In this document: piece by piece, positions 1 to 64,000 of the stretch
Numbering within the stretch: position 1 is the stretch's first letter
How the letters are laid out: every line of letters begins with the position of its first letter
Notes under the pieces: generated by a model
Databases searched by the model: none
The model's input: only the letters and a program-made list of their open reading frames with translations
What the model was told of the DNA's origin: nothing
Assembly: GCA_009889515.1 (NCBI GenBank)
Contig: WUQR01000068.1
Coordinates: 124,001-188,000 of the forward strand
Direction: 5' to 3'
Origin: Nitrososphaerota archaeon
GTDB lineage: Archaea; Thermoproteota; Nitrososphaeria_A; Caldarchaeales; Calditenuaceae
Length of the DNA stretch: 64,000 bases
Program-made: the position numbers and the translations under genes

Positions 1-57
1 TGTTAAACAACGTGTTTAGACGAGCAGCTAGGCTCGCAGGTGTTAAAACATAGCTGT

Positions 58-1107
58 TTAGGGAGGGTTAACTGCTTGGACAATATTCGTGTTCATTCTC
101 ACAAACTTGTTCAACGCAACTTCCGCAATCATCCTAACCGAGTCCAGTATTGCCGAGAAGTGCATCAGTGAGACCCTGAGGGAGAGGGATAGCTCGACAT
201 CACTCACCTCCTCAATCAACTCGCGCTCGGTTGACTCGATCTCGTCAGCCATATTCTCCAAGGAGTCGAGGACACTATTTATCGTCTTGAGGTCGAGTGT
301 CAGGAAGGCGTTGACGCCATTTGTGAGGAGGCTCTGGATATCTTCTGCCAGAGAGACGAGCCTATCTACAATCTTTTTCTTAGTTGGTGCTCCCTTATGC
401 CTGATGTTGAGGCTCTCTTTAGCTAGTGCGATTGCATGTTGTCCTGCTTCTTCGAGAGCCTTTGCGACAAGCCTGTATCCCAGTACGGCGATTGGCATGT
501 CGATTCCTATCGTGTGTGCGAGTGATGGGTTTCTGAGGGCGAGGATTAGCTGCCTAACGGCTATGGAGTAGAGCTCCTCGAGCTTCTTTCCCGTGCTAAT
601 GACATCTCCAGCCTTCTCAGAGATTCCGCGGACAAGCGAGTCTATTGCAACACCTAGCATCGATATGACCAGAACGTTAAGGCGTCTGATTATGGCTTCG
701 ACCTTAAACCTCGCCGGGTCAATTATTGCCTGTAAGACTATCTGCCTCGGAGTCTGCTCAATAACCTCAAAACCTGGAAGAGACTCAACCGCAGCCAGTA
801 TGGCTTGGGATTGACTACCCGTGAGCCCCATGTTGGATGTGACCTTGACTATGTCGTATCCCTGTAAGAAGCAGGAAGTTACTATCCTAGCCAGAACCTC
901 GGGCTTCTCCACCTCGTCGGCGTTTATTACCACCGACGCAGGCTCACGTACGACTTCTCTACTATGTATGGTGAGGTTGTCTCCGTTTACCTCTATGTAG
1001 ACTATGTCGCCGGGCTTCAGTCTCCTCTCGGCCACCCACTGTTTAGGCAGTGATACTACGAGTGTGGTCGTGCCTAACCTCTGAAGCCTCCGGGGATAAA
1101 TGGTCAT
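58..1107 (-). CDS. PhoU-like regulator with N-terminal AbrB domain
   Basis: The 349-residue protein begins with a SpoVT/AbrB-type swapped-hairpin DNA-binding segment (about residues 1-50; MTIYPRRLQRLGTTTLVVSL, then a KPGDIV motif). A long helical region with two PhoU-like repeats (about 120-340) follows. Archaeal proteins of this architecture are annotated as phosphate-uptake regulators. Binding of metal/phosphate-transport partners through the PhoU helices is family knowledge; DNA binding by the AbrB part is inference. No pst transport genes lie nearby. The start is supported by a TATA-like CTTAAATAG at about 1130-1138 on the minus strand, which would give an almost leaderless transcript. 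Confident about the domain type, less so about the target. Confidence 0.85.
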   Translation of the reverse strand: MTIYPRRLQRLGTTTLVVSLPKQWVAERRLKPGDIVYIEVNGDNLTIHSREVVREPASVVINADEVEKPEVLARIVTSCFLQGYDIVKVTSNMGLTGSQSQAILAAVESLPGFEVIEQTPRQIVLQAIIDPARFKVEAIIRRLNVLVISMLGVAIDSLVRGISEKAGDVISTGKKLEELYSIAVRQLILALRNPSLAHTIGIDMPIAVLGYRLVAKALEEAGQHAIALAKESLNIRHKGAPTKKKIVDRLVSLAEDIQSLLTNGVNAFLTLDLKTINSVLDSLENMADEIESTERELIEEVSDVELSLSLRVSLMHFSAILDSVRMIAEVALNKFVRMNTNIVQAVNPP

Positions 1108-1110
1108 TTG

Positions 1111-1150
1111 CCTGTATATGTAATGTATATACTATTTAAGCATAACGCTT
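1111..1150. promoter_or_regulatory. Divergent promoter with repeated TGTATAT boxes
   Basis: The short space between the PhoU-like gene and the rightward zinc-ribbon gene holds two copies of TGTATAT (about 1113-1119 and 1125-1131), the second extending to the self-complementary GTATATAC. TATA-like TTTAAG/CTTAAA follows. Both genes probably start here. The repeats could be an operator for the AbrB-domain protein encoded on the left; that is inference. Confidence 0.45.
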
Positions 1151-1193
1151 ATCAAAACAGCGGGCCACATCATAACCGTAAGAGGTGAGGGAT

Positions 1194-1397
1194 ATGGCAT
1201 CCCTACAAGAAACAGAGACCGTAAGAATCCCAGCCAGGAGAAGCTATGCCGCCGGTTATAAATACTGTAGCAGATGCAGGACATACCACCTAACAGACAG
1301 CGTAAGGTGCCCCTACTGCGGAATACTACTGAGGAACTCGCCGAGGAAGAAGAAGCCAGTCGACTCGTCCAAATACATTCAAGCGCCGATAGTGTAG
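1194..1397 (+). CDS. Small zinc-ribbon protein
   Basis: A 67-residue basic protein with one CxxC...CxxC zinc ribbon (CSRC and CPYC), separated by a short strand-turn region, and a lysine/arginine-rich tail. I place the start at ATG 1194, because GGTGAGG lies 7 nt upstream; a GTG at 1185 is the longer alternative. The ribbon suggests nucleic-acid or protein binding, as in many small archaeal zinc proteins. No specific family recognised. It is divergent from the PhoU-like regulator and shares its promoter region. Confidence 0.7.
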   Translation: MASLQETETVRIPARRSYAAGYKYCSRCRTYHLTDSVRCPYCGILLRNSPRKKKPVDSSKYIQAPIV

Positions 1398-1510
1398 GCT
1401 GGGTGTCCGGGATCTCTTTTTCAGAGAATCCCGCAGTATTATTAGAGGGTAGATCTAGGCTCTGGGGATATAACGGCTAAATATACCGCTACTCTCGCAT
1501 GTAAACCTGA

Positions 1511-2089
1511 ATGCTGAGAGGGACACTCGCGGCGGTATCACTTCTGCTCTTGCTGGGTGTATATTATACGGCAGGTGTTCAGCTTCCGGTTTATGACCCC
1601 CAGCGGGCTGTCGTGGGGGAGCTTCTCAAAGCGGTTTTCTTCCACTTAACACCCCTCTCCAGCCTCCTCGGTGGAGGCGTGAAGATAACAGGTGTAAACT
1701 TTGTGCTAAGCTCCAGCTACGGCCCCCTCCCCCTACTATCACTTATCCTGGCTGGGCTTCTTGTGGGGCTTATGAGCCGCTCTCTCCCACAGGCTATAAC
1801 AGCCGCCCTGACAACCTCAATGCTCCTCATGATAATGGCCATAATGCTCATGATCGGCTTTCTACCCACCCTTCCAATGCAGAGTGAGGATCTCAGATGG
1901 CAGATAGACACCGTGTTCTCGACAATTCTCTTGGAGAAGCCGCTCGAACTCCCAGTAATGGTTGCAGCGCCAATAATCGCATCAATCCCAACCGGCATAG
2001 TAATGGAGAGGCTCTGGTCTCAACAGCTCCGCGATGAGAGACCCCTATTTAGCTGGAGAAGACGGACACATCTCAAAAGCACAGCATAG
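1511..2089 (+). CDS. Hypothetical membrane protein (about 4 TM)
   Basis: A 192-residue protein with hydrophobic segments at about residues 5-24, 73-90, 94-116 and 148-165, and a strongly basic C-terminus (RRRTHLKS) that should stay in the cytoplasm. No family is recognised. A methionine-rich run (MLLMIMAIMLMIGF) lies in the third membrane segment. It stands alone between the zinc-ribbon gene and the tRNA-binding protein. Coding status rests on length, membrane pattern and absence of a better frame. Confidence 0.65.
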   Translation: MLRGTLAAVSLLLLLGVYYTAGVQLPVYDPQRAVVGELLKAVFFHLTPLSSLLGGGVKITGVNFVLSSSYGPLPLLSLILAGLLVGLMSRSLPQAITAALTTSMLLMIMAIMLMIGFLPTLPMQSEDLRWQIDTVFSTILLEKPLELPVMVAAPIIASIPTGIVMERLWSQQLRDERPLFSWRRRTHLKSTA

Positions 2090-2202
2090 GCCGCACAAAT
2101 GCTCAGTACCCCAGACACAGGTATTGCGTCTCTCTAGGCTCGCCTTTTAAAGACCACCCAGCAAATCTGCACATCACACAAATATAGTGGCTTCTGACAG
2201 TT

Positions 2203-2550
2203 GTGCAGGCGGGCTTGAGTCTACCCGAGATTGATATCACAGAGTTTAAGCGGGTTGAGATGCGTGTTGGAAGGGTAGTAAAGGCGGAGCGCGTGCCCGC
2301 TACTGACAGGCTTCTAAGACTGGAGGTCGACTTCGGCGGCCAGAGAAAACAAGCCATCACAGGTCTAGGCCACCTCTACGGCCCAGAACACTTCGAGGGC
2401 CGGCTCTACGTCTTCGTCACAAACCTGAAGCCTAGGAAGGTTCGAGGCCTAGTCTCAGAGTGCATGATACTGGCCGCTATGACAAGCGAGGAAAAGATCG
2501 TCCCTATAGCTCCAGAGGCAGAGATAGAACCTGGCGCTGGTGTACAATAA
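2203..2550 (+). CDS. tRNA-binding OB-fold protein (EMAP/MetRS-beta-like)
   Basis: A 115-residue stand-alone tRNA_bind domain. The family pattern is clear: D-x-x-x-F-x-R-V-E-M-R-V-G-R-V near the N-terminus, then LLRLEVDFG, the central QAITGL and the LKPRKVRGLVSECMILAA segment. Such proteins correspond to the C-terminal appendage of methionyl-tRNA synthetase and to EMAPII/Arc1p domains, and bind tRNA without base specificity. In archaea the free domain can work in trans with MetRS, but no metG is in this window. Start is GTG 2203. Some homologs are annotated CsaA-like; the short length fits both. Confidence 0.85.
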   Translation: MQAGLSLPEIDITEFKRVEMRVGRVVKAERVPATDRLLRLEVDFGGQRKQAITGLGHLYGPEHFEGRLYVFVTNLKPRKVRGLVSECMILAAMTSEEKIVPIAPEAEIEPGAGVQ

Positions 2551-2636
2551 GAGCCATAAACATACATCAATCCGAGAAATCATCCATCGATTTTAATTTA
2601 TCAATAGCCTCCATAGAGGAAAAGGTAGAATAGGAA

Positions 2637-3761
2637 ATGCCGGGGGCCAAGAAGGACTACTACGAAATACTGGGCGTCCCGCGTAACGCTACGAAGGATG
2701 AGATTAAAAAGGCGTATAGGCGGCTCGTCCTTCAGTATCACCCTGACAGAAACAAGTCTCCGGAGGCAGAGGAGAAGTTCAAGGAGATCAGCGAGGCCTA
2801 CGCCGTACTGATGGATGACGAGAAGAGGCGGATATACGACATGTACGGCCACGAAGGGCTGTCAGGCACCTACACTAGGGAGGACTTCTTCAGGTCTAGG
2901 ATGGAGGACTTCGAGGATATTTTCCGGGACCTCGGACTAGGAAGTTTCAGCTCGCTCTTTGAGCGGCTATTCAGAGATTTCGGCTTCGGCATCTACGAGG
3001 AGAGGACTGCTAGGGAGGTGGTTGTCGATGTAGAGCTCTCTCCAAAGGAGTTGTTTAACGGTGCGAGGAAGACTGTTCAATACTCTGTGTTAGAGGTATG
3101 CCGCAGTTGTGGGGGTAGTGGGGCTGAGCCCGGTGGGCTGAAGACATGCTCCAACTGTAGAGGCACTGGTCAAGTTGTGAAAACAAGCGTTTTAGGCTTC
3201 ATGACATATAGCATGGCTAGGACATGCGAAGTTTGTGGTGGGACAGGGCGAATAGTAGAGAGGCCCTGCAAGACGTGTAGGGGCAGTGGTCGGGTCCAAA
3301 GCTTCAGGAAGCAAGACATCGACATTCCCCGAGGAATCTCGGACGGCTCCATCCTCCAGTTTAGGGTGCCGGAAAGCTCGAGCCATGGTGGTGGCGAGAC
3401 AATACTTGTCGTCAGAGTAGGTGTTAAGAAATCCCCATACTACTATGTGAGGGATGGCGACCTCGTCGTGAGGGCCCCTATATCGCCTAGTGAAGCGGTC
3501 TTGGGTACGACAGTAAAGATACAGGGTGTTGACGGGTCCCTAGAGGTGAAAATACCGCCTAGGATGCGCCCCGGTGCATCGGTTGTTGTAAAGGGGCGTG
3601 GGCTTTGGAGGCGGACGGGCGTGCGGGGAGACCTGATCGTGAGGCCTGTAATTGTGGCTCCTATTAGAAGTGAGGAGGTCAAGAGGCTGTATGAGCAGAT
3701 ACATAGGAGTGAGAAGGCGGTGATGGAGAGGTGGAGGGGAAAGGCACTCAGACTTGAGTAG
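2637..3761 (+). CDS. dnaJ: Chaperone protein DnaJ
   Basis: A full-length type I Hsp40 (374 aa). The J domain covers residues 7-70, with the HPD motif at 35-37 that stimulates DnaK ATPase. A phenylalanine-rich linker (about 80-120) stands where a Gly/Phe region is usual. Four CxxCxGxG zinc motifs have cysteines at 155/158, 171/174, 197/200 and 211/214. A C-terminal substrate-binding domain follows, with TTVKIQ and RGLWRR strands. DnaK and GrpE, its partners, are not adjacent, unlike the usual grpE-dnaK-dnaJ order. In archaea the DnaK system is held to be acquired from bacteria. The start ATG follows AGGAAATG without a strong ribosome site. Confidence 0.95.
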
Positions 3762-3786
3762 CTCTAGGCTTATTTAGTGCCGCGGA

Positions 3787-4902
3787 GTGTTTGTCGGCAG
3801 AATGAGCTCGAGGTATAAGGACAGGATTGAGAAGTTTGCCGCACGGCTGGAGCTCTCCGGATTCAACGCCTACATATGCACTAACGAGTCTAATATTTTC
3901 TACTTTACAGGGCTGCCGGGTCCAGCAACCCTCCTAATCCGCCAGGACGGCTCAGCAACCCTCTACGTCTCGCCCATGAATTATGGGCTGGCAGAGAAGG
4001 AGGCCTCTCAGGAGCTTGAGATAGTTCAGTTAAAGATGGGGGTTGCGCCCGAGGCACTTCTCGCAGAAATTCTCAGCCAGCTAGGAGGAATGGTGGGAAT
4101 AGACAACCTAGATATCGATACCTATAGAAAGATCAGCGGCCTAATCGGCGGTATAGACCTGCGACCGCAATCAAGACTCGTATGGGACATGAGAATGTCG
4201 AAGGACTCATATGAGGTGGAGGTGATTAGGGAAGCCTGCTCAATCTCCGACAGGGTCATGAGGGCAGCCTCAGACCTCTTGGTCCCAGGGATTAGGGAGA
4301 GTGAGGTTAAGGCAGAGTTGACCGCTGAAATCTACAGGCGGGTGGGCCAAGAGCCCGCCTTCACACCAATAGTTGCCTTCGGCGAACGCTCATCATTTCC
4401 CCACGGGCCAATCCTAAGAGGCACGGCTAGAGACAGGGTCTTAAAGAAAGGGGATGTCGTAATTATCGACTTGGGTGTTAAAGTCGAGGGATACTGCTCG
4501 GACATTACCAGAACCTTCTACATCGGAAAAGAGATGGATGAAAAGCTTCAGAACGCGTTTGAATCCGTCATAAATGCTAAGACACTAGCTCAAAGCATAA
4601 TGAGGCCGGGCGTCTCATGCAGCTACGTCGACGACATAGCCCGCGACTCACTCAGCAACAAGGGTATGGAACCCTACTTCACCCACAGCCTCGGCCACGG
4701 CTTGGGAATTGAAATCCACGAGCCTCCGAGAATAGGCCCTGGTAGCCAAGACCAGTTCATGGAGAACAACGTGGTGACCTGTGAGCCGGGCGTCTATTTC
4801 ATAGGAGAGTGGGGCGTCAGAATGGAGGACACGGTTTTGGTCACTGAGGAGTCTGCCATTCCGCTCACCTCCTACCCCCTTGACGAGTATCTTGTCTATT
4901 AG
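3787..4902 (+). CDS. M24 family metallopeptidase (Xaa-Pro dipeptidase-like)
   Basis: A creatinase/prolidase-fold peptidase of about 366-371 residues. The N-terminal half is a creatinase_N domain. The C-terminal pita-bread domain shows all five expected metal ligands: D in VVIIDLG, D in CSDITRTF, H in GHGLGIEIHEPP, E in CEPGVY and E in RMEDTV. It should release N-terminal residues from X-Pro dipeptides or peptides in the cytoplasm. The GTG at 3787 gives the longest form, but ATG 3802 (MSSRYKD) fits family N-termini better. The gene converges on the cis-prenyltransferase gene and overlaps it by 4 nt. Confidence 0.9.
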   Translation: MFVGRMSSRYKDRIEKFAARLELSGFNAYICTNESNIFYFTGLPGPATLLIRQDGSATLYVSPMNYGLAEKEASQELEIVQLKMGVAPEALLAEILSQLGGMVGIDNLDIDTYRKISGLIGGIDLRPQSRLVWDMRMSKDSYEVEVIREACSISDRVMRAASDLLVPGIRESEVKAELTAEIYRRVGQEPAFTPIVAFGERSSFPHGPILRGTARDRVLKKGDVVIIDLGVKVEGYCSDITRTFYIGKEMDEKLQNAFESVINAKTLAQSIMRPGVSCSYVDDIARDSLSNKGMEPYFTHSLGHGLGIEIHEPPRIGPGSQDQFMENNVVTCEPGVYFIGEWGVRMEDTVLVTEESAIPLTSYPLDEYLVY

Positions 4903-5684
4903 CCGCCGAACCTGCGCGTTCTTTGCTGGTAGGTCCTGATGGCCCGTAGAAGGTCTATCCTTCTAAAGGAAGGCCAGTAGACGTCTAGGAAGACCAGCTC
5001 GCTGTAAGCTATCTGCCAGAGGAGGAAGTTGCTTATCCTCTCCTCGCCCGATGTCCTGATGACTAGGTCAGGGTCAGGCTTGGGAAGTCCATTAGTATAC
5101 AGGTTCCGCTCGATGGTCTCCTCGTCCACTTGGTCTGGCTGAAGCTCGCCCTCCGCAACTTTGCTACAAATCTTTCTGACAGCATCGACTATCTCTGCCC
5201 TACCACCATACGCGACTGCAATATTCAAATGGAATCTGTCATGATGCATCGTCTCCCTCTCCAGCCTCCTAAGACTCTCTGCAACTTCCTCGGGCAGATA
5301 ATCCAGCCTGCCTATCACCCTAAACCTAACCTTCTCCTTCCAGACCGTCTCATCCTTCAAGAACCTCTCAGCCCTCTCCATTAAGAGCCGGTAAATCTCC
5401 TCAAGCTCCTCCTTGGGGCGCCTCATTATATTCTCAACAGATAAGACATACAGTGTAACGATTTTAATCCCAATCTTAAGACACCATCTTAGAAGCTCCT
5501 CAACCTTGTCGGCGCCGAACCTGTACGCCTTGCTGGGAGGAATACCTACGCTCCTAGCCCAGCGTCTATTACCGTCTAGAATTACTGCAAGGTGTTGGGG
5601 AATATCGCCGCTGCCTATAATTCGCTCTAACCATCTTTCATAGAGCGAATACACCCCTAAAATCCTCAGTATCTTCTCAATCAT
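4899..5684 (-). CDS. uppS: Cis-prenyltransferase (undecaprenyl diphosphate synthase family)
   Basis: A 261-residue UPP-synthase family enzyme that adds isoprene units in cis to make the long polyprenyl diphosphate carrier for N-glycans and other surface sugars. Visible motifs are HLAVILDGNRRWAR (catalytic Asp37), FGADKVEELLRWC, LYVLSVENI, DPDLVIRTSGEERISNFLLWQ and ELVFLDVYWPSF near the C-terminus. Length matches the family. It overlaps the upstream DUF373 gene by 4 nt on the same strand, so the two are probably cotranscribed. An archaeon would use the product as dolichol-type lipid carrier. Confidence 0.93.
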   Translation of the reverse strand: MIEKILRILGVYSLYERWLERIIGSGDIPQHLAVILDGNRRWARSVGIPPSKAYRFGADKVEELLRWCLKIGIKIVTLYVLSVENIMRRPKEELEEIYRLLMERAERFLKDETVWKEKVRFRVIGRLDYLPEEVAESLRRLERETMHHDRFHLNIAVAYGGRAEIVDAVRKICSKVAEGELQPDQVDEETIERNLYTNGLPKPDPDLVIRTSGEERISNFLLWQIAYSELVFLDVYWPSFRRIDLLRAIRTYQQRTRRFGG

Positions 5685-6820
5685 TGCTTGGGCGCCCTCA
5701 TGCCTCTAACTGCTCTTATAATTGTGATCGAGGTTAGAAGCGAGGCGAAACCTATCAACGCGACCAATACAAGCTGTATGAGGTAGACAATGCTCTGTGT
5801 GGTCAGGAAGGTGCCGAGCAGCCTCATCATAATCCAGAGGAAGAAGAATATCAGCATGGCTTGAACATGCCTCCAAACCCGAGGACTCTTCAACTGGTAG
5901 TAGTAGAATATGTTATAGGCCGTGTTGAGGAAGGCAGCGATAGCTATCAAGTCTATACTATTGACTATTAACACGCCTATGAATGGTCCAAGGTAGGGTA
6001 AGACTTGCTCGAAACCCAGCGGCCCACCCCTTAAAGCCGATTGAAGATAGTTTAAGGCCGCTTGAAAACCCGCTACGAACGCGACTATTATTAGAATCAG
6101 GCCGACAACCGCTGTGAAGATACGCAGCTGTACTATACCAGGTTTATTCGATATCTCGGCCAGCCTCCGTATTAGGCCTGAGAAGGCCGCGTCTATTCCA
6201 AACCCCCGAATGAGAAGTGCTATTCCTATGAAGACGAGGAGAAGTGGCAGGCTGAGCAGATTGAAAAAATAAAGCGTCCCCATCAGCAATAGTAGTACTC
6301 CTGGGACCCCGAGAATTATTCTCGAATATGGGGCGTCGTAGACAAGCATTCTGAGGTATCTGAGGAATAGAATCCAGCTAGTCTCTATCGTCTGGCTCTG
6401 CTTAACAATTACTGTTCTGGACGAGACTATCTTGATGCGCGAGCTGATAATTGATGAGAGCGATGGAGTGAGTGGGCCGTCTGAGACTACAATACACTCG
6501 GTAGCCCCCAGCTTCTTGATAACGCTTTCTATCTCCCGGGAAATCTTGAGGTCAGACTCTAGTCCACCGTTATGTTTGCCTGTCACGGTAGCTATCTCGA
6601 CGCCGTTAGGCCACCTACTTGACTCATTGTCAAGTATCTTGATGGCTGCGAACATAGCATTGGCATCAGCATCCTCGGGGTCTGCCATAACAAGCTTCAG
6701 GGCCGCTTCTAGGTTTTTCTCACGCCCTATGATGGGGGACTGGACCCCGGCCTTAACCCCCACATCATCATCCTCATCGACCACCAGTATCAGGAGCGGC
6801 CCCTTCGACTCCTCCGCCAT
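5681..6820 (-). CDS. DUF373 family membrane protein
   Basis: The real N-terminus is MAEESKGPLLILVVDEDDDVG (ATG ending at 6820). An upstream in-frame extension of 83 residues lies beyond the promoter and is rejected: a TATA-like TTTAAATTTAAAA sits at about 6848-6860, right for a start at 6820. The 379-residue protein has a soluble N-terminal DUF373 domain (about 1-150, acidic DEDDD motif) and about seven membrane helices in the rest. DUF373 is an archaeal membrane family of unknown function. It overlaps the cis-prenyltransferase gene downstream by 4 nt, hinting at a role linked to polyprenyl lipids; that is inference. Confidence 0.85.
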   Translation of the reverse strand: MAEESKGPLLILVVDEDDDVGVKAGVQSPIIGREKNLEAALKLVMADPEDADANAMFAAIKILDNESSRWPNGVEIATVTGKHNGGLESDLKISREIESVIKKLGATECIVVSDGPLTPSLSSIISSRIKIVSSRTVIVKQSQTIETSWILFLRYLRMLVYDAPYSRIILGVPGVLLLLMGTLYFFNLLSLPLLLVFIGIALLIRGFGIDAAFSGLIRRLAEISNKPGIVQLRIFTAVVGLILIIVAFVAGFQAALNYLQSALRGGPLGFEQVLPYLGPFIGVLIVNSIDLIAIAAFLNTAYNIFYYYQLKSPRVWRHVQAMLIFFFLWIMMRLLGTFLTTQSIVYLIQLVLVALIGFASLLTSITIIRAVRGMRAPKQ

Positions 6821-6951
6821 CCAACCCCAGCCATATACGATTGCCCCTTTAAATTTAAAAAAGTCTCCGGCACGACGTATATAAAGCTTGGAAAGAAGGA
6901 CTTCTCCGCAGCCATCCAGTCTCAGCCTTGGCCATTTCCCACCACTTGAAT

Positions 6952-6960
6952 GTATAAATC
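6952..6960 (+). promoter_or_regulatory. TATA box for cupin gene
   Basis: GTATAAATC lies about 24-32 nt ahead of a GTG at 6984. This spacing gives a leaderless transcript and decides the cupin start in favour of GTG 6984 over a much earlier in-frame ATG at 6888, which is upstream of the box and inside the divergent promoter region. Confidence 0.6.
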
Positions 6961-6983
6961 TTGGGCCGCCCGGACTATGCCGC

Positions 6984-7325
6984 GTGACCCAACTCTTTAG
7001 AATCGATGAGGGTGTCTGGGCAAGTTCTTCGGGGAGGGTCTCGGTTCTGGTCAACGAGTCTATGAGCAAATTAATGATGGCTGGGATAGTTGTCGTGAAT
7101 CCTGGGCAGCGTCTTCCAGCTGAGGGTTATAGTCTCCACGAGTCGAGTGATGAGCTGTCTTATGTTGTGGAGGGGGAGATTGTTTTTGGGACAGAGTCTG
7201 GAGAGAGGCTTTTAAGGGCTGGAGACCTGTTCTTTAACCCGCGGGGGACAAGACACTACGTCAGAAACGATGGAGATAAGCCCTGTAGGGTTATCTGGGT
7301 ACTGTCGCCTCCCATTAAACTATAG
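6984..7325 (+). CDS. Cupin-domain protein
   Basis: A 113-residue single-domain cupin. The first motif is recognisable around GYSLHESSDELSYVVEGEI, giving the His and Glu positions of the G(X)5HXH(X)3-4E(X)6G pattern in a reduced form. The second motif is FFNPRGTRHYVRNDG, with the PxGxxHxxxN pattern. Small stand-alone cupins bind a metal or sugar-like ligand, and substrate cannot be read from sequence. The start GTG 6984 follows from the TATA box about 27 nt upstream. The gene is divergent from the DUF373 gene. Confidence 0.85.
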   Translation: MTQLFRIDEGVWASSSGRVSVLVNESMSKLMMAGIVVVNPGQRLPAEGYSLHESSDELSYVVEGEIVFGTESGERLLRAGDLFFNPRGTRHYVRNDGDKPCRVIWVLSPPIKL

Positions 7326-7432
7326 GGGCCCGTGTTCTCAAAAAGTTGCCTATAAACGATGCCAGACTATGGTAGAATAGTTTGAGACAAGCGTCTAAAA
7401 GTCCTCTAAGAGTTTAACTTTCCTCCTATTGC

Positions 7433-8323
7433 CTATGATTGGCTTGCTCCGCCGTTTGTCTGCCAGAGGGTCTCATCCTCCAGCAGTATCTTCATCTCCT
7501 CAAACTCTAGCTTCTCCCCTCTCTCCAGCTTCTCGATGGCTTCCTTCTTTCTCTTGGCCTTGACCTCGCTGATCCTCCTCTTTAGCAGCTCCTCTCTCTT
7601 ACCCCTGAGGAGTCTGTAAAGCTCGTATATTCTAGATGCCGCCAGTATTCTCTCGGCTTCAAGCCTGTCCCTCTCCTCTCTAGCCTCGATATAGCTGGAG
7701 TGATGTCTATCCGCCTCACTCTTTAGATTGTCGTAAAGATTGTTGAGCGCCTCCATCTCCATCGATATTTGGCTCAGCCTAGCCGTCACACTCTCTAGCC
7801 TCTTTCTCTTCTCTTCAAGATCTCTCCTAACCTCCTCCATCTGGGGTGAGAGCTCGTTTAGTGAGAGGTGTATCTTTAGGGCTTTCTCATAGTCTATCAG
7901 CATCGCCTCAAGCTTTGAGGCCTCTTCGAAGAGCTTTCTCTCCTCCTCTCTACTCACTCTGTGGGATGCGAGATAGAGGTCTATCTCGTCGAGCCTCTTC
8001 TTTATCCTATTCACATCCATAGAAAGTCTCAGATTCTTCAGCTCGCCCTTTAACTGTCTCTTCTCTATAACATAGTTGAGCAGCTTCTGTCTCAGCTCTC
8101 TCACCTCTCGTCTCAAGGTTCTGCTCTCTTCAACGAGTGATGCTTTCTCCTCCTTGAGCTTCTTCACCTTCTCCCTTATCTCTCTCATCTTATCATGTGC
8201 CTTGTCTCTCTCCGCGATGCTTTTGTTAATTTTAGCGTTTATTTCCTCAATCTTCCTGTCCAGCTCGCTTATCCTGTCCTTCAGCTCGCCTATCTCCCTC
8301 GAAATCTCGTCCTCGACGCTCAT
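7433..8323 (-). CDS. Coiled-coil protein
   Basis: A 296-residue protein that is almost entirely charged heptad repeats from residue 5 to about 260, interrupted by one or two short breaks (about 120 and 150), with a non-coiled tail ending in TNGGASQS. Related archaeal coiled-coil proteins are often misannotated as phosphoserine phosphatase; nothing in this sequence supports an enzyme. Start ATG ends at 8323: the sequence GGTGG, which overlaps the stop of the upstream GPN GTPase, is a ribosome site 5 nt ahead. A GTG 9 nt earlier is the alternative. The tight coupling suggests the two proteins act together. Confidence 0.8.
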   Translation of the reverse strand: MSVEDEISREIGELKDRISELDRKIEEINAKINKSIAERDKAHDKMREIREKVKKLKEEKASLVEESRTLRREVRELRQKLLNYVIEKRQLKGELKNLRLSMDVNRIKKRLDEIDLYLASHRVSREEERKLFEEASKLEAMLIDYEKALKIHLSLNELSPQMEEVRRDLEEKRKRLESVTARLSQISMEMEALNNLYDNLKSEADRHHSSYIEAREERDRLEAERILAASRIYELYRLLRGKREELLKRRISEVKAKRKKEAIEKLERGEKLEFEEMKILLEDETLWQTNGGASQS

Positions 8324-8332
8324 AAGGACCAC

Positions 8333-9094
8333 CTATCTGAGCTCATATTCACCCTCACTGAGTGCTCTAGTGACGGCGCCGTGAAGCGCCCCCATCCCTT
8401 CCAGTGTTTTAGAAGACACCGCAATAACTGGAAATGTTCTGCCAATGTCGTGCAAGATATGAACAATATCGCGTGTTATAAGCATTTGCATGCCTTGGCT
8501 CCTAGACTCTATATCAACCTCGAGGGCTTCCTGTGAAGAGATCCACCTGCGGATCCGTCTAAGTATTCTCTTCGGGACTATGTCGATCTTCGATATCGCG
8601 ATGATTGATTGGAGGTTGAGTGAGAGATAGACCGATGTTGCGAGGAATAGTGAGGAGGCGAACAACCTCGTCGTGTGGCTCGCGACTGGATCCATTAGAT
8701 ATATTATGATGCTTGGAACCTTCCTGAGTGCCTTAACAATAACTCTGCCCTCCTTCCTAAAGGCGAATAACTCTAGCTGACCGGGCGTGTCGATCAGCAC
8801 ATAGTCTACTGAGAGGTCCATGATCTCTGAGCAGAGCGTGTCAATCTCTCTCACGGCCTCTCTCACCGAGGCTATTAGTGCGGCGTTGGGGCCGAGGTTA
8901 TACGTGAGCATCATTCGCTCGTAGTCGACGTATTCTCTGATGTCTACTTCCGGCTCGTAGGGGAGGACTGTAGCGGCCGGGTCGAGGTTTACTGTTGCGA
9001 CGCTCTGCTCATTCTGCTTCAGCCACTCCGCATAAGCCGCGGTTAGCGAGGATTTCCCAGACCCTGCTGTCCCGACAATATAGGCTATCCGCAA
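8333..9094 (-). CDS. GPN-loop GTPase
   Basis: A 253-residue P-loop GTPase of the GPN/XAB1 family. The Walker A motif is GTAGSGKSS (residues 8-16). The defining Gly-Pro-Asn is at 68-70 (LGPNAA), followed by DTPGQLELF (G3) and SKID (G4). Eukaryotic members assemble RNA polymerase II; the archaeal single-copy protein is a homodimer of uncertain job. The neighbour in the same transcript is a long coiled-coil protein with an overlapping ribosome site, a possible partner. Length is standard. Confidence 0.93.
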   Translation of the reverse strand: MRIAYIVGTAGSGKSSLTAAYAEWLKQNEQSVATVNLDPAATVLPYEPEVDIREYVDYERMMLTYNLGPNAALIASVREAVREIDTLCSEIMDLSVDYVLIDTPGQLELFAFRKEGRVIVKALRKVPSIIIYLMDPVASHTTRLFASSLFLATSVYLSLNLQSIIAISKIDIVPKRILRRIRRWISSQEALEVDIESRSQGMQMLITRDIVHILHDIGRTFPVIAVSSKTLEGMGALHGAVTRALSEGEYELR

Positions 9095-9148
9095 ACTCTA
9101 ACCCAGCTGTCACCTAGTAGAATTTAACTATGAGTGGGCTCGCCCCGG

Positions 9149-10750
9149 CTAGTAGGCCTCTATCGTGGCCGGGGGCTTGGAGGTTAGGGCATAGGCCACC
9201 ATCACCACACCCCCCACCTCGTTTGTTATTCGCCGCGAGATCCTGTCCATCAGCTCGCTTGGTATAGGATACCAGTCAGCTGTCATACCGTCCTCGCTCG
9301 TCACAGCCCTAACAATAACTATGTGGCCAACGCTTCTGGCATCCCCCTTAACACCCACCCACTTCGAGTCAAGCACAACGGCGAACGCCTGCCAAACCGA
9401 TCCGTACAGGCCTGCTCTACGGAACTCCTCCTCGACTATAGCGCCTGCTTCCCGGCAGATTCGAAGCTTCTCCTCAGTCACCTCCCCCTCAATCCTGACT
9501 GCTAGGCCGGGGCCGGGGAATGGGTGCCTCTCTATTACGGAGGCTGGCAGCCCTAGGGCCTTTGCGACCTCTCTGACCTCGTCCTTGTAGAGGTCCTTTA
9601 GCGGTTCTATGAGCTGTAGGCCGAGTCGCTCGGGTAGCCCGGCGACGTTGTGGTGGCTCTTTATGAGGCTTGTCAGTGCTCCGGTCGCCCCGCTCTCCAC
9701 CCTGTCCGGATATATCGTCCCCTGTGCGAGATACTTTGCACCTCCTATACTGGATGCGGCCCTCTCGAAGACCTCTATAAAGAGCCTCCCTATAATCCGC
9801 CTCTTCTCCTCGGGGTCTTTTACTCCTCGAAGGGCCATTAGAAATTCCTTGCTCGCATCGATGAAGTGCACATTCTTGATATTAAGCTGCTTCAGACTCT
9901 CAAGCACAAGCTCCCTCTCTCCCTTTCTGAGAAGCCCATGATCTATGAATATCACGTGAAGTCTGTCGCCTATTGCCCTCTGGATTATTGCCGCGGTTGT
10001 CATGGAGTCTACTCCTCCGCTGACACCGCAGATGACCTTCTCATTCTCTCCAACAGTCTCGGCGACGCTCTTCACCACCTCGTCCAGAATGTCTATTGGC
10101 CGCCAATCGCATCTACAGCCGGCCACATTCTTGAGGAAGTTTTCAAGAATCCGCCTACCAAGCGGTGTATGCTTTACCTCTACGTGAAACTGCACCGAGT
10201 ATAGCCTCTTCTCCGCATTCTCCATGGCCGCGATGAGGCTGTCCTCAGAGACTGCCGTCACTTTGAAGGCCTTCGGCGGCTCTAGCACGGCGTCGCCGTG
10301 GCTCATCCACACCTCAATACGCCTGTTAAGAGATGCGAAGAGCGCCGAGTCCTCAACCACGTTAACTATCGCTCTCCCATACTCTGCCTTAGAGCCCCGC
10401 TCTACTTTGCCTCCAAACTCTTCTGCGAGGAGCTGGTGGCCATAGCATATGCCAAGTACGGGTATGCCCATTTCTAGCACTCTCTTGTCAGGGTGTGGCG
10501 CTCCCTCTTCGTAGACGCTCCTAGGTCCTCCCGACAATATCAGCGCCTTAACGTTACCATAGCGGCTTATCTCTTCGGGGGATATGTTGAAGGGCACTAT
10601 CTCCGAGTAGACACCAACCTCCCTACACCTCCTAGCTATGAGGTGGGTGTATTGGCCTCCGAAGTCAAGGATAAGCACTTTCTCCCGGGCGGTCGCTCCT
10701 CCATCCCCTCTAGGTGTCATTCCCCTACAAGGGTTACGCGCAGTCTCCAT
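9149..10750 (-). CDS. guaA: GMP synthase (glutamine-hydrolysing), fused form
   Basis: Converts XMP, ATP and glutamine to GMP in purine synthesis. The N-terminal class I glutaminase has the Cys nucleophile in GICYGH and the His/Glu pair in FHVEVKHT. The ATP-pyrophosphatase half has the PP-loop GVSGGVDS. The C-terminal dimerisation domain ends with TSKPPATIEAY, typical of the family. At 533 residues both halves are fused, whereas many euryarchaea encode them separately. The first 20-25 residues are not conserved, and the true start may be MTPRGDGG or later. Confidence 0.96.
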   Translation of the reverse strand: METARNPCRGMTPRGDGGATAREKVLILDFGGQYTHLIARRCREVGVYSEIVPFNISPEEISRYGNVKALILSGGPRSVYEEGAPHPDKRVLEMGIPVLGICYGHQLLAEEFGGKVERGSKAEYGRAIVNVVEDSALFASLNRRIEVWMSHGDAVLEPPKAFKVTAVSEDSLIAAMENAEKRLYSVQFHVEVKHTPLGRRILENFLKNVAGCRCDWRPIDILDEVVKSVAETVGENEKVICGVSGGVDSMTTAAIIQRAIGDRLHVIFIDHGLLRKGERELVLESLKQLNIKNVHFIDASKEFLMALRGVKDPEEKRRIIGRLFIEVFERAASSIGGAKYLAQGTIYPDRVESGATGALTSLIKSHHNVAGLPERLGLQLIEPLKDLYKDEVREVAKALGLPASVIERHPFPGPGLAVRIEGEVTEEKLRICREAGAIVEEEFRRAGLYGSVWQAFAVVLDSKWVGVKGDARSVGHIVIVRAVTSEDGMTADWYPIPSELMDRISRRITNEVGGVVMVAYALTSKPPATIEAY

Positions 10751-10885
10751 GATAAAAATCGTCGGTTACCCGGGAGAAGAGGAGTGAGAAGGAGGCAGGC
10801 CTACAAGTCTGGGCTGCCTGCTGGGCTGGTTTATGGGGGTGGGGAGCTGCTTTAATACCGGTGTAGGGGTTTGTGTGTCGAGTCC

Positions 10886-11752
10886 ATGGGCATAGAGGAG
10901 CTCAAGGCAGTCCTCCCCCTCGCAGGCTTGGGAACAAGGATGCTTCCAGCCACTAAGGAGCAGCCGAAAGAGATGCTCCCAGTCTTTGCTAGAAGTGAGA
11001 ATGGGTCCCTCTGTGTGAAGCCTATTGTGCAGCTGATCTTTGAGCAGCTCTTCGACGTGGGTATTCGGGAGTTCATACTCGTGGTTGGTAGGGGGAAGAG
11101 GGCGGTGGAGGACCACTTCACACCCGACCAGGGCTATCTCGAGTTTATTAGGAGGAGTAGGAACTCTCTGTTGAGGGACTTCGAGGAATTCTATAGGAGG
11201 ATTAGCGAGTCCGTCCTAGTCTGGGTTAACCAGCCCCAGCCCCTAGGATTTGGGCACGCGGTCCTGATCTGCGAGAAGACCGTGGGCGACTCGCCGTTCA
11301 TCGTTCACGCTGGGGACACCTACCTAGTTAACGGCTCTCAGGCCATTGAGCGTATGTATAGACACTTCGAGACTGTAGGTGCTGAGGCTGTTCTTCTGCT
11401 GCAAGAGGTTGAGGACCCGAGACAGTACGGTGTCGCAGAGGTCTCCGAGATAGGAGGTCATTTACGGGTAACGCGGGTTGAGGAGAAGCCCAAAGAACCC
11501 CGCTCAAACCTGATGATTGTCCCCCTCTACATCTTCCGGAGCTCGATATTCAGGGCCCTCAGGTCTATTGGACGCGGTGTTGGTGGCGAGCTTCAGCTAA
11601 CTGATGGGATACAGCGCCTCATTGAGTGGGGGTACAGAGTTGACGCGATCAAGCTTGAGGATGGTCTGAAGATGGATATTGGCACGCCTCAACTCTATTG
11701 GGAGGCCCTCCAGCTCTCATACAGGCTCTCAACATCAGGGTCAACGCGATAA
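10886..11752 (+). CDS. galU: UTP--glucose-1-phosphate uridylyltransferase
   Basis: Makes UDP-glucose from UTP and glucose-1-phosphate. The nucleotidyltransferase signature LPLAGLGTRMLPATKEQPKEML stands at the N-terminus (split here by reading: LPLAGLGTR then KEQPKEMLPV), followed by QLIFEQLFDVGI, GFGHAVL, EKPKEPRSN and a C-terminal ELQLTDGI. The ATG at 10886 is preferred to GTG 10871, because a TATA-like TTTAATA at about 10851 predicts a leaderless start. The gene is directly followed by UDP-glucose dehydrogenase, so the pair feeds glucose-1-phosphate to UDP-glucuronate for surface glycans. Confidence 0.92.
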   Translation: MGIEELKAVLPLAGLGTRMLPATKEQPKEMLPVFARSENGSLCVKPIVQLIFEQLFDVGIREFILVVGRGKRAVEDHFTPDQGYLEFIRRSRNSLLRDFEEFYRRISESVLVWVNQPQPLGFGHAVLICEKTVGDSPFIVHAGDTYLVNGSQAIERMYRHFETVGAEAVLLLQEVEDPRQYGVAEVSEIGGHLRVTRVEEKPKEPRSNLMIVPLYIFRSSIFRALRSIGRGVGGELQLTDGIQRLIEWGYRVDAIKLEDGLKMDIGTPQLYWEALQLSYRLSTSGSTR

Positions 11753-11816
11753 GACCACATCCGCCTCCCAGCAAACCCTAAAACTAACTAGAGGGAGCAT
11801 ATTCCGGAGTATTGGC

Positions 11817-13181
11817 ATGTTAGCAGGCGATTTGGGCAGGGGGATCGGAGTCATAGGCGCCGGATACGTGGGCCTGACACTCAGCGTATTCCTAGCCTCG
11901 AAGGGTGTGAGAACAATATGCGTGGAGAAGGACGAGGTAAAGGCTGGGAAAATTATGAGGGGTGTGTCTCCGATACATGAGCAGGGCCTCCCCGAACTTC
12001 TTCAGCGCGTTGTAAGGGATGGCATGCTGGAGGCTCGAACCGAGGTTGGAGACATGCTGGAGAGGGTTGACACTGTCTTCATAACTGTTGGAACGCCTAC
12101 TGGCAGCGACGGAGCTCCAGACCTCACACAGGTCAAGGAAGCTTCAAGACAGGTAGGAGAAGCCATGTCAACCAGCAGGACCGCTACACCTCTCATAGTA
12201 GTTAAGAGTACTGTTCCGCCGGGGACGACCTGGCATGTTGTGAGGCCAATCATCGAAGAGGCTAGCGGTAGAGCCTGCGGAGATGGATTCCACCTATGCG
12301 TAAACCCTGAGTTCCTGAGGGAGGGCTCTGCACTCCAAGACACCATGAATCCAGACAGAATCATTATAGGTGCAAAGCACAGCGAGGCGGCGGAAAGACT
12401 GAAAAAATTCTACGAAGCCCTCTACCACCCCTCAAAAATCCCAACCCTAGTCACAACACCAGCCAACGCCGAACTCATAAAACTCGCAACTAACGCATAC
12501 CTAGCCCTCAAGATCAGCTTCATCAACCTGATCTCACAAATCTGCGAAGCAACCGAAGACGGAGACGTGGGCGTAGTGGCGGAGGGGTTGGGTCTCGACC
12601 CAAGGATTGGGCCCCTATTCCTGAGGGCGGGTCTGGGGTTTGGGGGGAGTTGTCTCCCGAAAGACCTCCGCGCCTTGAGATGGTTTGCAGCAAGCCGCGG
12701 TCTGGACACTTCTCTCTTCGATGCGATAATCGGGATTAATCGGGCCCAGAGGCTCAGGGTTGTGGAAAAAGCTGAGTCGAAGCTGGGCGGCCTAGCGGGG
12801 AAGAGGGTTGCAGTACTGGGCTTGGCCTTCAAGCCCGGAACAGATGATGTCAGGGAGGCGGCCTCCCTCGAGATAATCCGCGAACTCCTAGCGCGTGGGG
12901 CTGAAGTGAGGGCCCATGACCCGGCCGCGCTCGACAACGCCAGACAGGTCATAGGCGAGAGCGTCATCTATTGCCATAGAGTAGAGGACTGCTTAAACGG
13001 GGCAGACTTGGCAATAATAGTCACTGAATGGCCTGAATATGCAGCACTAGACCCCTCCACCTTGAAGTCACTTATGCGAAATCCACTAATCATCGATGGG
13101 AGAAGAATCCTAAACACGCGCCGACTAATAGAAGCAGGGATAAGAATACACACTGTAGGCCTCCACAATCCCTCGGCATAG
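11817..13181 (+). CDS. UDP-glucose 6-dehydrogenase
   Basis: Two-step NAD-dependent oxidation of UDP-glucose to UDP-glucuronate. The Rossmann motif GVIGAGYVGL is at the N-terminus. The central domain has CVNPEFLREGSA, and the catalytic cysteine is in GFGGSCLPKD. The C-terminal UDP-binding domain has LGLAFKPGTDDVREA. The start ATG 11817 (MLAGDLGRG) gives 454 residues, the family length. An in-frame extension back into galU is not needed. It is 64 nt after galU and likely cotranscribed. Members of this fold also oxidise UDP-ManNAc; adjacency to galU favours UDP-glucose. Confidence 0.9.
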   Translation: MLAGDLGRGIGVIGAGYVGLTLSVFLASKGVRTICVEKDEVKAGKIMRGVSPIHEQGLPELLQRVVRDGMLEARTEVGDMLERVDTVFITVGTPTGSDGAPDLTQVKEASRQVGEAMSTSRTATPLIVVKSTVPPGTTWHVVRPIIEEASGRACGDGFHLCVNPEFLREGSALQDTMNPDRIIIGAKHSEAAERLKKFYEALYHPSKIPTLVTTPANAELIKLATNAYLALKISFINLISQICEATEDGDVGVVAEGLGLDPRIGPLFLRAGLGFGGSCLPKDLRALRWFAASRGLDTSLFDAIIGINRAQRLRVVEKAESKLGGLAGKRVAVLGLAFKPGTDDVREAASLEIIRELLARGAEVRAHDPAALDNARQVIGESVIYCHRVEDCLNGADLAIIVTEWPEYAALDPSTLKSLMRNPLIIDGRRILNTRRLIEAGIRIHTVGLHNPSA

Positions 13182-13244
13182 CAGTCTCGACATAGAGGAG
13201 ATAAGGGTTATTTGCTACAGCACGGGTATACGGTTCTGAGGAGT

Positions 13245-13316
13245 GGGGCCGTGGTCTAGCGGTATGACGCCGCCCTCACACGGCGGAGGTCGCCGGTTCG
13301 AATCCGGCCGGCCCCA
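13245..13316 (+). tRNA. tRNA-Val (CAC)
   Basis: A complete cloverleaf can be folded. The acceptor GGGGCCG (13245-13251) pairs with CGGCCCC (13309-13315), followed by discriminator A. The anticodon stem CCGCC/GGCGG encloses the loop CUCACAC with anticodon CAC, reading GUG. The T arm contains GGTTCGAATCC. The 3' CCA is not encoded, and no intron is present. Length 72 nt. Confidence 0.95.
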
Positions 13317-13351
13317 CATTCTTAACTCTTAAAAACCCCAATACCCCATGA

Positions 13352-14134
13352 ATGTTGAACACCATGTCCTCTTCAGAGGTTGAAGTTGTCAGAGAGTTAA
13401 TAGGCTTGAAGCCTGAGGAGGCTTTTGAAGAGTGCAGAACGATTTTATCCATTCAGCCCCATCCGGATGATACTGATATAGGCGCTGGCGGCATAGTTGC
13501 CAGACTTTCTTCCCGCGGGTGTAGAGTCATATATGTGACGATGACTGACGGTGGGGCCGGGACTACAGACCCCTCTATATCATGGGAGGAGCTGACGCGT
13601 ATTCGCAGGAAGGAGCAGCAGGCTGCGGCCCAGATTCTTGGCGTCTCCGAACTCATCTGGCTAGATTATAGGGACTCGGAGCTTAGACCCTCTTTGGAGC
13701 TCAGGAACAAGCTGATAACCCTGATAAGGCGCTACAGGCCCGACGTCGTCTTGACGGTCGATCCATGGCTACCCTATGAGGCCCACCCAGACCACATAGC
13801 AACCGGGCTCGCAGCCAGCGAGGCCTTCTTCTTCAGCAACCTAACGAACATCAACCGTGAAGATCTTGAAAACGGGCTCGAGCCCTATTCACCCAAGTAT
13901 ATAGCCTACTATTGGACTAAGAATCCGAACCTATACATCGATATCTCAGACCTGATAAGTGTTAAAAAGGCGGCCATATCGGCCCACAAGTCCCAATTCA
14001 CTCCCGAGATAATTGAACTCCTCATTAAGTATGATGAGATGCTAGGTAGGAGGGCTGGCTACAAGTATGCCGAGGCCTTCAAAATACTTAACCAGCTGGC
14101 ACTTCACGTTAACCCCATTTCCGATATGCTCTGA
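13352..14134 (+). CDS. LmbE/PIG-L family deacetylase
   Basis: A 260-residue zinc-dependent de-N-acetylase of the GlcNAc-PI deacetylase fold. The first metal/catalytic motif is QPHPDDTDIGAGG (HPDD with catalytic Asp), and the second is EAHPDHIATG, supplying the third ligand. Family members deacetylate N-acetylglucosamine conjugates, diacetylchitobiose or mycothiol/bacillithiol precursors; the substrate here is not evident. Two in-frame ATGs at 13352 and 13364 are possible starts. A TATA-like CTTAAAAAC at about 13327 serves either. It stands alone just after the tRNA. Confidence 0.88.
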   Translation: MLNTMSSSEVEVVRELIGLKPEEAFEECRTILSIQPHPDDTDIGAGGIVARLSSRGCRVIYVTMTDGGAGTTDPSISWEELTRIRRKEQQAAAQILGVSELIWLDYRDSELRPSLELRNKLITLIRRYRPDVVLTVDPWLPYEAHPDHIATGLAASEAFFFSNLTNINREDLENGLEPYSPKYIAYYWTKNPNLYIDISDLISVKKAAISAHKSQFTPEIIELLIKYDEMLGRRAGYKYAEAFKILNQLALHVNPISDML

Positions 14135-14213
14135 GGCCCGAGGAACCCGTACTGAAGGTTTTTATTTTGGTTAGTTGATAAGTCATCTGCAAAAACCAGA
14201 GGGAGTGAGAAGA

Positions 14214-14486
14214 ATGTCCGCGAATGAGGTAACCGTATTGGTTGGCAAGAAGCCGGCGATGAGCTATGTTCTGGCGTGTCTGATATCGCTGCAGCAGGGG
14301 CAGAACGTAACGCTGAAGGCGAGAGGCAGGTCAATAAGCAGGGCTGTCGATGTGGTCCAGATACTGAAGAACAGGTTCTACAAGGACCTGAAGGTACAGG
14401 AGATAAAGCTGGGCACAGAGATGCTGAAGGGACAGGACAACAGGGATGTGAACGTAAGCACGATCGAGATAAAGATAGCCTCTTAG
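14214..14486 (+). CDS. albA: Alba chromatin/RNA-binding protein
   Basis: A 90-residue Alba-fold dimer that coats DNA and binds RNA. MSANEVTVLVGKKPAMSYVL contains the conserved KKP(A)M segment with the lysine equivalent to Lys16, which contacts DNA and is acetylated in Sulfolobus. ARGRSISRAVDVVQILKNRF is the second conserved helix. ATG 14214 is chosen over an upstream non-ATG extension, because GGGAGTGAG lies 4-12 nt upstream and a TATA-like TTTTTATTTT at about 14158 gives a short leader. Confidence 0.95.
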   Translation: MSANEVTVLVGKKPAMSYVLACLISLQQGQNVTLKARGRSISRAVDVVQILKNRFYKDLKVQEIKLGTEMLKGQDNRDVNVSTIEIKIAS

Positions 14487-14553
14487 AGGCCTGCCGAGGC
14501 TAAGGAAAGTTAAAAACGGATGAGGCTGATGACGAACTTGGAGGCGGTGATTA

Positions 14554-15051
14554 CTGAAAATACCCGTATGCGAGTTCGACCTACGGAGTGGCTCTCTTTG
14601 CCCGAGTTGTCAGAGGAAGTTAGAGAGAGGAGAGATTACGCGGCTGGATGTCGAGGTCTTAACAGCGCTAATCGACCTGAACCTGCCAATACTAGCTAAG
14701 GCAGAGTACGCCGGCTCGATACGTCAAAAAAACAAAATTTTTGTATTTCTCCGGGACGTAGAGGCGTCTGTACAAGACTTTATGGAGCTCTCACTGCAGC
14801 TCTCACGCCGTTTAAAGACTCTTGTAAGGGTGTTGAGGGATCACCGCTCATTCAATAGCTTCTTGGCCGAGCTGCTTGCACCTGCTAAGATTCTTGCGAT
14901 CAACGTGGTGTGGCTACCCGATGGAACCGAGGAGACGATAATCACTGTGGATGATACGTCTAAGCTCCAGCTACAGGTGGACGAGATTGTGGACTTGGTT
15001 AAGGGCTTTAAGGGTAGGGCTATTCGGATTGAGAGGGCTTCACGCCGTTGA
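14554..15051 (+). CDS. Zinc-finger/KH-type archaeal NusA-like protein, CTG start
   Basis: Reading the frame back from the ATG at 14782 reveals about 76 further conserved codons. The protein begins (M)KIPVCEFDLRSGSLCPSCQ, with C6 and a CPSC pair making a likely zinc site, followed by RGEITRLDVEVLTALIDL. The C-terminal half (ARVL/AKILAINVVWLPDG region) resembles a KH-like RNA-binding domain. Archaeal proteins of this layout are annotated as NusA-like transcription factors. No ATG, GTG or TTG exists between the upstream in-frame stop (14548) and the conserved N-terminus; CTG 14554 does, with GGAGG 9 nt and GGTGA 3 nt ahead. Total about 165 residues. Confidence 0.75.
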   Translation: MKIPVCEFDLRSGSLCPSCQRKLERGEITRLDVEVLTALIDLNLPILAKAEYAGSIRQKNKIFVFLRDVEASVQDFMELSLQLSRRLKTLVRVLRDHRSFNSFLAELLAPAKILAINVVWLPDGTEETIITVDDTSKLQLQVDEIVDLVKGFKGRAIRIERASRR

Positions 15052-15152
15052 GGCTCCTAGTCCTTGGACAGGCATAAGGGTTTATGAATGATTTGGGAGA
15101 AGTTATCACTTAAATACGCGTCAATTTATGTTCACTTTGGTCTAAAAACTAT

Positions 15153-16475
15153 ATGGTTGGGGAAACGGGGCCGGGGTCTGGTTTTGAACAGATACGCTCT
15201 GGAATGGTTAGGCCAGAGCTTGATGGCCGGCGCGTAGTAATTCAGGGCTGGGTCCACGAGATACGCGACCTAGGATCTCTGGTCTTCATAGTCTTGAGGG
15301 ATAGGTCGGGCCTCTGCCAAGTAGTGTTTAGCCGCGTAGGTGCCGATAGTGGGCTTCTGGCTGCTTTAGATGGTTTAACTCGCGAATCGGCTGTTAGGGT
15401 CTGGGGGACTGTGCGCGTTGCTCCTCAGTCAAGGATGGGTGTTGAGGTGAAAGGTGAGCGTATTGAGGTTGTTGCCAAGGCAGTGGAGAAGCTCCCCTAC
15501 GATGTGACAGGCAAAGTCCCGGCGTCCATGACAACGCGTCTTAACCACAGGATACTAGACCTGAGAAAACCAGTGAATACGGCTATCTTCCTGATAGCTG
15601 ACACGGTCTTTGACGCTATACGCGAATATCTCCGTGAGCAGGGATTTGTTGAGGTTAGGACTCCTAAGATAATAGCCACCGCGACTGAAGGTGGGGCTGC
15701 CCTATTCAAGGTTGACTACTTCGGGAAGGCAGCGTATCTTGCCCAGAGCCCCCAGCTCTACAAGGAAGAGCTCGTCACGGTCTTTGAACGCGTCTTTGAG
15801 ATTGGGCCGTTCTTTAGAGCTGAGGCCTCGCATACGCGGAGGCATGTCAGCGAGTTCACTTCTGTCGACATAGAGGCTGCGTTCATGAACTATGAGGATG
15901 TTATGCGGGTTCTGGAGGGGATGGTTGCCCACGTCTTCAAGAGGGTCTTGGAGGAGAGGCAGAGGGAGCTCGAGCTCTTGGGGGTCTCCCTCCGACCTCC
16001 TAAAACTCCTTTCAAGCGGATAACCTATGACGAGGCCTTAAGGGAGCTCGCAGAGCTTGGGCATCAGAAGAGCTGGGGAGGAGACTTGGAGACCCCAGAC
16101 CTGAGATATCTGGCCAAGAAGCACACAGGTTTCTACTTCATCACCCACTTCCCCACCGCCATAAAGCCCTTCTACATCCAGCCCGACCCCAACAACCCGC
16201 AGATATCCGAGTCATTTGACCTGATGTATCAGTGGCTCGAACTTGCTTCCGGTGGGACAAGGATATCAGACCCCGCGCTTCTCAGGCAGAGGCTGCAGGA
16301 GCAGGGGCTCAACCCGGAGAGCTTCAAACACCATGTGGCGGTATATGATTATGGCATGCCTGTCCACGCCGGCTGGGGGCTCGGGTTCGAGAGGCTGATA
16401 ATGGTCATCACAAGGCGTACCAACATAAGGGACGTAATACTCTTCCCAAGGGATAGGTTCAGACTCGTGCCATGA
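15153..16475 (+). CDS. aspS: Aspartyl-tRNA synthetase, archaeal type, probably non-discriminating
   Basis: A 440-residue class IIb synthetase. An OB-fold anticodon domain (GWVHEIRDLGSLVFIVLRD) is followed by the catalytic core with AQSPQLYKE, FRAEASHTRRHVSEFTS and the motif 3 GWGLGFERLIM. In discriminating archaeal AspRS the GWV-x-E position is Trp, while relaxed enzymes have His. Here it is His, so it probably charges both tRNA-Asp and tRNA-Asn, with GatCAB amidating the latter; that is inference. A TATA-like CTTAAATACG lies at about 15109. The downstream small gene overlaps by 4 nt. Confidence 0.95.
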   Translation: MVGETGPGSGFEQIRSGMVRPELDGRRVVIQGWVHEIRDLGSLVFIVLRDRSGLCQVVFSRVGADSGLLAALDGLTRESAVRVWGTVRVAPQSRMGVEVKGERIEVVAKAVEKLPYDVTGKVPASMTTRLNHRILDLRKPVNTAIFLIADTVFDAIREYLREQGFVEVRTPKIIATATEGGAALFKVDYFGKAAYLAQSPQLYKEELVTVFERVFEIGPFFRAEASHTRRHVSEFTSVDIEAAFMNYEDVMRVLEGMVAHVFKRVLEERQRELELLGVSLRPPKTPFKRITYDEALRELAELGHQKSWGGDLETPDLRYLAKKHTGFYFITHFPTAIKPFYIQPDPNNPQISESFDLMYQWLELASGGTRISDPALLRQRLQEQGLNPESFKHHVAVYDYGMPVHAGWGLGFERLIMVITRRTNIRDVILFPRDRFRLVP

Positions 16476-16702
16476 GCGACCCGGCTGAAGAGTTTAGAGA
16501 GATCTCGAAACGGATATTTGAGAAGTATTTGACGGAGGAGGATGTGGAGGAGCTGGCGTATAGGTGGGCGGTACTGAAGGCGAGACTTGCCTCTGGCTCA
16601 GATTCCCGCGAACCCAGCGTGGAGGAGGTTGACTATTTGAAGAGGCGGATCCTCGAGCTCAGAGCCTTAGCTGGCCTCGACTGGTTTGAGAAGGTAGAGT
16701 AG
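16472..16702 (+). CDS. Small hypothetical helical protein
   Basis: A 76-residue acidic protein, predicted all-helical, with no recognised motif. Its ATG overlaps the aspS stop (ATGA), a translational-coupling arrangement that supports it being real. It contains an aromatic-rich patch (YRWAVLKARL) and ends DWFEKVE. The function is unknown; the coupling suggests a synthetase accessory or simply shared expression. Confidence 0.6.
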   Translation: MSDPAEEFREISKRIFEKYLTEEDVEELAYRWAVLKARLASGSDSREPSVEEVDYLKRRILELRALAGLDWFEKVE

Positions 16703-16748
16703 CTCAGCCTCTCTCCCATAATTTTCGCGGAGGTAGATCCGACTAGTG

Positions 16749-16755
16749 TATAAAT
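16749..16755 (+). promoter_or_regulatory. TATA box of nuoA-nuoH
   Basis: TATAAAT 22-28 nt ahead of GTG 16777, so the nuoAH transcript is probably leaderless. Confidence 0.6.
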
Positions 16756-16776
16756 CGTGGTCTATAGCTGATTGAC

Positions 16777-17172
16777 GTGTTGAGTCCAGCTGCTTTGGAT
16801 ACGGCGCTTTGGACGCTGGTACTCTACCTAATCCTCACAATAGTGGCCCCACCAATCTTCTACATAGTCTCGGTTCTGATAGCCCCTAAGAAGCCGTCCC
16901 GCGTCAAGAGGATGCTCTTCGAGTCCGGGCAGACTCCGATACCGGCCAGAGTGGCTCCATTCCCCATCGAATACTTCCCCTACGTTATTATCTACATAGC
17001 CTACGCCGTATTCGCAGTCATAGCCTTCATCGTCGTCTTAGACATGCTGCGGTCAAGTGAGAGCCTAGTGCGTGGATTAATTATCTTGGCCGTAATCACT
17101 GCCGGCTCGATATATGCGTCCACACAGCTCCCCGTCTTAAAACAGAGGCTCGAGAGGGGTGGTAGAGGTTGA
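16777..17172 (+). CDS. nuoA: NADH-quinone oxidoreductase subunit A
   Basis: A 131-residue three-helix membrane subunit of respiratory complex I. Helix 1 is at about residues 8-30. The loop RMLFESGQTPIPARVAPFPIEYF replaces the classical YECG-P-G motif region, which here lacks the Cys (FESGQTP). Helices 2 and 3 follow. NuoA lies at the quinone chamber beside NuoH and NuoJ. Its stop overlaps the nuoH start by 4 nt. Other nuo genes are separated (nuoI at 19.9 kb, nuoM at 30.4 kb). The start GTG 16777 is set by a TATA box. Confidence 0.88.
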   Translation: MLSPAALDTALWTLVLYLILTIVAPPIFYIVSVLIAPKKPSRVKRMLFESGQTPIPARVAPFPIEYFPYVIIYIAYAVFAVIAFIVVLDMLRSSESLVRGLIILAVITAGSIYASTQLPVLKQRLERGGRG

Positions 17173-18239
17173 TAGACCCAGTACAAGCGTTTGTCCAAGT
17201 GTATAATTCTATGCCACCTCTAATCCAAGAGCTGATACGCTTCCTCTACAGCGAGCCATTCATCAAGGCAGCCATATTCCCCGGCGCGCTGTTCAGCACG
17301 CTGCTAGGAATGTTTGCTGTATGGTTTGAGAGGAAGCTCTTCGCCCGCGTCTCCCTCAGGGTAGGGCCACTACACGTTGGAAGAGTAGCTGGTATCCTCC
17401 AACTCATTGCAGACGCAATCAAGTTCCTATCAAAGGAGAGGATAATCCCAGAGGGTGTGAACAGGCCTCTCTTCGTCCTCATGCCCTGCCTCGCACTAAT
17501 TCTCTCCCTTCTACTATACGCCTTCCTCCCCTTTGGAGCTGGCTGGATAATCTACCCATCAGATATTGGCCTACTCTTATTCTTCCTAGTCGCCGCCCTG
17601 TCCCCAATACCAATAGTGCTTGCAGGATATGCCTCGAGGAGCAAATACCCCTTCATAGGGATGTCCAGAATAGCGCTCCAGCTCTTCGGATACGAGGTGC
17701 CCCTCTTCCTAGCCTTGACAGGCGTTGTCCTGTCCACGAGGACACTTAATCTAGAGAAAATCGTTGAGGCCCAAGCGGTTGTTCCTCTCGCAGTAACCCA
17801 GATTATCGGCTTCATAGTCTTCATCATAACCTTATTGGCCGAGACTGAGAGACTCCCCTTCGACATACCGACTGCGGAGGGTGAGATCGTCTTCGGCTGG
17901 CAGACCGAGTACTCGGGCGTCTACTTCCTAATGATCCAGCTCGCCATGTTCGAGAAAGTCCTAGCCTTCTGCTTCCTCGGCGCAATACTGTATCTCGGCG
18001 GCTGGCTCGGGCCGCCAATACCCGGCCTACCCGAAAGCATCTCGGCACCCTTCTGGCTCATACTTAAGGGCCTAATACTGTTCACGTTCGTCGCGCTGCT
18101 GCGAGGCGCCTATCCGAGGCTGACGATAGAGAAGGTCCTAGACCTCGGCTGGAAATACCTAATACCCCTAGCGTTCGTGAACCTGATAATCACGGCCGGA
18201 ATCTCACTAATCTCAGGGTACTCGGCCATAACGCTCTAA
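17169..18239 (+). CDS. nuoH: NADH-quinone oxidoreductase subunit H
   Basis: A 356-residue, 8-helix subunit that forms the quinone tunnel and first proton path of complex I. Conserved stretches are ERKLFARVSLRVGP (residues about 52-65), LQLIADAIKFLSKE, the acidic loop ETERLPFDIPTAEGEIVFGWQTEYSG, and PFWLILKGL with RGAYPRL. The start TTG 17169 overlaps the nuoA stop (TTGA). The E-rich quinone loop is intact, so the subunit should be functional. Confidence 0.95.
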   Translation: MIDPVQAFVQVYNSMPPLIQELIRFLYSEPFIKAAIFPGALFSTLLGMFAVWFERKLFARVSLRVGPLHVGRVAGILQLIADAIKFLSKERIIPEGVNRPLFVLMPCLALILSLLLYAFLPFGAGWIIYPSDIGLLLFFLVAALSPIPIVLAGYASRSKYPFIGMSRIALQLFGYEVPLFLALTGVVLSTRTLNLEKIVEAQAVVPLAVTQIIGFIVFIITLLAETERLPFDIPTAEGEIVFGWQTEYSGVYFLMIQLAMFEKVLAFCFLGAILYLGGWLGPPIPGLPESISAPFWLILKGLILFTFVALLRGAYPRLTIEKVLDLGWKYLIPLAFVNLIITAGISLISGYSAITL

Positions 18240-18324
18240 CTCTCCGAACGAGTGCGAGGCCTACGAATCTTTTCCTCTGAATTGTTTCGGGAACTCTAGG
18301 CACCCCACTTGCTGGTGCTCCTTC

Positions 18325-18669
18325 TCAGCCTCCCCTAGCCCTCTTGAATCGGAACTCTAGGCCCGTCGCAAGGATGTTTGACCGAGAGATCACGTATACT
18401 GCCTGTTGTGCCAAGAGGCCGTGCTCAAGTGTTGAGAGCTTGTAGCCGCTCTTCTCTAACCTCTCCCTCATCTGTCTGAGGTTTTCCAATAGGTCTCTAA
18501 CACCGCTAAGCTCTGCAACTTCCTTACTTGATGCGAGGGACTCAGCCTTCTCATGCGCCATAACCACGTATCTATAGTCGTCTGTGTCGAGGAATCCCCT
18601 GAGATCGGCTACAATCTCTCTAAAGGTCTTCCAAGCCTCGCGCAACCCTGTTCGCTGGCTGGCCGACAA
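18325..18669 (-). CDS. Hypothetical helical protein
   Basis: A 114-residue, helix-rich soluble protein with basic ends. The only in-frame starts near the N-terminus are TTG codons without a ribosome site, so the start is uncertain. The frame is open back to the stop of the upstream F420-dependent dehydrogenase gene, 48 nt away on the same strand. No family recognised. Possibly the last gene of a nuoI-dehydrogenase transcript. Confidence 0.5.
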   Translation of the reverse strand: MSASQRTGLREAWKTFREIVADLRGFLDTDDYRYVVMAHEKAESLASSKEVAELSGVRDLLENLRQMRERLEKSGYKLSTLEHGLLAQQAVYVISRSNILATGLEFRFKRARGG

Positions 18670-18717
18670 CGCGAAAATGGTGACGTGGCAGCTTTTAGGT
18701 ATTCTCTTGGCTGATGG

Positions 18718-19809
18718 CTATAGCTCTAGTTTTATTCCACGCAGCTCCATATATCGCTGTAGGTTCTCCTTGGTGTAGCTGCCCCGGTAGGGTATCTTGG
18801 ACTCGCCGTAAATCTCCCTTAAGTATGGGGCGACCTCCTTCCCCAGCACCCTGATGAACCCTATAGGGTCGCCGCTGACAGAGAAGGCTATGTGCCTAAA
18901 CCCCAGCGCTAAATACTTCTCAAGATACTTGATGACCTCTTCAGCCTTTGTAGCCACTAGGAAGACGTCTTTAACCAACTCCTCCGAGACCCTGTTCCCA
19001 TGCATCTCAATGTATTTCGGATCATAGACGTTTAGGTCGAAGAATATTGGGAGGAGCGTTCCGCGCCAGGGGAGGAGGGACTTGAGCGCCTTCTCATAGT
19101 CCTCCGCGTGGAATCCCACGTGAACGAGCAGGGACTTCTCAACATCCTCCCCTCTCCTACCCACCTCTCTCGCACCATCATCCAACGCGGGGAAAAGCTT
19201 CTGAGTATACAATGTTGGGTCGTCGACTGGCAGCGTCATGAAGGCGTCGGCAAGCATCCCAGCCAGCCTAGCTCCTCTTGTACCGCTTGATGCTATGTGT
19301 ATGGGTATATCGACTGGTGGTGGGTCGTATAGCTTTGCCTTGTTGAGTCTATAGTACTTTCCGCGGTATGTCACCTGTTTTCCCTGCCAGAGAATCCTCG
19401 TTATGAAGACAGCCTCCTCAAGCCTCTCCAACCTTTCGCGGTATGGTGGCCAAGAAAATCCGCATGGGACCTCGTTTAGAGCCTCACCCGTACCCACGCC
19501 TAGGAACATCCTGCCCGGAAACAGGTTTTGCATCGTGGCGAAGGCCTGGGCTACAACTGGCGGAGGGTATCTAAAGAGTGGGCAAGTAACACTCGTGCCC
19601 ATCACTATCTTCCCAGTGAGGGCGCCGACCGACGACAGCACAGACCAGATAAAGACGCCGTGGGCAGCTGTATCAAACCATGGATGGAAATGATCCGAGC
19701 CCCAAGCCGAGTCAAGCCCGTTTTTCTCAGCCTCCACTCCCTGCTTGACGAGCTCGCTGGGCGAATACTCCTCCGACGCCAAAACAATCCCGAGTCTAAG
19801 GCCGCTCAA
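18718..19809 (-). CDS. F420-dependent LLM-class dehydrogenase (G6PDH-like)
   Basis: A 363-residue luciferase-like TIM barrel. It closely follows F420-dependent glucose-6-phosphate dehydrogenase: an SDHFHPWF block matches the SDHFQPW of Fgd, with the catalytic His and Trp; TSVTCPLFRYPPPVVAQAFATM and FLGVGTGEALNEVPCG follow. The predicted reaction reduces coenzyme F420 with a sugar phosphate or alcohol. Substrate is uncertain, since F420-dependent alcohol dehydrogenases share these motifs. Start TTG 19809 has GGTGG 8 nt upstream. It is 65 nt behind nuoI on the same strand, which suggests an electron path from F420H2 to complex I. Confidence 0.85.
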   Translation of the reverse strand: MSGLRLGIVLASEEYSPSELVKQGVEAEKNGLDSAWGSDHFHPWFDTAAHGVFIWSVLSSVGALTGKIVMGTSVTCPLFRYPPPVVAQAFATMQNLFPGRMFLGVGTGEALNEVPCGFSWPPYRERLERLEEAVFITRILWQGKQVTYRGKYYRLNKAKLYDPPPVDIPIHIASSGTRGARLAGMLADAFMTLPVDDPTLYTQKLFPALDDGAREVGRRGEDVEKSLLVHVGFHAEDYEKALKSLLPWRGTLLPIFFDLNVYDPKYIEMHGNRVSEELVKDVFLVATKAEEVIKYLEKYLALGFRHIAFSVSGDPIGFIRVLGKEVAPYLREIYGESKIPYRGSYTKENLQRYMELRGIKLEL

Positions 19810-19874
19810 GTAATAACCACCATCAGAAGAATCTCGCTTTGGAGGTGGCTAAATACGTAACCCTTTATCGATCG

Positions 19875-20798
19875 TTATAGGCTGAGCTTGGCCCTTAGCC
19901 AGCCGTAAAAGGCGTCTATCGGGTTTGTGGAGGGTGGGTTGGTGGAGATCTTGGGGCCGGCCAGCATGTAGGGATTGTAGACCAAGCCTTGGCGAGAAAT
20001 GGATGAGAGCTCCACGTCTGGCGTCATCTCCAGTGCGTAGAATGGGCAGGCGTCCACGCAGAAGCCGCAGAAGACGCACCTCCCATAGTCCACCTGCGGG
20101 AAGTAGGACTTCTTGTTCTGGGGGTATTTGAGGTCGCGCTTCTGAATTATTATTTTAACATTGCATCCATTCTTGCTGGCCCCGTAAGTAATCGCGTCTG
20201 GAAACTTGTCCTCTAGTATGCTGAAGCTCCAGCCACTCTTCTCAAGCTGGATGAACTGCTCGTCGAGGTAGTTGTTGTATAGTGTGGCTGAGTTGTGCTC
20301 CCATATCGGGTCTGTATTGAGTCTTATCGACGCCTTACCATCGGTCTTAACAACCCTCTTCAAATCGACAAAATGTCCCAGTAGAGGGTGTGACCCGCCA
20401 GTCCCGGGCCCCGGCTCCACGAGGGGCTTGATGAACCCTTCAACCACACGGTCGAGAAGCTCTGAAAGCACCCCCCTCCCAGAGGCGAACTCGTTATAAT
20501 CCTTCTCTTCAACCTCAATGACTACGTCAAACGCGTAGACCATCGTTATGGCTTCGGCAATGTTCTGGCAGGCTATGTCGCAGAGGCTGCAGCCGGTACA
20601 CTTCTCAAGGATTAGTAAGTGCCTCCCCTTAAAGCCGGGGTAGGCGAACCCCTGCTTGGGGTCAAACCTGTAGTTCTCGCGGGGAAGGTTAGGCACTTCT
20701 TCGTATGGATACTTGTAGGTGTAAGGCTTGAAGAATACATGCCTAGCGGCTACCCAAATGGGTCTTAGAATCTCTCTGAGTAGCGTGGCTGCGGACAT
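19875..20798 (-). CDS. nuoI: NADH-quinone oxidoreductase subunit I-like 4Fe-4S protein, enlarged
   Basis: A 307-residue protein with two CxxCxxCxxxC clusters (Cys 67/70/73/77 and 241/244/247/251), which carry electrons toward the quinone in complex I. The N-terminal amphipathic region PIWVAARHVFFKPYTYKYPYE is NuoI-like. The two clusters are 163 residues apart instead of about 40: residues 85-225 form an acidic-then-mixed insertion. After the second cluster CPFYALEMTPDVELS is classical. The normal chain is 160-220 residues. The gene is followed on the same strand by an F420-dependent dehydrogenase. Alternative: a NuoI-like ferredoxin of another oxidoreductase, but nuoA/H lie within 3 kb. Confidence 0.8.
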   Translation of the reverse strand: MSAATLLREILRPIWVAARHVFFKPYTYKYPYEEVPNLPRENYRFDPKQGFAYPGFKGRHLLILEKCTGCSLCDIACQNIAEAITMVYAFDVVIEVEEKDYNEFASGRGVLSELLDRVVEGFIKPLVEPGPGTGGSHPLLGHFVDLKRVVKTDGKASIRLNTDPIWEHNSATLYNNYLDEQFIQLEKSGWSFSILEDKFPDAITYGASKNGCNVKIIIQKRDLKYPQNKKSYFPQVDYGRCVFCGFCVDACPFYALEMTPDVELSSISRQGLVYNPYMLAGPKISTNPPSTNPIDAFYGWLRAKLSL

Positions 20799-20894
20799 TT
20801 ACGCCACTAGTCCGCATCAGGAGCCAAATTTAAACACTACACAGGCCCCCAAAACGAGAACTATTATCTCGCTCCTGAGTGCCTTCTGTGCAGA

Positions 20895-21587
20895 TTGACT
20901 ATCGGCGATGAGATTCTGCAGAGGCTGAGTACGCAGTACCGGATACAGGCGGAGGAGTATGTCTCGCTATACACTCATCTCCAGAGCAGAGACCCCTTCC
21001 AAGTCCTAGTAGCTACAATATTGTCGCAGAACACGACCGACAAGGCCGCCCTCAACGCTCTCAAGACGCTTGAGAGAGACGTGGGGCTTACTCCCCGCGC
21101 GATTCTAGAGGCTGGGAGGAGGCGGGTTGAGAAGGCTATACGGATGGCCGGCATGTACCGGTCTAAGGCCAGGTTCATCCTCGAGGTCTCCCGGATTGTG
21201 GTGGAGAAGTATGGCGGTGATATATGGAACATGCTTAGGGGCGATGTAGAGGATGTGAGGATGCGGCTTATGGCGCTGCCGGGTGTGGGCGGGAAGACGG
21301 CCGATGTCCTCCTAGCTACGTTGGGAATTGCGCATACCGTCCCGGTGGATACTCACGTCCGGCGGGTCTCCACCCGTCTAGGATTGGTGGAGGAGGGTGC
21401 GAGCTATGAAGCAATACGTAAGCGGCTGGAAGAAGTCTTCAGAGCCGACTCTAGACATCTAGCGCATCTTCTCTTAATAGCCCATGGACGCAGAGTCTGT
21501 AGGGCCAGAAGGCCCTTATGTGGAAACTGCGTCATAAACAGCCTCTGCAAGTATTACCAGAAATCTAAAAAGCGGCTGCCAGCGTAA
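20895..21587 (+). CDS. nth: Endonuclease III
   Basis: A 230-residue base-excision-repair glycosylase/AP lyase for oxidised pyrimidines. It has the QNTTDKAALNAL helix, a helix-hairpin-helix LPGVGGKTADVLL with the catalytic lysine, and the catalytic aspartate in VPVDTHVRR. A [4Fe-4S] site with spacing C-x6-C-x2-C-x5-C closes the chain (CRARRPLCGNCVINSLC). All catalytic residues are present. It is divergent from nuoI. Confidence 0.95.
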   Translation: MTIGDEILQRLSTQYRIQAEEYVSLYTHLQSRDPFQVLVATILSQNTTDKAALNALKTLERDVGLTPRAILEAGRRRVEKAIRMAGMYRSKARFILEVSRIVVEKYGGDIWNMLRGDVEDVRMRLMALPGVGGKTADVLLATLGIAHTVPVDTHVRRVSTRLGLVEEGASYEAIRKRLEEVFRADSRHLAHLLLIAHGRRVCRARRPLCGNCVINSLCKYYQKSKKRLPA

Positions 21588-21805
21588 TAGGCATACTTAT
21601 TGCATCTCGAGCCGAGAGCCGCTCCGCAGTCTTCGGACAGAAATACTTCAAGCTGGGTACAACTATAGGTTCGTTGGAGATAGCGAGGTAACTACTGAAG
21701 AGAGATCATCCACTTAGCTCCAAGACTATCTGGCCCGCTCAGTCCTATGGGAAGATTTTAGAGTAGGGACGGGGGTGGAGAGTTGCCGGCTGAAGTGGTG
21801 TCGAC

Positions 21806-22657
21806 GTGAAGGGTGTTAGGGAGATTGTTGACCCGATGTCTCTGGCGGAGGCTATGTCTGAGAATCCGAGGTTTAAGAGAGGTGTCATAATATTATTATC
21901 AGCTCTACTCTCCCATATCGCCTCCTCTGTTTACTACGTATCAGAGAAGCTGCATGTCGATTACGCCTCATCTGGAATAGAGCTGCCCCGTCCCCCTATT
22001 ACTGAGGCCCCTGAGGCCGTCTTTTTAGCCACACTATATCTGAGCATGGGGTTCCTAGCGGTTATCGGAGTATTCTCTATTACCGTTTACTTGAAGGGAA
22101 GTGAGAGGAGGAGTCTGATACCAGTTTTTAGCTCCGCTATGCACGGCTTCCTCGCCTTCACGGTGGCTACACTACTCCTACTTCCCATCCTACTTCCGGC
22201 ACCCCCCACCAACGTGGCCATAACCTATGCAGAGGTCAGCGAGGTCAAGCTCGAAAATGCACGAATAGACGGGATGCTGCGGTCTAACGGTTCGGTATTG
22301 ACGATTACTGCCCAGGTCTTGCGGTCTCCGCGTCTAGTATACAACGCCTCAAACCACAATCACCCCCTCCTCATAGAATCTGCAGCCGCCAGGGTCTCTG
22401 ACCAGATTGTAAGCCTGGGAGACATAATGGTCGAGAGGCTCTCATGGGACCGGATAGAGTTTAGCGGTTACAGTTTTGTGAGTGAGCCTGTTTTGAGCCG
22501 CGAGCCCTGGAGCGCCTTAGCCACCGTGTTGTCTTGGTTGTGGCTGGTCTCATATGTCGGGCTGGCTTGTAAAAAATTTTACAGGCTCAGCTCTCAGACC
22601 GTTACACTCTCTATCATCATCACGATTATTGTCCTGCTTGTTTTCGGCCTGCTATGA
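21806..22657 (+). CDS. Hypothetical membrane protein with external domain
   Basis: A 283-residue protein with helices at about 27-47, 68-92 and 110-130, then an outside domain of about 95 residues (NVAITYAEVSEV..., beta-rich, with two N-x-S/T sites), and two closing helices (about 230-248, 262-282). No family recognised. Start GTG 21806. It converges with the CoaD gene and overlaps it by 32 nt at the 3' ends. The preceding 218 nt show nothing clear. Confidence 0.6.
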   Translation: MKGVREIVDPMSLAEAMSENPRFKRGVIILLSALLSHIASSVYYVSEKLHVDYASSGIELPRPPITEAPEAVFLATLYLSMGFLAVIGVFSITVYLKGSERRSLIPVFSSAMHGFLAFTVATLLLLPILLPAPPTNVAITYAEVSEVKLENARIDGMLRSNGSVLTITAQVLRSPRLVYNASNHNHPLLIESAAARVSDQIVSLGDIMVERLSWDRIEFSGYSFVSEPVLSREPWSALATVLSWLWLVSYVGLACKKFYRLSSQTVTLSIIITIIVLLVFGLL

Positions 22658-23360
22658 GTCTTCCAGTTCTATCAACCTCGCCCAGTCTAACTCTCGTACT
22701 GCTGATAGGCCTACCATCCTCTGCGAGCACAAGGGGAGAGAGTTCAAGCGACACCGGTGGCAGACCTTTAGATACTCTGAGATTCACCGCCTCCTCAGCC
22801 CTGTCAAGCGTTATCGGGCCTGTAACCAACGCATTGATTCTCTCATCGGATAACAGAGGACCATAGGGGTCGTTAAGCTGAGTTATCTCAGCCCTCGATA
22901 ACCATCCATACTTGTCTAGAGTTCTTTTAAGCTCCTCAACCCTCTCTCTCATCGGAGAGACTCGCCCCTCCTTTCTCAGCTTCGAGGCGAACTCGTCGCT
23001 GGTGACGCCTATTATCACCTTTTTAGAGAGTCTAAAGGCTGTGTTGAGAAGAGCGAGGTGGCCTATGTGGAGTTCGTCGAATGTGCCGCCCAAGGCTGCG
23101 ACGTCGTAGATTGGTGTGAAGTTCTTGGATAGTTCTAGCTCCTCCTCCACCTCGTAGTACCAGAGCCGGTGGCTCCTCAGCAGTATCAGAGCCTCTCCCC
23201 TCAGCACCCCTAGCTGCAGTGTAAGCTCGTCAAGAGTGATCTTCGGATGCTTCACCAATATCTCTTTAACGAGTAAGTCGCGCTTGCTGCTGTAGCTTCC
23301 CATTCCTCTGACAACCTCCCAGAGCATAGGATAGAGCTCGGCTACCGTAACTTTATCCAA
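22626..23360 (-). CDS. coaD: Phosphopantetheine adenylyltransferase, archaeal type, with N-terminal extension
   Basis: Joins ATP to 4'-phosphopantetheine, the fourth step of coenzyme A synthesis. The nucleotidyltransferase core starts at about residue 84 (YDVAALGGTFDELHIGHLALL with the HIGH motif) and continues KKVIIGVTSD, GPITLDRAEEAVNLRV and PISSTRVR. The first 80 residues are an added helical, winged-helix-like segment (HPKITLDELTLQLGVLRGEALILL) absent from typical 150-160-residue archaeal CoaD. The role of the extension is unknown; regulation is a guess. Confidence 0.85.
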   Translation of the reverse strand: MDKVTVAELYPMLWEVVRGMGSYSSKRDLLVKEILVKHPKITLDELTLQLGVLRGEALILLRSHRLWYYEVEEELELSKNFTPIYDVAALGGTFDELHIGHLALLNTAFRLSKKVIIGVTSDEFASKLRKEGRVSPMRERVEELKRTLDKYGWLSRAEITQLNDPYGPLLSDERINALVTGPITLDRAEEAVNLRVSKGLPPVSLELSPLVLAEDGRPISSTRVRLGEVDRTGRLIAGRKQAGQ

Positions 23361-23409
23361 CCCGCTTCTCAGTGTAGATTGCTATAAGTTATTAAACCAT
23401 TACGCTGCT

Positions 23410-23769
23410 TTGGGAAAGACTTATAGCTTGAGTCGGACTTTTTTAGAGTGCATGACGGCGCTTAAGCAGATACACAGACTCTACGAGGAGCTTAAGGACA
23501 CAGTAGACTTCTTCGAGGAGCAGGTCAACAGCGGCTCTCGGCTCGAGATGGTGGCAAACAACATCTCCGAGGTCATAGAGACGATAGAGAACCTGCTCCT
23601 CGACCCACGGCTCTCCCCCTCAACGATCAGCATGTTTGAGGAGCTTAGGATGCGTGCGCTTGGAATCCAGCGGAAGGTAAACAACGCGCTGAACAAGATG
23701 GAAGAAAATATTAGTAGCGAGGGTGAGGGTTTAGAAGGTAGAAGATGGCGCCGTTGGAGGACCTATTAA
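23410..23769 (+). CDS. Hypothetical helical protein
   Basis: A short, all-helical, charged protein (119 residues from TTG 23410, or 105 from ATG 23452 at MTALKQIHRLY). Heptads suggest a coiled-coil dimer. TATA-like TATAAG at about 23385 and TATAG at about 23421 each support one start, so the start is unresolved. It overlaps the tldD start by 25 nt, hence translational coupling with that peptidase. No family recognised. Confidence 0.6.
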   Translation: MGKTYSLSRTFLECMTALKQIHRLYEELKDTVDFFEEQVNSGSRLEMVANNISEVIETIENLLLDPRLSPSTISMFEELRMRALGIQRKVNNALNKMEENISSEGEGLEGRRWRRWRTY

Positions 23770-25193
23770 GTTATGCCTTAAAAACCGCGTCTAGGCTGGG
23801 AGCTTCTTACGCAGAGGCTAGGTTTGAAAACCACGTCGGCGAGACATTCGTTTTAAGGAATGGTGTTGTCGACGTATCCGCTCGGGGTGTTTCGCGGGGC
23901 ATAGGCGTGCGTGTCCTATACAAGAAGGCCCTCGGCTTCAGCTCTACAGGAGACCTGACTAGGAGGGGAGTTTCTGAGGCTGTAAAGAGGGCTGTAGAGC
24001 TTGCAAAAGCCTCGGCTAGGCTGCTATCTAAGGGCGTGTCTATGTCCGACGAGGTTATGGGGAAGGAGCGGGTCATAGTTAGGCCCCGCGTTAAACACGA
24101 AAACGTCGCTACGGAGGATAAAACCGAGCTTCTCAAGATGGCTGATGGAGCGATTGTCGAGGCCGCTGAAAAAAGGGGTGTCAAGGCTGTCTCCAGAGTG
24201 TTTGAGATGACGCTTGGTCGTCTGGAGAAACATGTCCTGAACACGGACGGCGCTGACGTCTACTTGGACAAGCCCCTGTCAGCCCTCAACTGCATATTCA
24301 CTATTTTCGGAGAAGGCAGGTATCTTCAGAGGTTTCTCAATCTAGGCGAGTCGAGGGGCTGGGAGGCTGTTGAGAGGTGGAGGATAGACGATATGATGGC
24401 TGAGGAGGCGGCAGCAGTCTCAGAGGCGGTTAAGAAGGCGGTTGCGCCGCCCAAAGGGAAGATGGATGTGGTTTTGGGCTCCGAGATCATCGGCCTCGTG
24501 TGTCATGAATCTGCAGGGCATCCGGGGGAGGCTGACAGGATGCTGGGGAGGGAGGCGGCGCAGGCAGGCGAGACATACATCACCCGAGAGCATCTGGGCT
24601 CGAGGATAGGCTCCGAGCTGGTTACAATCGTCGACGACCCCACACTACCAGGCTCATTTGGCTATTACCTCTATGATGACGAGGGTGTTAAGGCCTCGGA
24701 GAGGGTTCTAATCGAGCGCGGCGTGATCAAGGAGTTACTCCACAACCGTGAGACTGCTCCTGAGTTTGGTGTGAAGAGCAACGCGGCGTCCCGTGCCAAC
24801 AACTATAACAGGGAGCCCATCGTCCGGATGGCAAACACGTACATGAAGCCCGGCGACCATACACTTGAGGAGCTTATCGAGGATATCCGGGAGGGCGTAT
24901 ACGTGAAGAGCTACATGGAGTGGAATATAGATGATAAACGATGGAATCAGAGATACGTCGGGGTCGAGGCATATCTCATCAAGAATGGAGAGCTGGGAGA
25001 CATGGTCTTTCAGCCAGTAATAGAGCTGACTACACAGGCCCTCTACTCAGCCATAGACGCGCTCGGCAGGGACCTAAAATTCTACGCCGGATACTGCGGT
25101 AAGGGCGACCCTATGCAGGGCATACCAGTCTGGTTCGGAGGACCATCCGCCCGCCTCAGAAACATCAGGCTAGGCCAAACTAGCGTAGAATAA
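23745..25193 (+). CDS. tldD: TldD/PmbA family metallopeptidase
   Basis: A 482-residue TldD homolog. The metal site is HESAGHPGEADRM (HExxxH), and the downstream conserved LIERGVIKELLHNRETA, SNAASRANNY and EPIVRMANTYM blocks are intact. The C-terminal cysteine ligand sits in GYCGKGDPMQG. TldD with TldE forms a heterodimeric protease that unfolds and trims peptides. No tldE neighbour is present here. The N-terminal half (DVSARGVSRGIGVRVLYKK) matches the family. Start ATG 23745. Confidence 0.92.
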   Translation: MAPLEDLLSYALKTASRLGASYAEARFENHVGETFVLRNGVVDVSARGVSRGIGVRVLYKKALGFSSTGDLTRRGVSEAVKRAVELAKASARLLSKGVSMSDEVMGKERVIVRPRVKHENVATEDKTELLKMADGAIVEAAEKRGVKAVSRVFEMTLGRLEKHVLNTDGADVYLDKPLSALNCIFTIFGEGRYLQRFLNLGESRGWEAVERWRIDDMMAEEAAAVSEAVKKAVAPPKGKMDVVLGSEIIGLVCHESAGHPGEADRMLGREAAQAGETYITREHLGSRIGSELVTIVDDPTLPGSFGYYLYDDEGVKASERVLIERGVIKELLHNRETAPEFGVKSNAASRANNYNREPIVRMANTYMKPGDHTLEELIEDIREGVYVKSYMEWNIDDKRWNQRYVGVEAYLIKNGELGDMVFQPVIELTTQALYSAIDALGRDLKFYAGYCGKGDPMQGIPVWFGGPSARLRNIRLGQTSVE

Positions 25194-25207
25194 ACACCGG
25201 AAACACG

Positions 25208-26824
25208 CTATTTCGATGATAGATCCGCCAAAGCCTCGCGAAGCCTATCCACACCTATGTCAAACAGGTAGGGTCCGAGCCTAGGTCCGCTAGGCCTCCC
25301 CAGAAGTAGGAGATAGATCTTCGAGAATAATTGTGGCGGGTTGATGCCCCTGCGCCTCGCCTCCTCGAATATTGCTGCCTGGACCTCCTCGCCGTCCGCC
25401 GCCCTACCGGCCCTCTCGATCAAGGCCTGAATAGCCTCTTTCTCACGCTCTTCCAGCTCCACTTGGACCTTGACCCGCGGGACTGCTCCGAAGTCCAAGG
25501 CATAGAGCCTCGCCTTCTCAGCCTTCTGGAGGAGATACTCGTCGACCCTGTATCCATATCTTCGGAGCCTCTTCTCCACGAACTCGCGGACATTCTCGCT
25601 GGGGGCCAGGGACGCTAGCTCCGCGAGAAGCCTGAATGGTGCATGTGCCCTTGGGCTCTGGGGAGGCCGCAGGAGGTAGATGTACTCGAAGAGTCCGCGG
25701 AGTTTTGCTCTAAGCCGCTCGTCAGATATCTTAATCCTGCCGAAGTATACGTCCTCGAGTTCTTCAACCTCGTCCCAGAGCCTGGGTATTAGTTCTGGTG
25801 TCACGATTCGGGCACCCACACTTCTCTTAAACATCAGTAGGAGGAGGGTCTCTGGTGGGGCGTATTTGAGCCACATTTGTGGGGTGAATACGTTTCCCAC
25901 GGATTTTGAGAACTTCTTTCTGCTGGCGTCTATGAAGTGCTCGTACTTGACATGTAACGGTGGCTCAAAGTTTAGTATGTTTCTGGAGACCCAGTCGTTG
26001 ACCTTCACACTATCTATGAGGTCTTTTCCATAGGCCTCGAATCTGATGTCGAGTAGCTTCCACCGGGCGGCGAACTCGACCTTCCACGGGAGCTTGCCGT
26101 TCCCGTCTTTTAGGCTTGACCATCCCTCGTAGCCGCATCCCCGGTGCAGCCTCTTCTTTATCTCGATGTCGCTGCACACATATTTCACCCGCCAGCCGTC
26201 ACTATCGAACTCTACTGCCTTTGCCGTGTATATTCTGCCGCAAGACTCGCAGACGGGGTAGTAGGGTAGCTGCTGAGTGAATTTCTCCTGTCCGACCAGA
26301 GACTTTATCGCCTCTCCAACCCTCCCCGCATTGCTCAATATCTCCGCAGCAATCCCGGCTAGTTTTCCACTTCCATAGACCTCGTGGGCGTTATACAGCC
26401 TGTACTCTATCCCGATCTGGTCGAGGGGCTCGGTCATCATGGAGACCATGTGCTCAGCGTAGCTTTGGTGGCAGCCATATGGGTCTGGAATCCTCGAGAC
26501 AGGCATGAGGAGGTGCTCCTCCAGCTCTTTCGGGAGGCCTTGGGGAATGCTTCGGAGCCCGTCCATGTCGTCGACGAATAGTATCATCTCAGAGCTGTAG
26601 CCTAGGCCGCGGAGGGCGAGGGTTACCCCGTAGGCGCGGGCGGGGTCGGATAGGTTCCCGATGTGGGGGATTCCGCTGGCCGCTACTCCGCTCTCGGTCA
26701 AGAGCAGGTCTAGGCTCCTCCCAAGCCTCCTCTCCCTCTCCACAAGCCTGTGCGCCACCCTGTCCAGCCACGTTCCTCGACCAACTATCGGCCTTGACAT
26801 CGGTGCTACTCCCTCAACCACCAA
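25208..26824 (-). CDS. lysS: Lysyl-tRNA synthetase, class I
   Basis: A 538-residue class I LysRS, the archaeal form that replaces class II LysRS. HIGN at residues 54-57 and KFSKS (about 300) are the two ATP-binding signatures. A four-Cys zinc site is visible (CESCG ... C ... GCGYEGW). The helical anticodon-binding domain fills the C-terminal third. The start is uncertain between MVVEGVAPMSRP and MSRPIVGRG, 8 residues later. Confidence 0.95.
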   Translation of the reverse strand: MVVEGVAPMSRPIVGRGTWLDRVAHRLVERERRLGRSLDLLLTESGVAASGIPHIGNLSDPARAYGVTLALRGLGYSSEMILFVDDMDGLRSIPQGLPKELEEHLLMPVSRIPDPYGCHQSYAEHMVSMMTEPLDQIGIEYRLYNAHEVYGSGKLAGIAAEILSNAGRVGEAIKSLVGQEKFTQQLPYYPVCESCGRIYTAKAVEFDSDGWRVKYVCSDIEIKKRLHRGCGYEGWSSLKDGNGKLPWKVEFAARWKLLDIRFEAYGKDLIDSVKVNDWVSRNILNFEPPLHVKYEHFIDASRKKFSKSVGNVFTPQMWLKYAPPETLLLLMFKRSVGARIVTPELIPRLWDEVEELEDVYFGRIKISDERLRAKLRGLFEYIYLLRPPQSPRAHAPFRLLAELASLAPSENVREFVEKRLRRYGYRVDEYLLQKAEKARLYALDFGAVPRVKVQVELEEREKEAIQALIERAGRAADGEEVQAAIFEEARRRGINPPQLFSKIYLLLLGRPSGPRLGPYLFDIGVDRLREALADLSSK

Positions 26825-26942
26825 TAAGAACCCGACAAGTCAGCAATATAGCAATAATCCGTATACATCTTGCTAAACCTCCACCTACCCATTACGACAG
26901 GTGGCGCCAACCATTTGACTGGCATCCACTAGCACGTGGCCC

Positions 26943-29660
26943 TCACCGGTAGAGCCTGCTGATCTCTAGGCGCTTGAGCAGCTCTATACTTGTGAAGGTC
27001 GTAACTGCTCCCAGTGCCATCCATGCAACATCCCTGGGGCCGGGTGGCACTATGTGTAGGGCTTGGCGCGTTACGGGTATGATTGTTAGAATTGTTATCA
27101 ACGTGATCTCCCAGAGTATTGTGATTAGGAGCCACTTGTGGGGGCGGAACTTGAAGATCGACTGGCTAAGGGAGACTGTGTTAAGGGCTACGGCCAGCTC
27201 GACGAATACAAACATTAGAAAGAGCCTACTGCGGGCTGCCTCTATCCCCAACGTGAGAGCGTCAATAAAGCCTAGAAGCAGGACTGGAGTCTCAACTATC
27301 AGCGCCCTGACCAAGTATTCCTTAATGTCGCGGGTAAAGACTCTCTCACCCCTCGGGCGGGGGGCTCTCCGCATTATATCAGGCTCAGGCGGAGTGAAGC
27401 CCAGGGCTATTGCGGGCAACCCATCCGTCGCGAGGTTGATGTAGAGTATCTGGACTGGGAGGAGTGGTAGAAGCTCCTCACCGCCAACGCCTAAGAAGGG
27501 CAATATTATAAGCGCCGAGATAGCGATCACAGCTATCTCGACGAAGTTCGCTTGGAGCAGATACGCTAGATACTTCTTAATGTTGTCATAGATCCATCTG
27601 CCCAGCTCGACCGCCTTGACGATGGTTGAGAAGTTGTCGTCCAGCAGGATCAGGTCCGAGGCCTCTTTTGTCACCTCTGTTCCCGTCAGCCCCATCGCGA
27701 CGCCGATGTCTGCGCGCTTCAGGGCTGGTGCGTCATTTACTCCATCCCCCGTCATGGCTACTGTCTTCCCCCGCTTCTTCCAAGCCTCCACGATGCGTAG
27801 CTTATCGCTAGGAGATACGCGGGCGTAGACTGTGATCTTCTCAACCTTCTCCTCGAGCTCTTCGTCGCTCATCTTTGCAAGATCCGCGCCAGTTACCGCG
27901 ATGTCACCTTCTTGATAGATGCCGACCTCTCTGGCTACGGCTAGGGCTGTTAGACGGTGGTCGCCGGTAATCATTATCGGCTTTATCTTCGCCATCCGGC
28001 ACTTCTCCACCGCCTCCTTCACCTCGGGTCTCGGAGGGTCTATGATGCCCACAAGCCCAAGTAGGGTGAATCCGTGCTCTATCTCCTCCTCAGAATAGCT
28101 GGATATGGGCTCTTGTATCTCCCTCTCGGCGACGGCTAATACTCTTAGACCGCGGGCAGCCATCTGCTCGTTAGTGTTTGATAGCCTATTCCTCCACTCC
28201 TCCGTGAGCTCAACGGTGGAGCCGTCGACTATGACCCTGCTACAGAGCCCGACAACAACCTCAGGAGCCCCCTTCATGTAGGCCACGAGCCTGCCTGTCG
28301 AGGATACGATAGTGGTCATACGCTTGCGTTCGGAGGCGAAGGGTATCTCGGAAACCCGCCTATGCTTGGACCGCGCCTCGATATGATTTACCCCGAAACT
28401 CTCGGCCATCAAGACGAGAGCCGCCTCAGTTGGGTCGCCGTATATCTCGTGGCGGTCAGCAACCTTTTTGACTACGGCGTCCGAGGAGAGTACCGCGGCC
28501 AGTGCTAGTCTCTGGAGGTCATGTAGCTGCCTACTCTCTGACTTGAGCTCGGCGAGGCCTTGAGGGTTTGACAGCTCATAGAACCTCCCGCCTAGAAACA
28601 CCTCCTTAACCATCATCTCGCCCTTAGTGATGGTTCCAGTCTTATCCGAGCATATCACCTCGGTTGACCCGAGCGTCTCGACGGCTGCCATGCTCCGCGC
28701 GACAGCATTCCTCTTCGCGAGCATCCACATTCCTACTGCAAGAGTGCTTGTAACTATGGCTGGGAGGGCCTCAGGTACGGCAGCTACTGCGAGGGCGACT
28801 GCGAACATGAAGACGCTTATCACTAAGTCGTAGGAGAGTGCTTTCCCCAGAACTGTAATCTCTGCCAGCTCAACGGCCGCAATCACGGCTATTATCAGCA
28901 GAATTATCTTCCCTAGGCTCCTCGCAACCTCCTCCATCCTCCGCTCAAGCGGAGTCCTCTCCTCCCGTATCTCCAAGACCTCCTTCGCAATCTTTCCAAA
29001 CTCTGTCCGCATCCCAGTCGCAGTAACGACCGCCTTACCCTTACCCGCAGTTATCGTCGTCCCGGCATAGAGCATGTTCACCCTGTCAGGGAGGGGAGTG
29101 TCCTCTGGGAGCGTTGATGCGGTTTTGGCGACTGGTATCGACTCGCCGGTCAGAGCTGCCTCATAGGCCTGTAGGCCATGCGACTCCACAACCCTGGCGT
29201 CCGCTACGACCTTATCCCCTGCTTCGAGTAGAAGGATATCGCCTGGGACGACATCCTCTGCCTTGACCTTGACTCTAACGCCCTCCCTAAGGACGCTGCA
29301 GCTCGGAGCCATCATCCTCTTCAAGGCCTCTACAATCCTCTCAGAGCGGAACTCCTGCCAGAAGCCCAGAAACGCAGCCAAGAAAACTATCACAAGAATC
29401 ACAACAGAGTCGACGATCTCGCCTAGGAGGGCCGATATGGCCGTTGCAACAATAAGGATTATGATCATCAGGTTTAGGAACTGTCTCAGAAGTATCCTCA
29501 AGGGAGAGACTCCCTTCCCCCGCTCAATCACATTTGGGCCGAAGGTCTTAAGCCGCTCAGCCACCTCATCCTTCCCCAGACCAGTGTCAAGATTCGAGCC
29601 CAGCAGCCTCAGACACTCAGAAGCCTCGAGGGCATGCCAGGCATACTGCTTCTCAGCCAA
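26943..29660 (-). CDS. Calcium-type P-ATPase (P2A-like)
   Basis: A 905-residue cation pump. Domains in order: N-terminal cation ATPase segment, helices 1-2, actuator TGES, helix 4 with PEALP, phosphorylation site CSDKTGTITKGEM, nucleotide-binding domain with MKGAPE, hinge MTGDGVNDAPALKRADIG, then six C-terminal helices. Ion-binding side chains fit SERCA-type Ca2+ sites: Glu in PEALP, N-x-x-E in QANFVEIA (helix 5), and N-x-x-TD in LYINLATDGLPA (helix 6). It should export Ca2+ or related divalents. Start TTG 29660 with a TATA-like AAATATATT about 30 nt upstream. Confidence 0.9.
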   Translation of the reverse strand: MAEKQYAWHALEASECLRLLGSNLDTGLGKDEVAERLKTFGPNVIERGKGVSPLRILLRQFLNLMIIILIVATAISALLGEIVDSVVILVIVFLAAFLGFWQEFRSERIVEALKRMMAPSCSVLREGVRVKVKAEDVVPGDILLLEAGDKVVADARVVESHGLQAYEAALTGESIPVAKTASTLPEDTPLPDRVNMLYAGTTITAGKGKAVVTATGMRTEFGKIAKEVLEIREERTPLERRMEEVARSLGKIILLIIAVIAAVELAEITVLGKALSYDLVISVFMFAVALAVAAVPEALPAIVTSTLAVGMWMLAKRNAVARSMAAVETLGSTEVICSDKTGTITKGEMMVKEVFLGGRFYELSNPQGLAELKSESRQLHDLQRLALAAVLSSDAVVKKVADRHEIYGDPTEAALVLMAESFGVNHIEARSKHRRVSEIPFASERKRMTTIVSSTGRLVAYMKGAPEVVVGLCSRVIVDGSTVELTEEWRNRLSNTNEQMAARGLRVLAVAEREIQEPISSYSEEEIEHGFTLLGLVGIIDPPRPEVKEAVEKCRMAKIKPIMITGDHRLTALAVAREVGIYQEGDIAVTGADLAKMSDEELEEKVEKITVYARVSPSDKLRIVEAWKKRGKTVAMTGDGVNDAPALKRADIGVAMGLTGTEVTKEASDLILLDDNFSTIVKAVELGRWIYDNIKKYLAYLLQANFVEIAVIAISALIILPFLGVGGEELLPLLPVQILYINLATDGLPAIALGFTPPEPDIMRRAPRPRGERVFTRDIKEYLVRALIVETPVLLLGFIDALTLGIEAARSRLFLMFVFVELAVALNTVSLSQSIFKFRPHKWLLITILWEITLITILTIIPVTRQALHIVPPGPRDVAWMALGAVTTFTSIELLKRLEISRLYR

Positions 29661-29756
29661 CCTTCACATACACCCAGCGCCCCCTCCAATATATTTGGGT
29701 AATTGATTGAGACTCGGTGTTGAATTAATAGGCTGGCTAGGCGCTGAATATGCTAG

Positions 29757-30326
29757 TTGCCGGTCAGGATAGCTCTAGACCTTGATGGGGTGCTGTCGGA
29801 CTCTATGGGGCGCTGGGTTGAGGTCTGGAACTCGAGGTATGGCCACCCTAGACTTTCAGTCGAGGATATACGTGAGTGGGATTTTTGGCGTGGCCTAGGA
29901 ATCACTTTGGAGACGTTTAACGAAGTGTTTGACGAGGTTTGGAGAGAATGGGTCTACCTGAGGCCTCTGGAGGAGAATATCGGGGAAAAGGTCGCACGCC
30001 TCGCATACTTCGGCAGGGTCGACATAGTTAGTGGCCGGTCGACAAGACATCTACCATACGTGAAGAGCTGGCTCAGCCACCATAAAATAAGGTATGACAC
30101 CATCTTCCTAGGCGTCTCATCTAAGAGTAGGCTAACCCACGACATTTTCATCGACGACTCGCCTGTTGAGGCTGTCCGAATAGCTGAGACAGCCAGATAC
30201 GTCCTGCTCCGAGACCAGCCCTGGAACAGAAACGTCCCTAAAAGCAAATTCATCATAAGGGTGAGAAATCTCGAGGAAGCAATCAAAAAGCTGGCCGAAG
30301 AGGTTTTCCCCGGAACCCTCCCCTAA
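29757..30326 (+). CDS. HAD family 5'-nucleotidase-like phosphatase
   Basis: A 189-residue HAD hydrolase. Motif 1 is ALDLDGVLSDS with the nucleophile Asp. A small cap (NSRYGHPRLSVEDIREWDFW) resembles that of NT5C 5'(3')-deoxyribonucleotidases, which also use the following WD-F pattern. Motif 2 is VSGRST and motif 4 FIDDSPVEAV. It probably dephosphorylates a nucleotide or a related small phosphate ester. Start TTG 29757. It is divergent from the P-type ATPase. Confidence 0.8.
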   Translation: MPVRIALDLDGVLSDSMGRWVEVWNSRYGHPRLSVEDIREWDFWRGLGITLETFNEVFDEVWREWVYLRPLEENIGEKVARLAYFGRVDIVSGRSTRHLPYVKSWLSHHKIRYDTIFLGVSSKSRLTHDIFIDDSPVEAVRIAETARYVLLRDQPWNRNVPKSKFIIRVRNLEEAIKKLAEEVFPGTLP

Positions 30327-30367
30327 AACAGCTATTTATTATGGTTGACAGGTGGCTCGAGGTGAGC

Positions 30368-31819
30368 ATGGAGATACAGGCTCTGAGCCCCCTTATCCTT
30401 TCCATAGCTCTTCCACTCGGTCTCTCACCTATAGCCGCCTTCTTCGGCAGAGTAATACACCCCCGCAGCGCCGGGATATTCGCTACGATCGTGCTCTTCT
30501 TCCCCATGATTTTCAGCCTCCTACTCTATCCGGCAATAAGCGGCGGCGCGGTTGTGGAGGAGAGGTTTAGCTGGATTCCAGAGCTGGGCCTCACTTTCAC
30601 CCTGAGGCTTGACCAGCTGAGCTACCCGTTCTATCTCTTGATCACGCTAGTCGGCTTCCTCTCCACACTCTACTCTATACGGTATATGGAGCATGAGAGG
30701 GGGCTGGGCTCCTACTACTCCCTGACCATGATGTTTGTCGCCGGAATGATTGGAGTCGTCCTCTCGACAAACCTCTTCCTCTTCTACATTTTCTGGGAGC
30801 TGATGCTCATACCCAGCTACTTCCTCATCGCCTACTGGGGCTCCGGAAACGCGCGTATAATCGGCTTCAAGTATTTCGGTATGACGCATGTCGGGGCAAT
30901 AGCCCTCCTGTCCGGAATCATCTGGCTCAACTCCCTCTATGGGAGCGTGGAGCTCGATGTCCTCCGCCTAGCTCTTGCAGGCGGATCGCCGACCATGCTG
31001 AGCATAGCCACCCTCATATTCATCGGGGCGGCTGTTAAGATGGCCCTCTTCCCACTCCACAGCTGGCTCCCCGACGCTCACGCAGAGGCGCCAACACCGA
31101 TAAGCGTCCTCCTGAGCGGCGTGATGATTAAGACTGGGGTATACGCTTATGCCAGGCTCATCAACGAGCTTATGCCGGCCGCGTTTCAGCAGGCCCTGCC
31201 AGTAGTTACGCCACTGGCTGTCGTAACTGTTTTCTGGGGAGGGATGATGGCCCTAGTTCAGACAGATATCAAGAGGATACTTGCCTACAGCTCTATCAGC
31301 CAGATAGGCTACATGGTCTTCGGCCTCTCACTCCAGTCAAGCATCGGCTTAACAGGTGGACTTCTACACGTAGTTACCCACGGCCTCGCCAAGTCCCTCC
31401 TCTTCATGGCCGCAGGCAGCATAATGCACTCGACGGGGGAGAGGGACATAAACAAGCTGGGCGGGCTCATGAGGCCCATGTGGTTCACCGCGTCTGTCTT
31501 CCTCATAGGAGGCCTCTCCATAGCAGGCACACCCCCACTAGCAGGGTTTTTCAGCGAGTGGATGATCTTCACCGGCGGATTCCAGTCCAACATCATGCTC
31601 TACACGATACTGGCCATACTAGGGACGGCCCTAACCCTCGGATACTATCTCAAGGCATTCATGTATGTCTTCGCTAGGGGTGAAGCCTCCGGCAACGTTA
31701 AGGAGGCTCCCGCCAGCATGGCTGTGCCAATGGCAATACTCGCAGCCATTATACTATTGGCAGGGGTAACAACTCCGCCAATAACCGGGATCCTAAACAT
31801 GGCAATAGCAAAACAATAG
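30368..31819 (+). CDS. nuoM: NADH-quinone oxidoreductase subunit M
   Basis: A 483-residue antiporter-like proton-pumping subunit of complex I. About 14 helices are visible, with LYFIFWELMLIPSYFLI (the conserved Glu), ALFPLHSWLPDAHAEAPTPISVLLSGVMIKTGVYA (the conserved Lys/His helix) and YSSISQIGYMVFG. Start ATG 30368 (MEIQALSP) is preferred to ATG 30341, because a TATA-like CTATTTATT lies at 30332-30340, touching the earlier ATG. It is isolated from nuoA/H/I. Confidence 0.93.
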   Translation: MEIQALSPLILSIALPLGLSPIAAFFGRVIHPRSAGIFATIVLFFPMIFSLLLYPAISGGAVVEERFSWIPELGLTFTLRLDQLSYPFYLLITLVGFLSTLYSIRYMEHERGLGSYYSLTMMFVAGMIGVVLSTNLFLFYIFWELMLIPSYFLIAYWGSGNARIIGFKYFGMTHVGAIALLSGIIWLNSLYGSVELDVLRLALAGGSPTMLSIATLIFIGAAVKMALFPLHSWLPDAHAEAPTPISVLLSGVMIKTGVYAYARLINELMPAAFQQALPVVTPLAVVTVFWGGMMALVQTDIKRILAYSSISQIGYMVFGLSLQSSIGLTGGLLHVVTHGLAKSLLFMAAGSIMHSTGERDINKLGGLMRPMWFTASVFLIGGLSIAGTPPLAGFFSEWMIFTGGFQSNIMLYTILAILGTALTLGYYLKAFMYVFARGEASGNVKEAPASMAVPMAILAAIILLAGVTTPPITGILNMAIAKQ

Positions 31820-31842
31820 CAAGAACTACACCCGGACAAATT

Positions 31843-31850
31843 TTTATACA
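31843..31850 (+). promoter_or_regulatory. TATA box of ilvE
   Basis: TTTATACA about 25 nt ahead of ATG 31871, giving a leaderless message. Confidence 0.55.
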
Positions 31851-31870
31851 GCGAAGTCGCGGCCACTGTT

Positions 31871-32758
31871 ATGCAGGAGCCCCTAGTCTACATAGACGGA
31901 GAATTCTATGCAAAATCCGCCGCTAAAATCTCTGTCTTCGACCATGGCTTCCTCTACGGGGATGGCGTCTTCGAGGGGATAAGAGTGTATGACGGCGTCA
32001 TCTTCAAGCTTAAAGAACACGTGGAGAGGCTATACAGGTCCGCCAAGGCGATACGGCTCGAGATCCCCATGACGATGGAGGAGATGATCGACGCGGTTGT
32101 TAAGACCGTGAGGGTGAATGGGTCCCGTGACGCGTATATCAGGCTGGTTGTAACGCGAGGCGTCGGCGATTTAGGCTTAGATCCGCGGAAATGCGGCAAG
32201 CCCTCAGTCATTATTATTGTTGAACGGCTTGAGCCGATTCTCGGTGCGAAGGCCCGCGAGTTTGGTGTCAAGCTAATAATCAGCTCCACGCGGAGGGACC
32301 CGGTATATGCGACTTCGCACGAGGTCAAGAGCCTCAACTATCTAAACAGTATCCTAGCTAAGTTAGAGGCAATAGCGGCTGGTGCGGATGACGCGGTCAT
32401 GCTTGACTCGCGGGGATTCGTCTCAGAGGCAACTGGGGCCAACCTATTCGCCGTATGGGATGAAGCCTTATACACACCGCCCGTAGCCGCAGGAATCCTG
32501 CCAGGGATAACTCGCGCAGTGGTTATGGATATAGCACGGAAGATTGGAATCTCCGTACAGGAGCGCGATATAACCCCTACAGAACTTCTAACAAGCAGTG
32601 AGGTCTTCCTAACCGGAACCGGCGCCGAGATAGTCCCTGTAGCCATGATAAGTGGAGTTAAGATAGGAAAGACAGTCCCAGGCCCTATCACGAAGAAGAT
32701 AATCGAGGAGTTCGACAGAATTAAATCCGACCCAGCCAACGGTGTGAAGGCACTCTAA
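31871..32758 (+). CDS. ilvE: Branched-chain amino acid aminotransferase
   Basis: A 295-residue fold-IV PLP aminotransferase that exchanges amino groups between glutamate and Val/Leu/Ile. The signature DHGFLYGDGVFEGIRVY is near the N-terminus, and the PLP lysine is Lys153 in SHEVKSLNYLNSI. The C-terminal half has FVSEATGANLFAV, GILPGITR and EVFLTGTGAEIVPV. Length is normal. The stop is followed by about 500 nt without a long gene. Confidence 0.95.
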   Translation: MQEPLVYIDGEFYAKSAAKISVFDHGFLYGDGVFEGIRVYDGVIFKLKEHVERLYRSAKAIRLEIPMTMEEMIDAVVKTVRVNGSRDAYIRLVVTRGVGDLGLDPRKCGKPSVIIIVERLEPILGAKAREFGVKLIISSTRRDPVYATSHEVKSLNYLNSILAKLEAIAAGADDAVMLDSRGFVSEATGANLFAVWDEALYTPPVAAGILPGITRAVVMDIARKIGISVQERDITPTELLTSSEVFLTGTGAEIVPVAMISGVKIGKTVPGPITKKIIEEFDRIKSDPANGVKAL

Positions 32759-33264
32759 AAAAGTAAAGATTAGAAAAACTTAGGTACACAAAAATATTCA
32801 CAAGTTTTTGGCGGACAGCAATAGGCAGGTAAGTCCTGCCCTTAGTCCGAGAAATTTAGACAAACCCGCCCTAATAGACGCAAATCGAAAATCTTTAATA
32901 CACCAATTTCTCATCAACTCGTGAGAAAGACATGCCAGGAAGGAAGAAGAGTAGCACGAGAAAGAGGAAGGCTGGGAAGACTCGGAAGAAATAAGCGACC
33001 GGAAAGACTAGGGAGGAGAAGAATACTGACAGTAGAAGCCATAGCGGCCCAATAAGGTCTAGCCTAGAGTGTGAATAGAGAAAACGCTGCTAGGCCCCTT
33101 CCACGCTCGGAATTTTTGGCAGATCTCACTCACCCAAATTCGTGGCTAGCGTTGCTGAACCCGGTGGACATCTGATCTCTAGCTTCGAAATCGAGTCTGA
33201 CAAGCCTTGAAGGCGGATGTGAGTTTCAAAGAGCTTCTATGCCTATTCAGCCGGCCTAGTGGTC
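32759..33264. other. 506-nt intergenic region
   Basis: Between ilvE and the convergent metal transporter genes there is no long ORF. It holds a small hairpin (GGCAGG 32824-32829, CCTGCC 32835-32840) behind ilvE, a promoter and a 20-codon ORF for a very basic peptide (32932-32994), and about 270 nt after that in which I see no gene; an ATTTTTGG tract near 33112 may be a terminator. Confidence 0.6.
32932..32994 (+). CDS. 20-residue lysine/arginine-rich peptide
   Basis: ATG 32932 opens MPGRKKSSTRKRKAGKTRKK, ending in TAA; 11 of 20 residues are Lys/Arg, and there are no acidic or large hydrophobic residues. Expression signals are good for archaea: a TATA-like TTTAATACA at about 32893-32901 and GTGAG 6 nt before the ATG. 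It resembles a free histone-like tail or the tiny basic ribosomal proteins (eL41, bTHX) but matches neither by eye. It could bind rRNA or DNA. Chance cannot be excluded at this length; the fitting promoter and ribosome site argue for a real gene. Confidence 0.55.
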   Translation: MPGRKKSSTRKRKAGKTRKK

Positions 33265-34071
33265 CTACAGGCGTAGACCAAGCTTGGTCAAAAAGAGGGA
33301 GATAGCCAAAACGCCTAACAAGACAAAGACCGTCGCAGCTCCTGGAGAAATATCTAGAAAATAAGATAGCAATAGACCGAAGAAGAGTGAGGCCTCGCCA
33401 AAAGCCACTGAGAAGAGAATAGCTTTACGCATGGAAGATACAAGTACGCCCCCAGCCATCACTGGAACAACGATAAGAGCAGTAACGAGAAGTACACCCA
33501 CAACCCTAACACTAACCGCTACGGCAAGCCCGGTGACAAGTGCAAACAAAGCCTCGTACAGTCCCACATTCACTCCCCTAATTCGCGCCAACTCTTCACT
33601 AACGGCATAGAGCAAAACTCCTCCAAAATTCCGCAAGACAAAAATCAGAGCGAAGGCAGAGATGAGGAGCCCCGCAACTATGTCCTCAATGCTCACTGCC
33701 AAAACACTCCCAAACAATACAGACCCCAAACTAACCCGCGCACCCCGAGAAATCGCAACCGCCGCAATAGCAGCACTCAATGACAAAAGAATAGCCAAAA
33801 CCTGATCACCCGATAGGCCAAACCCCCGAACAAGTCTCAAAGCAACAAAAACACCTACAACTACAACCACGTATGCCAGGTAAACTCCAGAAATACCAAA
33901 CAAAGCACCCAAAGCCACCGAGGCCAAGACAAAATGTGATGAGGAATCGCCTAGGAGGGAAAGTCTCTTAGGGACAATAAAACAGCCCACAAATGGGAGG
34001 ATAAAACCGGCTACCAGGCCGGCCAGAAAAGCCCTCTGCATAAAGGGTTGGAGGAAAATCTCAAAAACCAA
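33265..34071 (-). CDS. Metal ABC transporter permease (ZnuB/MntB family)
   Basis: A 268-residue ABC-3 family permease with about 8 helices. Family features are RAFLAGLVAGFILPFVGCFIVPKRLSLLGDSSSHFVLASVALG near the N-terminus and the VRVVGVLLVTALIVVPVMAGG block. It carries Zn2+ or Mn2+ through the membrane with the ATPase encoded 2 nt upstream. It is the last gene of the three-gene operon. Confidence 0.9.
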   Translation of the reverse strand: MVFEIFLQPFMQRAFLAGLVAGFILPFVGCFIVPKRLSLLGDSSSHFVLASVALGALFGISGVYLAYVVVVVGVFVALRLVRGFGLSGDQVLAILLSLSAAIAAVAISRGARVSLGSVLFGSVLAVSIEDIVAGLLISAFALIFVLRNFGGVLLYAVSEELARIRGVNVGLYEALFALVTGLAVAVSVRVVGVLLVTALIVVPVMAGGVLVSSMRKAILFSVAFGEASLFFGLLLSYFLDISPGAATVFVLLGVLAISLFLTKLGLRL

Positions 34072-34073
34072 GG

Positions 34074-34805
34074 CTAATGCCCATGCTTAACCAAGTACAC
34101 GTGGAATCCGTAGATGTTGCAGAGCTGCTCGGAATTAACCAGCTCGGTAATACTCCCATCGAAGAGTGCCCCGCGATTAATGCAGATCACCCGCGAAGCC
34201 AAGGTCGATAAAGCCGCGACGTCATGCGTAGCTATGATGGCCGAGAGTCCCCATTCCGTGCGAAGCCTATCCAAGAGCTGCATAAACGCGGCAACACCGT
34301 TCTGGTCAAGAAAGACTGTAGGTTCGTCGAGAAGCAGCAGCTCTGGCCTGTTGACTAGGGAGGCTGCAAGCATGACTCTTTGAAGATTACCGCCTGACAG
34401 GTCGTGAATCCTCTGCCCCAAAACCCCTTCAGGATCCTCAATACCCACTAGCTGCAGTGCCTCTATGGGATCTAGCCCCTCCCTCACAACTCGCGAGGCC
34501 CGGAGAAACTCGCTTACACTAATCGGCATCCTCTCAAAAAATGTTGTAGCATTCTGGGGAAGATAGCCCACGCGCCACCATTCCCGAAAACTCTTCACAT
34601 CAACTCCAAACACCCTGACGACCCCTCTAACAGGCCTAACTAGGCCAACAATGGCTTTAAGAATCGTCGACTTACCTCCACCGTTCGGCCCCAAAAGGAA
34701 TACTACCTCCCGTGGACCCAGCCTAAACGAGACATTACTAATAGCCTCGACGCCTCTGACATAGGATACGGCAACATTATCAAAGACTACAACTGGGTCA
34801 GCCAC
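34074..34805 (-). CDS. Metal ABC transporter ATP-binding protein (ZnuC family)
   Basis: A 243-residue ABC ATPase. Walker A is LGPNGGGKST, the Q-loop YLPQNA, signature LSGGNLQRVM, Walker B LLLLDEPT and the H-loop ATHD. The pattern is of the zinc/manganese uptake subfamily. It overlaps the upstream substrate-binding gene by 8 nt and abuts the permease gene, so all three are one transcript. Confidence 0.92.
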   Translation of the reverse strand: MADPVVVFDNVAVSYVRGVEAISNVSFRLGPREVVFLLGPNGGGKSTILKAIVGLVRPVRGVVRVFGVDVKSFREWWRVGYLPQNATTFFERMPISVSEFLRASRVVREGLDPIEALQLVGIEDPEGVLGQRIHDLSGGNLQRVMLAASLVNRPELLLLDEPTVFLDQNGVAAFMQLLDRLRTEWGLSAIIATHDVAALSTLASRVICINRGALFDGSITELVNSEQLCNIYGFHVYLVKHGH

Positions 34806-35694
34806 ACTTGAACCCCTCCTCCAATGCCTCCAGATTCAGACGCATCAAATAGACATAACCCTTCCCCTCCCGCACATCCTCGAGTGTCAAGCCTTCCCCC
34901 GTATAAAGCATCAAGACCCTTAGACCAAACTCTCTGCTCAAAGACTCGACTATGGGGTGGATAAAATCATCCTCAGCATATATGGCGCAGACACGCTCTA
35001 GGGCCTCCCTAACCTCCATAATGTGGGAAGCGGTGGGCTCCTCCTCTTCAGGTCCCAATACAGGCAAGATTCGAAGACCATATTCCTCTGCGAGATACCT
35101 AAAAGCATTATGTTGTGTAACGATGACCCGGCCCCTATAGGGGGCCAGTATATTGTTGAAATCCTCGTGCAGCTTATCAAGCTCGCCAAGCATCGCAGCG
35201 GCATTCTCTCTAATCCTCGGAGCAAGCTCGGGAAACTCTAGAGACAGCTCGCGGGCAATATTCTCTACCAAGACTCTCACATTACGCGGACTCAGCCACA
35301 GGTGGGCATCATACCCCATACCTTCCTCCAGTCTCAGTAGAGAAATACCTTCAGAGGCCTTAAAGCTTCTGACACCTGCTGATGCTGCAATCCTTGCACC
35401 CCAGTCATCAAATCCCTCCACGGTCCATATGAGTAGTCGCGACCGGGCAACCTCTCTGACAGCCTCTGGAGTGGGCTCCCAGTCGTGAATCTCTACGGCA
35501 GGGGGAAGGAGCTGGACAACCTGAATCTCGCCACCTCCAAGCCGGTAAACAATCTCGCCGAGCAGCCCCCAAGTAACTGCTACTGAGCTCCCACGAGGAG
35601 CACTAGGGGAAAACTGGCTCCCCCCCAGCCAAAAAGAGGAAAAAATCACGGCTGCCGAAACGACGGCGAGTAAGACCACAAACCGCAACTTCAT
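34798..35694 (-). CDS. Metal ABC transporter substrate-binding protein (ZnuA family)
   Basis: A 298-residue solute-binding protein of cluster A-I. An N-terminal helix (about 4-22) secretes or anchors it. Metal-ligand histidines typical of ZnuA are present: VEIHDWEPTP, DAHLWLSPRN and TQHNAFRYLAEEYGL; the acidic fourth site is in IYAEDDF. The His-rich loop of classical ZnuA is missing, so Zn2+ and Mn2+ are both possible. It heads the operon; its promoter contains a perfect inverted repeat. Confidence 0.9.
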   Translation of the reverse strand: MKLRFVVLLAVVSAAVIFSSFWLGGSQFSPSAPRGSSVAVTWGLLGEIVYRLGGGEIQVVQLLPPAVEIHDWEPTPEAVREVARSRLLIWTVEGFDDWGARIAASAGVRSFKASEGISLLRLEEGMGYDAHLWLSPRNVRVLVENIARELSLEFPELAPRIRENAAAMLGELDKLHEDFNNILAPYRGRVIVTQHNAFRYLAEEYGLRILPVLGPEEEEPTASHIMEVREALERVCAIYAEDDFIHPIVESLSREFGLRVLMLYTGEGLTLEDVREGKGYVYLMRLNLEALEEGFKCG

Positions 35695-35715
35695 TATTGA
35701 GGCAGCACCATCGAA

Positions 35716-35738
35716 AAATTTAGGGTCGCCCTAAATTT
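35716..35738. promoter_or_regulatory. Perfect palindromic operator of the metal ABC operon
   Basis: Arms AAATTTAGGG (35716-35725) and CCCTAAATTT (35729-35738) are exact inverted repeats around a TCG spacer. The site starts 22 nt from the ATG of the substrate-binding gene and overlaps the likely TATA element (TTAAATTT on the minus strand), so binding would block transcription. A metal-sensing DtxR/MntR- or Fur-like repressor is the natural candidate; none is encoded next to it. The palindrome is seen directly, its role is inferred. Confidence 0.7.
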
Positions 35739-35827
35739 AAGCATATAACAAACACACCCACAAGACCTAAGCCCCCACAACTCTCACGGAAAACTAATAT
35801 AGACGTGGCGAATAGCTAGGTCTCGGA

Positions 35828-35983
35828 ATGCCATCCCACGGCTCAATAACAAAAGCAGGCAAAGTCAGAAGCCAGACACCAAAGATAGAGCCTAGGCCAC
35901 ACAGGTCTCCAACGCCTAGAGAGAGGAACAGGAATAACTACATCAAGAGGGTGCTCACCGCTTCAGCGCAGCAGAGAGAATAG
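35828..35983 (+). CDS. rps30e: 30S ribosomal protein eS30
   Basis: A 51-residue basic protein, MPSHGSITKAGKVRSQTPKI at the start, then RERNRNNYIKRVL. This is the archaeal eS30 pattern (M-P-x-H-G-S-L-T-K-A-G-K-V-R). It joins the small subunit near the decoding region. In eukaryotes eS30 is made as a fusion with a ubiquitin-like protein; here it stands alone. A TATA-like ACTAATATAG lies about 30 nt upstream. The epimerase gene begins 2 nt after the stop. Confidence 0.92.
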   Translation: MPSHGSITKAGKVRSQTPKIEPRPHRSPTPRERNRNNYIKRVLTASAQQRE

Positions 35984-35984
35984 A

Positions 35985-36935
35985 ATGGAGAGCCCGGTTC
36001 TCCTCACCGGAGGAGCTGGCTTCCTAGGAAGCCACATCCTAGACAGGCTTCTCAGCCAGCAAGTAGAGACAGTGGTGCTGGACAACTTCTCATCCGGCCA
36101 GCGTGAAAACATTGCACACCATAGAGGCAGTAAACTGCTCAAGATCGTGGAAGGTGACATCAGGGATAGGGAGGCGGTTGACAGGGCATTGCGGGGCTGC
36201 AGAACCATAATACATCTGGCCGCAAACCCCGAGGTCAGGATGGGGGACCCTGAAGAGCACTTGGAGCATAACATAAGAGGGACGCTAAATATTTTGGAGG
36301 CTGCTAGGCGGCTTGACATATCACTCATAGCATTCGCATCCTCCTCCACGGTCTACGGTGAGGCAAAAACACTGCCAACGCCCGAGGACTACACGCCAAT
36401 GAAGCCAATCTCGACATACGGAGCCTCAAAACTTGCCTGCGAGGCATTACTCTCAGCCTACGCCCACACATACGGCCTCCCAGCAGTAGCCCTTAGATAC
36501 GCTAACATTGTCGGGCCTAGGGCGAGACGTGGAGTAGTCTATGACTTCACTAGAAAGCTCATCGCGAATCCCCGCAGGCTTGAGATATTGGGGGACGGCA
36601 CGCAGAAGAAGTCCTACATCTGGGTGGGAGACGCGGTAGAGGCGACGCTAAAAACGGTTGAGAGGCGGACAGGAGACTTCGAGGCCTACAATGTAGGGAG
36701 CATCGACGCCATAACTGTTAGAGAGGTCGCTGACGCTGTCTGTGAGGCCTTAAACCTCAAGGGTGTAGAGTATGTCTTCGCAGGCGGGCCCGGTGGCAGA
36801 GGCTGGCCCGGAGACGTCAAGTTTATGCACCTAGACATAAGTAGGCTGATGGCCCTGGGCTGGAGGCCAAGATACAATAGCAGAGAAGCTGTAGCTATGG
36901 CTGCGCGGGAAATAAAAAACGAACTCACGAAGTAG
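35985..36935 (+). CDS. NAD-dependent sugar epimerase/dehydratase (GalE-like)
   Basis: A 316-residue extended SDR enzyme. The NAD motif is GGAGFLGSHI, with the D-N-F-S-S-G-Q-R-E-N cofactor loop, GDIRD, the SSTVYGE active-site serine region and YGASK (Tyr/Lys catalytic pair). Likely a UDP-glucose/UDP-glucuronate 4-epimerase, consistent with galU and the UDP-glucose dehydrogenase in this window. It begins 2 nt after eS30 and may be cotranscribed with it. Confidence 0.88.
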   Translation: MESPVLLTGGAGFLGSHILDRLLSQQVETVVLDNFSSGQRENIAHHRGSKLLKIVEGDIRDREAVDRALRGCRTIIHLAANPEVRMGDPEEHLEHNIRGTLNILEAARRLDISLIAFASSSTVYGEAKTLPTPEDYTPMKPISTYGASKLACEALLSAYAHTYGLPAVALRYANIVGPRARRGVVYDFTRKLIANPRRLEILGDGTQKKSYIWVGDAVEATLKTVERRTGDFEAYNVGSIDAITVREVADAVCEALNLKGVEYVFAGGPGGRGWPGDVKFMHLDISRLMALGWRPRYNSREAVAMAAREIKNELTK

Positions 36936-36940
36936 GTATT

Positions 36941-37204
36941 CTATCTACTTTCTTCTGGCTTGGTGCCACCTGCCTCTTGGGATAGCTCCTTTTCAATCTC
37001 TTCCAGCGGTTTTGGCGGAGGCGTCGTGGCGAGAGTATATCCTATCCAAGCGAGGACGCCGAGTATTGCAGCTACGCCGGCGAAGGCAGTAAGCTGTAGG
37101 ACGAGAATCGCCCACTGGCTGAAGAAGACCAGCCAGCCGTAGATGATGATACCGGCGATACAGCCGACAAGTAATACCACACCCAGTTGCTGATCCCTAG
37201 GCAA
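36941..37204 (-). CDS. Small two-helix membrane protein
   Basis: An 87-residue protein with two membrane helices (about 8-28 and 32-58) and a charged cytoplasmic tail (PPPKPLEEIEKELSQEAGGTKPEESR). The hairpin topology with a proline-rich linker and acidic tail is common among small archaeal membrane proteins. No family recognised. It converges with the epimerase gene, whose stop is 5 nt away. Confidence 0.65.
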   Translation of the reverse strand: MPRDQQLGVVLLVGCIAGIIIYGWLVFFSQWAILVLQLTAFAGVAAILGVLAWIGYTLATTPPPKPLEEIEKELSQEAGGTKPEESR

Positions 37205-37404
37205 GCCGAGAAGGTAACGAGTAACGCCACGATATAAGCGTTAGCTACGGGCAGCCATCAACTATGAATATAGTCGACATCCACGCAGCACTTTCCGAAT
37301 TCCTAAAATCAACACACAGCGCGTCAAGTATTACGGTAAGTCCTCGGTGGAAAAACTCTTAAAAAAGCATGTATACACTCGTTTTCTCAGGTGGACTTTC
37401 TCTA

Positions 37405-38379
37405 ATGAAGAGCGTCGAAGGGGCCGTAGCTACGCAGGCATCGCCCAGTGTGAAGGACCTAGTGCTCCTACTTTTTAAAGAGGGGCCAGAACAGGAAATT
37501 ACCCCGGTCCTAGTGCCGGGCCTCGGCGTGTATTACACCTTGGCTGGATTCCAGATTCAGGCTGATAGCTTATTGACACGCTATAGGGAAGCATTCCTCG
37601 AGGTAAAGAGGTATGTTTCCTTTCCCTCATGCTCAGTCTGTGGCTCGACCTCCCTAAGGCTTGAAGTCCTATGCCCGAGCTGTAGGCAGAGCGACCTCCT
37701 CCGAATCGACCTTGTCGTTCATTACGACTGCGGATTCATGGGCGGCGTAGAGGACTTTATTCGGGATAGTCAGGGACTATTGGAAAAATGTCCAAAATGC
37801 GGTAAGCCCCTGAAAAGGGTTGGAATAGACTACGGGCGGCCGGGCCTAGGCTACAAGTGCCGATTGTGCGGAGCAATATTCCAATACCCGCTAACCCTCC
37901 TGAGATGTGATAAGGATCACCCGACGACACTCGACAAGATTGGCGTTGAGAGATACCCCGTCTTCACGGTGAGCAAGGATCTCCAAAAGGCTCGCCCAAT
38001 ACTTGACCTTCTCGAGAAAATCCAAGCAGAGTTAGAGCGTAGACTAAACGTAGAGGTGGAGGTCTTAAGAGTCATTAAAGGTAGGAGCAGAATGCCACAT
38101 ATAATTCACGCGTTAATTCGCTCTGGAGATAAAGTTGTGGCTATTGAAATCCTAGATGAGAGGTCAGATATCTCAGATGCTATGAGCGTTGTTTCGAAGG
38201 CAGTGGACCTAGGCATACACTTTATAGTCATTTTGGACGAGGAGAAGGCGTTAGAGCTTAGAAAAGTGCTTAATCCCGACTACTTCACTCTGATCCCAAT
38301 GAGGGAAAGACGATTAGAGGATATCAGCGACCTGCTTTTGGAGTCGGTGTATTCTTTTGTCTTCGGGAAGAGTATCTAG
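37405..38379 (+). CDS. Zinc-ribbon regulator resembling thaumarchaeal output domain (TackOD1)
   Basis: About 324 residues from ATG 37405, which has GGTGG 10 nt upstream; ATG 37369 is an alternative. The middle holds three zinc-binding pairs: CSVCG...CPSC, a histidine/cysteine pair in HYDCGFMGG, and CPKCGKPL...CRLCG followed by LLRCDKDH. The second and third are spaced as in the TackOD1 output domain of TACK archaea. The C-terminal 120 residues (GRSRMPHIIHALIRSGDKVVAIEIL...) look like a restriction-endonuclease-type fold without a clear catalytic lysine. It overlaps the glycosyltransferase start by 23 nt, so it may control sugar-polymer synthesis. Function is inferred. Confidence 0.65.
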   Translation: MKSVEGAVATQASPSVKDLVLLLFKEGPEQEITPVLVPGLGVYYTLAGFQIQADSLLTRYREAFLEVKRYVSFPSCSVCGSTSLRLEVLCPSCRQSDLLRIDLVVHYDCGFMGGVEDFIRDSQGLLEKCPKCGKPLKRVGIDYGRPGLGYKCRLCGAIFQYPLTLLRCDKDHPTTLDKIGVERYPVFTVSKDLQKARPILDLLEKIQAELERRLNVEVEVLRVIKGRSRMPHIIHALIRSGDKVVAIEILDERSDISDAMSVVSKAVDLGIHFIVILDEEKALELRKVLNPDYFTLIPMRERRLEDISDLLLESVYSFVFGKSI

Positions 38380-39889
38380 CAGAAGAAGGATAGTCTTCAC
38401 GATTATCTTCCTGTCACTGGTCTTATTCTCTCTAATTGCCTTCACCAGACAATCACTACTGTTTCTCGCATACTTCATTACTGTTTTCTATATCGCTTGG
38501 GGAGTTTATCACATACTATTAACTATAAAGGGCGTCGGGCCAGTCTTCAGACCACGCACACCCCCAAGCAGGTTCCCTAAGGTCTCCGTAATTGTCCCAG
38601 CCATGAACGAGCCCATTCTGCCAAGGACCATAGAGGTGCTTGTAAACCATCAGGCATACCCCGCGGGCCTCAAGGAGGTTATCGTCGTTACCGATGACCC
38701 ACTTGGCGAGAGGTTATCGCTGTTCATGCAGCAAAAATACCCAGAGAATGTCAGAGCCCTAGCCCGGAGAGCCTTCTACCCCACCAAGCCGAGCGCCCTG
38801 AACGACGGCCTCAGACTCTGCTCTGGGGAGATCGTGGGTATTGTTGACGTTGAGGATATACCTGACTCAGATGTTTTCCAGAAGGCAGTTTCAGCCCTTG
38901 TGGACTACGGCTACGATGCCGTACAGGCTATACTGAGGATAAACAACGAGGAAGACTCGTGGATAACACGGGTCTTTGCATACGAGTATGCGGGCTGGTT
39001 CCGTATCTGGCTCAACGGTAGGTCTCGCCTCGGCCTATACACGCCGCTGGGCGGGACAGGCAACTACTTCTGGAAAACAGCAGCAGTACAAGTAGGTGGC
39101 TGGGACTCACTCAACGTGGCGGAGGACGCGGAGCTAGCTGTACGCATGACCCTCGCCAAGATGAAGATAGGCGTCATAGACGCTAGGCATTGGGAGGAGG
39201 CTCCTGTGACCTTCAAAAAGTGGCTAAGGCAGAGGACAAGGTGGTTTAGGGGCTGGCTTCAGAGCCTCTGGAAGTACGCGCCACTGCTTTGGCGGCCTAG
39301 CTTTGTGAAGAGGATAGGCTTCATTAAACTTCTCTCCATACTGCTAATGCTTCTCACCCCGATAGTTGTTTTATTGAACTGGGTCAGCTTCGCATTGACC
39401 GGGCTATGGATACTGGAGTTATACGGCATAACACCCCCACTCCTCAGCAACGTCTTCCCAGTATGGGCGATCCTCCCAGCCTTCTTCAACGTGATCTACA
39501 TTTCAGCCTGGCTCATAGGCGGACGCCTCGAGCGGGTTAAGACACCATGGTGGTCCGTGATCCTTCCAATGCTATTTTACACATACGTGATGATGCCTAT
39601 AGCCAGCCTTAGGGCGATATACCAAGAGATAACAAAGCCGGTTATCTGGGAAAAGACAGAGCACCCAGGCCGAGGTGTGGTCGGCTTTGTAGCGGAGACT
39701 GAAGCCAAGCAGCAGATTCCGGCAGCCTACCAACCATACGAATCTCAAGAACTACAACTAAACGAATACTATACAACGCCTCAGAAAACCATATCCGAGG
39801 GAGCCGCAATAGCGTTTTGGAGCTTTATACTCGCCCTCGACCTCCTATTCATCTGGCTCCTACTATCCAACCCAAGCATCCTAAGCTGA
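38357..39889 (+). CDS. Membrane glycosyltransferase family 2 (processive synthase-like)
   Basis: A 510-residue GT2 enzyme. Two helices at the N-terminus (about 10-50) precede the catalytic domain with VTDD, the metal-binding DVEDIPDSD, the catalytic base region NVAEDAELAVRM, and the QRTRWFRGW motif typical of processive polysaccharide synthases (BcsA/NodC type). Four more helices follow. It should extrude a polymer or glycosylate a lipid using a UDP-sugar. Start TTG 38357 lies inside the upstream regulator gene, so both are co-translated. Confidence 0.88.
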   Translation: MSSGRVSSRRRIVFTIIFLSLVLFSLIAFTRQSLLFLAYFITVFYIAWGVYHILLTIKGVGPVFRPRTPPSRFPKVSVIVPAMNEPILPRTIEVLVNHQAYPAGLKEVIVVTDDPLGERLSLFMQQKYPENVRALARRAFYPTKPSALNDGLRLCSGEIVGIVDVEDIPDSDVFQKAVSALVDYGYDAVQAILRINNEEDSWITRVFAYEYAGWFRIWLNGRSRLGLYTPLGGTGNYFWKTAAVQVGGWDSLNVAEDAELAVRMTLAKMKIGVIDARHWEEAPVTFKKWLRQRTRWFRGWLQSLWKYAPLLWRPSFVKRIGFIKLLSILLMLLTPIVVLLNWVSFALTGLWILELYGITPPLLSNVFPVWAILPAFFNVIYISAWLIGGRLERVKTPWWSVILPMLFYTYVMMPIASLRAIYQEITKPVIWEKTEHPGRGVVGFVAETEAKQQIPAAYQPYESQELQLNEYYTTPQKTISEGAAIAFWSFILALDLLFIWLLLSNPSILS

Positions 39890-40004
39890 AAGTGTTATTC
39901 CTCTTTAAAATTCGCATATCCACTACAGGCACGGTGTTAAAAATGGTAGATACACTGAATAACCGAGGGCTAAGCTTATTTTCCTCCGCTAGCTTCCTCT
40001 CTGC

Positions 40005-40556
40005 GTGAGGGCTAGGGTTACGGGGCTGGCTGCCGCTTGGGCTGCATACTTCTTTATAGCTGCCGCGATAGGTGTGTCGCCTTGGTTCAGCATATATGAC
40101 AATGCCCTTAGCGATCTTGGCAATTATGGGAGGCAGGGGTTTAAGGCTGCGATCTTTAACACGGGCCTAATGGTCTCAGGGATATTAGCAGCCGTAACTG
40201 CGGTCCTGATACTCCGCGGAAAGCGTCACCGCCTCATCATCCCATGGTCTGTCCTACTGTTTGTGGCTGGAGTGGATCTTGTGTTGGTTGGTGTTTTGTC
40301 TGAGGACTTTGGCGCGGCGCATGGTGTTGTCTCGGTGATCCTCTTCACGCTCTTTGGTCTGACCTTGCTGGTGTATGGTGTCTGTTCTCTCCTCATGAAG
40401 GATTGGGGGCCTGGTGTCTACGCTATTGCAGCATTTCTGGCGAGCCTTGCCACTTGGATGATAGATTGGCCTTGGACGGGTGTTGCTATTCAGGAGACTA
40501 TAGCCTCTCTCCTCGTGTCGGTCGGACTAACCATAATGGCCATAAGGCACGGCTGA
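40005..40556 (+). CDS. DUF998 family membrane protein
   Basis: A 183-residue protein with six helices. The DUF998 signature region is GVSPWFSIYDNALSDLGNYG in the first loop. A TATA-like GCTTATTTT about 25-34 nt upstream fits leaderless GTG 40005. Function is unknown; DUF998 proteins are small integral membrane proteins. Confidence 0.8.
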   Translation: MRARVTGLAAAWAAYFFIAAAIGVSPWFSIYDNALSDLGNYGRQGFKAAIFNTGLMVSGILAAVTAVLILRGKRHRLIIPWSVLLFVAGVDLVLVGVLSEDFGAAHGVVSVILFTLFGLTLLVYGVCSLLMKDWGPGVYAIAAFLASLATWMIDWPWTGVAIQETIASLLVSVGLTIMAIRHG

Positions 40557-40664
40557 TACCGGTTCATCGCCACAGATTCACCCAACCCAGGGTAGTTTAC
40601 GGAAAACGGTTAGGGTCTTTCATACCTGATATATGATTGTTTAAAAGACGGTGATGCTGTCGGA

Positions 40665-41204
40665 TTGGTGGGATGGTGGTTGTCTGCTAGGGAGACGCAT
40701 CGCGGAGAAACATGGGCTTACAGGTACAGGAAGGGGGCGGTGGCTAACGGGCTCGTATCCGTTTTCTGGACACTGCTTTACGTGCTGCCGTTCGAGCCTT
40801 TCCCGATGCTGCTGAAGATAGTTGTGGCTGGTGGTCCGGGGGTGTGGTTCATGCTTGGCTACCTGCTACACATGATAGTAGGCTTCGGAGGATTTCTAGG
40901 GCTGTCATACTTATACTCTGTAGCCGAGGACTCGGGTGGTAGAAGGATCAACAATGCCCTAGCCCTTACAGGCTATGTCGCTCTATTCATCGGGTTTACC
41001 GGCACTACTTTTGGGCTGGCCGTGGCAGGGGCTGTTGGGGGCTATACGGCAGTTATACTGCATGCACCGGCTGAAAGTGTTCGCATGGTGATGGAGCCTT
41101 TCGTAAACCCTCTCAGGGTCCTATGCATAGTCGCTGTGGTAGGAGCTATCGCTGGTCTGGCGGCTCCCTACGCCTCTAAGCCCTCACCACCCACGTCTAC
41201 CTAA
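40665..41204 (+). CDS. Hypothetical membrane protein
   Basis: A 179-residue protein with four helices after a basic N-terminus (ARETHRGETWAYRYRKG). No family recognised. A TATA-like TTTAAAAG lies at about 40640, giving a leaderless start near TTG 40665. It overlaps the convergent secreted protein by 8 nt. Confidence 0.65.
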   Translation: MVGWWLSARETHRGETWAYRYRKGAVANGLVSVFWTLLYVLPFEPFPMLLKIVVAGGPGVWFMLGYLLHMIVGFGGFLGLSYLYSVAEDSGGRRINNALALTGYVALFIGFTGTTFGLAVAGAVGGYTAVILHAPAESVRMVMEPFVNPLRVLCIVAVVGAIAGLAAPYASKPSPPTST

Positions 41205-42093
41205 TCTTGACCGCCACCACTATGATGACGGATATGGCGAGAGCTAGTAGCAATGAGATAAGAAGGAGTGCAGTCTCGTCCGACGCCTCCCACGAGACGG
41301 GAGAGTAGGCCCACACAGCCTCACCCCGCTGAGAGAAGCTGATAGATATGAAGCTGGGGACAGGTGCTCCACCCCCCACCACGAACAGTGATTCACGGTA
41401 GAAAACTTGTCCATCGTCCACATACCAGCCGCCTACCACCCTCCGCCCATCCACAAATATTCCGTGAAGGACCATGTTCCCCATCGAGGCGAAGACCCCC
41501 TCATTAGAAGTGTATGACTCGAGTGCGATTACTTCCTGCCCTCCCGACCTAAAGGAGGCGCTCCCGTCGGCCACTATTGCGAAAACCCCCTTCTCTCCCG
41601 TCGAGTAATCGTATACTTCTCCAAACCATGTTGTATACGGGCCTTGCACTGCTGAGTAGATGGATAGTGAGAGTCTGCTTCCTGGGGCAGGGTGTGGAGC
41701 GGCCCTATAGGCGACTAGTTGGTATTCCTTTCGCGACTCATAGACGCCTGTCACATACATTACATAGGTTGACCAGTGGTTCTGTCCCGGCTCAATCCCC
41801 GCCGCAACCTGTAAAACTGTGCCTGACATCGTCATTGCGCTCACAATAACGTAGACGGTGTTATCAGTGTAGTTGATTTTCGGAATTGTGACAACTATGG
41901 TGAGGTTTCTGGATGAAGACCAGTCTAGGACCCCTCCGTCATCGAGTGGGCATCCCTCAGGCAAAGTTAAACCCAGCGCCCAAGGGCGTCTACTAACGAC
42001 TCTTTCCCACTCGTCTGAGCCAGAAGCATTGGGTAGCAGTGCCAATAGAACCAGTAGGAAAAACAGAGGCGTGGCTGACCTCTGACGGTCCAC
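41197..42093 (-). CDS. Secreted, C-terminally membrane-anchored protein
   Basis: A 298-residue protein with a signal peptide (hydrophobic 9-25, ending NASGS), a beta-rich external body and a C-terminal anchor helix (about 275-296) with basic end VKIR. N-x-S/T sites suggest glycosylation. A TATA-like CTTTAAGAT is seen about 30 nt upstream. It follows the copper ATPase on the same strand by 38 nt, but it has its own promoter. No domain recognised; likely a cell-surface protein. Confidence 0.7.
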   Translation of the reverse strand: MDRQRSATPLFFLLVLLALLPNASGSDEWERVVSRRPWALGLTLPEGCPLDDGGVLDWSSSRNLTIVVTIPKINYTDNTVYVIVSAMTMSGTVLQVAAGIEPGQNHWSTYVMYVTGVYESRKEYQLVAYRAAPHPAPGSRLSLSIYSAVQGPYTTWFGEVYDYSTGEKGVFAIVADGSASFRSGGQEVIALESYTSNEGVFASMGNMVLHGIFVDGRRVVGGWYVDDGQVFYRESLFVVGGGAPVPSFISISFSQRGEAVWAYSPVSWEASDETALLLISLLLALAISVIIVVAVKIR

Positions 42094-42131
42094 TCTTACC
42101 CGATAACTTGAACAACCGCCAGATTATTATC

Positions 42132-44177
42132 TTAAAGCTTAGCGGCTTTCAGACTCAGGGAGTTGGTTAGGACTGAGACTGAGCTGAGGGCCATTGCTAC
42201 GGCGGCAAGGATTGGGTTGAGGAATCCGAGGGCGGCTACGGGTATGAGTGCTGTGTTGTATATGAAGGCCCAGAAGAGGTTCTGCTTTATCTTCCGCATG
42301 GTTAATCGGCTGAGGGTGACAGCCCTCGCTATGTCTACCGGGTCGTCCTTAATCAGCACTATACCACCCGACTCCACCGCGATGTCTGTTCCACTACCTA
42401 TCGCTATTCCAAGGTCTGCCTGTGTCAGGGCTGGTGCATCGTTGATCCCATCACCGACCATAGCCACCCTTAGGCCCTGCTGCTGAAGAGCCTTCACAAC
42501 ATTCAGCTTATCCTGGGGCTTCACGTTAGCTAGTACTTCGGTTATTCCAACCCTCTCGGCCACAGCCCGCGCAACCCGCTCACTATCGCCCGTAACCATT
42601 ATGACTCTCAGTCCCATCCGGCGGAGCCTAGATACCGCCTCTGCAGCGCCCTCCCTCGGCTCGTCGAAGACACCTATGAGGCCAGCAAGGACACCGTTGA
42701 CAGCGACAAATACCACAGTGTGGCCCATAGACTCTAGCCTCTCCACCTGAGGCTCTACCTCCTTGAAGTCTACACCCTTCTTCTCAAGAAGTGTCTTATT
42801 GCCGACCAGTACGGTACTTCCCTCGACCTCTGCAACCAACCCGTGGCCGGGCAGCTCTTCGAGGCTCCTAGGCCTGACAGGCTCTAAGCCGATCTTTTTA
42901 GCGTGCCTAACTATCGCGTCGGCGAGTGGGTGCTGCGAGCCAAGCTCCGCAGAGGCTGCCAGTCTGACAACAGTCTCCTCGTCAAACCCGTTCAGAGGCA
43001 CAACCTCGGCAACCGAGGGGACGCCCCTAGTTATTGTCCCGGTCTTGTCAAGTAAGACAGCGTCGATTCTCTGGGCTCTCTCTAAGACTTCACCGCCCTT
43101 AATCAGTATTCCCCGCTCAGCTCCCTTTCCTGTCCCCACGACGATTGCTGCCGGAGTTGCAAGCCCCAGTGCACAGGGGCACGCAATTATTAGGACTGCT
43201 ATAAAGGAGGTTAGGCCTCGGAGTGAGTCGCCGTTAAGCAGGGCCCAAACAGCCAGTGATGCTAATGCTACCGCAACGACCAGTGGAACGAAGATTGATG
43301 CGACCCGGTTGGCAAGCCGCTCAACCGGCGCCTGAGCAGCCTGAGCCTCCTCCACGAGCTTTATAATCTGTGAGAGCGTTGTGTCGGCACCTACCTTCGT
43401 GGCCCTCACAACAATCAATCCACCGAGGTTAATTGTTCCACCTATGACCTCTTTGCCCGGCTCCTTAGCCACAGGTATGCTCTCCCCCGTAATCATCTTC
43501 TCATCAACACTTGTTAGACCCTCGACCACCACACCGTCTACGGGAATCCTCTCGCCAGGCCTGACAACGACCAAGTCTCCAACGGCCACCTCCTCGACAG
43601 GGACCTCCATCTCTACACCATCCCTGACAACCCGCGCAGTGGATGGCTGCAACTCCATCAACTTCCTAATCGCATCCGACGCCTTCCTCCTAACGAGATG
43701 CTCAAGATACCTTCCAAGAAGTATGAAGGCTATTATGAGGGCGGCGACCTCGTAGTACAGGGCCTCTGGGAAGGCTCCGGGGATGAAAGTGACTATTGCA
43801 CTATATCCCCATGCGGCCGTTGTCCCAATCGCTATTAGTGTATCCATGTTAGAGGTCCGAGCCCTGAGGGCGTGTATCATTCCCCTATAGAATCTGGAGC
43901 CCGCGATGAATTGGACGGGTGTGGCTAGGAGGAATAACAGAATGGGGGTGGGAATTGCGGGGATAGTTACAGGCATCCATGTCAAGATGAGTGTAGGGAT
44001 GCCGAGGACGAAGCTCAGAACCGTCAGCCATTTAATCCGCCTAAGCTCGATCTCCGGCGCCATGAAACTTGCGAGGCACGACTCGGAGCAGAAATAGTAG
44101 GTAGTCCCCCTCACAGTGGCCTTGAGAGCGTCCTCCGACTCGGCCACGAACATTCCGCAGACAGGGTCCTTAGCCAT
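42132..44177 (-). CDS. copA: Copper-exporting P1B-ATPase with N-terminal YHS domain
   Basis: A 681-residue heavy-metal pump. The N-terminus is a YHS/TRASH metal-binding domain (DPVCGMFV...YYFCSESCLASF) instead of the usual HMA domain. Helix 6 has CPC in IIACPCALGLATP, followed by DKTGTITRG, HP in GSQHPLADAIV and GDGINDAPALTQ. The CopA-class signatures YNxxxxP (helix 7) and MALSSVSVLTNSL (helix 8) indicate Cu(I). It ejects Cu+ from the cytoplasm. It sits behind a YHS protein and TusA in one leftward cluster. Confidence 0.93.
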   Translation of the reverse strand: MAKDPVCGMFVAESEDALKATVRGTTYYFCSESCLASFMAPEIELRRIKWLTVLSFVLGIPTLILTWMPVTIPAIPTPILLFLLATPVQFIAGSRFYRGMIHALRARTSNMDTLIAIGTTAAWGYSAIVTFIPGAFPEALYYEVAALIIAFILLGRYLEHLVRRKASDAIRKLMELQPSTARVVRDGVEMEVPVEEVAVGDLVVVRPGERIPVDGVVVEGLTSVDEKMITGESIPVAKEPGKEVIGGTINLGGLIVVRATKVGADTTLSQIIKLVEEAQAAQAPVERLANRVASIFVPLVVAVALASLAVWALLNGDSLRGLTSFIAVLIIACPCALGLATPAAIVVGTGKGAERGILIKGGEVLERAQRIDAVLLDKTGTITRGVPSVAEVVPLNGFDEETVVRLAASAELGSQHPLADAIVRHAKKIGLEPVRPRSLEELPGHGLVAEVEGSTVLVGNKTLLEKKGVDFKEVEPQVERLESMGHTVVFVAVNGVLAGLIGVFDEPREGAAEAVSRLRRMGLRVIMVTGDSERVARAVAERVGITEVLANVKPQDKLNVVKALQQQGLRVAMVGDGINDAPALTQADLGIAIGSGTDIAVESGGIVLIKDDPVDIARAVTLSRLTMRKIKQNLFWAFIYNTALIPVAALGFLNPILAAVAMALSSVSVLTNSLSLKAAKL

Positions 44178-44243
44178 TTGCCTTCACCCTCCTATCCACG
44201 CCCGCGACGCGGCGGGCATAAGCCCACATCCCGGCGGTGCTGC

Positions 44244-44396
44244 TCATTTTCCCACATATTTCGCCGGATTCTTGTCGAAACTATCCTTACACATCTTAGA
44301 GCAGAAGTAATAGGTCACGCCGCCATACTGCGAGGTATACTTGGCCGTCTTCTCATTCACATTCATGTGACAGACTGGATCGATGGCCACGCTCAT
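44244..44396 (-). CDS. Small YHS-domain metal-binding protein
   Basis: A 50-residue protein made only of a YHS/TRASH domain: DPVCHMNVNEKTAKYTSQYG, then TYYFCSKMCKDSFDKNPAKY. Three conserved cysteines (C9, C32, C36) are the expected ligands. It resembles the N-terminal domain of the copper ATPase 66 nt downstream and could be its chaperone or a copper sensor. It is too short for usual gene callers. Confidence 0.85.
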   Translation of the reverse strand: MSVAIDPVCHMNVNEKTAKYTSQYGGVTYYFCSKMCKDSFDKNPAKYVGK

Positions 44397-44415
44397 CAGT
44401 ACGCTGGCCGCGTAT

Positions 44416-44559
44416 TTATGGGCTTTGCTTTAACCTGACCTCGGTCAAGCCGCAGGAAGAACACCTATAGTAGACCGAGTTTCTCTCCTCTTTCTCAGGC
44501 CTCATCTCGCCGCCACAGCAGGGACACCGAAAACCGTCATCACGCGAAGACACTCTCAC
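44416..44559 (-). CDS. 47-residue zinc-ribbon protein
   Basis: GTG (ending at 44559) overlaps the TusA stop by 4 nt (GTGA), so it is translationally coupled. The product has CPCC and CSSC knuckles 17 residues apart, a compact zinc ribbon, between the charged segments SSRDDGFR and LTEVRLKQSP. It may bind zinc or copper. Short length lowers certainty, but the coupling and clean ribbon argue that it is real. Confidence 0.7.
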   Translation of the reverse strand: MRVSSRDDGFRCPCCGGEMRPEKEERNSVYYRCSSCGLTEVRLKQSP

Positions 44560-44834
44560 TTAATCCTCCTAGCCCTAATGATCCAGAGTGATGCCCCAAT
44601 CTTCTCTATCCCAAGATACTCTTGGCCGTTGTTTTTGATAGACTTGGGGACTGTCTCACAGGAAGGCGGGTTGTCTATCAGCACTTCTAGAACTGCTCCT
44701 GTCTCAATCTGGTTGAGTGCTTTCACCGTGTAGAGCTGTGGGTAGGGGCATGTATATCCACGGAGGTCTAGGCGGTATTTCTGGTCCTCAAGTTTTGTGA
44801 GGAGTGTTGGGGGTATCTGGATGTTCTGGGCCAT
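44556..44834 (-). CDS. tusA: TusA-family sulfur-carrier protein
   Basis: A 92-residue TusA/SirA fold. The sulfur-relay motif is DLRGYTCPYPQLYTVKAL with the Cys-Pro-x-Pro active site. It carries a persulfide on that Cys for sulfur uptake or tRNA/cofactor thiolation. The promoter lies between it and the divergent YeeE/TsuA transporter, with TTAATTTAAAT 24-33 nt ahead of the start. TsuB of known TsuA-TsuB thiosulfate systems is a TusA-like protein. Confidence 0.88.
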   Translation of the reverse strand: MAQNIQIPPTLLTKLEDQKYRLDLRGYTCPYPQLYTVKALNQIETGAVLEVLIDNPPSCETVPKSIKNNGQEYLGIEKIGASLWIIRARRIK

Positions 44835-44857
44835 ACGGGTAGCCTTAGGGTTTGGCT

Positions 44858-44914
44858 TAATTTAAATCTTCCATTATTCAGAGCTAAGCTCAGAATAATA
44901 ATATATAAATAAGG
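44858..44914. promoter_or_regulatory. Divergent promoters of tusA and yeeE
   Basis: TTAATTTAAAT (44858-44867) serves leftward tusA. AATAATAATATATAAATAA (about 44895-44912) serves the rightward transporter. The two are 30 nt apart, which allows shared regulation. Confidence 0.5.
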
Positions 44915-44945
44915 GCTAACCTGCTACACTGCGAGGTGTTGAGGA

Positions 44946-46139
44946 CTGAGCCGGACCATCTACATCTCAGCCGTGCTGATAGGGCTGGTCTCAGTAGCGC
45001 TGGGATACTCGTTATACCAGGTTGCGGGTAAAGGATCTCTCTGGGGCATAACGACGGGAGAGTCGAAGCTTGGTGGATTATTCTGGAAGAGCCTAGGCCT
45101 ACCTGTAGACCAGTTAAGATACTTTCAAGAGTTTAAGCTCTTAAGCCCTATCGAGGACCCGACCCAGGCCATTGTATTCGCCATACTTCTCGGTGGTTTT
45201 GCCGCAGCCCTCTTAACCAGGAGCTTCGCCATCAAACACATCCCTGACAGATGGATGCTTCTCCAAGCAGTGGTAGGTGGTGTCCTGCTGGGCTATGGAT
45301 CAAGGCTGGCTCTAGGGTGCAACATTGGAAACTTTCTGTCTGCTTGGGCTGGTGGGGGGCTCCACGCAGCGATATTTACCGCGGCCCTCCTCCCAGGAAC
45401 CTACCTAGGTCTTAGGGTGACTGAGAAAGTGTTTATGACTAGGGCAGCCCCGAAGAAGGTCTCATTTACTATACCACCGGTAATTCAGAGATGGATAGGT
45501 GTGGGTGTGGCGCTGGCCGCGCTTGCGGTTATACCTCTGCTTCAACCGGTGGTGGCTGTCTGGTGGGCTGCAGGAATAGCGTTCGGCGTTCTCGGATGGG
45601 TGTCGAGCATATGCTTCGCCTCATGCTACAGGGACATGGTGGCGCCTAGGTATGCAAGCGGTGTCATGGTTAAGGCTGTTGGACTAGCCATCTTGACATA
45701 CAGCGCAGGTGTTTATCTTCTCCAACTAGCGGGTATACCGTTCGTGCTGAAAGTGCCTCCTATAGGTGCTTTACAGTTCTTCTTAGGAGGTCTCATTTTC
45801 GGACTCGGAATAGGTGTCGCGGGCTCCTGCATATTCAGCAGTGAGTGGAGGGCAGGAGGTGGAAGCGTCTACTCAATGATAGTGCTGCTCTCGACAATAC
45901 TGGCAGGAATGCCGGTGCTCTCGCTTAACTATGAGTGGTGGCTCACAGTCCTACCACAGGAGCCAAAGCCGCTTACACTATATACCTTCGGACCCCACAT
46001 CGGATTTTTAGCACCCCTAACATTCTCACTAGCAATGATCGTCTACGGAGTTTACGCAGACACCACAAGCCGCGCAGCCATAGCATCGTGGTTAGGGGCG
46101 AGGCTCTTAGGCAAGCAGACAGCACCAAGCCCACGATAG
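44946..46139 (+). CDS. YeeE/TsuA family thiosulfate transporter, CTG start likely
   Basis: A sulfur transporter with about 10 helices and 397 residues from CTG 44946. The family cysteines are present: RLALGCNIGNFLSAWAGGGLH, ICFASCYRD and GVAGSCIFSSEW. TsuA passes thiosulfate along such Cys residues. GTG 44973 is the first usual start but lacks a ribosome site, while CTG 44946 has GAGGTG 7 nt upstream and gives SRTIYISAVLIGLVSVALG, a natural N-terminus. It is divergent from tusA. Confidence 0.82.
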   Translation: MSRTIYISAVLIGLVSVALGYSLYQVAGKGSLWGITTGESKLGGLFWKSLGLPVDQLRYFQEFKLLSPIEDPTQAIVFAILLGGFAAALLTRSFAIKHIPDRWMLLQAVVGGVLLGYGSRLALGCNIGNFLSAWAGGGLHAAIFTAALLPGTYLGLRVTEKVFMTRAAPKKVSFTIPPVIQRWIGVGVALAALAVIPLLQPVVAVWWAAGIAFGVLGWVSSICFASCYRDMVAPRYASGVMVKAVGLAILTYSAGVYLLQLAGIPFVLKVPPIGALQFFLGGLIFGLGIGVAGSCIFSSEWRAGGGSVYSMIVLLSTILAGMPVLSLNYEWWLTVLPQEPKPLTLYTFGPHIGFLAPLTFSLAMIVYGVYADTTSRAAIASWLGARLLGKQTAPSPR

Positions 46140-46262
46140 AAAATATCCACACTTACATTCGCGATTTTTCAATCATGGCTACAGAACTCCCGGTATTACG
46201 TGTAGCACCGCGCTACGGTAAGATTAATCAACAGGTAGCGGCCAAATGAGCCTCGCGTCGCC

Positions 46263-46985
46263 ATGCCATACAGATTGCGGCGAACACCTCTGGCTCAGGC
46301 TGTTTACCAAGCCTCTCTCGACTCCCTCCGATACATAAAGCGCAGGCACAATTATAGGGGGCTAGCGGCGATACTCGGTACATCCCCATCCACCCTCTCA
46401 AGATACTTGAGTGGAAAGACACTCCCTAGCCTCAAGAGAGCCCTGACGCTGCTTGAGAAGATTGACTCCCTGATAAAATATGATGAAATTGTAGAAGAAT
46501 TTTTCGGAGGAGAGCTTAACATCGAGGACGGAATCCAGATCTGCCACGACACAGACGTAATCAAGCTCCTCTCAGCCCACATTCTGCGACAATTCATAGG
46601 CAGTAAGATCGACTCTGTCTTAGCAGCTGATCTCCACGCAATCCCCATGGCTACTTGTTTCGCCTCCCTGATAAACTCGGAAGTCTATTTTACTGTGGAC
46701 AGACCTGTATGGCGAGAGAGCCTCGAGATAGCCTACAGGTCGGACGCCGGAAATGTGAGGAATAGTATCTGGCTTCCGAGGAGCCTGATTAGGCGTGGAA
46801 AGAGCATACTCTTAATCGCAACCTCAGTCCTATCCCACAGCCCCTACAGGGAGATACTCGACCTGATAAGAGACAAGCGCGCTTACACCACGGGCCTGTT
46901 CACACTGGTCTCCAGACGGAGTATCTGGACCACACTTAGCGTTACACCAGGGTGCAAAAAAGTGGTTGTGAAACTATACGCTTAG
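46263..46985 (+). CDS. HTH + phosphoribosyltransferase-like regulator
   Basis: A 240-residue protein. Residues 25-70 are an HTH_3-like domain (YRGLAAILGTSPSTLSRYLSGKTLPS). The rest follows the archaeal HTH-PRTase (GfcR-like) layout, with ADLHAIPMATCFASLI for the phosphate loop. The PRPP-binding acidic pair expected before the flexible loop is changed to LIATSVLSHS, so PRTase activity is doubtful and ligand sensing more likely. No operator is evident. It follows the transporter by 120 nt. Confidence 0.72.
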   Translation: MPYRLRRTPLAQAVYQASLDSLRYIKRRHNYRGLAAILGTSPSTLSRYLSGKTLPSLKRALTLLEKIDSLIKYDEIVEEFFGGELNIEDGIQICHDTDVIKLLSAHILRQFIGSKIDSVLAADLHAIPMATCFASLINSEVYFTVDRPVWRESLEIAYRSDAGNVRNSIWLPRSLIRRGKSILLIATSVLSHSPYREILDLIRDKRAYTTGLFTLVSRRSIWTTLSVTPGCKKVVVKLYA

Positions 46986-47037
46986 GTGGCGGGAGTAAGG
47001 GTATATATTTCAAACCCTGTAAAGACGTTCGGCGCAG

Positions 47038-47985
47038 TTGGTTTCTCTCCTAAACGCTGCAGCCTATATTGTCCTACTCGTTTTAGCGACGGTCATTTTT
47101 GCGGAGGGGGTTGAAAAGGTTGCTGTTAGGTTGGGGCTGACCAGGTTCGCTACAGGTGCTCTCTTAACCGCGGCCCTTACAGCTCTTCCCGAGACCATCA
47201 TCGCGATTCTTTCACCGTTTCAGGGAGGATTGTCTTATCTTGAGGTGGGTGCTGGAAGCGTCTTGGGTGCGCCATCAATAACTATTTTGGTTGGGGCTCC
47301 GATGGTGGTTTTAGCCCATCGTAGTCGGGCAGTTAATGTGGGCGTATCGCGGAACTACATCCTCTTTGCCGCCATCTTCTTACCATCAATTCTTGCCCTG
47401 CTTTTTCTCCGGGAGCCAGTCTTCAGATTTACTTTAGCTTTTGGGCTCATGGCTCTCTACGTGCAGTTTGCTAGGGGAATCTACCGCGAGGAAGGGGAGT
47501 TGATGGAGAGTAGATCCAGAACGGTCCTAGAACGGGTCTTACGGACCGATAGTATGGCTCTCACGCTCATGCAGGTCTCAGCATCCCTAGCCCTGATGAT
47601 CTATGCCGCAGACTCTTTCATGGAGGGTGTTGTGGCGAGTGTAGATCCGTTGGCTTATTCTCTACTCTTATCGCCTCTTGGAACATGTCTGGAGGAGGTC
47701 TTGGTCGCGGCTTATTGGTCTTTGAGGCGTAAGGCCGATGTTGCGCTCAGCCTCCTCTCCGGTGAAAACCTGATACAGACTACATTTGTTTTGGGGGTCG
47801 GCATCTTCGCTACAGGCATGTACCTGCCACTTGGCACCATTGCAATAGCTCTAGTCTACACTACTGCAGCACTAGCCCTCGCAGCCATCCTGAGAGCCGG
47901 GGCAAGACCTGCAACTGGGCTACCCATCATCCTACTCTACCCACTATACATGGCCATAGCGCTCAACATGCAGCCCCCCTACTAA
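47038..47985 (+). CDS. CaCA family sodium/calcium exchanger
   Basis: A 315-residue cation antiporter with two inverted repeats. Repeat 1 has ALTALPETIIAI and GSVLGAPSITILVG, and repeat 2 has SPLGTCLEEVLVAA and SGENLIQTTFVLG; in each the acidic residue and the G-S/S-G motif frame the ion site. It likely exchanges Ca2+ for Na+ or H+. A TATA-like GTATATATT 29-38 nt upstream fits leaderless TTG 47038. Confidence 0.82.
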   Translation: MVSLLNAAAYIVLLVLATVIFAEGVEKVAVRLGLTRFATGALLTAALTALPETIIAILSPFQGGLSYLEVGAGSVLGAPSITILVGAPMVVLAHRSRAVNVGVSRNYILFAAIFLPSILALLFLREPVFRFTLAFGLMALYVQFARGIYREEGELMESRSRTVLERVLRTDSMALTLMQVSASLALMIYAADSFMEGVVASVDPLAYSLLLSPLGTCLEEVLVAAYWSLRRKADVALSLLSGENLIQTTFVLGVGIFATGMYLPLGTIAIALVYTTAALALAAILRAGARPATGLPIILLYPLYMAIALNMQPPY

Positions 47986-48017
47986 GAGCGCAACTACCCG
48001 AGCCGTCTCCTCCCACA

Positions 48018-48554
48018 TTATCGCCGACTCTGTGCAGAGTATTGTATGTACGCGAGCCTCTTGTGGAGTATCGCGGCGTTGAATGCGAGAAGTGTTGCAG
48101 AGGCTAGTGCTGGGACTAGGCCTAGGCTAGATGCTAGGGACACGCCTAGTATGGCTACGGTCGGCGCCCAGCCGCAGCAAGTGTAGGTAGCGCTGGCGAT
48201 GGATGAGAGAAATACGGCTAAACCGGCTCCAGATCCCCTGACTAGACAAGACCTTAACTGTCCGAGTCTCCAGAGCCTAAGAAGCATAAGCACGTTGAGT
48301 GATACAAGGACTGCGAGTAATACACCCAACAGCACCACCAGAATCCTCACCGATATCATTGATCCGCCATAGAAGAGTTGTAGGCCAGGCCCAGTATAGC
48401 TCTGCGACTCAAAGTATACAAACACGGCAGCAGGGGCTACTGCGCCAATGCCGGGGAGCCCGAAGTGTTGGATGCCACCGCTTAGATATGCGAAGAGCAG
48501 GAAGTAAGCAACACCCACCATTATTGCAATCGTCCAACCAAGCCTAAAGTGCAT
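48018..48554 (-). CDS. Hypothetical membrane protein next to SCO1
   Basis: A 178-residue protein with four helices, an external loop at about 25-60, and a Cys pair in helix 3 (TYTCCGWAPT). The 9-nt gap behind SCO1 indicates one transcript. The paired cysteines and the neighbour suggest a role in copper handling or cytochrome oxidase assembly. No family recognised. Confidence 0.65.
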   Translation of the reverse strand: MHFRLGWTIAIMVGVAYFLLFAYLSGGIQHFGLPGIGAVAPAAVFVYFESQSYTGPGLQLFYGGSMISVRILVVLLGVLLAVLVSLNVLMLLRLWRLGQLRSCLVRGSGAGLAVFLSSIASATYTCCGWAPTVAILGVSLASSLGLVPALASATLLAFNAAILHKRLAYIQYSAQSRR

Positions 48555-48563
48555 TGCTATGCT

Positions 48564-49241
48564 TCACCTCGAAAGAATGTATTTCGCAGCTTGGAGGTAT
48601 TCTTCCTGGGGCATCTCGGCTGAGAGGGCAAACCTCACTATATGGTCTCTATCAGCCACGAATACGAACCCTACGTGTGTGACAAAGTATGGCTTTCCGC
48701 TCCTAGCGTACTCTGCCGGGTCTATTCTGTTGCCTTTCTCGTCAGTATATATTGCCGGAACATTATACTTCTTCCAGACGGACTCCAGCTGGTCTGGCGA
48801 GCCTGTAAGTGCTATTATCCTGTTGTCAAACCTGCCCGCCCAAGTCTTCAGAGTCTCAGGCGTGTCGCGCCACGGGTCCTGAGTGATGAAGATGAATGCT
48901 ATATCGTTGGCACGGTCGCCGAGATTATTCAGCACATAGGAGTATTTGAGTAGGACGAGGGGGCAGATGTCGGGGCAGTTCGAGTATCCGAAGAACAGGA
49001 ATATGGGTTTTCCCCTCACGCTACTCAGGTTGAACTCTCGCCCATACTGGTCTGTGAGTTGGAAGTCGGCTAAGGGGGTCGGGTTAAGCTCGATTTTGGG
49101 CTTGTACTGAGACACCACCAGATTCTGGTAGGTTATGATTAGAGTGGCAGCCACCAAAGCCGTCAAAGCGACGATAGCGTAGAAAAGCCGCCTCTGCATC
49201 CAACGGCCAATCCTCCCAGACAGATAATAAGGATTCCCCAT
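48564..49241 (-). CDS. SCO1/SenC family copper chaperone
   Basis: About 225 residues; start ATG ending at 49241. An N-terminal anchor helix (about 18-38) precedes a thioredoxin fold with SNCPDICP (CxxxC copper ligands) and the third ligand His in THVGFVFV. SCO proteins deliver copper to the CuA site of cytochrome c oxidase on the outer face of the membrane. No cox gene is in the window. Confidence 0.88.
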   Translation of the reverse strand: MGNPYYLSGRIGRWMQRRLFYAIVALTALVAATLIITYQNLVVSQYKPKIELNPTPLADFQLTDQYGREFNLSSVRGKPIFLFFGYSNCPDICPLVLLKYSYVLNNLGDRANDIAFIFITQDPWRDTPETLKTWAGRFDNRIIALTGSPDQLESVWKKYNVPAIYTDEKGNRIDPAEYARSGKPYFVTHVGFVFVADRDHIVRFALSAEMPQEEYLQAAKYILSR

Positions 49242-49247
49242 CAACAA

Positions 49248-49781
49248 CCCTCCACCAAAACAGAGTTGTTGAGGATTTGGCCAACATCAAGAGGGTCAAG
49301 ACGCTCGGCCCCTCATCCAAAGACTATAGCCTACCGTCAAACACTCGGAGGCATCACAATATCTTTCCCAGCACTCAAACCCCTGTATTAAGGATGCTAG
49401 CCTTAACCAGTAGCTCAGTCCTGCTGGATTGAAAGCATAGGTACTTGGTCTCTATACCACCTCTTCCAAAAGCCTACTAGAATAACTAGTCCTATCTCTA
49501 AGGTCTCCGATATATACTCCATTAACACGCAGTATATCTCGAGCCAAAATTAGCATAGCCGATACCATGTACTCCCCCCGGGTCACTATTATTATAATAA
49601 TAACATCCGACCTAACTTGTTGGAAGTGAGAGAAAAATGGAAGAGAGTTGGCCAAGGGTCACCAGGCCCGACAGTATCTAGGAACCTTGGAAAGGCCGGT
49701 GTTATTAATCCTCGGGCAGTAGAGAACTCTCTACTGCCTAATTAGTCGGGACACCGGCCCTCCAAGATTTTTCCCTACTGT
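49248..49781. other. 534-nt intergenic stretch bearing a long hairpin
   Basis: AT-richer than its surroundings, with no convincing gene. A weak leftward frame (about 49452-49565, MVSAMLILARDIL...) may be remnant coding DNA. An ATTATTATAATAATAA tract (about 49590-49605) could be a promoter or terminator. The right end holds the two-part hairpin 49686-49766. Confidence 0.5.
49686..49766. other. Long hairpin with symmetric internal loop; possible guide RNA
   Basis: Outer stem: CTTGGA (49686-49691) pairs with TCCAAG (49761-49766), and after a small bulge GGCCGGTGT (49694-49702) pairs exactly with ACACCGGCC (49751-49759). Inner stem: GGCAGTAGAG (49715-49724) pairs with CTCTACTGCC (49729-49738) around an AACT loop. 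Between them is a 12/12 nt internal loop. It begins 15 nt behind the stop of the IS110-like gene. It may be a terminator, an element end, or a bridge-RNA-like guide. Structure is seen; role is inference. Confidence 0.7.
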
Positions 49782-50675
49782 CTAGGCTGGTGCTCCCAGC
49801 CTTTCCCATGGTTCCACTTCATTTACTACTGTCCAGATTCTTCGTAGTAGTCTCTCCTCGTCCTTTGCCCTGTGGTATGTGTTCTTCAGCGCTGCTGCTG
49901 TCAGCCTCGAAAGAGCACTCCTAGCCAGTTTATTATAGAACTTATCAAAGCCTTTGCGTCCAGGGAATAGTCCGAAGAATTTCCTAAGTTGTTTATATGA
50001 TTTGCTTCTGTTAACGTATAGTAGCACTTCCACTAGAGCCTCCTTCGCGAATAGATGATTGTCGCCAGAGATTCCTAGAAACTCGACTACCTTGTTGTAA
50101 GCCGACATCCTTTTCTCTGCCTCTGCGACAATCAACCTAGCCATATCATTCATTGCATCTTCTGTGGCCTTGATAAGACCCATCAGAACCCTCCTCTCAG
50201 CATCCTGCAGAGCCTTAGCCCTATTCAGGAGGCCTGTATACGTCCTTAACAGGCTTCGGTACGTGGCGGCTAGTCTCCTGATCACTAGGAAGTCTTCATT
50301 GACTTCTATGAACCATTTAGGCTCTATTCTCATCATTGTTTTGATGTCGTTTCTGCCAGTCTTCGATAATCTCAACTCATTTCTTTTCCTCGCCAGCATA
50401 GTAATTCTCCTCAAATAGAAAACTCTACTACCTCTTCTCAGAACATCTATGAACTCGTCTGTGAGTTCTATGGGTATCGTGTCCACATATAGCTCGTCTC
50501 CTTCTTCAGTGGGAATCTCCGCTATAGTCCTAGCCTTGCCGAATACTTCGCCATCAACAGTGTACAAGTGATAGTTCTCATCGGTCTTAGTCTTACGACT
50601 CTTGCTGGCTAATCTATGAACATCAACGTAGAACCTTCTAACTTCTTTCCTAGGGGAATTTACCATTTCCATCAT
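49782..50675 (-). CDS. IS110-like orphan transposase-related protein
   Basis: A 297-residue basic protein. The N-terminal YVDVHRLASK and the later RRGSRVFYLRR...LRLSKTGRNDIKTM resemble the IS110 DEDD domain (GIDVSKK and KTDxxDA), although the first Asp of the KTD motif is Gly and the conserved EATG is not found. The central coiled region and C-terminal KSYKQLRKFFGLFPGRKGF...LARSALSRLTAAAL resemble the Transposase_20 domain without an obvious catalytic Ser-Gly. It is probably inactive, domesticated or very divergent. Promoter TATA at about 50770, ribosome site GGGGGAG before the ATG. No clear inverted repeats. Confidence 0.45.
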   Translation of the reverse strand: MMEMVNSPRKEVRRFYVDVHRLASKSRKTKTDENYHLYTVDGEVFGKARTIAEIPTEEGDELYVDTIPIELTDEFIDVLRRGSRVFYLRRITMLARKRNELRLSKTGRNDIKTMMRIEPKWFIEVNEDFLVIRRLAATYRSLLRTYTGLLNRAKALQDAERRVLMGLIKATEDAMNDMARLIVAEAEKRMSAYNKVVEFLGISGDNHLFAKEALVEVLLYVNRSKSYKQLRKFFGLFPGRKGFDKFYNKLARSALSRLTAAALKNTYHRAKDEERLLRRIWTVVNEVEPWERLGAPA

Positions 50676-51021
50676 CTATTTATCTCCCCCACAATCAGCC
50701 TTAGTAATCTGATCTATGGGTGGACGTATACCCCTGCTCATGACTAGCAACGGAGTGGGGTTATGGTTATATAGCTTTTTGGACACCTCGGCGAAAGTAA
50801 CAACTTCCATTTCTAACTTTCCCATTTTTCTAGACTTCAGTAATAGTCTTAAGCAGTTATATCTCTGGCAGTAATGCTTTGACTGCCTGATGAAGACAAT
50901 ACAGACGTGGAGAGTGCAGGAAAGAAAGTAGTAGAGATCTAAGAGAATACTAGCATTAAGGAGTCAATTACTGTTGGAGAGGGTGTTGAGGGGGATTTAG
51001 AGGTCATTGGGATGATAAGTA
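50676..51021. other. Intergenic region upstream of the transposase-like gene
   Basis: 346 nt without an intact gene. It contains the leftward TATA GCTATATAAC (about 50770) and, in the right half, an interrupted reading frame described separately. Confidence 0.5.
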
Positions 51022-51038
51022 GTGAAGAGGGCGCCTAA
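50874..51038 (+). pseudogene. Decayed ORF with two in-frame stops
   Basis: From ATG 50874 one frame reads ML*LPDEDNTDVESAGKKVVEI*, then ENTSIKESITVGEGVEGDLE and VIGMISSEEGA*. The acidic, protein-like composition continues across TGA (50880) and TAA (50943 region) in the same frame, and the last stop overlaps the winged-helix gene by 17 nt. This may be the remnant of a regulatory gene. Chance is possible. Confidence 0.35.
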
Positions 51039-51261
51039 AGGTTCGTCAGAGCCTATAATCATGAAGGCTTTAATCAAATGGAAGAAGTCTATACGAGATA
51101 TTGAGCGGGTTACAAAGCTGAAGAAGCCGACACTAACTCTCTCACTGAACAAGATGAAAAAAGAGGGATTGACCAAGCCTCTAGGCATCAGGAGGTCAGG
51201 GAAGTGGGCGCTCACTAAGAAAGGTAGAGCAGTTGTGGTTATGAGGATTGCTACCGTGTAG
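51022..51261 (+). CDS. Winged-helix DNA-binding protein
   Basis: A 79-residue basic protein: MKALIKWKKSIRDIERVTKL (from the internal ATG 51061), then KPTLTLSLNKMKKEGLTKP and GKWALTKKGRAVV, the layout of an ArsR/MarR-like winged helix with a wing ending in a strand. It is only large enough for the DNA-binding domain. Start GTG 51022 or ATG 51061. The target is unknown; it lies beside the decayed ORF and the transposase-like gene. Confidence 0.6.
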   Translation: MKRAPKGSSEPIIMKALIKWKKSIRDIERVTKLKKPTLTLSLNKMKKEGLTKPLGIRRSGKWALTKKGRAVVVMRIATV

Positions 51262-51331
51262 ATTTTAGGCGGTGGAGCCGGGGTGTCTGGAGCCCTACTA
51301 CTTAATTAGTTGGCTGGTTTTTCAGGTGTTG

Positions 51332-51829
51332 ATGAGCATCGAAGCCGCGAAGCTTATCTCAGACTTAAGGCTGAGGCCTGGCTCTAGCCTCTTGGTGGTT
51401 GGGGATGTGGGTGCGGGGACTCTTGGGGTGCTGGCGGAGGCTATGGGTGGTCTAGGGAACATAGTGCTGCTCCACAGGGAGCACGAGCCGCCTGCATGGG
51501 CTCGAAGCCTAGTTGATAAGGGATTGCAGGCGAGGAGAAGCATCGTGCTTGAGCACAACGACTTCCTAGCTACATCCAGCTTCGACGCGGTTTTAGCGCA
51601 GGATGTCTTACACAGGCTTTTGGGTAAGCGTGAATTTGTAATGGAGACTTATAGGCTGCTCAAGCCCGGCGGCCGCACATCCATAATCCAGAGGTTCTGG
51701 CCCTTCACGTCTCTGCGTAGAAGGGAGTTCAGAGCCCTCTTAGAGAAGATCAGATCCTATAATATTGTCGAGTCGAGGGTAGGCTTCTTCTCTGCCTATG
51801 TCGTTCTCGAGAGGCCTGGCAATGGTTAA
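51332..51829 (+). CDS. SAM-dependent methyltransferase-like protein
   Basis: A 165-residue class I methyltransferase fold from ATG 51332. LRPGSSLLVVGDVGAGTLGVL is the SAM loop, SFDAVLAQDVLHRL is motif II, and LLKPGGRTSII motif III. It is shorter than usual, with little substrate-recognition insert. A TATA-like CTTAATTA about 27-34 nt upstream supports the leaderless start over an earlier in-frame GTG/TTG. The DUF779 gene overlaps its end by 8 nt. Confidence 0.75.
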   Translation: MSIEAAKLISDLRLRPGSSLLVVGDVGAGTLGVLAEAMGGLGNIVLLHREHEPPAWARSLVDKGLQARRSIVLEHNDFLATSSFDAVLAQDVLHRLLGKREFVMETYRLLKPGGRTSIIQRFWPFTSLRRREFRALLEKIRSYNIVESRVGFFSAYVVLERPGNG

Positions 51830-52175
51830 AACCTCGGATAGGGAGCAGTTGGTAGGAATGCCCATAAATCTTACCGCCGAGGCCGAACAGGTTCTAAGGA
51901 AGGTCAAATCCAAGTATGGAGAACTGCACATGATAATCGGTGACACAGGCTGCTGTGGATACAGCAATGTATTCCTGACCAGCCGGAAGCCGGTGGGAGA
52001 CTATGTCGCGATAGGTGAGAGGTCAGGCGTCGCAGTGTATCTGAGACCCCCGCTAGACTCCACCCTCAACCCGGGCAACGTGGTGGTAGACGTGGTTGAG
52101 GCTGTGGCGGACGATTCTCTCTCACTTGAGACGGAGCTGGGCTACCGCTTCATCCTGAGGCTGAGGCAGGGGTAG
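51822..52175 (+). CDS. DUF779 family protein
   Basis: A 117-residue protein with the DUF779 pattern: MIIGDTGCCGYSNVFL, then YVAIGERSGVAVYL, and SLSLETELGYRFILRLR at the C-terminus. The Cys pair and the SLE-GxRF strand are conserved. Function unknown; DUF779 genes often accompany aldehyde dehydrogenases in bacteria. Start ATG 51822 overlaps the methyltransferase stop (ATGGTTAA), so coupled. Confidence 0.8.
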   Translation: MVKTSDREQLVGMPINLTAEAEQVLRKVKSKYGELHMIIGDTGCCGYSNVFLTSRKPVGDYVAIGERSGVAVYLRPPLDSTLNPGNVVVDVVEAVADDSLSLETELGYRFILRLRQG

Positions 52176-52355
52176 AGTCTAAAGGCTTACCGCATCCTTT
52201 AATGGTGGCTCTCGGCTGCCAGCAGATTTCTAATCCAGGGGCATCTCCGCTAAAAAGCCGCTTGGTGGAGACCGACTACGCCCTCCCTCCCCCCTCCAGA
52301 TAGGGTGGCTGCGGGGCTAGGATAAGTTAAACCCTCGCCATCACATGTCTTAACG

Positions 52356-52619
52356 GTGATGGCGGCGGCTGATGTGCTCCTCCTAACCCTCTCCATCTTT
52401 GCCGGATTTCTACTGATTTTTGTCGGCGTGCTGCTCCTCCTCTCTGCCTCTCGAGGCGGAGGTGGTGAGGCTAAGGGCTGGGGGGTGATTCTGATAGGGC
52501 CTGTACCCATTGTCTTGAGGGGTAGTGGTGTTAGGGTGGCCGTGATGGTGGCTGCCATCTTCCTGCTGGCGGTTCTGCTCTTCCTGTGGTTTACGGGGGT
52601 GCTGAGCCTTGGCACCTAG
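52356..52619 (+). CDS. DUF131 membrane protein, copy 1
   Basis: An 87-residue protein with two helices and the DUF131 signature GWGVILIGPVPIVL between them. DUF131 (TIGR00304) is an archaeal family of small membrane proteins of unknown function. It overlaps the second copy by 11 nt. Confidence 0.82.
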   Translation: MMAAADVLLLTLSIFAGFLLIFVGVLLLLSASRGGGGEAKGWGVILIGPVPIVLRGSGVRVAVMVAAIFLLAVLLFLWFTGVLSLGT

Positions 52620-52899
52620 GGCAGTCTTCGCCTACACCCTAATCGCCCTCGGACTACTACTCGTAGCCCTACCCCTCATCCTGCTCGCAACAACCGCCTC
52701 ACAAGGCGAGATGAAGTCCTTTGGCATAATACTTATCGGCCCAATACCATTGATCCTGAGCAGTGAGAACCCGCTACACTTCCTCGGCTTAGTCGCGGTC
52801 TTCCTAATAGCGTTGGCCGCCATCCTTTTCTTGGCCTTTAGAGCCTACCGAAATCCGCCAGAAGAAGAGGTTGTAGGGTACAATGAATCCTCCACGTAG
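52609..52899 (+). CDS. DUF131 membrane protein, copy 2
   Basis: A 96-residue paralog of the preceding gene: KSFGIILIGPIPLILS aligns with its GWGVILIGPVPIVL. Two helices and a charged tail (YRNPPEEEVVGYNESST). TTG 52609 has GGGGGTG about 7 nt upstream. The tandem pair probably forms a heteromer. Confidence 0.82.
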   Translation: MAPRAVFAYTLIALGLLLVALPLILLATTASQGEMKSFGIILIGPIPLILSSENPLHFLGLVAVFLIALAAILFLAFRAYRNPPEEEVVGYNESST

Positions 52900-52924
52900 C
52901 GTGTTGGGGGGTGACTATAAAAAA

Positions 52925-52949
52925 GGTGCATCGACTGCCTTTATGCACC
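52925..52949. terminator. Hairpin GGTGCAT/ATGCACC
   Basis: A 7-bp perfect inverted repeat with an 11-nt loop, just behind the DUF131 pair and ahead of a TATA box (TTTATATACA, about 52964-52973). It may terminate the pair's transcript or be an operator for the next gene. Confidence 0.35.
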
Positions 52950-53048
52950 CTACGATGATAGCCTTTATATACACCTATCTCTCACCCCTCACAAACCTCT
53001 ACAATTAGTTGATGAAAAAGAAAGAAGGTACTAGGGGAGTGTGCTAAG

Positions 53049-53246
53049 ATGAGGGCTACTGCGAGAAGACCATTCACCTTCGTCGGCTTCCTCCTACAGG
53101 TCATAATTAGCATGTCACTCTGGCTCCTCTTGACGGCCATAATAGCCTACCTGACACTCAAGTATCTCGGCGTCGAGGTCCCGATAACCGAAGCTATTCT
53201 GGGTCTGAGCATCTCAAAACTCTATGAGCAGGAGTTAGCCGTCTAG
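53049..53246 (+). CDS. Small single-helix membrane protein
   Basis: A 65-residue protein: basic N-terminus, one long helix (about 11-42) and a short amphipathic tail (TEAILGLSISKLYEQELAV). GGGGAGTG about 8 nt upstream is a good ribosome site, with a TATA box at about 52965. Beyond the TAG stop the same frame encodes a hydrophobic stretch up to another TAG. No family recognised. Confidence 0.6.
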   Translation: MRATARRPFTFVGFLLQVIISMSLWLLLTAIIAYLTLKYLGVEVPITEAILGLSISKLYEQELAV

Positions 53247-53380
53247 TTCTCAGTGACGATAATCTCGGGCTTCATAGCCCTAGTAATCGTTTAGGTCCTG
53301 TTCTGGAAGGTGAGAATGTGATAGTACTTGGGGAAACGGATATATAACTATCTCGGCTAGTTAGTGCTTGGTGATAGCGA

Positions 53381-53923
53381 GTGCCGCGTAGAGGCTATCG
53401 GGGCAGGGATCGCGACACATATGTCCCCCTCGTATCTATCCTCATAGCCGCGATGGTCACGTCCGGCGTACTGGCATTCCTCACCAAAGACTGGATCTAT
53501 GTAACCCTCTGGCAGGTGCAGACGGGGCCCTCAATAATAGCGCTCAGCCACAATGGTTCAGTGAGCTGGGACGAGTCCGTGGCCTCGAGCTCCAAGACCA
53601 TAACGTTCACTGCGTCCGCGAGGCTGTCTTCAGTCGGAGACGTGGGGGTGAGCATGCTGGATCCTGTTTCCCTCAACCTAATGTACGAACCATCTACGAT
53701 GGTCTTGGAGCTCCCTCTCCCGATGGCCATAGTGTACCAGCTCGGCTATCCCACAACTAAGCCCATCGAATGCACGGCCCCAGTCTACTATGTCGACGGA
53801 CAACCACTCGATATATGCGAACAATACTTCACCGCCAAGAAAGTGATCACGACCACGAGAACTAGCGTAACTTTCGCGACACCCAACACCGCGAGGCTCA
53901 CAATAGGAGCAGAAGATGGTTAA
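53381..53923 (+). CDS. Hypothetical membrane-anchored extracellular protein
   Basis: A 180-residue protein with a basic N-terminus (RRGYRGRDRD), one helix (about 16-36) and a beta-rich external part. Two cysteines in IECTAPVYYVDGQPLDICEQY may form a disulfide. A TATA-like GATATATAAC about 32-42 nt upstream fits GTG 53381. The type IV pilin or sheath-like layout is only superficial. No family recognised. Confidence 0.6.
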   Translation: MPRRGYRGRDRDTYVPLVSILIAAMVTSGVLAFLTKDWIYVTLWQVQTGPSIIALSHNGSVSWDESVASSSKTITFTASARLSSVGDVGVSMLDPVSLNLMYEPSTMVLELPLPMAIVYQLGYPTTKPIECTAPVYYVDGQPLDICEQYFTAKKVITTTRTSVTFATPNTARLTIGAEDG

Positions 53924-54074
53924 ACACGGCTATTTTAAGAGGATGCTTGTCTATGAGCTTGTAAAACCCTTACCGAATAGCGCTAATGTAGAGGTCACGC
54001 TATATAAGCCATACCAAGTAACAAACTCGTCATATAGGATACTGGGCATTATTGCCTATACTCAGAATGGATAG
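53916..54074 (+). CDS. Possible 52-residue coupled ORF
   Basis: ATG 53916 overlaps the preceding stop in ATGGTTAA, the same overlap as methyltransferase-DUF779. The product starts MVKHGYFKRMLVYELVKPLP and ends LGIIAYTQNG; it looks soluble with beta strands. Its codon use is more AT-rich than its neighbours. Short and without homology by eye, so doubtful. Confidence 0.3.
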   Translation: MVKHGYFKRMLVYELVKPLPNSANVEVTLYKPYQVTNSSYRILGIIAYTQNG

Positions 54075-54290
54075 ATAGGTAATGTAATAGCGTCGAGACT
54101 ACACGATGGCGAGGAGTGGTAGAAGCAGTGATGTAATAAGGCTAACACTTATTCCTTAAATGCAAGTCAGTCGATAATAGAGGCTGTAAAAGATGATTCT
54201 GCTAACTCTTCACACATTCATGGCTTATAGTCGTAGTGAAGAAGGTTGTAAGCGAGCGCATAAATAGAGGCTGGCTGTCTGTTATGGTAG
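53924..54290. other. 367-nt AT-rich gap before the zinc-ribbon gene
   Basis: Apart from the doubtful coupled ORF there is no coding frame. CATAAATAG at about 54259-54267 is the TATA box of the next gene. No RNA gene was recognised. Confidence 0.5.
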
Positions 54291-54494
54291 TTGAGGAGCT
54301 GTCCATACTGCGGCTCAACACTCACCTTCGATAGGATGGAGAAGATCTACAGTTGCGGCAGATGCGGAGCTGTTCTAACTCTTCAAGAACTGGTCGAGCA
54401 CAGGGAGAAAGCTAGGGCTGAGAAGGAGAGGATGCTGAAGGAGAGGAGGAGGCACGAGGAGTACCTCGAGTGGTGGCTCTCGAGCAAGAAATAG
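54291..54494 (+). CDS. Zinc-ribbon coiled-coil protein
   Basis: A 67-residue protein with a TFIIB-like ribbon (CPYCGSTL...CGRCGAVL, residues 4-25) and a charged helix for the rest. TTG 54291 is about 24-32 nt behind CATAAATAG, so leaderless. The ribbon-plus-helix design suggests a transcription or RNA-associated protein; no name assigned. Confidence 0.7.
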   Translation: MRSCPYCGSTLTFDRMEKIYSCGRCGAVLTLQELVEHREKARAEKERMLKERRRHEEYLEWWLSSKK

Positions 54495-54611
54495 CCGCAG
54501 GCGGTAAGGCTGCCGTCAAACGTCCCCTCCTACTACTATATTTTCAACAAAGTAGCCAAGTAGATGGTCTCAGTCTGTGGCCGATTCTCCTATGCATCTC
54601 CCTGCCGGTAT

Positions 54612-54660
54612 GCGGGAAGGGCTTTATACGCCTAACTCTTCTGGGCCTTTCCCGCCCTTT
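54612..54660. terminator. Long hairpin and T-rich tract between convergent genes
   Basis: GCGGGAAGG (54612-54620) pairs with CCTTTCCCGC (54646-54655) with one bulge, followed by CCTTTTCTTTCT. A second hairpin, CTACTCGC/GCGAGTAG (54687-54694, 54701-54708), follows. The 278-nt gap is 3'-to-3' between two genes, which fits terminators. A TTTATACG inside the first loop also looks like a TATA box. Confidence 0.4.
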
Positions 54661-54772
54661 TCTTTCTACCTCCACCACACTTTCTTCTACTCGCCATATC
54701 GCGAGTAGGTAAGTTTGGAGATATTAAAAATTTGTGGGAGGGGAGGCGTGTTGGAGATATTGTGGGTCGGTT

Positions 54773-55432
54773 TTAAGCCGTGGCTTGGGCCCAAACTCGT
54801 TGGAACTCCTTTTCATAGTCTTCAGCTATCGACGGATCTATTATTATGATTAGGTTCTCGTCGTTTTCGTTTTCTGCTGCGCGGGACCAGTTATAGCTCC
54901 CAGTCACGACTATTATACCGTCGATAATGGCCACCTTGTGGTGCATTAGGCGCGGGTTCCCGTCTAGCTTGACCTCAATTCCTGCGCCTAGCAGTCGGCC
55001 GTATTCGCTTCCCATGACGTTTGCCTGCTGGCTCTCAATAACCACCTTGACTTCTACGCCCCTATTCTTAGCCCGTATGAGCGCGTTGGCTATCTCGTCC
55101 GAGGTGAAGCTATACATCATGATATACACGCTCTTTGACGCGCCATCAATCAGATCGATTATCAGGCTGGCACAGCTCTGAACTCTGGAGAAGCAGACAG
55201 TATCAACCTGCCTGAGAGAGACAGTCCCATAGGCAGTGACTGTGGACGTTACAGTCTCAATGGATGTGAATGTTACAGTTGTAGGCTGCTCCACCACTAT
55301 TTTCAGGGTTGTAGTCGCCCAGGCCGTGGTTGTTGTAGTCGTTGCCGTTCCGGGCTGTGGCCTAACGAGAGTGAGGGTGAGAACCATGAAGAGCAGAACG
55401 ACTAGGACTACCAGCCAGGACTGGCGTCTCAT
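54773..55432 (-). CDS. Secreted phospholipase D-like nuclease (Nuc type)
   Basis: A 219-residue PLD-superfamily protein with one HKD motif: HHKVAIIDGIIVVTGSYNWS, then ENENDENLIII, matching HxKx4Dx6GSxN plus the acidic tail of bacterial Nuc/EDTA-resistant nucleases, which act as dimers. Residues 8-25 form an anchor or signal helix, followed by a Thr/Val-rich linker (TTTTTTAWATTTL). It probably degrades nucleic acid outside the cell. Confidence 0.85.
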   Translation of the reverse strand: MRRQSWLVVLVVLLFMVLTLTLVRPQPGTATTTTTTAWATTTLKIVVEQPTTVTFTSIETVTSTVTAYGTVSLRQVDTVCFSRVQSCASLIIDLIDGASKSVYIMMYSFTSDEIANALIRAKNRGVEVKVVIESQQANVMGSEYGRLLGAGIEVKLDGNPRLMHHKVAIIDGIIVVTGSYNWSRAAENENDENLIIIIDPSIAEDYEKEFQRVWAQATA

Positions 55433-55540
55433 TCAAGGGATACTCGTGGATTTTTGGCTTTTATGTATTCTATCCGGTCTAGCCTTGACGCGGCGTTTGA
55501 AGCGCCTTAAGGGCGGGCCTGCCCTAGGTCTCGAGTTAAC

Positions 55541-55549
55541 TTTATATAG
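55541..55549 (+). promoter_or_regulatory. trp operon promoter
   Basis: TTTATATAG lies about 120 nt ahead of trpD, leaving a leader of about 90 nt. An imperfect repeat AGGGC (55510-55514)/GCCCT (55521-55525) directly upstream could be an operator. I see no tryptophan-rich leader peptide. Confidence 0.5.
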
Positions 55550-55662
55550 CGTCGCGTGGTCCTGCTCAATTCGTGATATCCGGTGGTTTAGTTTGGTCGG
55601 AGTAGCCGCTTATTAGGCGAGGACGTGCCAGCTGCCGCTCTATCTGTGCGGGAATTCTTGGG

Positions 55663-56742
55663 GTGTTTGATGGGTTGTCTGTCCTGAAGAGTGTGTTAGC
55701 TAGGCTGGTGGAAGGGCATAGTCTCTCTGCTGAGGAGGCTGGAGAGGCTTTGAGGGAGATTGTCTCGGGCGGCGCTTCCCAGGTGTTGGTTGCCGCCTTT
55801 CTGACTGCGATGCGTGTCAAGGGTGAGGATGAGGAGGAGCTACTCGGCATGGCTAGGCTGATGAGGGAGCTCTGCGTCAAGGTTGAGCTCAAAGACCCGC
55901 GGAGCGCGGTGGACATAGTTGGGACGGGAGGTGATCAGGTTAAGACAATCAATGTTAGCACGATCTCCGCCCTAGTCGTGGCTTCTGCGGGTGTTAAGGT
56001 TGCCAAGCATGGCAACAGGGCTGCGACTGGTGTCTGTGGTAGCGCCGACCTCCTCGAGGGGCTTGGAGTCAACATTAACATGGGGCCGGAAGAGGTGAGG
56101 AGGAGTGTCGACGAATGCGGCTTCGGTTTCATGTTTGCCCCGCTTTACCACCCCGCGATGAAGAGTGTGGCCACCATAAGGAGGGAGCTTGGCTTCAGGA
56201 CGTTCTTCAACCTCCTCGGACCCCTAACCAACCCCGCAGGAGTGGGCAGGATGCTGGTCGGCGTATCAGACCCCAGATACCTCTCAAAGACTGCTGGAGT
56301 CCTGTCGAAGCTTGGATTGGAGAGGGGGATGGTAGTCTGCTCAAGGGATGGGTTAGACGAGGTTTCCATCAACGGAGAGACGGAAATTGTGTGGATTGAG
56401 GGTGGGGAGACTTGGCGTGAGGTTTTGAGGCCGGAGAGCCTTGGAGTGGAGCCATCAAGCCTCGAGCCAGTCATCGTGAAGTCGCGGGAGGAGGCAATCG
56501 AGAACGCTGTAAAGATTCTACGAGGAGTCCTAAGCCCAAGCGACCCGCGAGTAAAAATGATACTGGTGAACTCTGCGGCGGCTTTGATGCTTGCAGGGGC
56601 ATGCTCGAGCCTGAAGGAAGGCGTAGGAGTTGCCAGAGACCTCATATTCGAGGGTGAGGCCTTCGAGACCCTCCGTAGGGTCGTAGAGGTGAGTGGAGGT
56701 GACGGAAGGAGGCTTGAAGAGTATGTCGGGCGCCTCGCGTGA
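55663..56742 (+). CDS. trpD: Anthranilate phosphoribosyltransferase
   Basis: A 359-residue enzyme that joins anthranilate to PRPP, the second step of tryptophan synthesis. The PRPP motif GTGGDQVKTINVST, KHGNRAATGVCGSADLLEGLG and GFGFMFAPLYHPAMK are intact. Start GTG 55663, or TTG 55675. Length is normal. It is the first gene of the trpDCFBA operon; trpE and trpG are not in the window. Confidence 0.95.
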   Translation: MFDGLSVLKSVLARLVEGHSLSAEEAGEALREIVSGGASQVLVAAFLTAMRVKGEDEEELLGMARLMRELCVKVELKDPRSAVDIVGTGGDQVKTINVSTISALVVASAGVKVAKHGNRAATGVCGSADLLEGLGVNINMGPEEVRRSVDECGFGFMFAPLYHPAMKSVATIRRELGFRTFFNLLGPLTNPAGVGRMLVGVSDPRYLSKTAGVLSKLGLERGMVVCSRDGLDEVSINGETEIVWIEGGETWREVLRPESLGVEPSSLEPVIVKSREEAIENAVKILRGVLSPSDPRVKMILVNSAAALMLAGACSSLKEGVGVARDLIFEGEAFETLRRVVEVSGGDGRRLEEYVGRLA

Positions 56743-57517
56743 TTTTTTGCGGCAGCTCTGCGAGGAGGCGCGCAGGCGCGTGGTGGAGGGCTACTACAAG
56801 GTCGAAGATGAGGTGGTGAGCCTCAAGACGGTGGGCAGTCTGAAGAGCTCAATACTTAGCTGTGAGGGAAACGCTGTGATAGCTGAGTTTAAGAGGTCCT
56901 CACCTAGTGCGGGCTCAATCTCTACGGATGCGAGGAGCGACTCAGCAGTGAGGGCTATGGAGAGGGGTGGGGCCTGTGGTATCTCCGTGCTTACTGCGAG
57001 GGAGTGGTTTGGCGGCTCCCTCGAGGACCTGAGACTGGCTAGAGCTTCCTGCGGCCTCCCCATCCTGATGAAGGATGTGGTGGTCTCTGAGGAGCAGATA
57101 CGGGCTGCACACCAACTCGGCGCACAGGCCGTCCTCCTAATCCTCCGGGCTTTCAAGCGCGGATATACAGACCTGACGCTGAGCCAAGCAATCAGGACTG
57201 CTAGAGACTATTCTCTCGAGGTACTGCTCGAGGCCTGCAGCAGGGAGGAGCTTTCAGAGGCGGTGTCGACCGACGCTGATATTCTCGGCGTAAATTCGAG
57301 AGACCTCTCAACCCTCAGGGTGGATAAGAGGGTCCACGAGGAGGCGGTTGTGGGCGTGGACCTCGATGATAGGGTTCTGGTGGCTGAGAGTGGTATTGAG
57401 ACGGCGGAGGATATCAGGAGGCTGAGGAGGATAGGCTATAGAGCCTTCCTAGTCGGCACCGCCATAATGAGGTCTGGCGATATTGAGGCTAAGACGAGGG
57501 AGCTGGTGATGGCCTAA
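56723..57517 (+). CDS. trpC: Indole-3-glycerol phosphate synthase
   Basis: A (beta/alpha)8 decarboxylase that closes the indole ring. AEFKRSSPSAGSI holds the catalytic Lys. ILMKDVVVSEEQIRAAHQLGAQAVLLI, VLLEACSREEL (catalytic Glu) and LGVNSRDLSTL are conserved. ATG 56723 has GGAGG 10 nt upstream and overlaps trpD by 20 nt. The stop overlaps the trpF start by one base. Confidence 0.95.
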   Translation: MSGASRDFLRQLCEEARRRVVEGYYKVEDEVVSLKTVGSLKSSILSCEGNAVIAEFKRSSPSAGSISTDARSDSAVRAMERGGACGISVLTAREWFGGSLEDLRLARASCGLPILMKDVVVSEEQIRAAHQLGAQAVLLILRAFKRGYTDLTLSQAIRTARDYSLEVLLEACSREELSEAVSTDADILGVNSRDLSTLRVDKRVHEEAVVGVDLDDRVLVAESGIETAEDIRRLRRIGYRAFLVGTAIMRSGDIEAKTRELVMA

Positions 57518-58149
57518 TGGCGAGGGTCCGGGTCAAGATATGTGGGATTAGACGGGTGGAGGATTTGAGGGCCGCTGTTGAGGAGGGCGCAGACGCTGTG
57601 GGGATGGTCGTGGGCTTTCCACTCTCACCCCGAAACCTAAGCCTATCTGAGGCGATGGAGGTTCGGAGGAGGGTGCCGGTCTTCGTCGACGCGGTACTTG
57701 TCATGAGGGCTGATAGCCCTGAAGAATTTAGTGGACTGGTGGAGGAGCTGGAACCTGACGCTATACAGCTCTACGGTCAGTTATCCTTAGCCGAGGCCAG
57801 AGACTTGGCACCTGAATGCATGCTGATAAAGCCTGTAAAGGCGGGCACAGAGCTCGGAGACATCGACCTATCCCAAGCCGATGCCATCCTCTTGGACAGC
57901 CACTCGGAAGCCCTCCCCGGCGGCACAGGCAGGACACACGACTGGCACGCTGCCCGCAGGCTCAGAGAGCAGATAAGCCTCCCCCTAATCCTAGCAGGTG
58001 GATTAAATCCATCGAACGTGTACGAGGCTGTGAGGGTTGTGCAGCCCTATGCAGTGGACGTCTCGTCGGGTGTCGAGTCAGCTCCAGGCGTCAAGAGTAG
58101 AGAGTTGATTAGGGCCTTTATCAAGGCTGCTCTGGGTGAGGAGACGTGA
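57517..58149 (+). CDS. trpF: Phosphoribosylanthranilate isomerase
   Basis: A 210-residue isomerase of PRA to Cd[13 protein letters not shown] contains the catalytic Cys, and [15 protein letters not shown] the phosphate site. The catalytic Asp lies in [20 protein letters not shown]. It is separate from trpC, unlike the fused E. coli enzyme. It overlaps trpC by 1 nt and trpB by a few. Confidence 0.95.
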
Positions 58150-59351
58150 TGGCTGGGGGTTATCATCTGCCTGACGGCCGGGGCCGCTTCGGCGCCTACG
58201 GCGGCAGATACGTTCCCGAGACTCTCATGGAGCCACTCATAGAGCTTGAAGAAGCCTACAAGAAGCTCAGGGACGACAAGTCCTTCCGCGAGGAGCTGGA
58301 CATACTGCTTAGAGACTACGCGGGCAGGCCAACACCCCTATACTACGCCGAGCGGCTTACCAAAGAGCTGGGAGGCGCAAGGATCTACCTCAAGAGGGAG
58401 GACTTAGCCTTCACCGGCGCCCACAAGATCAACAACGCGTTGGGGCAGGCTCTCTTGGCTAAGAAGATGGGTAAGACGAGGCTGGTGGCTGAGACTGGTG
58501 CGGGGCAGCACGGCGTGGCTACTGCGACCGTGGCGGCCAGAATGGGGTTCAGGTGCACGATCTACATGGGTGCTGAGGACATGGCGCGGCAGGCAGTGAA
58601 CGTCTACAGGATGAGGCTGCTCGGCGCGGAGGTCAGGCGAGTAGACTCCGGATCTAAGACGCTGAAGGACGCCATAAACGAGGCACTGAGAGACTGGGCA
58701 ACAAACGTCAGGGACACCCACTACCTCCTAGGCTCGGCGGTCGGCCCACACCCATACCCCATGATCGTCCGCGACTTCCAGTCAGTAATCGGAAGGGAGA
58801 TCAGGGCGCAGATACTGGAGAGGGAGGGTAGGCTACCAGACTTGGTTGTGGCTTGTGTGGGTGGTGGAAGCAACGCTATTGGGACATTCTACCCCTTCAT
58901 AGAGGATAAGGGTGTCAAGCTGGTGGGCGTCGAGGCGGGTGGGGAGGGGCTGGAGACTGGAAGACACGCGGCAAGCCTCGCGGGCGGCTCACCCGGAATA
59001 CTTCACGGCATGTACTCCTACGTCATGCAGGATGAGCACGGACAGATTAGAACGACACACAGCATATCGGCCGGCCTGGATTACCCGGGGGTGGGGCCCG
59101 AGCACGCCTTCCTGAAGGAGTCGGGCAGGGCAGAGTATGTGGCTGTAGGAGACCGCGAAGCTCTTGAAGCCTTCCTAACTCTCACACGTCTTGAGGGAAT
59201 CATGCCGGCGCTAGAGCCAGCCCACGCCCTAGCCTACGTCATGAAGATTGCACCAACCATGCGTAGCGACGACATCATAGTCCTGACACTCTCAGGCCGG
59301 GGAGAAAAGGACCTAGACATTGTTAGCCGAAGTCTGGGTGGATTGTTTTGA
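58149..59351 (+). CDS. trpB: Tryptophan synthase beta subunit
   Basis: A 400-residue PLP enzyme joining indole and serine. The PLP lysine is in [11 protein letters not shown], with [13 protein letters not shown] as the phosphate cup, [12 protein letters not shown] and [16 protein letters not shown] for the interface with TrpA. TrpB1 type, consistent with adjacency to trpA. Starts GTG 58146 or ATG 58149 are both possible; the operon overlap favours either. It overlaps trpA by 4 nt. Confidence 0.96.
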
Positions 59352-60154
59352 GCAATATATCAAAGACCTTCAGAGATAGCCTATCCTCAGGCCGCGCCGC
59401 CCTCATCGGCTACCTAACGGCTGGAGACCCAAGCCTGGAGCAGACGCTGATATATGCTGAGGCGCTGGTGGAGGGAGGGGTCGACATCTTAGAGCTCGGC
59501 GTACCCTTCAGCGACCCTGTAGCCGATGGAGTAACAATCCAGGCCTCAGCCCAACGCGCACTAGCCGCAGGGACCAAGCTGCTAGATGTCATAAGACTCT
59601 CATCCACCATCAAGAAGTCCCTCGAAACACCAGTAGTAATCCTCTCCTACCTAAACCCGATATACCGCATGGGGTTCAGGAAGTTCTTCGAAGAGGCAGG
59701 CTCCTCCGGAGTTGACGGCGTGGTCGTCCCAGACCTTCCAGTCGAGGAGTCCACAGACTTCAGGGAAGAGGCGCGGAGAGCTGGCGTGGACACGATATTC
59801 CTAGCGTCGCCAACTACTTCGGACAGCAGGCTGGACCAGATACTCAGGGCCTCGGAGGGCTTCGTCTACCTAGTCTCACTCCTAGGAGTAACTGGTGTGA
59901 GGAGAGAGCTATCCCTAGAGGCCTCGAGGATACTCGAGCGGGTCAAGGCGAGGAAGGAGAGACCCTACGTAGCCGTAGGGTTCGGAGTATCATCCCCAGA
60001 CCACGTCGCAGCACTCGTAAAAAGCGGCGCGGAGGGCGTCATAGTTGGGAGCGCGTTGGTAAAGATAGTCGAGGAAAACCTCAACAACCCCTCAAAATGT
60101 TTAGAACAGCTAAGGCGCTTCGCCACCAGTCTTAAAGAAGCAACCACATTATAG
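59348..60154 (+). CDS. trpA: Tryptophan synthase alpha subunit
   Basis: A 268-residue TIM barrel that splits indole-3-glycerol phosphate. Catalytic Glu is in [14 protein letters not shown] and Asp in [27 protein letters not shown] and [11 protein letters not shown] form the phosphate site. Start TTG 59348 overlaps the trpB stop (TTGA). Last gene of the operon. Confidence 0.95.
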
Positions 60155-60161
60155 CATCTTT

Positions 60162-60599
60162 TCAGGGAATCTCGTCCAGTGGTGTCGGCGCCTCCCTCTC
60201 AATGTATGTTATGTGATGGACCTCTCCCCCCAGCCTAACCATGTGTCGCGACGACTTGGATGGAAGCTTCTTACCAGTTAATCCCGCGTTGATAACCATC
60301 TCCTTCGTAACGGGAGGCTTGTTGTCCCAAGGCAGCACTTCGATCTCAGGCCTCCAATAGTCCACGAAGTATGCGGGGATATGGGTCTTGCCAAGCCTCT
60401 TCATGCAGTTATACCTGTGATGACCGTCGAGTATCACCTTTGTCTTCGCATCGACGATTATGGGCCTCTTCAACACGCCGTCATTCTTGATCTCTGCTAA
60501 AAGCTCCTCCAGATGCGCCGGATTATACTCCTCATGCTCCCGCAGCTCCTCAAGCCTGACTAGAACCGGCTTGAGGTTTAGCAGGTCTTCACCAGCCAT
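60162..60599 (-). CDS. ParB/Srx-fold protein, SerK/SbnI-like
   Basis: A 145-residue protein with ELREHEEYNPAHLEELLAEI, then the hallmark DGHHRYNCMKRLGKTHIP (D-G-H-H-R). The motif is shared with SbnI and the archaeal free-serine kinase SerK, but those are about 240 residues, and the C-terminal half is missing here. It may phosphorylate a small substrate or only bind a nucleotide. It is convergent with trpA, 8 nt apart. Serine is a TrpB substrate, but the link is speculative. Confidence 0.72.
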   Translation of the reverse strand: MAGEDLLNLKPVLVRLEELREHEEYNPAHLEELLAEIKNDGVLKRPIIVDAKTKVILDGHHRYNCMKRLGKTHIPAYFVDYWRPEIEVLPWDNKPPVTKEMVINAGLTGKKLPSKSSRHMVRLGGEVHHITYIEREAPTPLDEIP

Positions 60600-60680
60600 T
60601 CTTATTCACTCCTAAATATGCTCGTATAAAAACCCAAGCCACCCAAGAGATATCAGCCACAAGAAACAGTCTGAGAGAGG

Positions 60681-61613
60681 GTGGGGTTGGAGAAGGTAAT
60701 TCTCGACATGGATCCTGGTATAGATGACGCCTTAGCTCTACTGCTTGCAATTAGCTCGCCCGAGTTCGCATTACAAGGAGTCACAACGGTGGCCGGTAAT
60801 ACGACTGTTGAGAAGACAGGTCTAAACGCGAGGCGTGTCTTAGAGTATGTGGAGCGCGGCGAGGTCCCGGTCTACTACGGCTCATCCTCACCCATGGCCC
60901 GGCCTCTCGCAACTGCTGAACACGTCCACGGCTCGGATGGGCTTGGTGAGGCTGGAATACCGATGCCCCGCCAACCACCAACTCCCGGCGGTATCCATTT
61001 CATCGCAGAGACAGTAGCGAAGAATCCCCATGATATCACAATCATAGCCACAGGCCCCTTGACCAACGTAGCGCTAGCCTTCATCCTATACCCTCGCACG
61101 CCGAGGCTTGTCAAAAGGCTCGTCATAATGGGTGGTGCGTACCATCTCACACCCTATGGGCGTGGAAACGTGACTCCCCTCTCAGAGTTCAACATCTATA
61201 CCGATCCCGAAGCCGCAAACATCGTCTTCAACTCGTCAGTCCCCATAACATGTGTTGGCCTAGACATATCCACTGACCCATCAGTCAAGATCAACAGAAA
61301 GAGATACGAGGAGATAAGGGGGTTGAGGGGGAAGAAGGCGGAACTTGCCTCGAGGATCATGAAGTATCAGTTGGAGAAGTTTGGGGAGGTTGAGGTGCAT
61401 GACGCTTTGGCGGTTGCAGCGGCTTTGAGGCCCGAGATCTTTCGTGCAGTCGAGATGAGGGTCCAGGTCCTGACCAATAACGACGCCTCAAGAGGAGCTA
61501 CGGTAGCCGTCAAGGCGGGGGAGGGTGAGAGGGGAAACGCAAACATCTGCATAGGCGTGGATGCAGAGAAATTCTTCGAACTCTTCCTCTCCAGACTCTC
61601 AGAGCCCGGTTAG
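60681..61613 (+). CDS. Inosine/uridine-preferring nucleoside hydrolase
   Basis: A 310-residue nucleosidase. The Ca2+-binding DxDxGxDDALAL motif is DMDPGIDDALALLLA. GGAYHLTPYGRGNVTPLSEFN and EVHDALAVAAAL are the active-site loops. It releases a base from ribonucleosides for salvage. Start GTG 60681 or TTG 60687; both leave the first motif near the N-terminus. Confidence 0.92.
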   Translation: MGLEKVILDMDPGIDDALALLLAISSPEFALQGVTTVAGNTTVEKTGLNARRVLEYVERGEVPVYYGSSSPMARPLATAEHVHGSDGLGEAGIPMPRQPPTPGGIHFIAETVAKNPHDITIIATGPLTNVALAFILYPRTPRLVKRLVIMGGAYHLTPYGRGNVTPLSEFNIYTDPEAANIVFNSSVPITCVGLDISTDPSVKINRKRYEEIRGLRGKKAELASRIMKYQLEKFGEVEVHDALAVAAALRPEIFRAVEMRVQVLTNNDASRGATVAVKAGEGERGNANICIGVDAEKFFELFLSRLSEPG

Positions 61614-61657
61614 CACCATACAAGGATTTATTTCACGACTAGCGAGTGGAGGGAGGA

Positions 61658-62569
61658 ATGAGGATCCTGAGCTCAGGATACTTCCTATCAGCATTCAACG
61701 CGCTGGTCTTCATCTTCCCCACCGTTATATTCTACCCCGTACTCGCGACCTATCCGGCCTCGATAGTACTTCGTGGGTGGGGTTGGCGCTCTCTGAGGAG
61801 CAGGCTTGGCCCATTGGGTGTCCTCTACCCCGCGATATGGGGTCTCGGCGCCCTCACATATCTCGCACTAATCCTCTCGTTCCTCGAGATATTCAGGGAG
61901 GGCATCTGGGTTGCGCTAGCGGCGTGGGTGGTGTACTCCATCCTCGAGGCCTCTCTATACCTCAGGGCCGCGGGTAAGCTCAGGATTAGGCTACTGTATG
62001 CATCACCAGTCAGCTTGGCAGGTGTTAGTGCCATAGTGGCTTCCATAGTTATGATATGGGGCTCGTCCAAATTCCCAAGCGAGATAAGATACGGAGACCT
62101 TACACCACTGTTCTTCGGAGGGGCAGCATGCCTCGTAGCATCAGCCTTGATAACCGCGGTAGCAGCCCTCCAGATAAGGGCTGAGAAACCGACTGGTGAG
62201 AGGGAGCTCGAGTCCCTACTGGTGACTCTGCCTCGATACTCGTCGGCCGCAGCCACCCAGTCGCCGCAGCCCACACAGCCCACAGCAAGGCCCAAAGGAG
62301 CACTCACTGCGGGTACTTCGCGCACAGCGCTAATAGGCTTGGAGGTTGTGAGCCGGAGCGACACACTGGTCTGTCTAAAATGTGGAGCTAGTGCACCTAT
62401 AGGAGCGGTGAATTGTCCGGAGTGTGGTGAGAGGTTTAGGAAGGCCGCCTCAGGTCTAAGATGCCCTGTCTGTGAGGCGCCATTTTCAATCGCTAAACCC
62501 ATCTCGGCGGGCCATTATGTCTGTGGACAATGCTTCTCGGACATCAGGGTGGTGAGGCGCGCGTCTTGA
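61658..62569 (+). CDS. Membrane protein with two C-terminal zinc ribbons
   Basis: About 303 residues. Six helices fill residues 8-185, then a linker rich in Ala/Pro/Thr (SAAATQSPQPTQPTARPKG), and two zinc ribbons: CLKCG...CPECG and CPVCEAPF...CGQCF. The ATG 61658 has GGAGGGAGG immediately upstream. A cytoplasmic zinc tail behind a membrane domain suggests a protein-interaction role. No family recognised. Confidence 0.75.
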   Translation: MRILSSGYFLSAFNALVFIFPTVIFYPVLATYPASIVLRGWGWRSLRSRLGPLGVLYPAIWGLGALTYLALILSFLEIFREGIWVALAAWVVYSILEASLYLRAAGKLRIRLLYASPVSLAGVSAIVASIVMIWGSSKFPSEIRYGDLTPLFFGGAACLVASALITAVAALQIRAEKPTGERELESLLVTLPRYSSAAATQSPQPTQPTARPKGALTAGTSRTALIGLEVVSRSDTLVCLKCGASAPIGAVNCPECGERFRKAASGLRCPVCEAPFSIAKPISAGHYVCGQCFSDIRVVRRAS

Positions 62570-62588
62570 AAAAGCGTAACTCCCCTAT

Positions 62589-63065
62589 TTAACCAAGCTT
62601 CGTAATAGTGTCGAGGCTTGGTGGGTTGTTTACCGAGGCTGAAGCCAAAACCCTCCCCACGTCATCCAGTATCAGTATCACCCTCTCCCCCCTCCTTCTC
62701 TCATTATAATCCACATACCTCACCCTCACTGAGCCGTGAACCGCGTCAACTATTGTAAGCCTGGCTCCTAACGAGGGAGCATAATGTAGCCCATGATTAT
62801 TTGAAAGAGGCAACACTACATCCCAAACGCTCTCCACGCTGAAAACCCCCATGACCCGCCTCTTTCTACGCGCCTCCCACCTCAACCATATCGGGAGGGT
62901 GATCGTCGCGGGGAGTATGAGGATTGCTGCAAGGTATTTGTTGCCAGTGAAGATGTAGAGTGCTGCAGCGAGCAAGGGAAACAGAGTGAGCATCTCTACC
63001 GCAAGTATTCTCAGATATTTGTCGTGGAGGAGGAGCCTGTCAACATCACCGGCTACCGGTAGCAC
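62589..63065 (-). CDS. Hypothetical membrane protein
   Basis: A 158-residue protein with two close helices (about 25-62), then a basic stretch (RWEARRKRRVMG) and a small beta-rich domain ending SLDTITKLG. No family recognised. It is the downstream neighbour of the beta-CASP nuclease on the same strand, 43 nt away. Confidence 0.65.
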   Translation of the reverse strand: MLPVAGDVDRLLLHDKYLRILAVEMLTLFPLLAAALYIFTGNKYLAAILILPATITLPIWLRWEARRKRRVMGVFSVESVWDVVLPLSNNHGLHYAPSLGARLTIVDAVHGSVRVRYVDYNERRRGERVILILDDVGRVLASASVNNPPSLDTITKLG

Positions 63066-63108
63066 CTTGTGTAAACAGGTAAAAGGGTTGCTGTTAAGCG
63101 TTACCCAT

Positions 63109-64000
63109 CTATAAGATGATAGGTTCAGGTCCCGCCGGGTTTATGGCCTTGAAGCCTGTGTTCTCGTTTATCCAAGCTGCGAATGCCTCACAGGATTCTG
63201 GGTCGCCATGTATTGTTATTGCTACTCCTGAGTCCCCGCGTTTAGATATGTATTCTCTGAGCTCTGCTTGACCCGCGTGTGCTGAGAGCTTATACTGTAC
63301 GACTTTAGCGGCTGCCTTGAGCTCCGAGCTATTAAACGCGAGTTTTCCCTCGGCCAGAAGCTTGGCGCCGGGTGTGTTAGGAGCTTGGAAGCTTACAAGC
63401 AGTATAGAGGATGCAGGGTCCTCCGCAACTTTGGCGGCATAGTAGGCTGCAGGGCCGCCCTTCAGCATACCTGCCGGGCTGACCACCACTCCAGGCTCAT
63501 CCAGCAGTCTCTCCCTATCCCTCTTACCTTTCACAATCCTGAGCTTCCGACTCGCCTTCGCCAAGAGGTCTACCCCGTCCACATAGGTCTCATCCTCGAT
63601 GTAGAGTTCGAGAAGCTGCCTGGCCATGCCATCAATCCATACGGGCTCCTTGAAGCCATGGGCATAGAGTATGCAGGCCACCTCCTGTGCCCTGGCCACG
63701 GCAAAGGATGGCACTACTACCACACCGCCCTGGTTCACAGTCTCCCTCGCCACCTCTACGACCCTATCCTCCAGCGTCCTCCGAGGCAGATGGGCCTCAC
63801 GCGCATATGTTGACTCGGTGATGACCACGTCGAACCCGGTGCCCGGGTCGTCGCAGCCATCGAGCAGCCTCGTCTTCACTGACGTGAAGTCGCCGGTATA
63901 GAGGAGCGTCTTATCTGCATTAACTATTATCTGCGCGCTTCCAGGAATGTGGCCGGCGTCGACGAACTCGATCTCAGCGTCCTTAACCCTAAACCTCTCA
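63109..64000 (-). CDS. Beta-CASP metallo-beta-lactamase ribonuclease, 5' end cut by window
   Basis: The frame stays open to the window edge. Visible from the edge: FVDAGHIPGSAQIIV (MBL His motif), YTGDFTS (Asp), then the beta-CASP inserts with ESTYA, VVVPSFAVARAQEV, and the C-terminal LSAHAGQAELREYI with motif C His, ending in IHGDPESCEAFA. This matches the aCPSF/RNase J group that trims mRNA 3' or 5' ends. The N-terminal MBL part with HxHxDH lies outside. An internal GTG at 63879 is not the true start. Confidence 0.9.
   Translation of the reverse strand, partial: ERFRVKDAEIEFVDAGHIPGSAQIIVNADKTLLYTGDFTSVKTRLLDGCDDPGTGFDVVITESTYAREAHLPRRTLEDRVVEVARETVNQGGVVVVPSFAVARAQEVACILYAHGFKEPVWIDGMARQLLELYIEDETYVDGVDLLAKASRKLRIVKGKRDRERLLDEPGVVVSPAGMLKGGPAAYYAAKVAEDPASSILLVSFQAPNTPGAKLLAEGKLAFNSSELKAAAKVVQYKLSAHAGQAELREYISKRGDSGVAITIHGDPESCEAFAAWINENTGFKAINPAGPEPIIL

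Follow-up and report, generated by a model that had tools for sequence, protein, structure and literature searches.

A unit of about 2 kb in the genome of a hot-spring Caldarchaeales archaeon carries a recombinase-like gene and, directly behind it, a conserved hairpin RNA; the two strands of a single internal loop of this RNA match the two halves of the site that the insertion has split. We read this unit, with a probability of about 0.9, as an IS110-like RNA-guided mobile element with both guides in one loop, from a family that has no name in Pfam or NCBIfam. The two-guide match was found in nine elements: the window element and the loci L035-L039, L041, L053, and L066. For these nine, the sequence comparisons give good support to a single-loop IS110-like element that chooses its target with the help of RNA guides.

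The window, i.e. the whole stretch of 64,000 nucleotides that was analysed, corresponds to G000:C68:124001-188000. The genomes used for comparison include Archaeon HR02 (G002), Archaeon HR01 (G021), a metagenome-assembled genome of Candidatus Caldarchaeum subterraneum (G017), and the single-contig congener of the latter (G014).

The inserted unit and its hairpin RNA

Joined-flank comparison placed the insertion at 49,278-51,301 and revealed uninterrupted sites in the congeners G004, G002, and G005. The two flanks of the window unit are directly joined in G004 and G002, with an overlap of 2 bp. The unit and its surroundings include the following features:

49,278-51,301, minus strand: inserted unit (putative mobile element), with the 2-bp overlap at 49,276-49,277 / 51,302-51,303 and uninterrupted sites in congeners
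49,782-50,675, minus strand: gene for a predicted IS110-like recombinase of 297 aa (AlphaFold2 model and Foldseek matches)
49,654-49,798, minus strand: modelled part of the conserved putative guide RNA hairpin (19-RNA alignment, covariation, RNA model search)
49,739-49,751, minus strand: 5' guide (L), TCCCGACTAATTA, matching the left target half
49,715-49,738, minus strand: inner hairpin separating the two guides (covarying helix 7)
49,702-49,714, minus strand: 3' guide (R), CGAGGATTAATAA, matching the right target half
49,269-49,277, plus strand: right half of the split target, TTGAGGATT, in the sense of guide R (flank joint)
51,302-51,313, minus strand: left half of the split target, CCAACTAATTAA, in the sense of guide L (flank joint)
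51,023-51,267, plus strand: host-gene piece within the unit (matches elsewhere in G000 and in G004)
49,633-49,637, minus strand: T-run behind the RNA, terminator-like by sequence (T-runs similarly placed in relatives)

The hairpin at 49,686-49,766 lies 15 nt behind the stop of the ORF 49,782-50,675 (minus strand), as described in an earlier note on this DNA, and folds far better than shuffled sequences (z about -6.8; 0/200 shuffles; both strands). The symmetric internal loop reported in that note was recovered as well, but its size is better written as 13/13 than as 12/12; on the gene (minus) strand it comprises TCCCGACTAATTA (49,751-49,739) and CGAGGATTAATAA (49,714-49,702). The stem is longer than had been described. 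The fold reaches from approximately 49,660 to 49,792, partly within the 3' end of the ORF, and towards the T-run at 49,633.

The same hairpin recurs behind homologous genes, namely in three paralogs of the same genome and in many relatives, and the downstream, IS1111-type placement of the RNA mentioned earlier holds for the window and its relatives. A search with an RNA model detected the hairpin in 6 genomes, with one RNA unit per locus and loci far apart. The stems covary, which was one of the checks suggested in the earlier note: among 19 aligned RNAs, 17 of the 35 base pairs display double (compensatory) changes (0/500 shuffles), and 92.4% of cells pair, as compared to 39-55% in slid controls. 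Similar short motifs precede and follow each guide (e.g. ATGTC ... TAAAC), so that the loop is nearly two-fold symmetric. By comparison with PMC12045711, we read this guide loop as tigRNA-like or box C/D-like. A second variable (donor-binding) loop or conserved element ends were not recognised in a non-exhaustive search.

According to the most conservative explanation, also mentioned in the earlier note, the hairpin is merely a transcription terminator or an element end. Its location behind the gene and the T-run behind the hairpin agree with a terminator, whereas the combination of covarying stems with two variable loop strands that fit the insertion site does not. The unit ends are not fixed: copies differ in their start, and the five elements of G014 (L035-L039) extend 30-785 bp past the RNA, which speaks against an element end. 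The agreement between guides and uninterrupted target sites (see below) also contradicts this explanation, to which we assign next to no probability.

Pieces of host DNA were detected within the units. The piece at 51,023-51,267 of the window is 82% identical to G000:C139:499685-499929 and 86% identical to G004:C6:9546-9775; judged by eye from its translation, it reads like a fragment of a winged-helix regulator. A gatD fragment, also named by eye from the translation, is carried in L036 and L053. Circular permutation was considered for the internal left end of L037 and rejected, since the 210 bp at its right-hand side do not correspond to the left part that is missing. Also, the gap beyond the RNA does not represent native flank, since the joined-flank search placed it inside the insert. 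The mechanical start of a methyltransferase ORF (window 51,272-51,829, plus strand) falls within the inserted unit, so the actual start probably lies beyond 51,303. In the G014 elements L035-L039, and also in L042, a conserved ORF of approximately 134-153 aa is located in the left part, upstream of the gene and on the opposite strand; it has no Pfam match.

Guides and split target sites

In the window element, the guide L stretch CCGACTAATTA fits the uninterrupted site of G002 (..GCCGACTAATTAATCCTCAAC..) at 11/11 positions and the window's own flank at 10/11, while the guide R stretch GAGGATTAAT fits the G002 site at 10/10, on the opposite strand. In L035-L039, one loop strand fits the left flank and the other fits the opposite strand of the right flank; these matches are 9/9 in nine of the ten cases and 8/9 in the tenth. 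A joined-flank query recovered the uninterrupted sites of all five elements in the congener G017. These sites (CAGGGTTAAATAATGC, TCACGATTTATACCGT, CTAACCTAAATAAGCT, GCGTGATTTATGGGTT, and CATCCTTAAATAATCT) read as guide 1 and then guide 2 in reverse complement, and the two overlap at the core.

For L053 and L066, only the right half of the target was known initially. The second guide served to predict the left half, which a later search located: CCAACCTTTATAACAT in G014 (10/10) for L053, and GGGAAAAAATATAAATTGAG in G002 (10/11) for L066, the core of which recurs in G005 and G001. Both halves also fit in L041. Only one half fits in L046, whose left half was not found in four congeners. The uninterrupted site of L056, which has a clade-2 RNA, was found, but the two strands of its loop are complementary to one another as well, and no claim is made for this locus.

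In a guide-target matrix of the nine elements, matches amounted to 17-21 of 18-22 nt between guides and their own target and averaged 11.6 between guides and other targets, with one off-diagonal cell at 17/22; the exact guide lengths for the window element, L066, L053, and L041 were fixed after the match had been seen. Among the copies in G002, guide matches of at least 9 nt occurred five times in the expected orientation and never in the control orientation. Many G002 copies had no guide match in the flanks examined, which were small and located on broken contigs. Two guides, opposite target strands, and a shared core, as in the target loop of a bridge RNA, are present in all nine elements. 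The loops match the insertion site of each copy on opposite strands, as seen in the uninterrupted sites of congeners. Together with covariation, this outcome of the loop comparison proposed earlier supports the suggestion that the hairpin is a guide of the bridge-RNA type. In L051/L178, both target halves are unsplit and adjoining (TCTGGATTTAAGCCCTTC), approximately 100 nt behind the RNA.

We propose that the gene and the downstream hairpin RNA work as one unit. The RNA would be made and bound by the protein; one loop strand would spell the left target half on one DNA strand, the other would spell the right half on the other strand, and the two guides would overlap at an AT-rich core. The recombinase-RNA complex would locate the target site, and pairing would drive insertion of the unit there, with the protein performing the recombination chemistry. 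The target would be split by this event, each guide still matching one flank.

For the window element, L036, L038, and L066, the 5' guide fits the left flank; for L035, L037, L039, L041, and L053, it fits the right flank (4:5). The single orientation of the IS1111 group is therefore not seen in these nine elements. The occurrence of both guide orders relative to the gene, as well as the inverted position of the two matches on either side of it, would suit a Piv-like inversion system, in which the segment between two inverted, guide-marked sites flips. In congeners, however, the whole segment is absent rather than flipped, and such a system is exceedingly improbable. A domesticated RNA-guided DNA-binding regulator, with catalysis lost and guides aimed at the promoters of neighbouring genes, is very unlikely. 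The loss of one DEDD acid and of the serine loop (see below) and the location of several right-hand sites near gene starts are in line with such a regulator. On the other side, the two matches together form a single site, which congeners possess in uninterrupted form; some of the left halves are situated at the ends of genes (L037, L039); and multi-copy, recent, lineage-specific insertions point to mobility. Both explanations were set aside because the site is uninterrupted in congeners. For the RNA-guided mobile element, in-place flipping after insertion may be an additional activity.

Predicted fold and relation to described systems

The 297-aa window protein matched no Pfam or NCBIfam family at cut-off, including PF01548/PF02371 and the NCBIfam IS110 models. 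A PDB sequence search returned noise (best matches, release factor 2), and hhalign against an alignment of five IS110 proteins was not significant. A distant relative, L060, displayed a sub-threshold match to PF01548 (15.4 bits; cut-off 29). The AlphaFold2 model obtained from a 21-member alignment has a pLDDT of 86.6, and its best PDB matches in Foldseek were ISCro4 (E 1.2e-6), TIGR-TasR (rank 2), and IS621 (E 5e-6), with E values of 1e-6 to 2e-5 and TM scores of about 0.6. The predicted fold combines the RuvC-like and Tnp/Nop-type parts of the IS110/IS1111 superfamily. Namely, the link to IS110 was obtained by fold search alone, after all sequence-based routes had failed; the label 'IS110-like' given to the gene earlier stands by predicted fold but not by any sequence family model at cut-off.

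Residues D18, D65, and D110 are invariant in the 21-member alignment. The first acid of the DxxD motif is replaced by G/S/A or similar in the clade of the window protein, which accordingly lacks one acid of the full DEDD set; most clade-2 members retain it. No conservation of the IS110 serine loop is seen in A2, where the loop is apparently shortened; a nearly invariant Y247 lies nearby. The missing acid and the unconserved serine loop make the activity of the window copy uncertain.

Other transposase-like genes were noted during the survey. Canonical IS110 genes (PF02371/PF01548) are present in Archaeon HR02 (L150, L152-L154) and other Thermoproteota relatives (L158-L162); none passed PF02371/PF01548 in the window's own genome. 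A third, differently built transposase-like protein of 337 aa is encoded in L113 (3584-4597; G014:C1, approximately 467,800-468,850), with a related RNA behind it. It ends with the same GIPAQQQG tail and has no Pfam match.

The bridge RNA of IS621/ISCro4 possesses a target loop and a donor loop (PMC11208160, PMC11208158). The elements studied here resemble IS110, IS621, and ISCro4 in predicted fold and the IS621/ISCro4 bridge RNA in having two guides in one loop, which address opposite target strands and both include the core. They differ in that only one loop was recognised, the RNA lies downstream of the gene, the serine loop is not conserved, one DEDD acid is missing, near-identical copies have differing guides, and no fixed ends were seen. 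The seekRNA of the IS1111 group is also located downstream of its gene and contains two target-matching stretches for opposite strands (PMC11187229). Described IS110/IS1111 elements occur in one orientation only, and closely related copies of known IS1111-group members share one target (PMC11187229), whereas here the target differs from copy to copy and orientations are divided 4:5.

TIGR-Tas systems comprise an array of units, each with two spacers of about 9 nt that read opposite DNA strands and are flanked by symmetric motifs; bridge RNAs have been described as a fusion of two tigRNAs (PMC12045711). TasR was second in the Foldseek ranking, and the RNA described here looks like one tigRNA, i.e. 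a single dual-spacer unit for opposite strands with symmetric motifs. In contrast to TIGR-Tas, there is one RNA unit behind the gene, not a tandem array, and it is tied to the element's own insertion. The papers found describe two-loop or fixed-target relatives; no report on this family was found in our search, which covered mainly open-access journal articles. The family would represent a one-loop form of bridge/seek RNA in archaea, intermediate between tigRNAs and two-loop bridge RNAs. A recombinase that lacks fixed donor ends would also have practical interest.

Variability of guides among copies

The single-loop RNA, the variable ends, and the differing guides of near-identical copies go beyond the earlier note. 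L036 and L037 differ at 11/11 variable guide positions, at 0/33 positions of the inter-guide hairpin, and at 2/92 positions on the 5' side, and the guides of each fit its own site. Both guides are alike in the G002 pairs L179/L183 and L202/L203, and only one guide is alike in L198/L200 and L194/L205. Guides can therefore change singly as well as both together. The compared sequences show that the changes between copies are specific to the guides.

Candidate routes of this change are rapid mutation with survivorship, recombination between copies, and writing from the target. We are somewhat inclined to think that insertion is RNA-guided while guides are altered by ordinary mutation or recombination between copies, with no writing from the target and with survival only of those lineages that find a matching site. 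This agrees with the partly alike guides of L037 and L039 and with the G002 copies that share one guide and differ in the other, as recombination would give. The confinement of nearly all differences between L036 and L037 to the guides speaks against it, and so does the small chance (estimated at <1 in 1000) that a random new guide pair would have a perfect 16-bp site within a genome of 1.7 Mb. More tentatively, the element could be a self-retargeting transposon, in which each move is accompanied or followed by a rewriting of both guides to the new site, with no change to the remainder of the RNA. One tigRNA-like loop with two guides would then suffice, no fixed donor ends would be needed, and flanking host DNA would be picked up for this reason. 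If guides are indeed written from the target, this would be a new route, outside CRISPR, by which guide information is acquired. With near-identical copies in a single genome, whose differing guides fit their own sites, the natural address change of RNA-guided elements becomes testable.

Approximately 18 RNA copies were detected in Archaeon HR02, several of them without a full-length gene beside. One of these copies, L183 (G002:C24:11602-11714), shares only about 190 bp around the RNA with L179, and the guides of the two are identical. L183 and the other gene-less RNA copies of this genome are possible non-autonomous elements.
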